From Flavobacteriales bacterium (lineage in GTDB: Bacteria > Bacteroidota > Bacteroidia > Flavobacteriales_D > Sanyastnellaceae): DNA of 38,544 nt. Where the stretch lies: contig JAIXWP010000020.1 in the NCBI GenBank assembly GCA_027491215.1, positions 1-38,544 on the forward strand, in the 5' to 3' direction. Shown in pieces: positions 1 through 38,544 of the stretch. The translations under genes were made by a program, and so were the position numbers. The notes beneath the pieces are model-generated. The model worked only from the letters and a program-made list of their open reading frames with translations, was not told where the DNA came from and searched no databases. The stretch's first letter is position 1. Each line of letters opens with the position of its first letter.

Positions 1-1
1 C

Positions 2-1924
2 GCAGGTTGGGCTTCTCCAGCAGATTCAACGGCTGCTCTAGCTGCTTCACTTGCTGCTTGGCAAGCGAGCTTTGCTGCTAATAGCAACATGGCTGCAGAA
101 ACTGGTATTACATATAATTTCACTACAGCTGGTGGTTTGAACCCAGTTCCTTCTTTCAATGTTTCTGGTGCTACTCCAGCAACTGATAGCTGGTTCTCGA
201 ATGTAACTTATAAGGGTGCATTTGATCCTAATGCTGCAAACTGGATGAATGCATGGACAGCTATTTCAACATATGGTTTCTTGAATACACAAGATCTTCC
301 ATGTGGCGAAACAATTGTTGTTTCTGACAATGGAAATGGAACTGGTACTACTACTTGGAGAGCTTGTAACACCTATGTGTTGGATGGTTTTGTATTTGTA
401 AATGATGGTCAATGTTTGACGATTGAAGCAGGTACTGTAATTAAAGGTATGCCAGGAACTGGTGCTGATGCTTCGGCACTTGTAATAGCTCGCGGTGGTA
501 AGATCTTCGCTGAAGGAACTGAAAGCGCACCAATTATCTTCACATTTGAAGGTGACCCACTAGATGGATCTATTCCATACACTACTAATGGTCAGTGGGG
601 TGGTCTTATTGTTCTAGGTAATGGTCGTTTGAACTCTTCACCTGGTGAAACACAAATCGAAGGAATTCCAGAAACTGAGCCACGTGGTATCTACGGCGGT
701 GATAATGATGATGATAATTCTGGTATCTTAAAGTATATTTCTATTCGTCACGGTGGTACTGATATCGGTGCTGGTAACGAAATCAACGGTTTGACACTTG
801 GTGGTGTAGGTTCTGCAACATTGATTGACTATGTAGAAGTTGTTTCTAACGCTGATGACGGAATCGAATTCTTTGGCGGTACTGCAAGTGTTAAGCACGC
901 AGTAGTAGCATACTCAGGTGATGACTCTTTTGACTATGATGAGGGATGGAGAGGTAAGGGCCAGTACTGGTTCACTATCCAAGACGTAAGTGATTTGGGT
1001 ACAGGCGACCGTGGTGGCGAGCACGATGGTGGAACAGATCCAGAAGACGGAAATCCATATGCTACTCCTGTCATTGCAAACGCAACTTATATGGGGCAAG
1101 GTATTGCTGCTGCTAACCGCGCGCTTACATTCAGAGACAATGCTGGTGGTGAATATCACAACTCTATCTTCTACAACTGGGGTCGTGGTGTTGATGTTGA
1201 AAATCTTGCTTCTGGTGAAGATAGCTACGCACGTTTCGAAGCTGGTGACTTGGTTCTTGCCGGTAACTGTTTCTATAACGTGGTAACAGCAGGTGTATCT
1301 TCTGCATCTGACAACTTTAAAATTGTAATGGGTACAGGTTGGCCAAGTGCTGCTGACTCAACTTCGGCTCTTGCTGCTGCTAACGCTGCTTTCCAAGCTT
1401 CTTTCGCTGCAAATGGCAACGGTTCAGCAGATCCAGGCATCGCTTATGATTTCACAGGTTCATTGCCTTTGATTTCACCAGTTCCAACGGTTGATGTTCC
1501 TGCTTCTTCAGTATTGAACGATTCTTGGTTTGATGTAGTAACTTACAAAGGTGCATTCGAAGTTGATGAAGCTTGTTCTAATAACAGCTGGTTAAATGGA
1601 TGGAGCTATTTAGCTACCAATGGGCACATCGATTGTATCGTAGGATTGAATGAATTGGAAGCTCAAAATGAAAATATGTTAATGCAGTTTTATCCAAACC
1701 CAACAACTGGTAACATTAGCTTTACAAAAAATCAACCTTTAGATAACGCGTCAATTGAAATTTACAGCATGACTGGTGCGAGAGTTTTTGTGAAAAACAC
1801 AATAAGTGCAGCGTCTAATTCTAATGTTGATATTTCATTGGAAGGCTTGTCAGACGGGCTTTACACTGTTAGATTAACCAATGGTAATGAAGTGTCATTC
1901 GGTAAATTGGTTGTGAAACACTAA
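2..1924 (+). CDS. T9SS-sorted beta-helix-like surface protein, 5' end cut off
   Basis: The reading frame is open to the left edge, so the ATG at 89 is internal; residues GWASPADST are encoded from position 5, upstream of it. A complete core (about 300-1330) is rich in Gly, Asp and Asn and looks like a right-handed beta-helix (LTIEAGTVIKG, QWGGLIVLGNG, DDGIEFFGG). A linker module that opens with GW(A/P)S(P/A)ADST occurs at nt 5 and again at nt 1337, giving a 1332-nt (444-residue) tandem period. The last ~80 residues (from FYPNPTTGNISF to GKLVVKH) are a type A T9SS sorting domain, so the protein is exported and attached to or released from the cell surface. GGT/GCT/AAC-rich codon use suggests high expression (inference). 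It precedes a TonB receptor but has its own terminator. Ligand or substrate unknown. Confidence 0.88.
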   Translation, partial: AGWASPADSTAALAASLAAWQASFAANSNMAAETGITYNFTTAGGLNPVPSFNVSGATPATDSWFSNVTYKGAFDPNAANWMNAWTAISTYGFLNTQDLPCGETIVVSDNGNGTGTTTWRACNTYVLDGFVFVNDGQCLTIEAGTVIKGMPGTGADASALVIARGGKIFAEGTESAPIIFTFEGDPLDGSIPYTTNGQWGGLIVLGNGRLNSSPGETQIEGIPETEPRGIYGGDNDDDNSGILKYISIRHGGTDIGAGNEINGLTLGGVGSATLIDYVEVVSNADDGIEFFGGTASVKHAVVAYSGDDSFDYDEGWRGKGQYWFTIQDVSDLGTGDRGGEHDGGTDPEDGNPYATPVIANATYMGQGIAAANRALTFRDNAGGEYHNSIFYNWGRGVDVENLASGEDSYARFEAGDLVLAGNCFYNVVTAGVSSASDNFKIVMGTGWPSAADSTSALAAANAAFQASFAANGNGSADPGIAYDFTGSLPLISPVPTVDVPASSVLNDSWFDVVTYKGAFEVDEACSNNSWLNGWSYLATNGHIDCIVGLNELEAQNENMLMQFYPNPTTGNISFTKNQPLDNASIEIYSMTGARVFVKNTISAASNSNVDISLEGLSDGLYTVRLTNGNEVSFGKLVVKH

Positions 1925-1951
1925 TTTGATTTTAGAGATATTTTTAAAAAG

Positions 1952-1976
1952 GACGACCCCATGGGTCGTCTTTTTT
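1952..1976 (+). terminator. Rho-independent terminator after the beta-helix protein
   Basis: Perfect 8-bp stem (1952-1959 pairs with 1963-1970) with a 3-nt loop, followed by six T. A-run 1946-1950 precedes it, so the stem could extend. It lies 27 nt after the stop at 1924 and separates this gene from the TonB receptor. Confidence 0.9.
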
Positions 1977-2054
1977 CATTTAGTTATTATAAACTCCTAT
2001 TAACAATCGTGTAACATAGCGGTGCGAAATCGCAGCAGATTAAATACAACAACA

Positions 2055-5000
2055 ATGCGTTCTATATTTTTCGCAATTTTTACTTTTTTCTGCACTTCTG
2101 TTTTTGCTCAATCTTCGCTCCGTGGTCAAATCTCGGATATCGAAACCGGAGAGTTCCTTGTGGGGGTCTTAGTTACCATGGAAAGTAATCCTTTAAAAGG
2201 AGCTGCAACTGATCTAGATGGTAATTTTAGCATTGAAAATCTTGAGACCGGCAAACAACGCTTCGTTTTTCGCTTTACTTCTTATCGTACTGATACCATT
2301 TCATTTGATTTAAAGCCAGGTGTAAATATATACAACCACATATTAGCAAGCGAAAGCTACAGTATGGCTGGTATTGAAATCGTCGCAAAAGCGAACCAAG
2401 GTTCGAAGACGTTCCTTACAGCAATGCAGCAAAAATCTGCGACTGTTTTGGATGGAACTACAAGTGATCAAATGAAGAAATTGGGAGATAGCGACGCATC
2501 TGGTGCAATCAAGCGTGTAGTGGGTGTATCTCTAGTTGGTAATTTTGTCTTCGTACGCGGACTTTCAGATCGTTATAGCCAAGTGGTATTGAACGGGGCT
2601 CAAGTACCAAGCTTAGACCCACGTCGTAATTCTATTCAAATGGACGTGTTTCCAACCAATGCGTTGGACAACTTGATGATCAGCAAAACATTCTCTCCAA
2701 ACCTTCCTGGCAGTTTTACAGGTGGTTTGATTGACGTGAGAACTAAGGATTTTCCTGAAAAATTTAATCTAACATACGGTGTTAGTGTGGGATATAATCC
2801 AAATGTGAATTTGAATGATCAATTCATGTCATCACTAACTTCTGGAACAGACTTCTTAGGATTTGATAGCGGATATCGTGAAGTAGACGCAATCGTTTCG
2901 GATGGCAAAGTTCCTCAAGTGAATTTCTCTAACTACTACGATGCAATGGTGCTTGGAGGCTTGCAGAGTGATCTTGCAGCTTTGGGTATTGATAACGCAT
3001 CAGATATTGGAACGGCAGCTGGACAGCAAACAATCAATCAAATTATTAGTGCCAATGCAAATGATGGCATCACAAGTTTGACTCAGGTGAACGCATTGCT
3101 TCAAGAAGCTCGTGAGGTTTCGAACCAGGATTTGAGCCAAATGGCGAAGTCTTTTGAAAATACGTGGGATCCTGTTAGAAAAAGATCTCCACTTAACATG
3201 AGCCACAACCTTTCTTTTGGTAACCAAGGGAAAATTGGAAGCAAAGTATTTGGATACAATGTTGGTGTGACTTATTCGAAGAAATACGATTACTACGAAA
3301 ACGGTGTAACAGGTCGTTACAAATTGACAGGTGTTAATACCGAGGTGAACTCATTAAACACTGATCAACTTTTCACAGATACTCGAGGTGATGAAACGAA
3401 TCTTCTCAGTTTGCTTGGTAACACAAGCTTGAAATTGAATGATAAAAACAAAATAGGTATTGTATTCATGCGCACGCAGACAGGTACCAATTCTGCACGT
3501 TATCAAGATGGTATCAACCCAAGCGACCAAGTAGGTCTGGGGCAGGAGCAACGTACAATCAATTACAACGCTCGTGCAATCAACATCGCTCAAGTGAAGG
3601 GTGAACACCTCTTTATGGATTTCCATAAGCTCAGAATGTCTTGGATTGGCTCTTACACTTTTGGTGAACAAAACACTCCTGACCTTCGTGTTTTTGTAAA
3701 TAGCTATGAAGAACTTCCTGCACGCACGCTTTACTTCGATGCTGATGGTAACGACGTGACTGAAGATGCGGTAGCTCTTTTGGCTGATGGAGAAAATCTG
3801 AATGAATACTTTCCAGGATACACCGTTGGTCAAACAGAAGCGGGTGAATTGGAATATTCGATCCGTAACAACCTTTATCCTGCACCGACACGTTACTACC
3901 GTCAAATGAAAGAGGGTAGCCTCGACACTCACGTGGATTTTGATATGCCTATCGGTGGTAACCCAGAATTGGAGAATAAGTTGATGTTTGGACTTGGTCG
4001 TGTTTATTCTACACGAAAGCTAGACGAGCAACGTTATAGTTTTATTTCAAATGGCTTGACTTACGATGGAAATCCTGCGAATTATTTCATTGCAGCAAAT
4101 ATGAATGTGATTCCAGGCGGCACTAACCCTTACTTGGTGTTAAGAGAAGATACTGAACTTCAAAATAGCTACAAGGCATTCCAACAAGTAATAGCAGCTT
4201 ATGCTATGACAGATTGGAATTTTAATAAGCGTATGAGATTGGTAGCTGGTGTGCGTTTGGAAAAAACTGACATGCTACTCGAGAGCAGAAAACTTGAAGA
4301 ACCATTATTGAATGAAGAATTGAGAAAGGAATATGAAGGAAAAATTGACGAACTCGATGTGCTTCCATCCTTGAACTTCAACTGGCAAGTGTCGAAGAAT
4401 CAGAACAAAGTTTCTAATGTTCGCGTTGGTTACAATCGCACTCTTGCTCGTCCAAGCTTCCTTGAAAAAGCGCCATTCTCAACATATGATTTCGAAACTC
4501 AAACTCAGTTGACTGGTAACCCAGAACTTCAAATCGTAAACATAGATAACTATGATTTGCGTTTCGAACACTTCCCAAATCCTGGAGAAATCTATTCTGC
4601 GGGAGTATTCTTTAAAGATTTCCAAAGACCAATCGAACTTGTAACAAACCCAAATGCAGCTAACATTGAATTGACTTGGGAGAACGTAAAGCGTTCGGTA
4701 GTTTATGGTGTTGAATTGGAGGTTAAAAAAGCACTTTGGAGAGATGAAGATCAATTGGCTGGACCATTGAGTGCAGGAGTTAACTTCTCTTATATCATCA
4801 GCCAAACCACTATTGTTGAGGATGAATTGACACAAATCAGAGCAACCGATCCAAGTCACAAAGAATATCGTCCGTTATTTGGTCAAGCTCCATATATTGT
4901 GAATGCATTCTTGTCATTCTCTCCAGATTCTACTGGTTGGAATGTAAATCTTGCTTACAACCTTCAAGGTCCAAAACTTTTCCTAGTAACAAAAGGTGGA

Positions 5001-5207
5001 ACACCTGACGTTTATGATCAACCAGTTGGATTGCTTGACTTCACAGTATCAAAAGCAATTGGTGAGCATTTTGCGATCGGTGCACAAGCGAGAAATATAC
5101 TTGATGCTGAAATCAGAAGATACTACAAGTTCAAGGATCAAGAATACGATTGGCAATCTTTCAAGCCAGGTCGTGTATTCAACCTCAGCTTGACATACAG
5201 AATATAG
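2055..5207 (+). CDS. TonB-dependent outer membrane receptor with carboxypeptidase-regulatory-like N-terminus
   Basis: About 1050 residues. I prefer the ATG at 2055 over an in-frame GTG at 2022 because it places a clean signal peptide at the N-terminus (MRSIFFAIFTFFCTSVFAQ). Residues ~20-110 form a CarboxypepD_reg-like beta-sandwich (GQISDIETGEFLVGVLV, TDLDGNFSIENL). A TonB plug follows at ~120-240 (FVFVRGLSDRYSQVVLNGA, GSFTGGLIDVRTKDFP), then a beta-barrel ending in FNLSLTYRI, with a C-terminal aromatic-Arg-Ile as is usual for outer membrane barrels. The family imports large substrates such as siderophores, glycans or peptides using TonB energy. No SusD-like partner is beside it, so the substrate cannot be named. 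The neighbouring T9SS surface protein may be a functional partner (inference). Confidence 0.93.
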   Translation: MRSIFFAIFTFFCTSVFAQSSLRGQISDIETGEFLVGVLVTMESNPLKGAATDLDGNFSIENLETGKQRFVFRFTSYRTDTISFDLKPGVNIYNHILASESYSMAGIEIVAKANQGSKTFLTAMQQKSATVLDGTTSDQMKKLGDSDASGAIKRVVGVSLVGNFVFVRGLSDRYSQVVLNGAQVPSLDPRRNSIQMDVFPTNALDNLMISKTFSPNLPGSFTGGLIDVRTKDFPEKFNLTYGVSVGYNPNVNLNDQFMSSLTSGTDFLGFDSGYREVDAIVSDGKVPQVNFSNYYDAMVLGGLQSDLAALGIDNASDIGTAAGQQTINQIISANANDGITSLTQVNALLQEAREVSNQDLSQMAKSFENTWDPVRKRSPLNMSHNLSFGNQGKIGSKVFGYNVGVTYSKKYDYYENGVTGRYKLTGVNTEVNSLNTDQLFTDTRGDETNLLSLLGNTSLKLNDKNKIGIVFMRTQTGTNSARYQDGINPSDQVGLGQEQRTINYNARAINIAQVKGEHLFMDFHKLRMSWIGSYTFGEQNTPDLRVFVNSYEELPARTLYFDADGNDVTEDAVALLADGENLNEYFPGYTVGQTEAGELEYSIRNNLYPAPTRYYRQMKEGSLDTHVDFDMPIGGNPELENKLMFGLGRVYSTRKLDEQRYSFISNGLTYDGNPANYFIAANMNVIPGGTNPYLVLREDTELQNSYKAFQQVIAAYAMTDWNFNKRMRLVAGVRLEKTDMLLESRKLEEPLLNEELRKEYEGKIDELDVLPSLNFNWQVSKNQNKVSNVRVGYNRTLARPSFLEKAPFSTYDFETQTQLTGNPELQIVNIDNYDLRFEHFPNPGEIYSAGVFFKDFQRPIELVTNPNAANIELTWENVKRSVVYGVELEVKKALWRDEDQLAGPLSAGVNFSYIISQTTIVEDELTQIRATDPSHKEYRPLFGQAPYIVNAFLSFSPDSTGWNVNLAYNLQGPKLFLVTKGGTPDVYDQPVGLLDFTVSKAIGEHFAIGAQARNILDAEIRRYYKFKDQEYDWQSFKPGRVFNLSLTYRI

Positions 5208-5223
5208 TTTTTGTAAAAAATAC

Positions 5224-5257
5224 AAAAAGGGCTGTCTTGAAAAAGACAGCCCTTTTT
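5224..5257. terminator. Bidirectional terminator between TonB receptor and inositol monophosphatase
   Basis: Perfect 15-bp inverted repeat (5224-5238 with 5243-5257) and a 4-nt loop. The arms begin with five A and end with five T, so both strands present a GC-rich hairpin followed by a U-run. It lies between two converging genes; the minus-strand stop begins at 5261. Confidence 0.93.
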
Positions 5258-5260
5258 ATT

Positions 5261-6055
5261 TTAAGAGAAATATTGTTCTATGATTTCTCGAAGTTCTTCA
5301 TGAACCAAACCATTGGTGCAATTCAAATCGAGCCCGTAGATTGGGTTGGAGCCATTGTTGAACTCTGTTGATTTACCACCTGCTTCGGTGACAATTATGC
5401 AACCCGCAGCCACGTCCCAAGGATTCAGTCCATATTCATAAAATCCTTCGAATCTACCGCACGCAGTCCAAGCCATATCCAATGCCGCACTTCCCAATCG
5501 TCGCATCCCACGAGTGCGATGCATCAAGCTTTGAAACAGTCTCAAGTATTGTTCCTCACGCCCAAAATCATCATATGGAAATCCAGTAGCCAATAGACTC
5601 GATGACAAAGTTGCTATGGTAGAAACCTTGATAGGACTATCATTCATGAATGCACCATTTCCCTTTGAAGCTGAAAACATTTCATCTGAATTAGGATCGA
5701 AGATCACTCCAAGGATAGGTTCGTTCCCATCTGTAAGGCCAATACTCGTGCACCATACAGGAACGCCATGGACAAAATTAGTGGTGCCATCCAATGGATC
5801 TATCACCCAATTCAAGCCTCCTTCAATTTTTTCTCCTGTACCTTCTTCTGCAACAAAACCCGCCTGTGGCAGCAGATTGCGAAGGCCCTCTACAAAGCGA
5901 CGCTCGCTTTCCTTATCTACAAAGGTCACGAGATTGTTTTCTGTTTTGATTTCTGCAGTCGATTCATGCGTCGTCTGCTGCTTCATCCAATTTCCAATCT
6001 CTCTGCTTAGCTTAATAACTTCGTTGGTTAATTGTGCCAATTCTTGCTTATTCAT
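5261..6055 (-). CDS. Inositol monophosphatase family protein (SuhB/CysQ-like)
   Basis: 264 residues, the usual family length. The metal-binding signature of Mg-dependent inositol monophosphatases is complete: E70-E71 (VAEEG), DPLDGTT at 86-92 inside WVIDPLDGTTNF, and the C-terminal WDVAAG motif (W213, D214) followed by TEAGG. The family hydrolyses phosphate monoesters such as inositol phosphate, or 3'-phosphoadenosine 5'-phosphate in CysQ; sequence alone does not choose between them. Cytosolic, no signal peptide. The start ATG at 6055 lies back to back with the oxidoreductase gene, leaving 47 nt for two divergent promoters. A near-match to the -7 box (TAAATTCG, minus strand, 6060-6067) is just upstream. 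Confidence 0.92.
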   Translation of the reverse strand: MNKQELAQLTNEVIKLSREIGNWMKQQTTHESTAEIKTENNLVTFVDKESERRFVEGLRNLLPQAGFVAEEGTGEKIEGGLNWVIDPLDGTTNFVHGVPVWCTSIGLTDGNEPILGVIFDPNSDEMFSASKGNGAFMNDSPIKVSTIATLSSSLLATGFPYDDFGREEQYLRLFQSLMHRTRGMRRLGSAALDMAWTACGRFEGFYEYGLNPWDVAAGCIIVTEAGGKSTEFNNGSNPIYGLDLNCTNGLVHEELREIIEQYFS

Positions 6056-6102
6056 GGTGCGAATTTACTTCTTTTGTTACTTTCGAGATAAATTCAGACA
6101 AT

Positions 6103-8409
6103 ATGCCTGACGTTACAACCAAACATAGAAGAGTAAAAATAGTTCCTCCTGAGGAATTGACAGGTCTTGAATTGGATAAACCATCCAATGCGGCAGCAGG
6201 CATCACAGGAGTGACGGTGGCGATGAAACACATTGCTGAAGAAACAGGAATGTGGAAGGGACTAAAAATTCTCAGTAAACTAAACCAGCGCCACGGAATC
6301 GACTGTCCTGGTTGTGCTTGGCCAGAACCGAATCATCGTTCGGCTGTGGCGGAATATTGTGAAAACGGAGCCAAGGCAATCGCTGAAGAAGCAACAGAAA
6401 AGAAATGTGATATCGGATTTTTTGCTGAGCATAGTGTTGAAGAAATGAGCTTTTGGTCGGATTATAAAATCGGCAAGAGCGGTCGTGTAACACATCCCAT
6501 GTATTTACCGAAAGGGGCTTCTTACTACGAGCCAATTTCTTGGGAAAAAGCCTATCAGATTATCGCTGATGAATTAAAGTCTTGCAGCACTCCCGATGAA
6601 GCTGTGTTTTATACGAGTGGTCGTACTAGTAATGAAGCAGCGTTTTTATATCAACTCTTTGTAAGATTATTTGGGACTAATAATCTACCAGACTGTTCTA
6701 ATATGTGCCACGAAAGCAGTGGAGTGGGTCTTGGTGAAACCATCGGTATTGGAAAAGGAACAGTGACGGTCGATGATATTTATAACGCAGAGGTGATTCT
6801 TGTAGTGGGTCAAAACCCAGGAACCAATCACCCTCGAATGCTTTCTGCCCTCCAAAAATGCAAGGAGAATGGAGGAAAAGTAATTCACATCAATCCGCTT
6901 CCAGAAACTGGAACTACAAAGTTTGTCAATCCTCAAAGTCCATTAGACGTCTTAAAGGGCGGAGTGAAGATTGCAGATTATTTCTTGCAAGTTAAAATTG
7001 CGGGTGATATTCCATTGTTTAAAATCTTGCTTCATTATATCCTAGAAGAAGAAAAGAAACACCCCGGTGCAGTGGTTGATCAAACATTCATTACCGAACA
7101 AACGCTCGGTTATGATGATTTTATTTCTGAAATCGCACAGTTAGATATTCCTAAAGCACTTGAAGCATGTGGCGTGGAGCATTCACTTCTCAAGGAGGTT
7201 GCTACCTTACTTTCTGCAAACAAGAAAATAATTACTTGTTGGGCAATGGGAATAACGCAGCAAAAGCATGCAGTAAATACGATTCGCGAAATTGTGAATA
7301 TGCACTTATTGCGCGGCGCTGTTGGTATTCCAGGTGCAGGCTTGTGTCCGGTGAGAGGTCACAGCAATGTGCAAGGAGATAGAACCATGGGCATTTATGA
7401 AAAACCAAAAAGCGAATTTTTGGATTCGTTGGATAAGGTCTATCAGTTTTCAAGCCCGCGTCACCATGGATATGACGTGGTAGAGACTATCGAGGCGATG
7501 CATGAGGGAAAGGTGAAGGTGTTTATGGCAATGGGTGGCAATTTTATCAGCGCCACTCCTGATAGTGAGTTCACAGGAAAAGCTGTTCAGAATGTGGGCC
7601 TTACAGTACAGGTGTCCACTAAGCTAAATCGTGCGCACTTGGTGACAGGTGAGCATGCGCTTATTCTACCTTGTCTCGGCAGAACCGAGTTGGACTTACA
7701 GAAATCGGGAGAGCAATTTGTGACAGTAGAAAATTCGATGGGTGTAGTACACACTTCCAGAGGAAACGTGAAGCCCGCAGACCATCATTTGAAATCCGAA
7801 CCTGCAATCGTTTCTGAATTAGCAGATGTTGTTTTTGGAAATAAATTCAACATTGCTTGGAAGGAAATGAGAGATAATTACGATTTGATTCGTAACGAAA
7901 TCGAAAAAGTAATTCCTGGTTTCGATGACTTCAATAAGCGTGTTCGTCAACCAGATGGCTTCTATTTGCCAAACGGCCCACGCAACGGAAAATTCACAAC
8001 ATCCTCTGGAAAGGCGCTTTTTACTGTGAATCCTATGCCTCAGTTCTCAGTTCCGAAGGATCATTTAGTAATGATGACCATCAGAAGTCATGATCAGTAT
8101 AACACTACTATCTATGGATTAGATGATCGATATAGAGGAATCAAAAATGAACGCAGAGTGGTGTTGATGAATCGTCAAGACATGCATCATTTTGGATTTA
8201 GAGAAAAAGAATTGGTGAATATTGTGAGCGATCAAGATGGTACTTCTCGAGTAGCATCTCATTTCCATGTGATTCCATTTGATATTCCAAAGGGAAGCTG
8301 CGCTACTTATTTTCCAGAAACAAATTGTCTTGTACCTTTATCAAGTGTTGCGGATAGAAGCAAGACTCCTATGAGCAAATATATTATTGTGAGGTTAGAA
8401 AAGTTGTGA
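6103..8409 (+). CDS. FdhF/YdeP-family molybdopterin oxidoreductase
   Basis: 768 residues from the ATG at 6103. A longer in-frame TTG at 6034 would run back through the divergent gene's start and is unlikely. Features of the YdeP subgroup of formate dehydrogenase alpha-like enzymes are visible: GIDCPGCAWPEPNHR near residues 66-79 (C68 and C71), the molybdopterin domains (YTSGRTSNEAAFLYQLFVR, EVILVVGQNPGTNHPRM, GAGLCPVRGHSNVQGDRTMG) and a C-terminal molydopterin dinucleotide-binding domain (MMTIRSHDQYNTTIYG). YdeP is linked to acid resistance in E. coli; its reaction is not established, so formate oxidation should not be assumed. A one-mismatch -7 box (TACTTTCG, 6078-6085) lies 17 nt before this ATG. 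The DUF58 gene follows after 17 nt and is probably co-transcribed. Confidence 0.9.
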   Translation: MPDVTTKHRRVKIVPPEELTGLELDKPSNAAAGITGVTVAMKHIAEETGMWKGLKILSKLNQRHGIDCPGCAWPEPNHRSAVAEYCENGAKAIAEEATEKKCDIGFFAEHSVEEMSFWSDYKIGKSGRVTHPMYLPKGASYYEPISWEKAYQIIADELKSCSTPDEAVFYTSGRTSNEAAFLYQLFVRLFGTNNLPDCSNMCHESSGVGLGETIGIGKGTVTVDDIYNAEVILVVGQNPGTNHPRMLSALQKCKENGGKVIHINPLPETGTTKFVNPQSPLDVLKGGVKIADYFLQVKIAGDIPLFKILLHYILEEEKKHPGAVVDQTFITEQTLGYDDFISEIAQLDIPKALEACGVEHSLLKEVATLLSANKKIITCWAMGITQQKHAVNTIREIVNMHLLRGAVGIPGAGLCPVRGHSNVQGDRTMGIYEKPKSEFLDSLDKVYQFSSPRHHGYDVVETIEAMHEGKVKVFMAMGGNFISATPDSEFTGKAVQNVGLTVQVSTKLNRAHLVTGEHALILPCLGRTELDLQKSGEQFVTVENSMGVVHTSRGNVKPADHHLKSEPAIVSELADVVFGNKFNIAWKEMRDNYDLIRNEIEKVIPGFDDFNKRVRQPDGFYLPNGPRNGKFTTSSGKALFTVNPMPQFSVPKDHLVMMTIRSHDQYNTTIYGLDDRYRGIKNERRVVLMNRQDMHHFGFREKELVNIVSDQDGTSRVASHFHVIPFDIPKGSCATYFPETNCLVPLSSVADRSKTPMSKYIIVRLEKL

Positions 8410-8426
8410 TTGATTAAATTTGAAGT

Positions 8427-9374
8427 ATGCCAATTAATATTGATAGAAGACAAATTCAAAACCTGAGTAGGCTTGAATTGCTTGCGAAGCAAGCAGTGGA
8501 GGGATTTATTACTGGTATGCACAAAAGCCCTTTTCATGGATTCTCTGTTGAGTTTGCGGAACATCGCCAATATAATAGCGGTGAAAGCACACGTCACCTC
8601 GACTGGAAGTTACTTGCACGCACAGACAAACACTTTGTGAAGAGATATGAGGAAGAAACGAATTTGAGATGTCAAATTCTCATTGATACTTCTTCTTCGA
8701 TGTATTTTCCTGGAGGCGTAAAACCCGATGGCCCAGAGCTCAACAAACTCAAATTTTCAATTTATGGTGCTGCAGCATTAATTGATCTCTTGCGCAATCA
8801 GCGCGATGCTGTTGGACTCAGTATTTTCTCGGATAAAATTGATGTCAATACTAAGGCTGCGAGTAGTGGTTCACACATCAATTACTTATTTAATGAGCTC
8901 GAAAAACTTCTAGAATCGGTAGGGGAGAGCCAAGGAAAAAAGACGTTTGTGACCGACACATTGCACGAAATTGCAGAGAGCGTTCACCGACGTTCTTTAG
9001 TAGTGATATTCTCTGATATGCTTGATAATTCTGAAAAATCAGATGAACTCTTTAGTGCTCTTCAACACTTAAAGCATAACAAACATGAGGTAATTCTTTT
9101 CCATGTGACTGATAAATCAAAGGAGGAGTTATTCGAATTTGAAAATAGACCATACACTTTTACCGATCTTGAATCCGGTCAAGAGATCAAAGTAAATCCA
9201 GCAGATGTGCGAGATATTTATTTTGAGAACATGAAAAAGTTCAAGACAGATTTGAAATTGAAGTGTGGTGCTTATCAAATTGATTTTGTAGAAGCTGATA
9301 TCCATGAGGGATTCAATCACATCTTGCTTCAGTATTTCATTAAGCGTCAAAAAATGAATGCAGGTACCCGCTAG
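8427..9374 (+). CDS. DUF58 / von Willebrand A-like domain protein
   Basis: 315 residues. The DUF58 core is clear: GFSVEFAEHRQYNSGE, then HLDWKLLARTDKHFVKRYEEE, where the conserved D-W-K and R-Y-E-E lie. A MIDAS-like DTSSSM (DxSxS) follows in LIDTSSSMYF, indicating a von Willebrand A fold that may bind a metal ion. DUF58 proteins usually sit beside a MoxR ATPase and Bat/VWA membrane proteins and are thought to act in metalloenzyme or protein-complex maturation. Here there is no MoxR; the neighbour is a molybdoenzyme 17 nt upstream, which hints at a role in its maturation (inference). The stop TAG overlaps the converging ribonuclease Z stop within CTAG at 9371-9374. Confidence 0.88.
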   Translation: MPINIDRRQIQNLSRLELLAKQAVEGFITGMHKSPFHGFSVEFAEHRQYNSGESTRHLDWKLLARTDKHFVKRYEEETNLRCQILIDTSSSMYFPGGVKPDGPELNKLKFSIYGAAALIDLLRNQRDAVGLSIFSDKIDVNTKAASSGSHINYLFNELEKLLESVGESQGKKTFVTDTLHEIAESVHRRSLVVIFSDMLDNSEKSDELFSALQHLKHNKHEVILFHVTDKSKEELFEFENRPYTFTDLESGQEIKVNPADVRDIYFENMKKFKTDLKLKCGAYQIDFVEADIHEGFNHILLQYFIKRQKMNAGTR

Positions 9375-10282
9375 ACCTGAATGATTTTCCCTTCTGTAGA
9401 AAAATCGCAGTTCGGAAAAATGACGGAGGCTTCATTTACAAACTCTTCTTCTTCAGCATATCTGGAGCTGTAGTGACCTAGCAATAGTTTGCCTACACCA
9501 GCTTTTAATGCGATGGTAGCTGCTTGTGCGGCCGTGCTGTGAAAAGTGTGCTTTGCTCTTTCTTTTTCAGATTCCAAAAATGTACTTTCGTGATACAATA
9601 GATCTACTCCTTGAATAGAAGGAATCAATGTTTCCCAATACATGGTGTCTGAGCAATAGGCATAGCTTTTTGACTTTTCAGGAGCATCACAAACTTCTTG
9701 AGGAGTCACTACTATATTTTTTGGAGTTGTGATGCTTTGTCCGTTCTTCAATGCAATGATTTCACTTGGCTGAAGCGAATAGCGGTTGATGTATTCTTTT
9801 CGAATTTTAATTTGTTTTGGTTTCTCCGCAAACAAATACCCAACACATGGAATACGGTGTTTCAATGGGAAGCTATGGATTTCTAGAGAGTGGTCTTCAA
9901 AGATTTTCTCTTTCGATTCAAAATTCACGGCGTGATAATGAATGAAATAGTCAAGGTATGTTTGAGAAACACGAAGATTCAATTCAATAATTTCCTTTAG
10001 CTCAGACGGTCCGTAGATATGTAAATCATTCTTTCTACCTAATAAATGGAGGCTCGAAATCAGACCTACGAGACCTAAATAATGATCCCCATGGAGGTGA
10101 GAAATAAAGATGTGTTGAATGCGCTGAAATTTGATCTTATACTTTCTCAATTGAATTTGAGTGCCCTCACCACAGTCCATAAGGAATAGCTTATCGTGAA
10201 TATTCACGACTTGCGATGAAGCATTGTGCTTCAAAGTAGGGGTGGCAGCTCCACAGCCAAGTATGGTAATTTCGAACGTCAT
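9371..10282 (-). CDS. rnz: Ribonuclease Z (tRNA 3'-processing endonuclease)
   Basis: 303 residues from the ATG at 10282; the TTG three bases earlier is not needed. The metallo-beta-lactamase signature HLHGDH is at 62-67, preceded by the RNase Z N-terminal pattern ILGCGAATPT and MDCGEGTQIQL. YCSDTMYW and LYHESTFLESEKERAKHTFHSTA carry later zinc ligands, and LLLGHYSSRY holds the final His. The enzyme cuts pre-tRNA after the discriminator base to allow CCA addition. Length and motifs match the long-established bacterial Rnz/ElaC form. It is separated from the upstream T9SS gene by a hairpin terminator, so it is probably transcribed alone. Confidence 0.96.
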   Translation of the reverse strand: MTFEITILGCGAATPTLKHNASSQVVNIHDKLFLMDCGEGTQIQLRKYKIKFQRIQHIFISHLHGDHYLGLVGLISSLHLLGRKNDLHIYGPSELKEIIELNLRVSQTYLDYFIHYHAVNFESKEKIFEDHSLEIHSFPLKHRIPCVGYLFAEKPKQIKIRKEYINRYSLQPSEIIALKNGQSITTPKNIVVTPQEVCDAPEKSKSYAYCSDTMYWETLIPSIQGVDLLYHESTFLESEKERAKHTFHSTAAQAATIALKAGVGKLLLGHYSSRYAEEEEFVNEASVIFPNCDFSTEGKIIQV

Positions 10283-10290
10283 CAAATAAA

Positions 10291-10317
10291 AAAACCGTTG
10301 TTCAGCACAACGGTTTT
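10291..10317 (-). terminator. Terminator of the small T9SS protein gene
   Basis: Perfect 11-bp stem (10291-10301 with 10307-10317), 5-nt loop. On the minus strand it is followed by TTTATTT, so it ends transcription from the gene at 10339-11136 before rnz. Confidence 0.85.
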
Positions 10318-10338
10318 ATATGAAGTAAAATAAATATT

Positions 10339-11136
10339 TTAATGCTGCACTACAAGACGCTTTGTTAAGCGCTTATCGCCTGCTTGAATGCTATACAAAT
10401 ACACTCCATTCTTAAGAAGACTAGTGTCATAAGTATGAGTGTTGCTGCCTTTTTTACCAGATATCGTTCTGCGTTCTACAGTTTCACCTAGCAAATTATA
10501 GACTGCAAATTGAACTGACCCACCTTGTGTTAATTCAAAAGGAATAACCGTTTGATTAGAGGCAGGGTTTGGTTGGCTATTGCCTAAACTCATTTCGTTT
10601 AACTGTGTTTCCTTTACAGAAACTACATCATTAATAATTAAAGTATAGTCCTCGAATGTGTATTCTAGAGCTTGAGGTGTACCAAAAACGAAATATCCAG
10701 TTGCATAAATTTTTACAGGAAAAGATCCTGCAAGGGTTGGAGTACCTGAGATATCGCCGCAATAAGCGCCACCTGGCAAGAAGTTGCAAGGATTAGGAGA
10801 ATCGCCATTGTTATTACACGTTACATTCAGGCCAAGCGCCGTAATGTTTTGCTCAATACCTCCAATTAGGAAAGTGATACTATCTAATGAAAGAGAATCG
10901 ATGGCAATATTCAAAGGAGGTGCACCTGGGATATCAGCGATGCTTGTTGGAGCTTTAACATAGACAACGTCGCTGTATGGAACATTAATAGTACCCGCAT
11001 CAAAGTTTTCGCCTAATGCTGGATTAGGTGAAACTCCGAATGGCTCTCCACCCCAATCGTAAGATTGTGGATCGCATTGCGCCTGTGCTGTAAAGCCTGA
11101 AATAACAATAGATAATGCTAGTAGAGTTCTTTTCAT
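10339..11136 (-). CDS. Small exported protein with T9SS sorting domain
   Basis: 265 residues. Signal peptide at 1-19 (MKRTLLALSIVISGFTAQAQ). The mature part, about residues 20-175, has no family I recognise; it contains several Cys (DVTCNN-like CNNNGDSPNPCNFLPG, YCGDISGTP) and reads like an Ig-like sandwich ending in a beta-rich segment. Residues ~185-265 form a type A T9SS C-terminal domain (NSQPNPASNQTVIPFEL, YNLLGETVERR, GVYLYSIQAGDKRLTKRLVVQH). It is therefore exported through the outer membrane and displayed or released. The start lies 9 nt after the STAS gene stop, so the two may share a transcript, an odd pairing of a cytosolic regulator and a surface protein. Confidence 0.88.
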   Translation of the reverse strand: MKRTLLALSIVISGFTAQAQCDPQSYDWGGEPFGVSPNPALGENFDAGTINVPYSDVVYVKAPTSIADIPGAPPLNIAIDSLSLDSITFLIGGIEQNITALGLNVTCNNNGDSPNPCNFLPGGAYCGDISGTPTLAGSFPVKIYATGYFVFGTPQALEYTFEDYTLIINDVVSVKETQLNEMSLGNSQPNPASNQTVIPFELTQGGSVQFAVYNLLGETVERRTISGKKGSNTHTYDTSLLKNGVYLYSIQAGDKRLTKRLVVQH

Positions 11137-11145
11137 AAGTGATGA

Positions 11146-11508
11146 TTATAGTTCGCGTTCTACTTCTTCCATGTATACCAAGTCAACTGCTTCGTTGGCT
11201 GTAGGAGTAATTTTTAGAACACTTTCTAATTGTGAGATGGTGATGAGTTTCATAACAGTCTCTTGCAATCCGCAAAGAACGAACGTCCCATTGGCATCGC
11301 GACAAGCACGGTTGGCAACTAGAACGGCAGAGAGGCCGGATGAATCAATGTAGCGAGTTTCGCTTAAGTCCATCACTAAATTTTTCATTCCAGACTTAGA
11401 AAGCATTACAATCTCGCTTTTTAACTCTGGTGCATGTATAGCGTCAAGTTTTTCAACTTTAGACTTAATTACTGCTACTTTTTCTTTGTTTTCAACTTCG
11501 AACTTCAT
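11146..11508 (-). CDS. STAS-domain anti-anti-sigma factor-like protein
   Basis: 120 residues, a single STAS domain. The hallmark phosphorylation motif YIDSSGLSAVL lies at 53-63, after the hydrophobic strand KNLVMDLSE. In the family, dephosphorylated STAS proteins bind an anti-sigma kinase and release a sigma factor, or act in other partner-switching modules. No kinase or PP2C phosphatase gene is in the window, so its partner is unknown; the ECF sigma factor at 17146-17763 is not an expected partner. A consensus -7 box lies 17 nt upstream. Confidence 0.88.
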   Translation of the reverse strand: MKFEVENKEKVAVIKSKVEKLDAIHAPELKSEIVMLSKSGMKNLVMDLSETRYIDSSGLSAVLVANRACRDANGTFVLCGLQETVMKLITISQLESVLKITPTANEAVDLVYMEEVEREL

Positions 11509-11525
11509 TGGTAGAAGGTTTGCTA

Positions 11526-11533
11526 CAAATATA
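11526..11533 (-). promoter_or_regulatory. Bacteroidota -7 promoter box for the STAS gene
   Basis: Minus-strand TATATTTG, an exact match to the Bacteroidota TAnnTTTG -7 consensus, 17 nt before the ATG at 11508. I do not see a -33 TTTG at the standard distance. Confidence 0.6.
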
Positions 11534-11595
11534 AGGAAATTATTGGTGTTTTAGCACACAACGATTCAAATTCAATATTAAACGGGGAATGTGAA

Positions 11596-12540
11596 TTATT
11601 CAGCAGTGCGGCGGCGCTGAGCCAGAAGATAAATCACCGCCATTCGAATAGCCACGCCATTCTCCACCTGATCGAGTATGATACTCTGCTCGCTATCTGC
11701 CACATCGCTTGTGATTTCAACTCCTCGGTTGATAGGGCCTGGGTGCATCACCACAATTTTCTTGCTCAAAGAGTCGAGCGTTTTTTTATCCAAACCATAT
11801 TGCATGGTATACTCACGAAGGCTGGGGAAGTAGCTTACATTCACATCTTGACGCTCAAGTTGAATCCGCAGCATATTCGCTACATCACACCATTCTAGCG
11901 CTTTAATGAGGTTATGCTCAACAATTACTCCCATCTTCTCAATGTGTCGTGGGATCAATGTAGTTGGACCACAAACCATTACCTGAGCACCCAATTTTTG
12001 TAAGCAGTAAATATTTGAAATAGCCACACGACTATGGGTAATATCACCAACAATAACAACTTTTTTGCCTTTAACGCTTCCGAGTTTTTCACGAATAGAA
12101 TACGCATCTAGTAAGGCCTGTGTAGGGTGTTCATGTGTTCCATCACCTGCATTTACTATTGCCGCGTCGATATGCTGACTCAAAAACAAACAACTTCCAG
12201 GCGCCGAGTGACGCATTACTACCATATCCACTTTCATGGCGAGGATATTATTGACCGTATCGATCAATGTTTCTCCTTTTTTTACCGATGACGTAGAAGC
12301 TGAGAAGTTCACCACGTCAGCGCTCAATCGCTTCTCGGCAAGCTCAAAACTCAAGCGAGTTCTTGTCGAGTTTTCAAAAAATAAGTTGGCAACGGTTATA
12401 TCTCTAAGTGAGGGAACTTTCTTGATTGGGCGATTCAAAACTTCTTTGAATTCATCCGCTTGAGAAAAAATAAGCTCAATGTCCTCTTTTGTGAGGTCTT
12501 TAATTCCAAGTAGATGATCTACGCTGAGCTTTTTCTCCAT
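11596..12540 (-). CDS. pyrB: Aspartate carbamoyltransferase catalytic subunit
   Basis: 314 residues. It condenses carbamoyl phosphate with aspartate in the committed step of pyrimidine synthesis. The carbamoyl-phosphate loop FFENSTRTRLSFE is at ~54-66, HPTQALLDAYSI is the conserved mid-domain motif, and MHPGPINRGVEI is at ~265-276. Aspartate-binding residues fall in the second domain, and length fits the catalytic chain. No regulatory subunit gene (pyrI) is adjacent. The start codon overlaps the pyrR stop by one base (TAATG on the minus strand), implying translational coupling. Confidence 0.96.
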   Translation of the reverse strand: MEKKLSVDHLLGIKDLTKEDIELIFSQADEFKEVLNRPIKKVPSLRDITVANLFFENSTRTRLSFELAEKRLSADVVNFSASTSSVKKGETLIDTVNNILAMKVDMVVMRHSAPGSCLFLSQHIDAAIVNAGDGTHEHPTQALLDAYSIREKLGSVKGKKVVIVGDITHSRVAISNIYCLQKLGAQVMVCGPTTLIPRHIEKMGVIVEHNLIKALEWCDVANMLRIQLERQDVNVSYFPSLREYTMQYGLDKKTLDSLSKKIVVMHPGPINRGVEITSDVADSEQSIILDQVENGVAIRMAVIYLLAQRRRTAE

Positions 12541-13088
12541 TATTCTTTCTCGGTTAAAAGTAAAACTTTATCATCTGTGGCGCCTTCGTGCTTCCACATC
12601 ACTTTCACTTTTTGATTGTCGTAACTATCAATGCTCAAGCCTACATAGTTTGGTTCAACTGGAAGCTGACGACTTAATCGGCGATCGATGAGAACCATCA
12701 ATTCTACAGATTTAGGTCGTCCATATTCGAATAAACCAGCTATTCCAGCACGGATGGTACGTCCTGTGTAAAGCACATCGTCAATTAAAACAACGGTCTT
12801 ACCTTCTAAATCAACTGGTATTTCTGTGGGTTGAGCGAGCAATGTCTTGTCACTTCTTCGAAAATCATCGCGATAAAACGTAGGATCTACCTTGCCATAA
12901 TGGATTTTTGATTTTGGAGATATTTCTCTCAATCGCTCTACCATCTTATCCGCAAAGTAGACTCCGCGAGGCTGCAAGCCTATTAAAACACAATTATCGA
13001 AAGGGAAATGATTTTCAATCAATTGATAACACAGCCTATTGATGATTAGGCCTAGATAGTTGTTATCAATAAGTGTTACATTTGACAT
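12540..13088 (-). CDS. pyrR: PyrR: pyrimidine operon regulator / uracil phosphoribosyltransferase
   Basis: 182 residues. A type I phosphoribosyltransferase fold with the PRPP-binding motif VVLIDDVLYTGRT at 99-111 and the family segment LIGLQPRGVYFADKM. PyrR senses UMP and in many bacteria binds pyr mRNA to control attenuation, besides weak uracil phosphoribosyltransferase activity. Placement directly before pyrB with a one-base overlap is the classic arrangement. I see no anti-terminator/terminator hairpin between the two genes, and the leader before pyrR is very short, so classic attenuation is not evident here. Confidence 0.94.
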   Translation of the reverse strand: MSNVTLIDNNYLGLIINRLCYQLIENHFPFDNCVLIGLQPRGVYFADKMVERLREISPKSKIHYGKVDPTFYRDDFRRSDKTLLAQPTEIPVDLEGKTVVLIDDVLYTGRTIRAGIAGLFEYGRPKSVELMVLIDRRLSRQLPVEPNYVGLSIDSYDNQKVKVMWKHEGATDDKVLLLTEKE

Positions 13089-13096
13089 CTCGGGTA

Positions 13097-13104
13097 CAAA
13101 TATA
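13097..13104 (-). promoter_or_regulatory. -7 promoter box for pyrR-pyrB
   Basis: Minus-strand TATATTTG, exact TAnnTTTG consensus, only 8 nt before the pyrR ATG. Transcription would begin a few bases before the start codon, leaving almost no leader for an RNA attenuator. Confidence 0.55.
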
Positions 13105-13120
13105 AATGAAGCTAGGTGAA

Positions 13121-13801
13121 ATGGGAAAATTGAATTTTTACTTGATCCCCGGAATGGGAGCCGATCGCAGAATTTACTCGAAGTTTAACCTCAAAAATGG
13201 TGTAATACATTATCTCGATTGGCAATCACCGAAAGATGCTGTAGACATGCCAACCTTTGCTATGGAAGTGGCAAAGCGTATTACCACCGAAAATAATGTT
13301 ATCATCGGATCTTCAATGGGAGGGATGATGGCGGTGGAATTGAGCAGAATAGTAAAGCCACTCGCTACCATATTGATCAGCGCTCCAGTCGGTGTACATC
13401 AATTTCCTCGCATACTGAAGGCTGTTAAGGCCTCTAGGATTCATAGAGCTGTGTCGCCCAACTCTATCAAGTATTTCTACAAGTTCGCTGATACTTTTAT
13501 GGGATTCAAATCGCAGCAACAGCGAGACATGTTTTATCAAATGATATCAGAACTCGGACCGCAGTTTGTTCATTTCTCAGTGAGGGCAGTTCTTGAATGG
13601 AAAAACACTATTCCTCCTCACGGGAATTACATTCAAATAATCGGAAGCAAGGATGTCCTTTTTGACTACAAAAAAATGGAAAGCCCCATAGTGTTAGAAG
13701 GTGGCGGCCATTTCTCCTGCTTCGATCGCGCTGATGAAGTCTGTGAAATCATCAATAAATACATGGAAAATGAGATTTTAAAATTCGATGTAACGAATTA
13801 A
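13121..13801 (+). CDS. Alpha/beta hydrolase
   Basis: About 226 residues from the ATG at 13121; an in-frame ATG at 13106 would add MKLGE but would begin against the pyrR promoter. The N-terminus reads FYLIPGMGADRRIY, typical of a Bacteroidota alpha/beta hydrolase subgroup. The nucleophile elbow is GSSMGG (GxSxG), in VIIGSSMGGMMAVEL. A late EGGGHFSCFDRADEV supplies the catalytic His, and IQIIGSKDVLFDYKKM is a plausible acid strand. Substrate unknown. No signal peptide. It diverges from pyrR with about 30 nt between starts. Confidence 0.82.
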   Translation: MGKLNFYLIPGMGADRRIYSKFNLKNGVIHYLDWQSPKDAVDMPTFAMEVAKRITTENNVIIGSSMGGMMAVELSRIVKPLATILISAPVGVHQFPRILKAVKASRIHRAVSPNSIKYFYKFADTFMGFKSQQQRDMFYQMISELGPQFVHFSVRAVLEWKNTIPPHGNYIQIIGSKDVLFDYKKMESPIVLEGGGHFSCFDRADEVCEIINKYMENEILKFDVTN

Positions 13802-13838
13802 ATGTTTTCCCGTACAAAGCCTCAAAACACCACCCAAA

Positions 13839-14546
13839 ATGCGTTTAATTATTACTGCAGTAATTGCAATTCTATCTCTGTCTTCATTCGCACAAAAATC
13901 GCCTGTAGTGCACAAACTTTTTCTCTATTCTGGTGATTCAATTGAAGGCACAAGACTTATTTATAGCACACCAATTTTGAAAGCACCAGTTTTCCAAATG
14001 GACGGTGAAAATTTCCAAACGGACATCGTTCAATTCCTTCAAAATAACAATGGTTACCTCGCTAACTTAAATAAAATCTACTCTGATAAGTCGGAGCGCT
14101 ACGCGCTTCGAATCAAAAAAGGAAAGATGAATCTATTTGAAGAAATTGATATGGCTTTTTACGGAGCTGATGAACTAGAAATCGATAAAACAGTAGACGA
14201 GTCGAAACAGGAGATGCTTGCAACTGGTACCATATTTCAATATTATAATATCGGAAATGGTGAAGTGAAAAAAGCGACGCTCAAAAATCTACGCAAAGAT
14301 ATTGGTGGGGTTGAAGCTGCTCGCAAAGAGTTGAATTATCACCGTAATATGAAGGTACTTCAATTCTCTCTAATCGCAGTTGGCGCCGGATTGATTACTT
14401 ATGGAATCATTGAGCAAAGCGGCGATGATGTGCGGTTCTCAATTCCAATGGCGGTTGGTATCGTTGTCGGAGGGTCTAGCTATTTCTTAGAAAAGAAAAA
14501 GGAAGATGCGCTCTGGTTTGCTGCCGACGCTTATAACAAAAATTAA
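13839..14546 (+). CDS. Exported hypothetical protein with C-terminal membrane segments
   Basis: 235 residues, not a family I recognise. Residues 1-19 are a signal peptide (MRLIITAVIAILSLSSFAQ). The middle (~20-165) is mixed alpha/beta with many Lys and Glu. Two hydrophobic stretches near 172-188 (VLQFSLIAVGAGLITYG) and 200-213 (IPMAVGIVVGGSSYFL) could be a membrane hairpin, followed by a charged KKKEDALWFAADAYNKN tail. It follows the hydrolase by 37 nt on the same strand and may be co-transcribed. Its stop overlaps the converging stop of the next gene at 14543-14546. Confidence 0.75.
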   Translation: MRLIITAVIAILSLSSFAQKSPVVHKLFLYSGDSIEGTRLIYSTPILKAPVFQMDGENFQTDIVQFLQNNNGYLANLNKIYSDKSERYALRIKKGKMNLFEEIDMAFYGADELEIDKTVDESKQEMLATGTIFQYYNIGNGEVKKATLKNLRKDIGGVEAARKELNYHRNMKVLQFSLIAVGAGLITYGIIEQSGDDVRFSIPMAVGIVVGGSSYFLEKKKEDALWFAADAYNKN

Positions 14547-15064
14547 ATGCTATTGACCATCTTGCTTATTTGCTTAATGTCATTTTTCAAATAGCCTTTT
14601 GTGTCATATTTCTTAGCCTCATTCAACATGTTGATTGCCTCACGTTTCTTACGCTTGTTGGCCATAATTACTGCAAGGTTTAGATAAACTGCCGCTTTAT
14701 CATGCTCCATGCGCAATCCATGACTTAACGCTGTTCTGAAATATTTTTCACTCTGTGAAAGGCTATTCTTTTGAACATCTACAGAACCAAGTAAGAAATA
14801 ATAATATCCTTTTTGATTTTTCCAAAGGTGGTTAGGATTGACTCTTTCCAACCACACTTTTGCTTGCTCCATCTTTTGCTGGCGGATTTGAAGAAAAGCC
14901 AGAATCAAACGAAGACTTCTAAAGCAAAGTACGATTAACAAAGCGGTAAGCAGGGTCATAAAAATGCCGCTGATCCAACTTCCATCAACAAATAGATATA
15001 CTGAATATGTAAGAGCTAAGGCTGCAATCGCAATCTTAATAATTCTGCCGTCAATCGATTTCAT
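14543..15064 (-). CDS. Membrane-anchored TPR-like protein
   Basis: 173 residues. Two hydrophobic helices near the N-terminus (IKIAIAALALTYSVYLFV and WISGIFMTLLTALLIVLCF) form a membrane anchor. Residues ~65-170 are helical with tetratricopeptide spacing (GYYYFLLGSVDVQKNSL, SEKYFRTALSHGL, AAVYLNLAVIMANK, EAINMLNEAKKY). Such proteins usually act as cytosolic or periplasmic scaffolds; no partner can be named. It has the best promoter in the window (15084-15114). Confidence 0.78.
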   Translation of the reverse strand: MKSIDGRIIKIAIAALALTYSVYLFVDGSWISGIFMTLLTALLIVLCFRSLRLILAFLQIRQQKMEQAKVWLERVNPNHLWKNQKGYYYFLLGSVDVQKNSLSQSEKYFRTALSHGLRMEHDKAAVYLNLAVIMANKRKKREAINMLNEAKKYDTKGYLKNDIKQISKMVNSI

Positions 15065-15083
15065 AGGATATACAAATGGGCCG

Positions 15084-15114
15084 CAAAGGTAAGGGTAATC
15101 CTAGCTTTTCAAAA
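15084..15114 (-). promoter_or_regulatory. Complete Bacteroidota promoter for the TPR membrane gene
   Basis: On the minus strand TTTTG (15110-15114) lies 18 nt before TACCTTTG (15084-15091). Both match the -33 TTTG and -7 TAnnTTTG boxes, and the spacing is within a base or so of the usual 19. The -7 box ends 19 nt before the ATG at 15064. Confidence 0.7.
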
Positions 15115-15116
15115 TC

Positions 15117-15428
15117 CTAAATTCTCTTCAACCTCGGAATATCTCGTTGCTGGATTTTTTGTAATTGACCAAGTAGCTCTAAACTCTTTTGCTGACTATC
15201 ACGGGAAATCTGCTCGTAGTGCTTTTCCAATTCTTTACTATTTCCAGCGTAATTATGGGAATCGAGCTTTAGTACTTGATAATTAAGCTCTTCTGTAGCT
15301 TCTTTAATTATCACACTCAACTCATTATCGGATTGAGGATAGTTTACCAAGTGATGAAATCCTTGTTCGATGACATCATTGAAAAACTCTTGAATGCTGT
15401 ATTTTAACTCATTGCGATTGAGGCTCAT
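15117..15428 (-). CDS. Small hypothetical helical protein
   Basis: 103 residues from the ATG at 15428 (MSLNRNELKYSIQEFF). An in-frame ATG at 15467 would add 13 residues (MTLITLLTKTSLD), and I cannot exclude it. The protein is charged and predicted helical (Gln/Glu/Lys-rich, e.g. SKELEKHYEQISRDSQQKSLEL), with no signal peptide or known motif. It diverges from the crotonase gene. Not recognised. Confidence 0.6.
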   Translation of the reverse strand: MSLNRNELKYSIQEFFNDVIEQGFHHLVNYPQSDNELSVIIKEATEELNYQVLKLDSHNYAGNSKELEKHYEQISRDSQQKSLELLGQLQKIQQRDIPRLKRI

Positions 15429-15498
15429 GTCAAGAGAAGTTTTGGTTAATAAGGTAATTAAGGTCATAGCTAATATAAGAAATTTTCAATCGCTTCAT

Positions 15499-15506
15499 TA
15501 GCTTTG
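15499..15506 (+). promoter_or_regulatory. -7 promoter box for the crotonase gene
   Basis: TAGCTTTG, exact TAnnTTTG consensus, 17 nt before the ATG at 15524. No clear -33 box upstream. Confidence 0.55.
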
Positions 15507-15523
15507 CCCAAAATTTAACCCCC

Positions 15524-16282
15524 ATGAACGAAGGTCGCGTTTCTGTAAATGTTGAAAATGGTATCGGAAGTATTACTTTTTTCCATCCACAAAGTAATTC
15601 TTTGCCTGGTGAACTATTGAGAACACTTGCCCAGACAATTACTGATACTGATAATAACGACGAAGTCAAGGTAATGATATTGAAAAGCGAAGGTGAAAAG
15701 GCTTTTTGCGCTGGTGCTTCTTTCGATGAACTCATTGCTATCAATGATACAGAAACAGGGTTGAGATTTTTCAGTGGATTTGCTCTAGTGATCAATGCTA
15801 TGAGAAAATCCAGCAAACTAATCATAGGACGAGTTCAAAACAAAGCAGTAGGTGGTGGTGTAGGACTTGCATCGTCTGTTGATTATTGCTTCGCTACAAA
15901 CAAGGCAAGTGTGAAACTAAGCGAGCTTGCTGTCGGGATCGGCCCATTTGTAGTCGGACCAGCAGTGGAGCGTAAAGTAGGACTTTCAGCTATGTCACAA
16001 CTAGCCATTAATGCTACAGAATGGGCATCTGCACAATGGGCAAAAGAGAAAGGTCTCTACACCGAAATTTTTGAAACCGAAGAGGAAATGGACCAAGCAA
16101 TTCAAACGCTTGCTCAAAAGCTTGCCAATAGCAACCCGGAAGCAATGGCTGATCTAAAGAAAATCTTCTGGTCAGGTACTGAACACTGGGATACATTGCT
16201 TTTTGAAAGAGCAGCTATCAGCGGACGATTGGTACTTTCTACGTTTACCAAAAATGCGATAGAAAAATTCAAAAAAGGCTAG
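15524..16282 (+). CDS. Enoyl-CoA hydratase/isomerase family (crotonase) protein
   Basis: 252 residues. Crotonase fold: the oxyanion-hole segment AFCAGASFDEL (~60-70), KAVGGGVGLASSVDYCFA (~107-124) and KLSELAVGIGPFVVGPAVERKVG (~131-153). In hydratases one catalytic Glu lies in GGGxELA; here that position is Gly114 (GGGVGLA). The second Glu is kept as E134 (SEL). Loss of one Glu is seen in isomerases and other crotonases, so hydration of enoyl-CoA cannot be assumed. Cytosolic. The stop directly abuts the stop of the converging anti-sigma-like gene. Confidence 0.88.
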   Translation: MNEGRVSVNVENGIGSITFFHPQSNSLPGELLRTLAQTITDTDNNDEVKVMILKSEGEKAFCAGASFDELIAINDTETGLRFFSGFALVINAMRKSSKLIIGRVQNKAVGGGVGLASSVDYCFATNKASVKLSELAVGIGPFVVGPAVERKVGLSAMSQLAINATEWASAQWAKEKGLYTEIFETEEEMDQAIQTLAQKLANSNPEAMADLKKIFWSGTEHWDTLLFERAAISGRLVLSTFTKNAIEKFKKG

Positions 16283-17149
16283 TTATCTCGCAGTAAATAG
16301 ACTGTTCATCAAATCAGAGTAATCCGAAATTGGTGAGGCAGCTTGGGTGGTATAAAATGCTGTTTCCTTCAATTGATTTACACTAGTGCTACTAAAACTT
16401 GTAGAACTAGGGTTTGTGTTTGAATTTGTATTCGAAAAAACCTCTGCAGATGACAAGTCACTTTTGGAGTCGGCACTGGTAGGAGCTGCATAAGTGACTT
16501 CCTCTCTTACATTATCTAGTACTACTTCATCTGATGATTCTATTTCTGACATCTTTGCTCTGCTTTCAGAATTGACAGCTACGGTAGGTTCTGCATTATC
16601 CTTTGTTGGAGCTAGGGCGGCAAATACTTGCGGTGCTTTAGGTATAGCCAGATTCTTATTGGTAGTATCTACAGCAGGCTTCTCAGCCAAGGCGGCAGCT
16701 GATTCACTCGACGTAGAATCAACTCGATTCTCGTTAGCTGGCTTAACATTTTCAGCAAACTGTGACGAAGGTTGATTGTCACCAGCGTATCTAAAAAGCA
16801 AAAAACCTAGAATAAAAACACCAAAGGCAATTTGAACTCCTCTTTGAGAATACCATGGTCTATCAGGAAAAGCAAAAAGTGAATTGAGCCAAATCACGAA
16901 TCGAGATTTCTTCTCAGAAGAAAATTCTCTCATCAAATTTTTCTTGATGGAGGCATCAGGCTCTAGCCATTCATCGGTAGTACTGATGTTTTTTAATTCC
17001 ATCAATACGCTGCGCATAGACTCGTATTCCTGCTCATTTTCTAAGTGGCGCAATACGAATTCTTTCTCTTCTGGATAAAGCTCGTTAAATTGCTTATGCA
17101 ACAACAAAGACTCTATATCCTCGGGATCATATTTTGATTCAAATTTCAT
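16283..17149 (-). CDS. Probable membrane anti-sigma factor partner of the ECF sigma factor
   Basis: 288 residues. An acidic helical N-terminus (~1-80) is followed by one membrane helix near 106-122 (IAFGVFILGFLLFRYA), preceded by positive and aromatic residues. The remainder is a low-complexity Ser/Ala/Asn/Thr-rich, presumably periplasmic tail (NTNSNTNPSSTSFSSTS). It has no HxxxCxxC zinc-finger motif, so it is not a classical ZAS anti-sigma factor. The role is inferred from position: its ATG overlaps the sigma factor stop by 4 nt, the usual sigma/anti-sigma layout. Confidence 0.68.
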   Translation of the reverse strand: MKFESKYDPEDIESLLLHKQFNELYPEEKEFVLRHLENEQEYESMRSVLMELKNISTTDEWLEPDASIKKNLMREFSSEKKSRFVIWLNSLFAFPDRPWYSQRGVQIAFGVFILGFLLFRYAGDNQPSSQFAENVKPANENRVDSTSSESAAALAEKPAVDTTNKNLAIPKAPQVFAALAPTKDNAEPTVAVNSESRAKMSEIESSDEVVLDNVREEVTYAAPTSADSKSDLSSAEVFSNTNSNTNPSSTSFSSTSVNQLKETAFYTTQAASPISDYSDLMNSLFTAR

Positions 17150-17763
17150 GGCAATAAATTCATTAGAATAAGAAGTGCTTTAAGAATATGCTCGTAAATC
17201 TTGAGCTTTGAGTTGAGCTCCTTCAAGGTGTAAAATAATCTGGATTTTACAGTTCCTTCGCTGCATTCCATAGCTTCGCTTATTTCCTGCACGCTCATCT
17301 CTTGATAAAAGCGAAGTTCAAATGTGGTGCGTTTCACTGCGTCAAGTTCTGATAATGCTAGGGCTAAGTCTTCTTTAAACGATGCTTTATCCATTGACAC
17401 TGAAGTACTCTCCTGTTGACTTGCATTACCACTATATCTTATTTGCTCATGAGCATCTACGCGTACTTCATGCTTGGCGTATTCATTCTTACACATATTG
17501 TGAGCGATGCTGTAAAGCCAAGTTTTAAAGGATCGTTCGGGATTATACAACTCTGATTTTTGGATGATTTTTGAAAAAAGCTCTTGGGTAAAATCCTTTG
17601 CTTTTTCTCTGTCCTTCCATAGCATGCGATGAAAATAATTGAAAAGAAGTCTTGCATACCGATCATACAAGGCTTCAAATGCTTTCGCATCTTTTTCCAT
17701 TACAAGCGTCATTAAATGCTCATCCGAATGCAAATGATATGGGGACTTCTTGCTAGAGGCCAT
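17146..17763 (-). CDS. ECF-type RNA polymerase sigma-70 factor
   Basis: 205 residues. Region 2 is FEALYDRYARLLFNYFHRML with AKDFTQELFSKIIQ and SFKTWLYSIAHNMCKNEY (~28-110). Region 4 is LDAVKRTTFELRFYQEMSVQEISEAMECSEGTVKSRL (~150-190), with a helix-turn-helix in QEISEAMECSEGTVKSRL. A hydrophobic C-terminal end (LKALLILMNLLP) is unusual and might contact the membrane partner (inference). It sits in a minus-strand run with an exported hypothetical upstream (TAATG overlap) and the probable anti-sigma factor downstream (ATGA overlap). Confidence 0.92.
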   Translation of the reverse strand: MASSKKSPYHLHSDEHLMTLVMEKDAKAFEALYDRYARLLFNYFHRMLWKDREKAKDFTQELFSKIIQKSELYNPERSFKTWLYSIAHNMCKNEYAKHEVRVDAHEQIRYSGNASQQESTSVSMDKASFKEDLALALSELDAVKRTTFELRFYQEMSVQEISEAMECSEGTVKSRLFYTLKELNSKLKIYEHILKALLILMNLLP

Positions 17764-18866
17764 TATTTCAATTGCTTTTGAATGTTAATGCTTGGTGCAT
17801 ACTTCTTTGCGAGCTTATCAATTAACGGACGAACGGTCTTATTTCCACCTTCACTTATGTACATCTTTTCTAACATGAGAAGAGGAAGCAAATAGTTGGC
17901 ATTGATATCTTCGTCTATTTCGATTTGCTTTTTCTTGAACAAAGTTTCCCAATTAGATTTTAAGCTTGTTAAATGTCCAATTGGGGTTGGGCTGTATTTC
18001 AAGGCTAATCCAGTGCAGTACAAGTTATCTTTTGAGGCAGCCAATAAATTTGGCGGAAGTGTTAAACCCACATAGATCGGCATGGACGCATACTTGTTGA
18101 GAATCTGCGCTAATTGAACATTTTCTTTCGTGTGTAATTTATTTGGATATCCCAAACGATTGCTCCAGTTGGTATTGTAATCTTCATTAACAAGCCATTC
18201 CAAACAGACAATTCGAACATCTCTTCGAATCTCGAATAATTCTTGAAGTATATACAAAGGGTAGGTGTCCGCATAACCATAAGTCACAAGATTCCCGTTT
18301 TCTTCAATGCTATAAAGTACATTTTGATTGTATTCTAAAAGTGCTGCACTGATTGCTCCTGATTCGTAAAGCTTCTTTATGAATTCTTTTTTCTTCACAT
18401 CATTTCTTTCAATGATGGCTTTTGCTAACATATCATCCAAAAGTGTCACATCCGGATTGAGTTGATATGCTTTTTCTAGAAATGAAAAACCACTTTTCGT
18501 CTTACCAAGAACTTGATATTCGATGTAGTAATGCGCATAGGTGTTAGGCATTATAGTGGACACTTGCTGGCGAATACCTTCAAGTTCTTCCATTTCTGTT
18601 TTATCTAAGAATCGACTATGCTTGTCGTAATTTGAAAACTTAGCAGCATCAAAATAACTCACCCAAACAGCTTGATTGGTAGCATCTGTTTTTGTGAGTT
18701 GTTTCCAATAGTTCTTGTTATTCTTAAATGTGGAGACATCTGTAGTGTTGAGCTCTGGAGAAGGCGATGCCATTGGTATTGTGCTCACCGCTTTTTCACT
18801 GGGCGACTGACCCCAACTATTCGTGAGGACGAGGAAAAATATCGAAAGTGCAAAAAATAGTTTCAT
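17763..18866 (-). CDS. Exported hypothetical protein upstream of the sigma factor
   Basis: 367 residues from the ATG at 18866, which gives a good signal peptide (MKLFFALSIFFLVLTNSWGQ); an in-frame ATG at 18905 would put 13 polar residues before it. The mature protein looks helical and TPR-like in its middle (SGFSFLEKAYQLNPDVTLLDDML). RRDVRIVCLEWLVNEDYNTNW and YPLYILQELFEI distantly recall the C-terminal domain of large Bacteroidota DUF2723 membrane proteins; this is weak. The stop overlaps the sigma factor start by one base, so it is translationally coupled and may act in the same signalling pathway. Not assigned. Confidence 0.75.
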   Translation of the reverse strand: MKLFFALSIFFLVLTNSWGQSPSEKAVSTIPMASPSPELNTTDVSTFKNNKNYWKQLTKTDATNQAVWVSYFDAAKFSNYDKHSRFLDKTEMEELEGIRQQVSTIMPNTYAHYYIEYQVLGKTKSGFSFLEKAYQLNPDVTLLDDMLAKAIIERNDVKKKEFIKKLYESGAISAALLEYNQNVLYSIEENGNLVTYGYADTYPLYILQELFEIRRDVRIVCLEWLVNEDYNTNWSNRLGYPNKLHTKENVQLAQILNKYASMPIYVGLTLPPNLLAASKDNLYCTGLALKYSPTPIGHLTSLKSNWETLFKKKQIEIDEDINANYLLPLLMLEKMYISEGGNKTVRPLIDKLAKKYAPSINIQKQLK

Positions 18867-18911
18867 TGGAATGTGATAACATGAGGTCTTACAGACATGA
18901 ATCAATTGCGT

Positions 18912-19559
18912 TCATCGTAGTGTAATATTATTTTCTTCTAGTATCATTTTCAATTCTGCAACCATCATTGCTGTGGCTCCCCAAAGTGCATAATCATTCA
19001 CCATAAAAACGGGCACTTTCAACTTGAGTTGGTTATGCGCTAAGGTGATTTCCTTGTGCCCAATGGTTTCTGGTGAAAATAACTTTTCAAGAGGAAATGA
19101 TATAATATCTTTCACTTCATCAGCATTAGGGTTTAGTTCTGGTAAACTTGCCAAATAACCAATGTAAGGTTGTACCAAGAAATTACTGGGTGGAATATAG
19201 AGTTCAGAAAGTGCTCCAAGAATTTGAATGGTTGAAGAATCAAACCCCATCTCTTCTTCTGTTTCTCGAAGTGCAGTATGCAAATGCGTAAGATCGGATG
19301 CTTCTTTCTTTCCACCTGGAAAACTAAGTTGACCACTATGCACTCCTTGGTTGTCTGGTCGCAACATGAAGAGGGTACACAGCTCATTATTTTCGGGAAA
19401 AAGCAAACACATTACAGCGCTTTCGCGAGGCGGTACGTCAAACTGTCGAGCTTCTTTTGCGATAGGTCTATTGTAAGACATCATGCGGCCATGTGCGGCC
19501 TCACCGGGTAGTTCTCCTTGAAGGGCAAGCTTTATTCGATCTATTATTTGCGGGTCCAT
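18912..19559 (-). CDS. NUDIX hydrolase, CoA pyrophosphatase-like
   Basis: 215 residues. The UPF0035-type signature is complete: HSGQLSFPGGKKEASD followed by TALRETEEEMGF (NUDIX box ~82-106). The residues spacing GGxxxxxD-x8-RExxEExG is that of the CoA diphosphatase subgroup rather than MutT. Such enzymes cleave CoA or its thioesters to phosphopantetheine and 3',5'-ADP using Mg ions. Its start overlaps the end of aat by 16 nt in a different frame, indicating co-translation. Confidence 0.9.
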   Translation of the reverse strand: MDPQIIDRIKLALQGELPGEAAHGRMMSYNRPIAKEARQFDVPPRESAVMCLLFPENNELCTLFMLRPDNQGVHSGQLSFPGGKKEASDLTHLHTALRETEEEMGFDSSTIQILGALSELYIPPSNFLVQPYIGYLASLPELNPNADEVKDIISFPLEKLFSPETIGHKEITLAHNQLKLKVPVFMVNDYALWGATAMMVAELKMILEENNITLR

Positions 19560-20221
19560 TTGCCCTGCAAAGTAGGATATTTCAACTCAATTTCAAGTTG
19601 CTTTAAGAATTCTTCACGAGGAATGTTGATAGCACCAAGACTACCCAAATGGGGATTGAATATTTGGCAATCAATTAAGCGCCAATTCATGCTTTGAAGA
19701 AATTGACTGAATTTGATAAAACCAAATTTAGACGCATTTGGAGCTTTTGAAAACATGCTTTCTCCAAAAAAAACATGGCCGAGTGAAATGCCATAAAGTC
19801 CACCTACAAGCTCACCTTTTTGCCAAACCTCAACGCTGTGGGCCAAGCCAATTTCATGCAGTGCTGAATAGGCATCTACTACTTCATCATGAATCCACGT
19901 ATTACCTATACGACTACCGCTGCGACATCCTTCCACTACGGCTCTGAATGACTTATCCATGCTCCATTTGTAATCTCCGCGATTGATGATATTGCGCATC
20001 GATTTGGAGATTTTTACCTGATCTGCATAAACGATACATCGCTCTGCTGGACTCCACCATAGAATTTCTTCGGGATCATCATACCAAGGAAAAATACCGT
20101 GTGAGTAGGCCGTGAGTAATCGCTCAGGTTTTAAATCACCCCCAACTGCCATCACATCGGAATCCGACTCCCCATGGGGTGGAAACCAAATCTCTTCTTC
20201 ATCTAATTGATATACGGGCAT
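19544..20221 (-). CDS. aat: Leucyl/phenylalanyl-tRNA--protein transferase
   Basis: 225 residues. Family motifs are continuous: FPPHGESD, DGL-like VMAVGGDLKPERLLTAY, SHGIFPWYDDPEEILWWSP, RIGNTWIHDEVVDAYSALHE, GLAHSVEVW, LVGGLYGISLGHVFFGESMFS and LIDCQIFNPHLGSLGA. It adds Leu or Phe to N-terminal Lys or Arg of proteins, marking them for ClpS/ClpAP degradation (N-end rule). No clpS or clpA gene is nearby. First gene of the run to the sigma factor; a -7 box lies upstream. Confidence 0.96.
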   Translation of the reverse strand: MPVYQLDEEEIWFPPHGESDSDVMAVGGDLKPERLLTAYSHGIFPWYDDPEEILWWSPAERCIVYADQVKISKSMRNIINRGDYKWSMDKSFRAVVEGCRSGSRIGNTWIHDEVVDAYSALHEIGLAHSVEVWQKGELVGGLYGISLGHVFFGESMFSKAPNASKFGFIKFSQFLQSMNWRLIDCQIFNPHLGSLGAINIPREEFLKQLEIELKYPTLQGKWTRK

Positions 20222-20240
20222 TCACTCTCTAAATATGATT

Positions 20241-20248
20241 CAAAATTA
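20241..20248 (-). promoter_or_regulatory. -7 promoter box for the aat-NUDIX-sigma run
   Basis: Minus-strand TAATTTTG, exact TAnnTTTG, 19 nt before the aat ATG. A TTTG lies 16 nt further upstream, slightly closer than the usual 19-21. Confidence 0.55.
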
Positions 20249-20272
20249 GTATGAAAATGTTCAACAAAACTA

Positions 20273-21364
20273 TTAGAATGATTCACCAACTGTTAAATAA
20301 AAACCATAAGTATTTTTCCCAAAAGCCGCGTCCAGTCGGATGTTGATTTTTTTCTCGGGGTCAAATGCAAATCGAATTCCGCCGCCAAATGCAAATTTTG
20401 TGTAGGCAAAATTGAAGTCAGACCATTCATGCTCCACTAGGGCACTGCTCGCAAATAATACATACCCCCATCTACGTGAAAGAAAATGGCGCCATTCTGT
20501 TTGAGCCAGTAATAGCTGATGATCGCGATACCTGCCATCGATGTAGCCTCTCATTCTTTTCGGCCCTCCGATACCTGTCATTTGAAAGAATGGAACATTG
20601 CCTTGCATGAAATCACCAAAGAGCTGAGAAGCTAATGTCATATTTTTTCCAAAAGGCTGAAAATATCTATAGTCAAAACGATAACGAGAAAAGTTATAGT
20701 TACTAGCAAATACCTCGTCTTGGTTGTGATAAACTAATTCTAGGTAATGACCTTTTCTAGAAAAATAAACGTTGTCTCGCTTGTCGAAATTAAAAACTAT
20801 ACCTGGACCGCTCGATCTGCCTCCACCTGAACCAGCAATAATTCCTTTCGCTAATGTGCCGTCTTCTTGATAACGATAAATGCTAAAATCATCATACCAC
20901 CATCGAGCACCCGCAAATACATTTGGAATGATTTTTCTCAAATAATTTATACGAAATCGAGGATAACGGACACTATACGATTCTTCGAAATCTTGTGATA
21001 TCTCTTGTGTGCCGAAGAAATAATAGAGGTAGTCATAATATCCTATTTCTCCAGATAATTGGTTTTTTCTTTCTCGCCAATATGCATCAAAAGGCAAATA
21101 GATAAGAATTTGCTTGTTTTGAGTATATGCTCCTCCGAATTGAATTTGTGTAGGAGGTGAGATTGTATCCTTTTTGTTGAATCTAAAGTTGTAGGATGTT
21201 GCCAAACCCGCGCCATAGCGCGTTTCAGGTAGGTAAAACACTAATGGATAAGCCAAGAAAGTATTCTTAAGCGTATCTTTTTCTTGAGCAGATATCTTTG
21301 AAAGTCCACTCAAAAAAAATGTACCAGCAAGTAGCAGAACCTTTAGTGAGGAGAGGAGTTTCAT
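20273..21364 (-). CDS. BamA/TamA-like (Omp85 superfamily) outer membrane barrel without POTRA domains
   Basis: 363 residues. A signal peptide occupies ~1-26 (LLLAGTFFLSGLSKISAQ). The rest is amphipathic beta strands rich in Tyr, Phe and Arg. The Omp85 surface-antigen motif is visible as GGPKRMRGYIDGRYRDHQ (the RGY loop) followed by LAQTEWRHFLSRRWGYVLF, and the protein ends in TVGESF with a terminal Phe, the Bam recognition signal. There is no room for POTRA domains, so it is the short barrel-only type rather than BamA itself. Function could be export of a small partner or a patatin-like passenger; none is seen. Confidence 0.85.
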   Translation of the reverse strand: MKLLSSLKVLLLAGTFFLSGLSKISAQEKDTLKNTFLAYPLVFYLPETRYGAGLATSYNFRFNKKDTISPPTQIQFGGAYTQNKQILIYLPFDAYWRERKNQLSGEIGYYDYLYYFFGTQEISQDFEESYSVRYPRFRINYLRKIIPNVFAGARWWYDDFSIYRYQEDGTLAKGIIAGSGGGRSSGPGIVFNFDKRDNVYFSRKGHYLELVYHNQDEVFASNYNFSRYRFDYRYFQPFGKNMTLASQLFGDFMQGNVPFFQMTGIGGPKRMRGYIDGRYRDHQLLLAQTEWRHFLSRRWGYVLFASSALVEHEWSDFNFAYTKFAFGGGIRFAFDPEKKINIRLDAAFGKNTYGFYLTVGESF

Positions 21365-21395
21365 TTCTGAAAGGTAATCGCGATTTCATTCAAAA

Positions 21396-22148
21396 ATGTG
21401 CATATTGCATTGCTTTTTCAACCATATTGATTTGAGAAAAATTATTACTTACATCCAGGCTTTCCTTATTGTTTTATGGACAGCCTTCTGCGGACTACTT
21501 GGGCTTCTTCTTCTTCTGTTAACCTGGAATCAAATCTGGGTGATGAAAATTATGTCGCACTATATCTGGAGCACTGTCATTTGCCTTGTTTCTGGAGTGC
21601 GCGTTAAAGCTACCGGTTTAGAAAATATCGATAGAAGAGGAAGTTATATTTATGTAGCCAATCATTCATCTCTTTTCGATATAGTAGCTGTCTGTCGTGC
21701 CTCTAATGTTCCTATGTTTTATATCGCAAAAAAGGAACTAAAGAAAATTCCAATCATGGGGCATTTCATGACCGCTGTAGGAATGATTTTCGTGGATAGA
21801 AAAGATCGTGAAAGTGCTATGAAAAGCATGCGTATGGCTGGTGAAAAAATTAGAGGCGGGAAAAATGTAATAGCTTTTCCTGAAGGGACGAGATCTAAAG
21901 ATGGAAATGTGCAAGTGTTTAAGCGAGGATCATTTGTAATTGCAAAAGAAAGTAGAGTAGGAGTTTCTCCTATTGCTATTAAAAATGCTATCAATATTTT
22001 GCGCTCTGGTTCTTCTGATCTTCGCTCTGGAACCATCCTCGTTCATTTCGAAAAGCCAATTCAACCAGAGACTTTCGCAAGCAAATCAGAAGAAGAAATA
22101 GCCAATATCTGCAGAGATGTTATTGTGAATCGCATCTCCCAGATGTGA
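21396..22148 (+). CDS. plsC: 1-acyl-sn-glycerol-3-phosphate acyltransferase
   Basis: 250 residues. The PlsC/LPLAT HX4D catalytic motif is NHSSLFD (H90, D95), and FPEGTRSKDG at 161-170 is the glycerol-phosphate-binding motif. Hydrophobic segments at ~16-50 anchor it to the inner membrane. It acylates lysophosphatidic acid to phosphatidic acid. Start uncertain: the ATG at 21396 adds MCILHCFFNHID before LRKIITYI, whose TTG at 21432 is an alternative. The stop directly abuts the stop of the converging DnaJ-domain gene. Confidence 0.93.
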   Translation: MCILHCFFNHIDLRKIITYIQAFLIVLWTAFCGLLGLLLLLLTWNQIWVMKIMSHYIWSTVICLVSGVRVKATGLENIDRRGSYIYVANHSSLFDIVAVCRASNVPMFYIAKKELKKIPIMGHFMTAVGMIFVDRKDRESAMKSMRMAGEKIRGGKNVIAFPEGTRSKDGNVQVFKRGSFVIAKESRVGVSPIAIKNAINILRSGSSDLRSGTILVHFEKPIQPETFASKSEEEIANICRDVIVNRISQM

Positions 22149-22922
22149 TTATTTTATACCTCGCTCTTTCTTTATTTGGTCATAAGCTTCTTGAACTGAA
22201 CGGAATTTTTCAGCTGCAGCCTTCTCATGTTGCTCACCCAATCCACGAACTTTATCAGGGTGATATTTCATGGCCATTTTACGAAACGACTTCTTCACTT
22301 CTTCATCCGTTGCTGTTTCGTCAATCTCTAAAATCTTGAAAGCACTAGCGCTATCTTTATAGAACATCGCTTTAATGGATTCGTAGTCCTTGGGTGATAT
22401 ACCTAGATAAGTAGCGATTTGCTCAATCAGAAAAACCTCTTTTTTATCTACTGTTCCATCAGAAGAAGCAATTCCAAATAAGTAGTGCAATAATTGCAAG
22501 CGCATGGGGTGTTCCATATAATATCTGATCTGCTCACAAACATCTTTTACAGGAATGTCCTTATTCAAAATTTCCTTAAGAAGGGCAATCTGTTGAGCTG
22601 CCGCGGCCTCTCCGAATTGACGCTTAAAAAATTCACGAATGAAATCGAGTTCACTTTTCAGCTGACGCCCATCTGCTTTCATTACTGCAGCTGAAAGGAC
22701 AAGAAGGGCACTTGAGAAGTCACCTGGCTGAGTGTGGTGACGTTGATTCTGATAGCGTCGATCGTATCGAGGATCGTAACCTCTTCCTGTGCGAGGATTT
22801 CCTTTTTCAACAGACAGTGAATTGTCTGCAACCATAGCACCGATCGCAAATCCAAGAATACCGCCGATAGGTCCACCAACTGCCCATCCGAGAGCGCCGC
22901 CTATCCATTTTCCAAAACTCAT
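22149..22922 (-). CDS. TerB and J-domain co-chaperone (DjlA-like)
   Basis: 257 residues. N-terminal glycine-zipper-like hydrophobic segment (GGALGWAVGGPIGGILGFAIGAMV, ~8-31) may associate with membrane. A TerB-like helical domain spans ~65-180 (LLVLSAAVMKADGRQLKSEL, YLFGIASSDGTVDKKE), and a C-terminal J-domain spans ~190-257 with the HPD motif at 221-223 (KYHPDK), which stimulates DnaK ATPase activity. The order matches the DjlA type. It belongs to a minus-strand cluster with the lemA operon and htpG, a chaperone/envelope-stress neighbourhood. Confidence 0.9.
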   Translation of the reverse strand: MSFGKWIGGALGWAVGGPIGGILGFAIGAMVADNSLSVEKGNPRTGRGYDPRYDRRYQNQRHHTQPGDFSSALLVLSAAVMKADGRQLKSELDFIREFFKRQFGEAAAAQQIALLKEILNKDIPVKDVCEQIRYYMEHPMRLQLLHYLFGIASSDGTVDKKEVFLIEQIATYLGISPKDYESIKAMFYKDSASAFKILEIDETATDEEVKKSFRKMAMKYHPDKVRGLGEQHEKAAAEKFRSVQEAYDQIKKERGIK

Positions 22923-22954
22923 AATATTATTTTAGATGAAAATAAAATTCAATT

Positions 22955-23782
22955 TTACCAAGAACCTCCTGCACCTCCACCACCAAAACTTCCACCGCCG
23001 AATCCACCAAAGCCGCCGCCACCGCCACCGCCGCCGCCGAATCCACCTCCGCCACCGAAGAAACCTCCACCGCCACCACGATTGTTGTGTCGAGAAATCT
23101 CATTCAATAAGGCCCATGCAGCCCAGAATCCAATATTGTTTACACGAGCATAATTCTTTGCTTGGCGATATTTAATCACCATAATTAAGCCGATAAAGAA
23201 CAATGCGAAGATGACTATTCCTAGGATATTTTTCTTTTCTTTCTTAGCCGGCGTTCCTCGATACTGTGCAATGTTATATTCTCCTTTTGCAAGTGAGAAC
23301 AAGACATTCAACCCGTTGTCAATTCCCTGGTAATAGTTTTTCTGTTTGAAAGCTGGAATCAATTCTCGATCAACAATCAAAAATGTGCTTCCATCGGGAA
23401 TAGCTCCTTCAAGCCCTCGTCCAATTGCAATGTAGGCTTCACCTTTTTCTGAAGGTGTTTTAGGTTTTACCAAAATCACTATACCGTTATCTTCTTTCGC
23501 CTGCCCAACTTGCCAAGTATCACCAAGCTCGATGGCATAGTCTGCTTTATCATAGCCACACAAATCAGGAACGATAACTACTACAATTTGATTGCTGGTT
23601 TCTTTTTCAAATGCAACGAGCTTGGATTCTAAAGTTGACTTTTCTGTACTGCTTAGAACACCCGATTGGTCATAAACCAACTCCAATTTTTTTTCAGGAA
23701 AACATTTCTCAATTTGACTAAATGATGAATGAGTCAGAAAAAGCAATATGAGAATTGGAATAACTCGGAGAAAATTTTTCAT
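22955..23782 (-). CDS. TPM-domain protein with membrane helix and Gly-rich tail (YgcG-like)
   Basis: 275 residues. Signal peptide at ~1-22 (ILILLFLTHSSFSQ). A TPM domain lies at ~30-170 (VYDQSGVLSSTEKSTLESKL, VVIVPDLCGYDKADYAIELGDTWQVGQAKEDNGIVILV, AIGRGLEGAIPD). A transmembrane helix is at ~190-208 (ILGIVIFALFFIGLIMV), followed by a tail of long Gly/Phe runs ending in GGAGGSW. This domain order is typical of YgcG-type envelope proteins found beside lemA. Its ATG overlaps the end of the upstream TPM gene by 4 nt. Exact function unknown. Confidence 0.88.
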   Translation of the reverse strand: MKNFLRVIPILILLFLTHSSFSQIEKCFPEKKLELVYDQSGVLSSTEKSTLESKLVAFEKETSNQIVVVIVPDLCGYDKADYAIELGDTWQVGQAKEDNGIVILVKPKTPSEKGEAYIAIGRGLEGAIPDGSTFLIVDRELIPAFKQKNYYQGIDNGLNVLFSLAKGEYNIAQYRGTPAKKEKKNILGIVIFALFFIGLIMVIKYRQAKNYARVNNIGFWAAWALLNEISRHNNRGGGGGFFGGGGGFGGGGGGGGGFGGFGGGSFGGGGAGGSW

Positions 23783-24222
23783 TGTTGTTCTCCTATTGAT
23801 ATATCATTCGAGAGTTCATTTTTATCCTCCTCATGATAAGGAAAATAGCGTTTGAGTTGTTCTCCAGCTTCCATAATACCATTGCACAAAGCGAGTGAAT
23901 AGTCTCCTTTAGTGAGGTGCGTAATGACATGATTTCTTGTGCTATTCCAGAAATCGCTTCCAACCTTGTGATGAATTCCTTCATCTCCAATAATTGCAAA
24001 CTTTCTGTCAGAAATAGCTACATAAAAGAGCACCCCATTGCGATCTTTGGTTTCGTGCATTTTGAGTTTTTCAAAAATGTACCAAGCCCTTTCGATAGGG
24101 TCAATCGAACATTCGTCTTCGAAATGTACACGAATCTCACCAGAGGTATTTAGCTCTGCTAAACGAATCGATTCGGAAATTTCTTCCCGAATCGATTCAG
24201 TTATCACTTGATTTGCTGTCAA
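23779..24222 (-). CDS. Second TPM-domain protein
   Basis: 147 residues, a TPM domain without signal peptide (TSGEIRVHFEDECSIDPIERAWYIFEKLKMHETKDRNGVLFYV; DEGIHHKVGSDFW; GDYSLALCNGIMEAGEQLKRYFP). Lies between lemA (4-nt gap) and the Gly-rich TPM gene (4-nt overlap), forming a tight three-gene operon common in Bacteroidota. Lacking an export signal, it would act in the cytosol or be delivered otherwise (inference). Confidence 0.87.
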   Translation of the reverse strand: MTANQVITESIREEISESIRLAELNTSGEIRVHFEDECSIDPIERAWYIFEKLKMHETKDRNGVLFYVAISDRKFAIIGDEGIHHKVGSDFWNSTRNHVITHLTKGDYSLALCNGIMEAGEQLKRYFPYHEEDKNELSNDISIGEQQ

Positions 24223-24225
24223 TTT

Positions 24226-24816
24226 TTATTTCTTGTTAAAGTCTACCTTAGGTGCGTTTTCACTGCCTGGCTGTGCTTCAAACATGTCACGTTTTTTGAA
24301 ATTATCCTCGTCTGAAGCAACAAGAGATAATGCCTTGCTTCTCCAGAATCCTCTCACGTAAGTATTGAATTCCTTCACGCCTTCGTTATAATCTGAACGA
24401 GATTTCTTAATTCTATTTTCAGTTCCTTCCAAAGAAGCTTGAAGCATTTGGAAGTTTTCTGTAGATCGAATCTCTGGATATCTTTCAAAAAGAATACTGA
24501 TCGAACGGTTTAATACTGCGGCTTGTTTATCCAATTCTGCCGGAGTAGTTGCAGCGCTGATTCCTGATCTTGCTTGTGTAACTTGTGTGAGAATTTCTTT
24601 TTCATTTTCCGCAGCACCCTGTACGGTTGATACTAAGTTAGGGATGAGGTCTGCTCTACGCTGATAATCACTTTGAACATCTGCCCACATTTGGTCTACT
24701 TTTTCTTGACGAGTCACAGCTCCATCATAGATGCTTGTACCATAAAAATAGAATAGAACAAATCCACCCACAACTAGGGCAAAAAGTAATGCAACGGCAA
24801 TAAGAATTTTTTTCAT
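24226..24816 (-). CDS. lemA: LemA family protein
   Basis: 196 residues from the ATG at 24816; a TTG at 24825 (MIIMKK) is not needed. One N-terminal membrane helix (ILIAVALLFALVVGGFVLFYFYG) is followed by the LemA coiled-coil domain: DQMWADVQSDYQRRADLIPNLV, GAAENEKEILTQVTQARSGI, YPEIRSTENFQMLQASLEGTENRI and YNEGVKEFNTYVRGFW. LemA proteins are inner-membrane proteins of unclear biochemical role, typically encoded next to TPM proteins. First gene of the operon, downstream of a sigma-54-like element at 24865-24879. Confidence 0.93.
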   Translation of the reverse strand: MKKILIAVALLFALVVGGFVLFYFYGTSIYDGAVTRQEKVDQMWADVQSDYQRRADLIPNLVSTVQGAAENEKEILTQVTQARSGISAATTPAELDKQAAVLNRSISILFERYPEIRSTENFQMLQASLEGTENRIKKSRSDYNEGVKEFNTYVRGFWRSKALSLVASDEDNFKKRDMFEAQPGSENAPKVDFNKK

Positions 24817-24864
24817 GATGATCAATTTGATCTTGTAAATATGGAATTTTTTCGGTTCGCTTTG

Positions 24865-24879
24865 TCAATACGAGTGCCA
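24865..24879 (-). promoter_or_regulatory. Sigma-54-like promoter element upstream of lemA
   Basis: Minus strand TGGCAC-TCGTA-TTGA, matching the sigma-54 -24/-12 consensus TGGCAC-N5-TTGC except for the last base. The predicted start is about 24853, giving a ~37-nt leader to the lemA ATG. Two further copies of the pattern lie upstream of htpG and between mtaB and htpG; I saw none inside genes. Confidence 0.5.
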
Positions 24880-24969
24880 TATATCGCTTTTATGACAATA
24901 TGACAATTAAATAGTAGAACTTCGTTGATTAAACTAATTATATATGACACTAATGTAATAGCGATATAT
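24879..24969. repeat. Upstream repeats of the lemA promoter
   Basis: A perfect 10-bp inverted repeat ATATATCGCT (24879-24888) / AGCGATATAT (24960-24969) spans 71 nt, and a tandem ATGACAATATGACAAT (24892-24907) lies inside it. The block sits ~10-100 nt upstream of the sigma-54-like element, where enhancer-binding activators normally bind. AT-rich composition lowers the significance. Confidence 0.4.
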
Positions 24970-25002
24970 ACACCGAAATGAGTTGATTGAAAAAATTCAG
25001 AA

Positions 25003-25036
25003 AAAAAAATCCCTCGGCATACCGAGGGATTTTTTT
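25003..25036 (-). terminator. Terminator of htpG
   Basis: Perfect 15-bp inverted repeat (25003-25017 with 25022-25036) with loop CATA: an 8-bp GC-rich core flanked by seven A and seven T. It begins 1 nt after the htpG stop (minus strand) and also separates htpG from the lemA promoter region. Confidence 0.92.
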
Positions 25037-25037
25037 A

Positions 25038-26909
25038 TCAAATACTTTCAAAACTTCGTTTGATGAATTTGGTGAGGTCTTCACCTTTTAATAATCCCTT
25101 AGCTAGTAAGGCCAAATCAATGGCTTGCTTCGCCTTTTCTTTCGAACTTTCGTTCGCCTCTAGAAGCTTCTCCATAAGCGGGTGATTGGCATTTGCAACC
25201 AGGTTATAGCTGTCCGGAAGACTGCCATAGAATCCGCCACCGCCCATTGCACTCTGCTCTTTCATGCGTCGCATGAATTCATTTTGTGTAACAATGAAAG
25301 GAGCTTCGTCTACACTGAGACTTTCAAATTGAATGTTGTATTTCTTGCTATCCACGATGCTTTCCAACACGGGACGAATCGCATTTTGCTGTTCTTCAGA
25401 TAGCTTGTTTGGTAAAGCATCATCTTTTTCTATCAACTTATCTACTACATCAGCATCTACGCGCTTGAATCGAATGCCTTGGTTTTTGCCTTCTATGTGA
25501 TTGATAAAATGAGAGGCGAGTGGACCATCCAAAACGATCACTTCATATCCCTTTGATCTAGCGCTATCAATAAAGCTGTGTTGCTCTTCTTTGTTTTGTG
25601 CGTACAATACAACAGTTTCTCCCTTCTTATCGGTTTGTAGAGCGCTGATCTTTTCTTTCAATTCTTCTAAGGTGTAGAATTGACCTTCGCTTGTTTCATA
25701 TAGCGTGAAAGACGGTGCCTTCTCTGCAAATTTCTCATCTGTCAAGATTCCATATTGTATGAAAACTCCGATATCAGGCCATTTTTCTTGGAAATCGGGA
25801 CGATCCCCATTGAACATGCTTGCAAGCTTATCTCCAACCTTCTTGGTAATGTGACTTGAGATTTTCTTCACGTTAGCGTCTTCCTGAAGGTAGCTACGGC
25901 TTACATTGAGTGGAATATCTGGTGAATCCACAACTCCATGTAGAAGCGTTAAAAACTCTGGTAAAATATTCTTTACTTCATCTGTGATGAATACTTGATT
26001 GCAATAGAGTTGAACCTTGTTTTTTTGAATCTCAAAATTATTTTTGAGTTTAGGAAAATAAAGGATACCAGTAAGGTTGAAAGGATAATCTACATTGATA
26101 TGGATATTGAATAATGGTTCATCAAATGTAGAAGGGTAGAGCTCGTGATAGAAGTTGGAATAATCTTCTTCCTTCAGATCAATTGGCTTCTTAGTCCAAG
26201 CGGGGTTAGGATTATTGATGATGTTTTCAACTTGAACCTCAATCTTTTTTACATGATCGTTCTCATCTTTCTCTCCACTTGGATCATCTTCCCAATTGGT
26301 TTTAGTACCAAACTGAATAGACACAGGCATGAACTTGCAATACTTTGTCAAGATACCTTCAATTCTGTAGTCATCTAAAAACTCCTCTGAGTCTTCGGCA
26401 ATATGAAGAATGATCTCTGTGCCTGGATTCGCTTTTTCTATTTCTTTCAAAGTGTAGTTGGTAGTTCCATCGCACTCCCAATGCACAGCTGTTGAATCTT
26501 TACGATGTGATTTAGTAATGATTTCTACTTTACTAGAAACCATGAAGGCTGAATAAAAGCCCAATCCAAAGTGACCAATTATTTGAGCGTCTTTGTATTT
26601 GCTCACAAATTCTTCTGCACCGCTGAATGCGATTTGGTTGATATACTTATCAACCTCTTCTGCAGTCATACCAATGCCATTATCTGAAATGGTAATCGTT
26701 TTGGTTTCTTTATTAACTGAAACACTGACCTTTAAATGGTCTGTACTTGCTGAAATTTCACCAAGAGCTGAAAGCGTTTTTACTTTCTGGCATGCATCGA
26801 CAGCATTACTGACAAGCTCTCTTAAAAAGATTTCATGATCCGAATACAAGAACTTCTTGATAATCGGGAAGATGTTTTCTGTTTGAACTGAAATAGTACC
26901 TTGTTGCAT
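25038..26909 (-). CDS. htpG: Molecular chaperone HtpG (Hsp90)
   Basis: 623 residues, the expected size. The GHKL ATPase N-domain shows FLRELVSNAVDACQK (ATP/Mg Asn), TISDNGIGMT and IGHFGLGFYSAFMV. The middle domain has FNIHINVDYPFNLTGILYFPK, LYCNQVFITDEVKNILPEFL and DIPLNVSRSYLQED, carrying the catalytic Arg. The C-terminal dimerisation domain follows at ~500-623. It folds and remodels client proteins together with DnaK. Its promoter region has a sigma-54-like element and several inverted repeats; it is followed by a strong terminator. Confidence 0.97.
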   Translation of the reverse strand: MQQGTISVQTENIFPIIKKFLYSDHEIFLRELVSNAVDACQKVKTLSALGEISASTDHLKVSVSVNKETKTITISDNGIGMTAEEVDKYINQIAFSGAEEFVSKYKDAQIIGHFGLGFYSAFMVSSKVEIITKSHRKDSTAVHWECDGTTNYTLKEIEKANPGTEIILHIAEDSEEFLDDYRIEGILTKYCKFMPVSIQFGTKTNWEDDPSGEKDENDHVKKIEVQVENIINNPNPAWTKKPIDLKEEDYSNFYHELYPSTFDEPLFNIHINVDYPFNLTGILYFPKLKNNFEIQKNKVQLYCNQVFITDEVKNILPEFLTLLHGVVDSPDIPLNVSRSYLQEDANVKKISSHITKKVGDKLASMFNGDRPDFQEKWPDIGVFIQYGILTDEKFAEKAPSFTLYETSEGQFYTLEELKEKISALQTDKKGETVVLYAQNKEEQHSFIDSARSKGYEVIVLDGPLASHFINHIEGKNQGIRFKRVDADVVDKLIEKDDALPNKLSEEQQNAIRPVLESIVDSKKYNIQFESLSVDEAPFIVTQNEFMRRMKEQSAMGGGGFYGSLPDSYNLVANANHPLMEKLLEANESSKEKAKQAIDLALLAKGLLKGEDLTKFIKRSFESI

Positions 26910-26936
26910 TTGAATTATTGATTTGGCGCGGGGTTC

Positions 26937-26951
26937 TCAACGGTCGTGCCA
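26937..26951 (-). promoter_or_regulatory. Sigma-54-like promoter element upstream of htpG
   Basis: Minus strand TGGCAC-GACCG-TTGA: full -24 box with correct 5-nt spacer and a one-base deviation in the -12 box. Predicted transcription start near 26925, 16 nt before the htpG ATG. Confidence 0.52.
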
Positions 26952-26964
26952 GAGCTTTTTTTCT

Positions 26965-27016
26965 GACATCATGTCGTTTTTAGACATGCAAATTGACACA
27001 CAAATGGTCTAAAAAC
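26965..27016. repeat. Palindrome and inverted repeat upstream of the htpG promoter
   Basis: GACAT-C-ATGTC is a perfect palindrome at 26965-26975. A second perfect 10-bp inverted repeat, GTTTTTAGAC (26976-26985) with GTCTAAAAAC (27007-27016), has a 21-nt loop. They lie 14-65 nt upstream of the -24 box and could be activator sites or part of the downstream end of the preceding transcript. Confidence 0.45.
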
Positions 27017-27105
27017 AGAAAGCCCTCGATCGTTATCGAGGGCACTTCTTAAACCTTAACCAAATAGGTATTAAACCAAAACCAATACTTCTTGAGAAGT
27101 TATTG
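27010..27105 (-). ncRNA. Candidate ~95-nt small RNA between mtaB and htpG
   Basis: Bounded by a sigma-54-like element (27117-27131) and a strong terminator (27022-27043). Inside is a small CTTC-TTGA-GAAG hairpin (~27090-27101). No open frame of note. It may equally be the long 3' untranslated region of mtaB. No similarity to a known RNA family is recognised. Confidence 0.3.
27022..27043 (-). terminator. Terminator of mtaB or of a candidate small RNA
   Basis: Perfect 9-bp GC-rich stem (27022-27030 with 27035-27043), 4-nt loop; the minus strand continues TTTCTGTTTTT. It lies ~100 nt after the mtaB stop, unusually far for that gene alone. Confidence 0.85.
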
Positions 27106-27116
27106 TTCTGCCCTAA

Positions 27117-27131
27117 CCAAAGGGCGTGCCA
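27117..27131 (-). promoter_or_regulatory. Sigma-54-like element after mtaB
   Basis: Minus strand TGGCAC-GCCCT-TTGG, 12 nt after the mtaB stop. It has the same layout as the lemA and htpG elements, with a weaker -12 box. Predicted start about 27105. Confidence 0.38.
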
Positions 27132-27143
27132 AAGTTAGTTTAT

Positions 27144-28436
27144 TTAATTGGAATAAGCATTACCGTCTCCATCAATTCCCAATAATTTAACATTGGTTAA
27201 ATTATTTACAAGAGCTAAATCCCATGTTCTTAGGACTTTAATGTAATTGTCTGTGAAGCCACTTATTTTTCCTTCATCATTTTCTCCCTCCCATAAAACG
27301 GGTCTTTCACTTTCTAAATGCTCCGAATAGAATGCTCTTTTCTTTTTTTCACTCAGAATTCTCAAAATTTTATTGCGCTCATATCGCTTTTCCATCGGAA
27401 CCACTTCTTGAATTCGCAAGGCTGTGGTATTGTCTCTTTCGCTGTAGGTAAATACGTGCAAGTAGCTCACAGGGAGTTCGCTTAAAAATTGCTGCGTCTC
27501 AGTAAACAACTCGTCTGTCTCGCCAGGGAAACCGACGATTACATCCACACCAATGCAAGCATCCGGCATCTTATTTTTGATATCCTGAATGCGATTCCGA
27601 TACAATTCGGTGCGATAGCGACGTCGCATCGCAGCTAGAATAGCGTCACTTCCACTTTGAAGCGGAATGTGAAAATGAGGCATAAATTTCTTACTCTTTG
27701 AAACGAAGTCAATGATTTCGTCTGTGAGTAGATTAGGTTCAATACTACTAATACGATATCGTTCAACACCTGGTAATTCATCAAGCTGTTTGACGAGTTC
27801 GAGTAATGTCTCACCGTGGGAGGTACCGAAATCTCCAATATTTACACCTGTCAGAACAATCTCCTTTGCACCATCCTGTATTGCCTTGCGGGCTTGATCT
27901 AATGTTTCTTCGATGGTCGCACTGCGCGAGCGGCCACGAGCTAGTGGTATGGTGCAAAAAGCACAGAAATAGTTACAACCGTCTTGAACTTTTAAAAAAG
28001 TTCTCGTTCTGTCACCCTTGCTGTAGCTAGGAATAAAAGTCTTGACATCCTTGATTTCGCCAGCTTTGATAAGACCTTTTTCTTCAACTGAAGATGACTC
28101 AACGTGCTGAACAATGTTGAACTTTTCATTCGCACCTAGCACAATATTGACCCCTTCAATATTTGCAATTTCTTGCGGTTTTAGTTGTGCATAACAACCA
28201 ATGACAGCAACATACACTCCCGGGTTATGCCGAATGGCGCGGTTTACAATGTTTCTACATTTTTTATCTGCTTGATCTGTCACACTGCAGGTGTTGATGA
28301 CCAATACATCAGGATGTTCTTCCATCTCCACACGAGCATATCCTGAGTCTGTGAATTGTCTCGATATAGCGCTGGTTTCCGCAAAATTGAGTTTGCAGCC
28401 TAAAGTGTGAAAAGCAACTTTTTTGTATTGATTCAT
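27144..28436 (-). CDS. mtaB: tRNA t6A37 methylthiotransferase (MtaB family)
   Basis: 430 residues. The methylthiotransferase N-domain has its three cluster cysteines C14 (TLGCKLN), C50 (NTCSVT) and C81 (IGCYAQ). The radical-SAM motif CxxxCxxC is C154, C158, C161 (CNYFCAFC). HFHIPLQSGSD and VIVGFPGET follow as family motifs, and the C-terminal ~60 residues could be a TRAM domain. It converts t6A37 to ms2t6A37 in tRNAs reading ANN codons. TLGCKLN and length place it with MtaB rather than MiaB or RimO. Start overlaps the upstream lipoprotein stop by one base. Confidence 0.93.
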   Translation of the reverse strand: MNQYKKVAFHTLGCKLNFAETSAISRQFTDSGYARVEMEEHPDVLVINTCSVTDQADKKCRNIVNRAIRHNPGVYVAVIGCYAQLKPQEIANIEGVNIVLGANEKFNIVQHVESSSVEEKGLIKAGEIKDVKTFIPSYSKGDRTRTFLKVQDGCNYFCAFCTIPLARGRSRSATIEETLDQARKAIQDGAKEIVLTGVNIGDFGTSHGETLLELVKQLDELPGVERYRISSIEPNLLTDEIIDFVSKSKKFMPHFHIPLQSGSDAILAAMRRRYRTELYRNRIQDIKNKMPDACIGVDVIVGFPGETDELFTETQQFLSELPVSYLHVFTYSERDNTTALRIQEVVPMEKRYERNKILRILSEKKKRAFYSEHLESERPVLWEGENDEGKISGFTDNYIKVLRTWDLALVNNLTNVKLLGIDGDGNAYSN

Positions 28437-29017
28437 TATTGCTTCGATCTTTTACTACGATCCACGGGCTTAACGGTGCCATTTTCTGCGGGCATCACTC
28501 TGATTGGATTTGCAACATCCGTTTTCGAAGGTGTTGCTTTTCCAGGCTTGATTTTGTCCAACGTACAATCATATCCACCGCAATCCACTGGTTGCAGCTT
28601 TTCATCAACCACGGTAAGATAATCCTTACTAACCTTGAATCTTCTGATATCCGATGGATTGCTCGAATTTGTAACAATAATCAGAGTGCTATCGGCTGAA
28701 TAAATCCATGAACCTGAAATTCGAAGGATGTTTTCTGGAGATTTTTCTCTAATTTTTTGTTCGCGATAGACCGCGTTATTTTTATTCAATAGAGTCAGTA
28801 TGACTTTAGTGGTTTTGCAATCTGAACAAGGCTTATCTCCTATGTAAGTGACTTGTTCTTCTCCAGGAACATTAAGCGAGTTTCTAGAAATCGTTGCCTT
28901 CTGTTTTGTAGTGTCAGTAACCGTTGGAGCAGTCTCACTTCCAGGTGTAGCAGGTGGTGTTGAGCACGAAGCTAGAAATGTAATGGATAGGCCTGTAAGG
29001 ATTTGAACAATTCGCAT
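28436..29017 (-). CDS. NlpE-like lipoprotein
   Basis: 193 residues from the ATG at 29017, which yields a lipoprotein signal peptide with lipobox LASC (Cys18) in MRIVQILTGLSITFLASC. Alternatives are the ATG at 29026 and a TTG at 29038. After a Pro/Thr-rich linker, residues ~60-145 resemble the NlpE N-terminal domain: YIGDKPCSDCKTTKVILTL recalls the NlpE pattern of a Cys pair (PCADC) before a beta strand, and VDCGGYDCTLDK adds two more cysteines. NlpE is an envelope lipoprotein that senses surface contact and copper stress in E. coli. The coupling to mtaB (TAATG) suggests a shared transcript. Confidence 0.8.
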   Translation of the reverse strand: MRIVQILTGLSITFLASCSTPPATPGSETAPTVTDTTKQKATISRNSLNVPGEEQVTYIGDKPCSDCKTTKVILTLLNKNNAVYREQKIREKSPENILRISGSWIYSADSTLIIVTNSSNPSDIRRFKVSKDYLTVVDEKLQPVDCGGYDCTLDKIKPGKATPSKTDVANPIRVMPAENGTVKPVDRSKRSKQ

Positions 29018-29035
29018 GTCGAACATTATATTTTG

Positions 29036-29043
29036 CAAAAATA
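29036..29043 (-). promoter_or_regulatory. -7 promoter box for the lipoprotein-mtaB operon
   Basis: Minus-strand TATTTTTG, exact TAnnTTTG. It lies 18 nt before the ATG at 29017, the same distance (17-19 nt) as at other genes here, which supports that start choice. Confidence 0.5.
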
Positions 29044-29077
29044 GGGTATATCTCCAATTTGTTTAGTTTTACAATGT

Positions 29078-30337
29078 ATGCAGAAGATTATTATTGTAGG
29101 TAATGGCATCAGTGGAATTACGGCTGCTCGTTACATCAGAAAAAAATCTGATGCAGAAATTCTTGTTATTTCTAATGAGTCGGAGTATTTCTTTTCTCGT
29201 ACTGCACTCATGTATGTTTATATGGGGCATATGAAATGGGAGCACATTGAGCCGTATGAACGAAATTTCTGGTCAAAGAATAGAATAAACTTGAAAAAAG
29301 GATTAGTTACTTCTTTCGACTTCTCTGAAAAATTGGTCTTTATTGGAAATGAAAAGATTTCTTATGATAAACTGATTCTTGCTTGTGGGAGCAAATACAA
29401 AGAGCTTGGTGCACCGGGTGAAAAAACCGAAGGAATATTCGGTATGTACTCTAAAGAAGATTTTGATCAAATATGGAATTGGACAAAGGGAGCTAAATGG
29501 CGTGCTCCAAGGATAACAAAAGCAACCGTCATTGGAGGGGGATTGATTGGAATTGAATTAGTTGAAATGCTTCATTCAGAAGGAATACATGTGGATTTTA
29601 TCATACGCGATGGATCTTTCTGGTCTAGTGTCCTACCTTCATTAGAAAGCGAAATCGTCACGAGACACATTCTTTCAAAAGGGATCAACTTGATCACGAA
29701 TGAAGGAATCAGTGAAATACATTCTACAGAAGGGAAAGTTAGCGGACTCACTTTGAATAGTGGTATTGTCCTCAATACCGAAATGCTAGGTGTTACAATA
29801 GGAGTAGAGCCAAATATTTCTTTTTTGCAAAATTCTGGTTTGAAACTAGACAAAGGAATTTTGGTGAATCATCGACTAGAAACGAACCAAAAGGATGTTT
29901 TTGCCGTGGGTGACTGCGTTCAATTAGAAGCTCCTGACCAAGGTAGAAAAGCAATTGAACCAGTATGGTACACCGGTAGGATGATGGGAGAAGTAGCGGC
30001 CATCAGTGCTCTTGGATTGGATGGAGAATATCACCCTGGCGTTTGGTTCAATAGCGCGAAGTTTTTTGATATCGAATATCAAGTTTATGGATCTGTTCCT
30101 GTTAAGGAAAAGGATGAATTAAAGAATATTGTTTTTAGAAGAAATGATGATGTGTTGAGGTTGGTTTTTGAAAATGATAAACTGATAGGAGTTCAAGGTC
30201 TTGGAGTTCGTGTCAAACACGAAATTGCCGAAAAGTATATTTTGAATGGTGCTAATGAAGTGGAATTGAATTCAAAATGGAAAGAGCTATTATTTGATCC
30301 AGAGTTTTATGCTTTGCCAGCGTTGGCAACGAATTAA
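29078..30337 (+). CDS. FAD-dependent NAD(P)H oxidoreductase
   Basis: 419 residues, a two-dinucleotide-fold flavoprotein of the rubredoxin/ferredoxin reductase type. The FAD-binding motif is IIIVGNGISGITAA (GxGxxG) at the N-terminus and LILACGSKYKELGAPG precedes the NAD domain. The NAD(P) motif is ATVIGGGLIGIELVEML (~150-165). VFAVGDCVQLE (the GD motif that contacts FAD) and a C-terminal dimerisation-like domain follow. It is 11 nt upstream of a membrane iron-sulfur protein, so it likely passes electrons between NAD(P)H and that partner (inference). No active-site CxxC disulphide pair is seen. Confidence 0.9.
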   Translation: MQKIIIVGNGISGITAARYIRKKSDAEILVISNESEYFFSRTALMYVYMGHMKWEHIEPYERNFWSKNRINLKKGLVTSFDFSEKLVFIGNEKISYDKLILACGSKYKELGAPGEKTEGIFGMYSKEDFDQIWNWTKGAKWRAPRITKATVIGGGLIGIELVEMLHSEGIHVDFIIRDGSFWSSVLPSLESEIVTRHILSKGINLITNEGISEIHSTEGKVSGLTLNSGIVLNTEMLGVTIGVEPNISFLQNSGLKLDKGILVNHRLETNQKDVFAVGDCVQLEAPDQGRKAIEPVWYTGRMMGEVAAISALGLDGEYHPGVWFNSAKFFDIEYQVYGSVPVKEKDELKNIVFRRNDDVLRLVFENDKLIGVQGLGVRVKHEIAEKYILNGANEVELNSKWKELLFDPEFYALPALATN

Positions 30338-30348
30338 TTGAAAAAATA

Positions 30349-31437
30349 ATGAATGCAATTAGCAACGATGGTGTGTGGTTTCGATCTATCTCTTCTCGCG
30401 GTATTAGTGCTTGGGGAATAGGTGTTATTCTAACTGGATTCTATGTGGCTTTGTATTGGTTTCCTACATTTTTGGAGCCGTTAATTCGGTTGTTTGATCC
30501 CTTGAGCTTTTTACTTCGAATGAAACCAGCTGATCAATGGTTTTTGTATGGTACATTCTACACGCTTGCTGTTACCATTTTTGGAATAAAGTTTTTGAAA
30601 AAATATAAGGGCAACAAGTATCATTTTTATCGCACACTGGTGCTCATTTTTTGTCAACTCGTATTAGCCTACTTAGTTCCTATATGGCTTAGCAGAATCA
30701 ATCAGCCGGAATTTTACTTTTCTTATTTCTGGCCTCTTAAAAGAGAATATTTATTCCCAAGTGATCTCAGCCATCTCTATAATAGTGGGAACTTTGGTGT
30801 ATTTGCAACTTTTTGGTCTGTGGTCATGATCCTTATTGCTACCCCTATTTTGACATATCATTTTGGAAAAAGATGGTATTGCTCTTGGGTCTGCGGCTGC
30901 GGTGCATTGGCAGAAACTGCAGGTGATTCATTTCGTCAGTTATCAGATACGTCTGTGAAAGCTTGGAAATGGGAACGTTGGATTATTTATTCAGTGTTAC
31001 TTCTTATCGTTGGGCTTACGATTCTTCTTTGGGTGAATAGCTATTACAAAGGGGAAGTGTTAGGAAGTGTTTCTCGAGCATATGCCAAAGGTTATGGGTT
31101 TTTCATTGGAAGTTTATTCAGTGGAGTAGTGGGAACTGGATTCTATCCAATTATGGGTAGCAGAGTCTGGTGTCGCTTTGGTTGTCCAATGGCTGCAATC
31201 TTAGGGATTCAACAACGGTTTTTCTCAAAGTTTAGAATAACAACTAATGGTGGACAATGCATAAGCTGCGGTAATTGCAGCACCTATTGTGAAATGGGAA
31301 TAGATGTGCGCGCTTATGCACAACGTGGAGAAAATATTGTCCGCGCTTCTTGTGTGGGATGCGGTGTGTGCAGTTCTGTTTGCCCTCGTGGTGTTCTGAA
31401 ATTAGAATCAGGCAAAGAGCCAAGAATTAAATTTTAA
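30349..31437 (+). CDS. Membrane-bound 4Fe-4S protein (NapH/CcoG-like)
   Basis: 362 residues. About six membrane helices (e.g. IGVILTGFYVALYWF, FYTLAVTIFGIKFL, LILIFCQL-like VLIFCQLVLAYLV, WSVVMILIATPILTYHF, IIYSVLLLIVGLTILLW, FFIGSLFSGVVGTGFY). Loops carry the family cysteines: YCSWVCGCGALAETAGD and VWCRFGCPMAAILG. The C-terminal cytosolic part holds two ferredoxin-type clusters, CISCGNCSTYCEMG and CVGCGVCSSVCPRG. In NapH/NosR relatives the first motif is usually CxxxCP; here it is CSWVCGCG, so Pro is replaced by Gly. Forms a two-gene unit with the flavoprotein. Its last 11 nt overlap the converging NlpC gene. Confidence 0.87.
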   Translation: MNAISNDGVWFRSISSRGISAWGIGVILTGFYVALYWFPTFLEPLIRLFDPLSFLLRMKPADQWFLYGTFYTLAVTIFGIKFLKKYKGNKYHFYRTLVLIFCQLVLAYLVPIWLSRINQPEFYFSYFWPLKREYLFPSDLSHLYNSGNFGVFATFWSVVMILIATPILTYHFGKRWYCSWVCGCGALAETAGDSFRQLSDTSVKAWKWERWIIYSVLLLIVGLTILLWVNSYYKGEVLGSVSRAYAKGYGFFIGSLFSGVVGTGFYPIMGSRVWCRFGCPMAAILGIQQRFFSKFRITTNGGQCISCGNCSTYCEMGIDVRAYAQRGENIVRASCVGCGVCSSVCPRGVLKLESGKEPRIKF

Positions 31438-32200
31438 TTCTCTTTATTAAACGCAAATTGTGGCTATAACTCTTAGTTTCTTCATTGAAGATGCCTTGAT
31501 GGTCTAATTTGTCTAGTCTAACCTTTCCTGAAGCATGAATTATACTTTTGATTCCTAGCTCTTTTTGGTTAATGATTAAGCCAACATGTGTAATACGTCC
31601 TTCGTGGTTATCAAAAAATGCTAAGTCTCCCGTTTCCGCCTCATCATTGAAAGTAATGATTTCTCCAATTTCCGCTTGTTGATAGGCATCCCTTGGAATG
31701 CTTATTCCATTCATTCGAAAAACAAGTTGGGTGAAACCACTGCAATCGATACCCATCAGCGTGCGACCACCCCATAAGTATGGAGTGTCGAGAAAGATCA
31801 TTGCACCAAGCGCTAGTTCAGCTGGTGCAGTGGCGTTCTTTGCATCCATCGGCGCGCTCAAGAACTTTTTATTTCCACAAATAATTTCAGATTCGCTAAT
31901 GAATCTGACCATTGACCCGGCAGGGAGAAAGGAGAAACCTTCATTTTCATTTCTCACCACAAATAGAGGAGCGGTAACTGATTTTGCATCAGGAACAATC
32001 ATTTCATCAATCGAAACAATCTGTTTCAAATCTACCCATCCGGTATAATTGTCGTGGTTGAGTTGAACCATTGCCCATTTTTCAGTTGTTTCAAGCACCT
32101 CCATTGTTTCCCCAAATAGAACTTGGTTGGTCATTTCACTTCTATCTGAAGGTTCATGACGCATTGGAATGCATGCTAGCGGGCAGATGGCTCTTTTCAT
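31427..32200 (-). CDS. NlpC/P60 (C40) peptidoglycan hydrolase with SH3-like domain
   Basis: 257 residues. An SH3-like region is at ~25-70 (GETMEVLETTEKWAMVQLNHDNYTGWVDL). The C40 catalytic domain is at ~130-240: C153 in WGGRTLMGIDCSGF, H205 in THVGLII and H222 in IIHASG form the Cys-His-His triad. Such enzymes cleave D-Glu-diaminopimelate bonds in peptidoglycan or recycled muropeptides. No clear signal peptide (MKRAICPLACIPMRHE), so it may act in the cytosol on recycled peptides. Converges with the Fe-S gene with an 11-bp overlap. Confidence 0.91.
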   Translation of the reverse strand: MKRAICPLACIPMRHEPSDRSEMTNQVLFGETMEVLETTEKWAMVQLNHDNYTGWVDLKQIVSIDEMIVPDAKSVTAPLFVVRNENEGFSFLPAGSMVRFISESEIICGNKKFLSAPMDAKNATAPAELALGAMIFLDTPYLWGGRTLMGIDCSGFTQLVFRMNGISIPRDAYQQAEIGEIITFNDEAETGDLAFFDNHEGRITHVGLIINQKELGIKSIIHASGKVRLDKLDHQGIFNEETKSYSHNLRLIKRIKI

Positions 32201-32327
32201 GTTGAAATTTTGTGGTTACAAAGATGGTGGAAAGCGTTTAATCGGCGAAAAACATCTATTCGTCTTAATTTTCCCAAGATTATTTTGCTTTTTAATTATT
32301 TGAAAAACAACACTTTACGTTATTTTA

Positions 32328-32421
32328 ATCGACGAATGAGTAAAAAACATCGACGAATATTTGTTTTTTGTCGAAGAATAGCTAATATTTGTCGTCCGAA
32401 ACAATTAGTCTATCGAAATAT
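32328..32421 (+). promoter_or_regulatory. Five 10-bp motifs phased at 21 nt (candidate operator array)
   Basis: ATCGACGAAT begins at 32328 and 32349; GTCGAAGAAT at 32370; GTCGTCCGAA at 32391; ATCGAAATAT at 32412. Every step is exactly 21 nt, two helical turns, with (A/G)TCG kept at each and the intervening 11 nt unrelated. It lies 57-150 nt upstream of the giant repeat protein start. The complement of the best copies (ATTCGTCGAT) loosely resembles LytTR-family direct-repeat sites, whose half-sites are also ~21-22 nt apart (inference). A TATAAT at 32447-32452 follows. Confidence 0.6.
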
Positions 32422-32477
32422 CCCCCTCTGGGATCTTCTTATTTTTTATAATCTAACGTTTAATTTAAACCTACCGA

Positions 32478-35400
32478 ATGAAACATTCTACGTTTTCATG
32501 GGGAAATCAGGTCTGTAGCTCACCGAGTGCAGAATCGATTTCAAAAGCTTTCAAGGCAATGGCTTTGATCGCATTTTTGTTTTTGTGGGGTGGTATTGGA
32601 CTTTTTGCCCAGTCACCATCTTTATCTATTACCGGATCAAATAACTACAATGCCCCTGCAAATAACCCAGGTGGCTATGCGCAGTTACCAAGCGGGTATA
32701 TAGATTGTGGATCTGTTAATGAAGGAGATTGGACTTATTCAGTGATGAGTAATTCTGAGTTTGGATTTGGACCCAAGACAGCTTATTTTCAGGAGAGTCC
32801 TTCAGGATGTACCAATTCAATCTGGACTGGTGGTTACATAGGCTCAACTCCTCATTCATTAATGGCACAAGTCAGCATTGCAGTACCTGCAAATGGTGCT
32901 CTTTTGTCATTTGAATACCTTTCGGCTTTAATAGATGTTCAAAATGATGGATTAGATTATTCTTTCCTCAACATTAATGGCGAGCCTTTCTTTACGGTAT
33001 ATCACGTCGCTTCTAATAACACTAATGATTTCGTTGATGCAACTATCAACATTTCTGAGTTTGCGGGTCAAACAATCACGATTAGTGCAGGAAACGTAAC
33101 CTCTGATGATGCTTTACAAGGTAACGTATTGTTCGGTTGTTTTGCTGTGTTGTGCAGTGATTGCACTCCAGCGTTATCAATGACATGCGCAAGCAATGTA
33201 ACTGTAGAATGTGGCCAAGAGGGCAATCTTGAGCTTACAGGATCTCCAGTTCTTGACATTACAGAGTGTGATGATATGATGGCTGTTAGCCTTAATTTTT
33301 CTGATTTAATCATTTCTGAAACTGCTTGTAACAAAGTAATCGTTCGCACGTGGGTAGCTACGTACGGTGATTTGACTGAAACTTGCACGCAAACAATTAC
33401 TGTAGTAGATACTACTGCTCCAGTGATTAGCGGTGTTGAGCCAGTTGTTACAGTTGAGTGTTTGGAAAATGTTCCTGGACCAGCAGAAGCTTCAGCAATT
33501 GATGCTTGTTCTGGTGCTACTTCAGTAGAATCTTTTACTAGTAACACAGGTGAAATCATTTCACATTGTGATCTTTCAACAGCTTTTGGTCCTGGTCCAG
33601 ATTGGGCTATTTGGTTGCCAACGCTTTATCAATTAGGTTATGCAGCAAGCTCTCAGTTCAACTTTGTTGGATCGGGTTCTTTTGACCAATACAATGATGG
33701 TAGCGCTCACCTTTATGGTACAGTTGCTAATAACATTAACCCAGCTCAGCAATTCCAGGTTGATTTCTGGTTTGATAATGCTGCTGATTGGGCAACATGG
33801 TCTTCAATGGGTAGAAGTTACAAAGACGATCTAAACTGCGCACAAGCAGGCAATCTCTACATGGATTGGACTTACTATGAGATGGTCAACGATTTCTCAA
33901 CTCTTACAGGTATGGGTGACTACGCTGGTGATGTATTATACTTCCAGCACATGCCATCTAACTACTATTTCGGTATGCAAATCGGTCAAGGCGCAAACAA
34001 CAAAAACTGTGGCTTTGGTCTTTCAACTTGGTTCTACTTCAACGGATTCATGGATGGTAACTATGTTACTGGTCATGGTGACGCTAACACTGATGCTTCT
34101 TGTGAGCCAGTAAATGAACAAGATTGCGTACACAACACTGAATTTACGTTCTTATACCGCGCACAAGATGCGTGTGGTCGCGCTTCAATTGTTTCTCAGC
34201 AAATCATTGTTGACGATAATACTCCTCCAACTTTTGTTGACTGCCCAGAATCAATTACTATTGAATGTGGTCAGGAAATTCCTGCAGTTACCAATCCTAA
34301 TGCAGTAGATAATTGCACAGGTGATGTAGTTGTAGCATACCTAGGTGAAGTATTGGAAGGTGACCAGTGTTTAAACACAATCACGCGCACATGGAGCGCT
34401 ATTGATCTTTGCGGTAACCGTTCAAACTGTGTTCAAGTTATTACTGTGGTTGATACAACGGCTCCTAGCTTTGATTCAACTCCAGCTTCTGAAGTTACTT
34501 ACGAGTGCAGCAGCGTAGAAGCTCCTGCAGTTCTTACAGCTACTGACGTTTGTCAAGGTGTTGTTCCAGTTCAATATGAAGAAGCAATCATCGAAGGTGA
34601 GTGCGCTGGACAATATACTATCAACCGTCACTGGTGGACTTCTGACAACTGTCAGAACACTACACATTTCTATCAAACAGTTAATGTTATCGATACTACT
34701 GGTCCTGTATTTGATGAGTATTCATTCTATACACAGATCCTTTGCGAAAACCTTCCAGCAATTCTCACAGCTACTGATGCTTGCGGAACAGCAACTGTAG
34801 AAGTTACTTTCGAACAATTGAATTCTGGTGGATGTCTTGGTGTACTTCACAGAATCTACACTGCTACTGATGATTGTGGTAACACAACTACTACTGAACA
34901 ATACATCACTATCGTTGACTTTACTAATCCAACTATCAATGGTGTTGGAGAGGAGATGTCAGTTGAATGTTCTGATGTAGAAGCAGGAGAAGAATTCATC
35001 TTCGGTGCAGGTGACGTTTACGCTACTGACAACTGTGGTGGTGAAGTTTCTATCAACTACTCAGAAGAAGTGGTTGCTACTGATGACAACTGTCCAAATT
35101 CTTATGATGTGATCCGTACTTGGGTTGCTACTGACTATTGTGAAAATGATACAATGGCTACTCAGTTAGTTCACATTATCGATACTACTGCTCCTTCTTT
35201 TGATGAGTACACTGCTGAACAAAGTGTAAGCTGTGAGTTGGAAATTCCTGCAGCTTCTGTAGTTGTTTCTGATCTTTGCGGTGATGCTTCTTGGACGCAC
35301 GTTGATGTTCGTATCGACGGTTCATGTGACCAGGCATACACTATCGAGCGTACTTTCACTGCAGTTGACGCTTGTGGAAATGAAAACACTCTTGTAACTT

Positions 35401-38400
35401 ACATTTATGTTTACGATGAAACAGCTCCTTCTTTTGATGAAAATGCAGTTGCTGAAATCTCTATTGAGTGTGGTCAAGATATTCCTTATATCGAGCCAGC
35501 TTCAACTGACAATTGTGGTGAAGTAGTTACTACTCACAATGATGTAACTGTTGAAGAATCAGATTGCTTCACTTTGATCCAACGTACTTTCACAGCTACT
35601 GATGAGTGTGGTAATTCTAATAGCTTCGTGCAGTTTGTTTATATTACAGACACAACTGCTCCATCATTTAATGAGTATGCTTTAGAATTGGATCGTCCAT
35701 GTGATGATTACAGTGGAAACTACATCACTGCAACTGATGTTTGCAACAACTTTGAGATTACTTATACAGAAGAAATCGTTTCTGGATCATGCGCTGGTCG
35801 CATAATCCGTGAATACACTGCTACTGATGTTTGTGGTAATTCAAGCACAGCAATTCAGATCATTACTTTGATCGATACAGTTAGCCCAGTTGCTTCTTTC
35901 GTTCCAGAAAACCAAATCGTAGAATGCGGCTCTGCATATGAAATGGCTAATGCTACTTTCACTGACAACTGCGACGATTCACTAGAACCAGAGTTGAATA
36001 TCGAAACAACTTTTGAAGGTTGTAATACTATTTTAACTTACACTTGGACTGTTGTTGATCATTGCTTCAATGCAGCTTCAGCTTCTGCAACAATCACGAT
36101 TGTTGATACTACTGCTCCTTTCTGGGATTTCGTTCCTGCTGATGTAACTATCAATTGTGACGAAGAAATTCCTGCTATTGTGATGGCACAAGCTTCTGAT
36201 GTTTGTGATGAACAAGTAGATGTAGCAGTAACTGAAATGACAACTGCAGGTGAGTGCGCAAACGAACAGACTATCTCTCGTTTATATCGTGCATTCGATG
36301 ATTGCGGAAACGAAATCATGGCTATTCAGTATGTTTATGTTGTTGATGTTACAGCGCCTTCTATGGAAGGTCAGTCAGAAGTAATCGTTGAGTGTGGTTC
36401 TGATATTCCAGAATTAGCACCAACAGCTACAGATGCGTGTGGTGACGTAACTATCAGCTTTGTTGATGGCGAATTTTCATCAAATGCAGTTTGTGGTGAC
36501 CATGATACTTATTTAGGTAGTCAATATGGTAGCGCATCTCATGCTGGTGGCCAATATTTATTGAATAACTTCAATACTGCGTTCCCTAATGGTTTGACTA
36601 TTGGCTGCGGTGGAAATACGATGTCATTCACAAGTGCTCAAGCATTGATAAACTATCTGCCTGTTGGAGGAACACCATCAGTAATGAGCGGCCCTTCTAT
36701 AAACCCTAGCCCTGCAACAAATGGATTAGCAAATCAATTGATCACAGCAATTCTTAATGTTACTTTCGACGAATCAGATGCTTCTTTTTCTAGTTCATAC
36801 TATAACTCAGGAGATTTGATTTTCGCTAATGGCTTATTCGCAGGATTGACTGTTAATCAAGTAATTCAAATTGGAAATAATCACATTGGTGGTTGTTCAA
36901 GCGAGTATACGTTAGTTCAAGTTAGAGATGCGATTCGTGTCTTTAATAGAGCCTACTCTAGCAACTCTAACACTGGTTCATCTGCTTTCATTTGTGAAGC
37001 ATCTCAATCTACATCATGCGATCAAAGCTTCGTAAGAACTTGGACTGCGACTGATTTATGTGGAAATAGTTCAACTTTCGAGCAAGTTATTTCCATAGTT
37101 GATACAACAGCTCCATCTGTAGAAGGAGAAGTTGAAATAAATAGACCATGCGATGATTTCTCAGGAATTTACATCAACTATTCTGATGTATGCCACGATG
37201 TTACTGTTGAGTATGAAGACCAAACTGTTTCTGGCGGATGTCAAGGACGTGTAATCAGAACATACAATGTTATTGATGAATGCGGTAATCAAACTGACTT
37301 CGTTCAGATCATAACACTTATAGATGCAACTGTTCCAGTAGTAGTTGAAGAACCTGCTGATATGACAGTAGAATGTTCTGATCAGTCTTGGACTTATGCA
37401 GATGTAGTATTCACAGACAATTGTGATGATGAAGTTTCAGTTGAGTTCGGTGTTGAATACATGCCTTCTGGTTGTCTTGGTTCTTACCTTGCAACTTGGA
37501 CAGCAACTGACAACTGTGGCAACGTTACAATCGTTGATCAGGTAATTACTATCGTAGATACTGAAAATCCATTCTTCGAATTCGTTCCAGAAAGCTTTAC
37601 AGTAGAATGTTCAGAGGATTTCACTCTTGAAACTCCAAGTGCTAGTGACCTTTGCTCTTCTGCAATCGTAACAATCGCAACAGATACAATTCAAGGTGCA
37701 TGCCCAAGCAATTACACAATCGTTCGTAACTTCACTGCTACAGACAACTGCGGTAACATTGCTGAGGCTAGCCAAACTATTGAAGTAGTTGATACAACAG
37801 CACCAAACTGGAACTTCGAAACTGCAACTTACGAATTGTCTTTCGAGTGTGACGAAATCAGAGCTTCTGTAGAACCTACAGCTAATGATGCATGCAATGC
37901 TGTTGAGATCATGGTAAATGAAACGATTTACTATGAGTCTCCATGTTATACTTCTGGTGCATACATATTCGTAGCAGTTGATGCTTGCGGAAATGAATCT
38001 GCTCCTTTCTATCAGTACTTCACAGTGAACGATACTCAAGCTCCTGAATTCGCACAATATTCAGTGGAAATTGAGCGTCCATGTGATGACTATATGGGAA
38101 CCTTTGTAACTGCTACAGACAACTGTAATGGTGCTGAGATCTCTTATACTGATGAAGCTGTATCTGGTGGTTGTCAAGGTCGTATCATCCGTAACTATAC
38201 TGCAATTGATGCTTGTGGAAACGAATCATTCGCTCAACAAATCATCACATTGACTGACGCTATTGATCCAACAGTTGCTGAGCAACCAATGGATATGACT
38301 ATCGAGTGTGGTGATGATGTTCCAGGATTCATTCCTTCGTTCTCTGATAACTGTGACGATGAATTGTCTATCGAAGCAGCTAGCAGCACAGCAACTGAAG

Positions 38401-38544
38401 GTTGCACTGAAACAATCACTCGTACTTGGACAGCAACTGACAACTGTGGTAATTCTATCACTATTGATCAAGTGATCACTATTGTTGATACAACTGCTCC
38501 AGTATGGAACGGCGAAGGATACTCTGAGACTGTTTCTTGTGGTA
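32478..38544 (+). CDS. Giant exported Cys-rich HYR-like repeat protein, 3' end beyond window
   Basis: Open from the ATG at 32478 for 2022 codons to the window end, without a stop. A long signal peptide ends near residue 45 (MALIAFLFLWGGIGLFAQ); an inner ATG at 32559 is an alternative start. Residues ~46-230 form an N-terminal domain that reads like a carbohydrate/adhesion sandwich. Then come 18 complete units plus a partial one of ~73-88 residues, each closing with a DxCGN-x5-10-(Q/T)xITIVDTTAP-like sequence and holding four Cys (VEC, DxC, gC, DxCGN), as in HYR/Ig-like repeats. Units 2 and 12 carry inserted domains (residues ~360-545 and ~1339-1514). Gliding-associated or T9SS C-terminal domains are expected beyond the edge but not visible. 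Probably a surface adhesin or matrix protein. Confidence 0.9.
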   Translation, partial: MKHSTFSWGNQVCSSPSAESISKAFKAMALIAFLFLWGGIGLFAQSPSLSITGSNNYNAPANNPGGYAQLPSGYIDCGSVNEGDWTYSVMSNSEFGFGPKTAYFQESPSGCTNSIWTGGYIGSTPHSLMAQVSIAVPANGALLSFEYLSALIDVQNDGLDYSFLNINGEPFFTVYHVASNNTNDFVDATINISEFAGQTITISAGNVTSDDALQGNVLFGCFAVLCSDCTPALSMTCASNVTVECGQEGNLELTGSPVLDITECDDMMAVSLNFSDLIISETACNKVIVRTWVATYGDLTETCTQTITVVDTTAPVISGVEPVVTVECLENVPGPAEASAIDACSGATSVESFTSNTGEIISHCDLSTAFGPGPDWAIWLPTLYQLGYAASSQFNFVGSGSFDQYNDGSAHLYGTVANNINPAQQFQVDFWFDNAADWATWSSMGRSYKDDLNCAQAGNLYMDWTYYEMVNDFSTLTGMGDYAGDVLYFQHMPSNYYFGMQIGQGANNKNCGFGLSTWFYFNGFMDGNYVTGHGDANTDASCEPVNEQDCVHNTEFTFLYRAQDACGRASIVSQQIIVDDNTPPTFVDCPESITIECGQEIPAVTNPNAVDNCTGDVVVAYLGEVLEGDQCLNTITRTWSAIDLCGNRSNCVQVITVVDTTAPSFDSTPASEVTYECSSVEAPAVLTATDVCQGVVPVQYEEAIIEGECAGQYTINRHWWTSDNCQNTTHFYQTVNVIDTTGPVFDEYSFYTQILCENLPAILTATDACGTATVEVTFEQLNSGGCLGVLHRIYTATDDCGNTTTTEQYITIVDFTNPTINGVGEEMSVECSDVEAGEEFIFGAGDVYATDNCGGEVSINYSEEVVATDDNCPNSYDVIRTWVATDYCENDTMATQLVHIIDTTAPSFDEYTAEQSVSCELEIPAASVVVSDLCGDASWTHVDVRIDGSCDQAYTIERTFTAVDACGNENTLVTYIYVYDETAPSFDENAVAEISIECGQDIPYIEPASTDNCGEVVTTHNDVTVEESDCFTLIQRTFTATDECGNSNSFVQFVYITDTTAPSFNEYALELDRPCDDYSGNYITATDVCNNFEITYTEEIVSGSCAGRIIREYTATDVCGNSSTAIQIITLIDTVSPVASFVPENQIVECGSAYEMANATFTDNCDDSLEPELNIETTFEGCNTILTYTWTVVDHCFNAASASATITIVDTTAPFWDFVPADVTINCDEEIPAIVMAQASDVCDEQVDVAVTEMTTAGECANEQTISRLYRAFDDCGNEIMAIQYVYVVDVTAPSMEGQSEVIVECGSDIPELAPTATDACGDVTISFVDGEFSSNAVCGDHDTYLGSQYGSASHAGGQYLLNNFNTAFPNGLTIGCGGNTMSFTSAQALINYLPVGGTPSVMSGPSINPSPATNGLANQLITAILNVTFDESDASFSSSYYNSGDLIFANGLFAGLTVNQVIQIGNNHIGGCSSEYTLVQVRDAIRVFNRAYSSNSNTGSSAFICEASQSTSCDQSFVRTWTATDLCGNSSTFEQVISIVDTTAPSVEGEVEINRPCDDFSGIYINYSDVCHDVTVEYEDQTVSGGCQGRVIRTYNVIDECGNQTDFVQIITLIDATVPVVVEEPADMTVECSDQSWTYADVVFTDNCDDEVSVEFGVEYMPSGCLGSYLATWTATDNCGNVTIVDQVITIVDTENPFFEFVPESFTVECSEDFTLETPSASDLCSSAIVTIATDTIQGACPSNYTIVRNFTATDNCGNIAEASQTIEVVDTTAPNWNFETATYELSFECDEIRASVEPTANDACNAVEIMVNETIYYESPCYTSGAYIFVAVDACGNESAPFYQYFTVNDTQAPEFAQYSVEIERPCDDYMGTFVTATDNCNGAEISYTDEAVSGGCQGRIIRNYTAIDACGNESFAQQIITLTDAIDPTVAEQPMDMTIECGDDVPGFIPSFSDNCDDELSIEAASSTATEGCTETITRTWTATDNCGNSITIDQVITIVDTTAPVWNGEGYSETVSCG

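Follow-up and report, generated by a model that had tools for sequence, protein, structure and literature searches.

Operators of LytTR-type regulators such as YpdB, AgrA, VirR, and ComE are composed of repeats of 8-11 nt with spacers of 11-13 nt, corresponding to a pitch of about 20-24 nt or two helical turns, and no consensus is common to all of them (PMC4847170). In most cases, two such sites are located upstream of the -35 box. The LytTR operators of RcoM1 and CoxC consist of three evenly spaced sites at a two-turn pitch; the RcoM site (TTCNNGCA) begins with TTC, and the three repeats of CoxC, a LytTR repressor, lie over the -35 box (PMC11347149). Both belong to single cox promoters. BldC, in contrast, binds head-to-tail to a variable number of contiguous 9-bp direct repeats with an AATT core, which are filled cooperatively (PMC5859096).

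The array described here, which was found in Bacteroidota with TAnnTTTG promoters upstream of a gene for a giant surface protein, falls within the spacing described for LytTR operators (PMC4847170) and also resembles them in the length of its sites and in the absence of a universal consensus. Unlike the usual LytTR operators, it comprises up to five copies, extends into the core promoter, and is built from near-palindromic sites that are used in either orientation. It shares the even two-turn spacing with RcoM1 and CoxC, the initial TTC with the RcoM site, which otherwise differs in sequence, and the overlap with the core promoter with CoxC, whereas the genes concerned form a regulon of giant surface proteins. 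The variable number of direct repeats and possibly the cooperative filling recall BldC, from which the array differs by its pitch of 21 nt. One gene of the regulon encodes a SiaB-family kinase, a likeness to SiaB of the SiaABCD biofilm pathway of Pseudomonas. Searches of the literature for the motif, for LytTR regulators in Bacteroidetes, and for LytTR regulators in connection with type IX secretion yielded no relevant description, and neither did they yield a description of the regulon; the literature searched says little about how giant surface proteins secreted by the type IX system are regulated. On the basis of sequence comparison, the array is predicted to be the operator of a regulon that extends across the family and comprises SiaB and the giant surface proteins exported by the T9SS. 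The conserved promoter-phased operator provides a motif by which the regulon can be listed genome by genome throughout the family and offers a direct test of which LytTR regulator governs surface adhesion in these bacteria.

The array and its conservation

The window, i.e. the whole stretch of 38,544 nucleotides that was analysed, is contig C113 of a 3.17-Mb genome. Between an NlpC/P60 gene on the minus strand and the giant gene on the plus strand (gap 32201-32477), five TCG-centred copies at 32328-32421 follow one another as direct repeats of a single orientation with a 9-nt core, a 12-nt spacer, and an exact pitch of 21 nt (Table 1). Their positions and pitch are those reported in an earlier note on this DNA, and the identity of the first two copies and the two differences in the third, which it had also recorded, were confirmed. 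Site 5 was not counted as a site in motif refinement and register scoring.

Table 1 Features of the divergent gap and its flanking genes in the window
Feature	Position	Strand	Sequence or description	Location relative to promoter	Basis
SH3 + NlpC/P60 gene, divergent	31427..32200	-	Not likely the array target		
Array site 1	32328..32337	+	ATCGACGAAT	Upstream of -33	Sequence; register with -7 box
Array site 2	32349..32358	+	ATCGACGAAT, same as site 1	Upstream of -33	Sequence; register with -7 box
Putative -33 element	32360..32363	+	TTTG		Sequence; TTTG at matching offset in most aligned promoters
Array site 3	32370..32379	+	GTCGAAGAAT, two differences; overlaps TTTGTCGAA	In -33/-7 spacer	Sequence, promoter alignment
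Putative -7 element	32384..32391	+	AATATTTG, one mismatch to TAnnTTTG; orthologues: TATCTTTG/TATATTTG		
Array site 4	32391..32400	+	GTCGTCCGAA	Directly after -7 box, over expected start site	Sequence, promoter alignment
Weak site 5	32412..32421	+	ATCGAAATAT, little beyond TCGA core		Sequence
Giant surface protein gene	32478..38544	+	HYR_4C repeats; at least 2,022 aa, runs off contig end		

As a single motif with at most one mismatch, the site is neither rare nor enriched in the window (16 matches vs 11 expected). Runs at pitch 21, whether of 3, 4, or 5 sites, exceed those in all 400 dinucleotide shuffles, a test that is partly circular, as the motif was derived from the same sequence; the unbiased tests are those on orthologous regions, including the siaB promoters described below. 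For the first of these, NlpC orthologues were selected by protein similarity alone in 114 genomes of the same family, and the gap to the neighbouring gene was read afterwards. Sites at exact 21-nt steps were present in orthologous gaps with a giant neighbour in eight genera (g1, g2, g6, g7, g9, g12, g15, and g16), while copy number (two to four), orientation, and spacer sequence varied among the gaps. In the 11 non-redundant gaps, two sites lie 21 nt apart in 16 cases and 42 nt apart in 6, compared to a mean of 0.03 and a maximum of 1 pair at distance 21 in 300 dinucleotide-shuffled sets. The earlier note had made its proposal depend on conservation upstream of orthologues, which these gaps with their 21-nt pitch display.

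Iterative refinement from the seed TTCGWCGAA led to the consensus TTYRWCGAA, which is based on 47 sites. The site is near-palindromic (TTCG-W-CGAA) and occurs in both orientations among the orthologues, with a shift of 3 nt. Additional pairs at distances 18 and 39 are explained by the near-palindrome, whose two readings are offset by 3 nt.

Register with the promoter and direction of control

The -7 box of Bacteroidota promoters has the sequence TAnnTTTG (PMC10309648). Such a box was present in the aligned promoters, mostly together with a TTTG about 23-25 nt upstream. In approximately 18 distinct promoters, sites in the TTCGTCGAA orientation begin 15-17 nt ahead of the -7 box or a multiple of 21 nt further away, and sites in the opposite orientation begin 12-14 nt upstream, which equals the 3-nt offset of the palindrome. 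A single register of the sites to TAnnTTTG is thus kept in every promoter aligned; it was read by eye and by script, with boxes chosen by the authors that were usually the sole full match in the gap. Most giant-gene promoters share a conserved GAAAAC downstream of the -7 box, at +10 to +15 relative to it (L116, L124, L126, L127, L200, and L202).

The array is very probably a helically phased operator, to be assigned to the promoter of the giant adhesin. One regulator would bind the TTYRWCGAA sites cooperatively and two helical turns apart, so that all copies would share one side of the helix and hold a constant orientation towards RNA polymerase at the TTTG(-33)/TAnnTTTG(-7) promoter. Irrespective of the direction of control, the likely reading on balance is a promoter-phased array that serves a LytTR-type regulator as operator.

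With respect to this direction, a LytTR-type response regulator acting mainly as activator is favoured, and we consider activation the more probable mode. Five loci (L208, L209, L193, L124, and L126) carry strong sites only upstream of -33 and nevertheless keep the phase to the promoter, which suggests that the bound protein has to be turned towards RNA polymerase and hence activates; a steric repressor would need no such phase. It is distinctly possible, if not preferred, that a LytTR-type repressor is involved instead, whose copies in the spacer and at the start site would block RNA polymerase when filled and whose release would turn on the adhesin. Such a role is compatible with the occupation of the -33/-7 spacer and the start site by array sites, as sites 3 and 4 reach into the core promoter, in the window and in most orthologues, the core elements of which are often near consensus, and it has a precedent in the repeats of CoxC.

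Candidate regulators

The genome contains 10 LytTR genes, of which at least four types recur as clear orthologues in G002, G013, and G034. The most conserved candidate is 67-91% identical and has a PAS/HisKA_2 kinase as partner. Another LytTR gene adjoins clpS, which was named from its sequence; its place and the DNA-binding domain of its product (about 50% identity) are kept family-wide (L212 6356-7207, L217 9898-10686, and L219 5148-5867), and the receiver domain is strongly divergent. Among the LytTR genes examined, none was found linked to the arrays or preceded by a conserved array, which speaks against a LytTR-type binder; self-regulation through such an array is common among LytTR regulators and not a requirement. 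On C88, the LytTR gene seemed to be preceded by three GTCG copies in an array; as orthologues do not conserve it, autoregulation was rejected. In genus g4, no match to LytTR types A/B was obtained at 1e-25, no clear siaB was found, and the two NlpC loci examined lack an array; this joint absence is suggestive, as a single co-absence that represents one evolutionary event and depends on the E-value cut-off.

Judged from the pitch and the presence of LytTR genes, the bound protein is probably of the LytTR type. The earlier note had read the locus as a phased array upstream of the giant gene with LytTR-like half-sites; the phased array is upheld by the conserved position, pitch, and promoter register, and LytTR is kept as the best guess from the geometry. 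Three aspects go beyond that reading, namely the location of two sites inside the core promoter, the near-palindrome with its two orientations and 3-nt shift, and a regulon that includes a SiaB-family kinase.

A near-palindromic half-site in both orientations is unusual for the direct repeats of LytTR operators and may speak against this class. The binder might therefore belong to another, perhaps undescribed, class of regulators, the subunits of which would recognise odd TTCG-W-CGAA palindromes every two turns, and the lack of a physically linked LytTR gene fits with this possibility as well. We regard it as possible but less likely, as the pitch is that of LytTR sites and head-to-tail binders of the BldC type use contiguous repeats.

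Further loci carrying the array

Within the same genome, the 21-nt pairs with the fewest mismatches are located upstream of a second giant gene (at least 2,471 aa) beside rpe, upstream of a secreted protein, which is followed by another large protein, and upstream of a DUF6272 gene. A further pair occurs between genes for an M23 peptidase and a bshB1-like protein, both named from sequence without a profile search. The rpe-giant locus carries the array in four genomes. In G013 (L364 1960-19362), the complete giant adjoining rpe and preceded by the same array is a single T9SS cargo of 5,800 aa, with the HYR_4C repeat in its last part.

The DUF6272 gene product belongs to the SiaB kinase family by NCBIfam NF038262 (104.8 bits; cut-off 85) and scores 58.8 with the SiaB equivalog model, far short of the latter's cut-off of 225; compared to the SiaABCD system of Pseudomonas, the promoter array is new. 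With siaB orthologues selected by protein, apart from one locus (L357) that entered via the array search, a 21-nt pair was found upstream of siaB in 20 of 31 regions and 11 of 14 genera, vs 0.55 in shuffles, with a second peak at 42; the remaining 3 of the 14 genera lack such a pair. Sites or pairs precede siaB in more distant genera as well.

The genome-wide statistics represent pattern searches. Exact TCGACGAA/TCGWCGAA pairs that are 11-41 nt apart in the 114 genomes peak at 21 (10 of 48, three of these ten seem to represent a single coding region shared by related genomes; 7 of the 14 with an AT-rich spacer). With a loose two-copy pattern, matches in coding sequences dominate and the frequency is similar to that of the reversed control. 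Several g11 genomes (G118, G101, and G129; L361 1501-1534) have in common an inverted TCGACGAA...TTCGTCGA pair with a spacing of 26 nt, which in L361 lies near an HYR-like gene. Arrays with a 21-nt pitch also occur in another family of the same order upstream of a cysteine-rich protein of 129 aa (L043 and L044; G185 and G056), and arrays precede surface proteins in L016, L029, and L056 too; the regulator may therefore be order-wide.

The distribution of the array points to one undescribed regulator that would switch giant surface genes and the gene of a biofilm-type signalling kinase together. According to the proposed mechanism, the targets of this one regulator would be the giants of both loci, the SiaB-family kinase gene, and further secreted proteins. 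A broader version appears rather unlikely: a single uncharacterised Bacteroidota regulator, possibly not of the LytTR type, would tile promoters on a two-turn grid interlocked with -33/-7, and its regulon would include a partner-switching kinase of the SiaB type, together with which it would coordinate the expression of several giant T9SS adhesins in a joint surface switch. Reg_prop/SpoIIE phosphatase proteins are encoded beside a LytTR gene in the genome of the window (L213 2149-5295) and near the giant in G008 (L363 13965-17099), which together with SiaB in the regulon gives a hint of a SiaA-SiaB-like switch; outside the genus, SpoIIE is not kept beside this LytTR gene.

The target gene and the giant surface proteins

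As the array is situated in a shared divergent region, it might control the NlpC/P60 gene instead of the giant gene, which is very improbable because its register is to the promoter facing the giant gene and because it is absent at NlpC orthologues without a giant neighbour, including that of G002 of the same genus, and at 80 NlpC loci of other Bacteroidota, which were used as negative control only. The array hence goes with the giant gene. The closest named matches of the NlpC protein show at most 48% identity and are mostly from Flavobacteriales. Together with the promoter type and the T9SS cargo, they assign the window to Bacteroidota and probably to Flavobacteriales. The common single motifs and the weak copies 4 and 5 might suggest that the regularity arose by chance in AT-rich DNA or is what remains of a tandem repeat; both readings are refuted by its independent recurrence in different genera, with equal pitch, equal promoter register, and unrelated spacers.

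Complete orthologues of the giant protein comprise 2,867 and 2,697 aa and end with a C-terminal T9SS sorting domain. This type A sorting domain was found in the orthologues L362 and L363 and in the rpe-locus giant L364; the copy in the window ends before the corresponding region. The giants share an N-terminus (window 32478-32615; L050, L102, L110, L116, and L125) with beginnings such as MKHST..., MNFFTNSC..., and MTDSTCCC..., in which a conserved stretch of about 25-30 residues precedes the hydrophobic signal segment, resulting in an unusually long signal peptide that may serve export.
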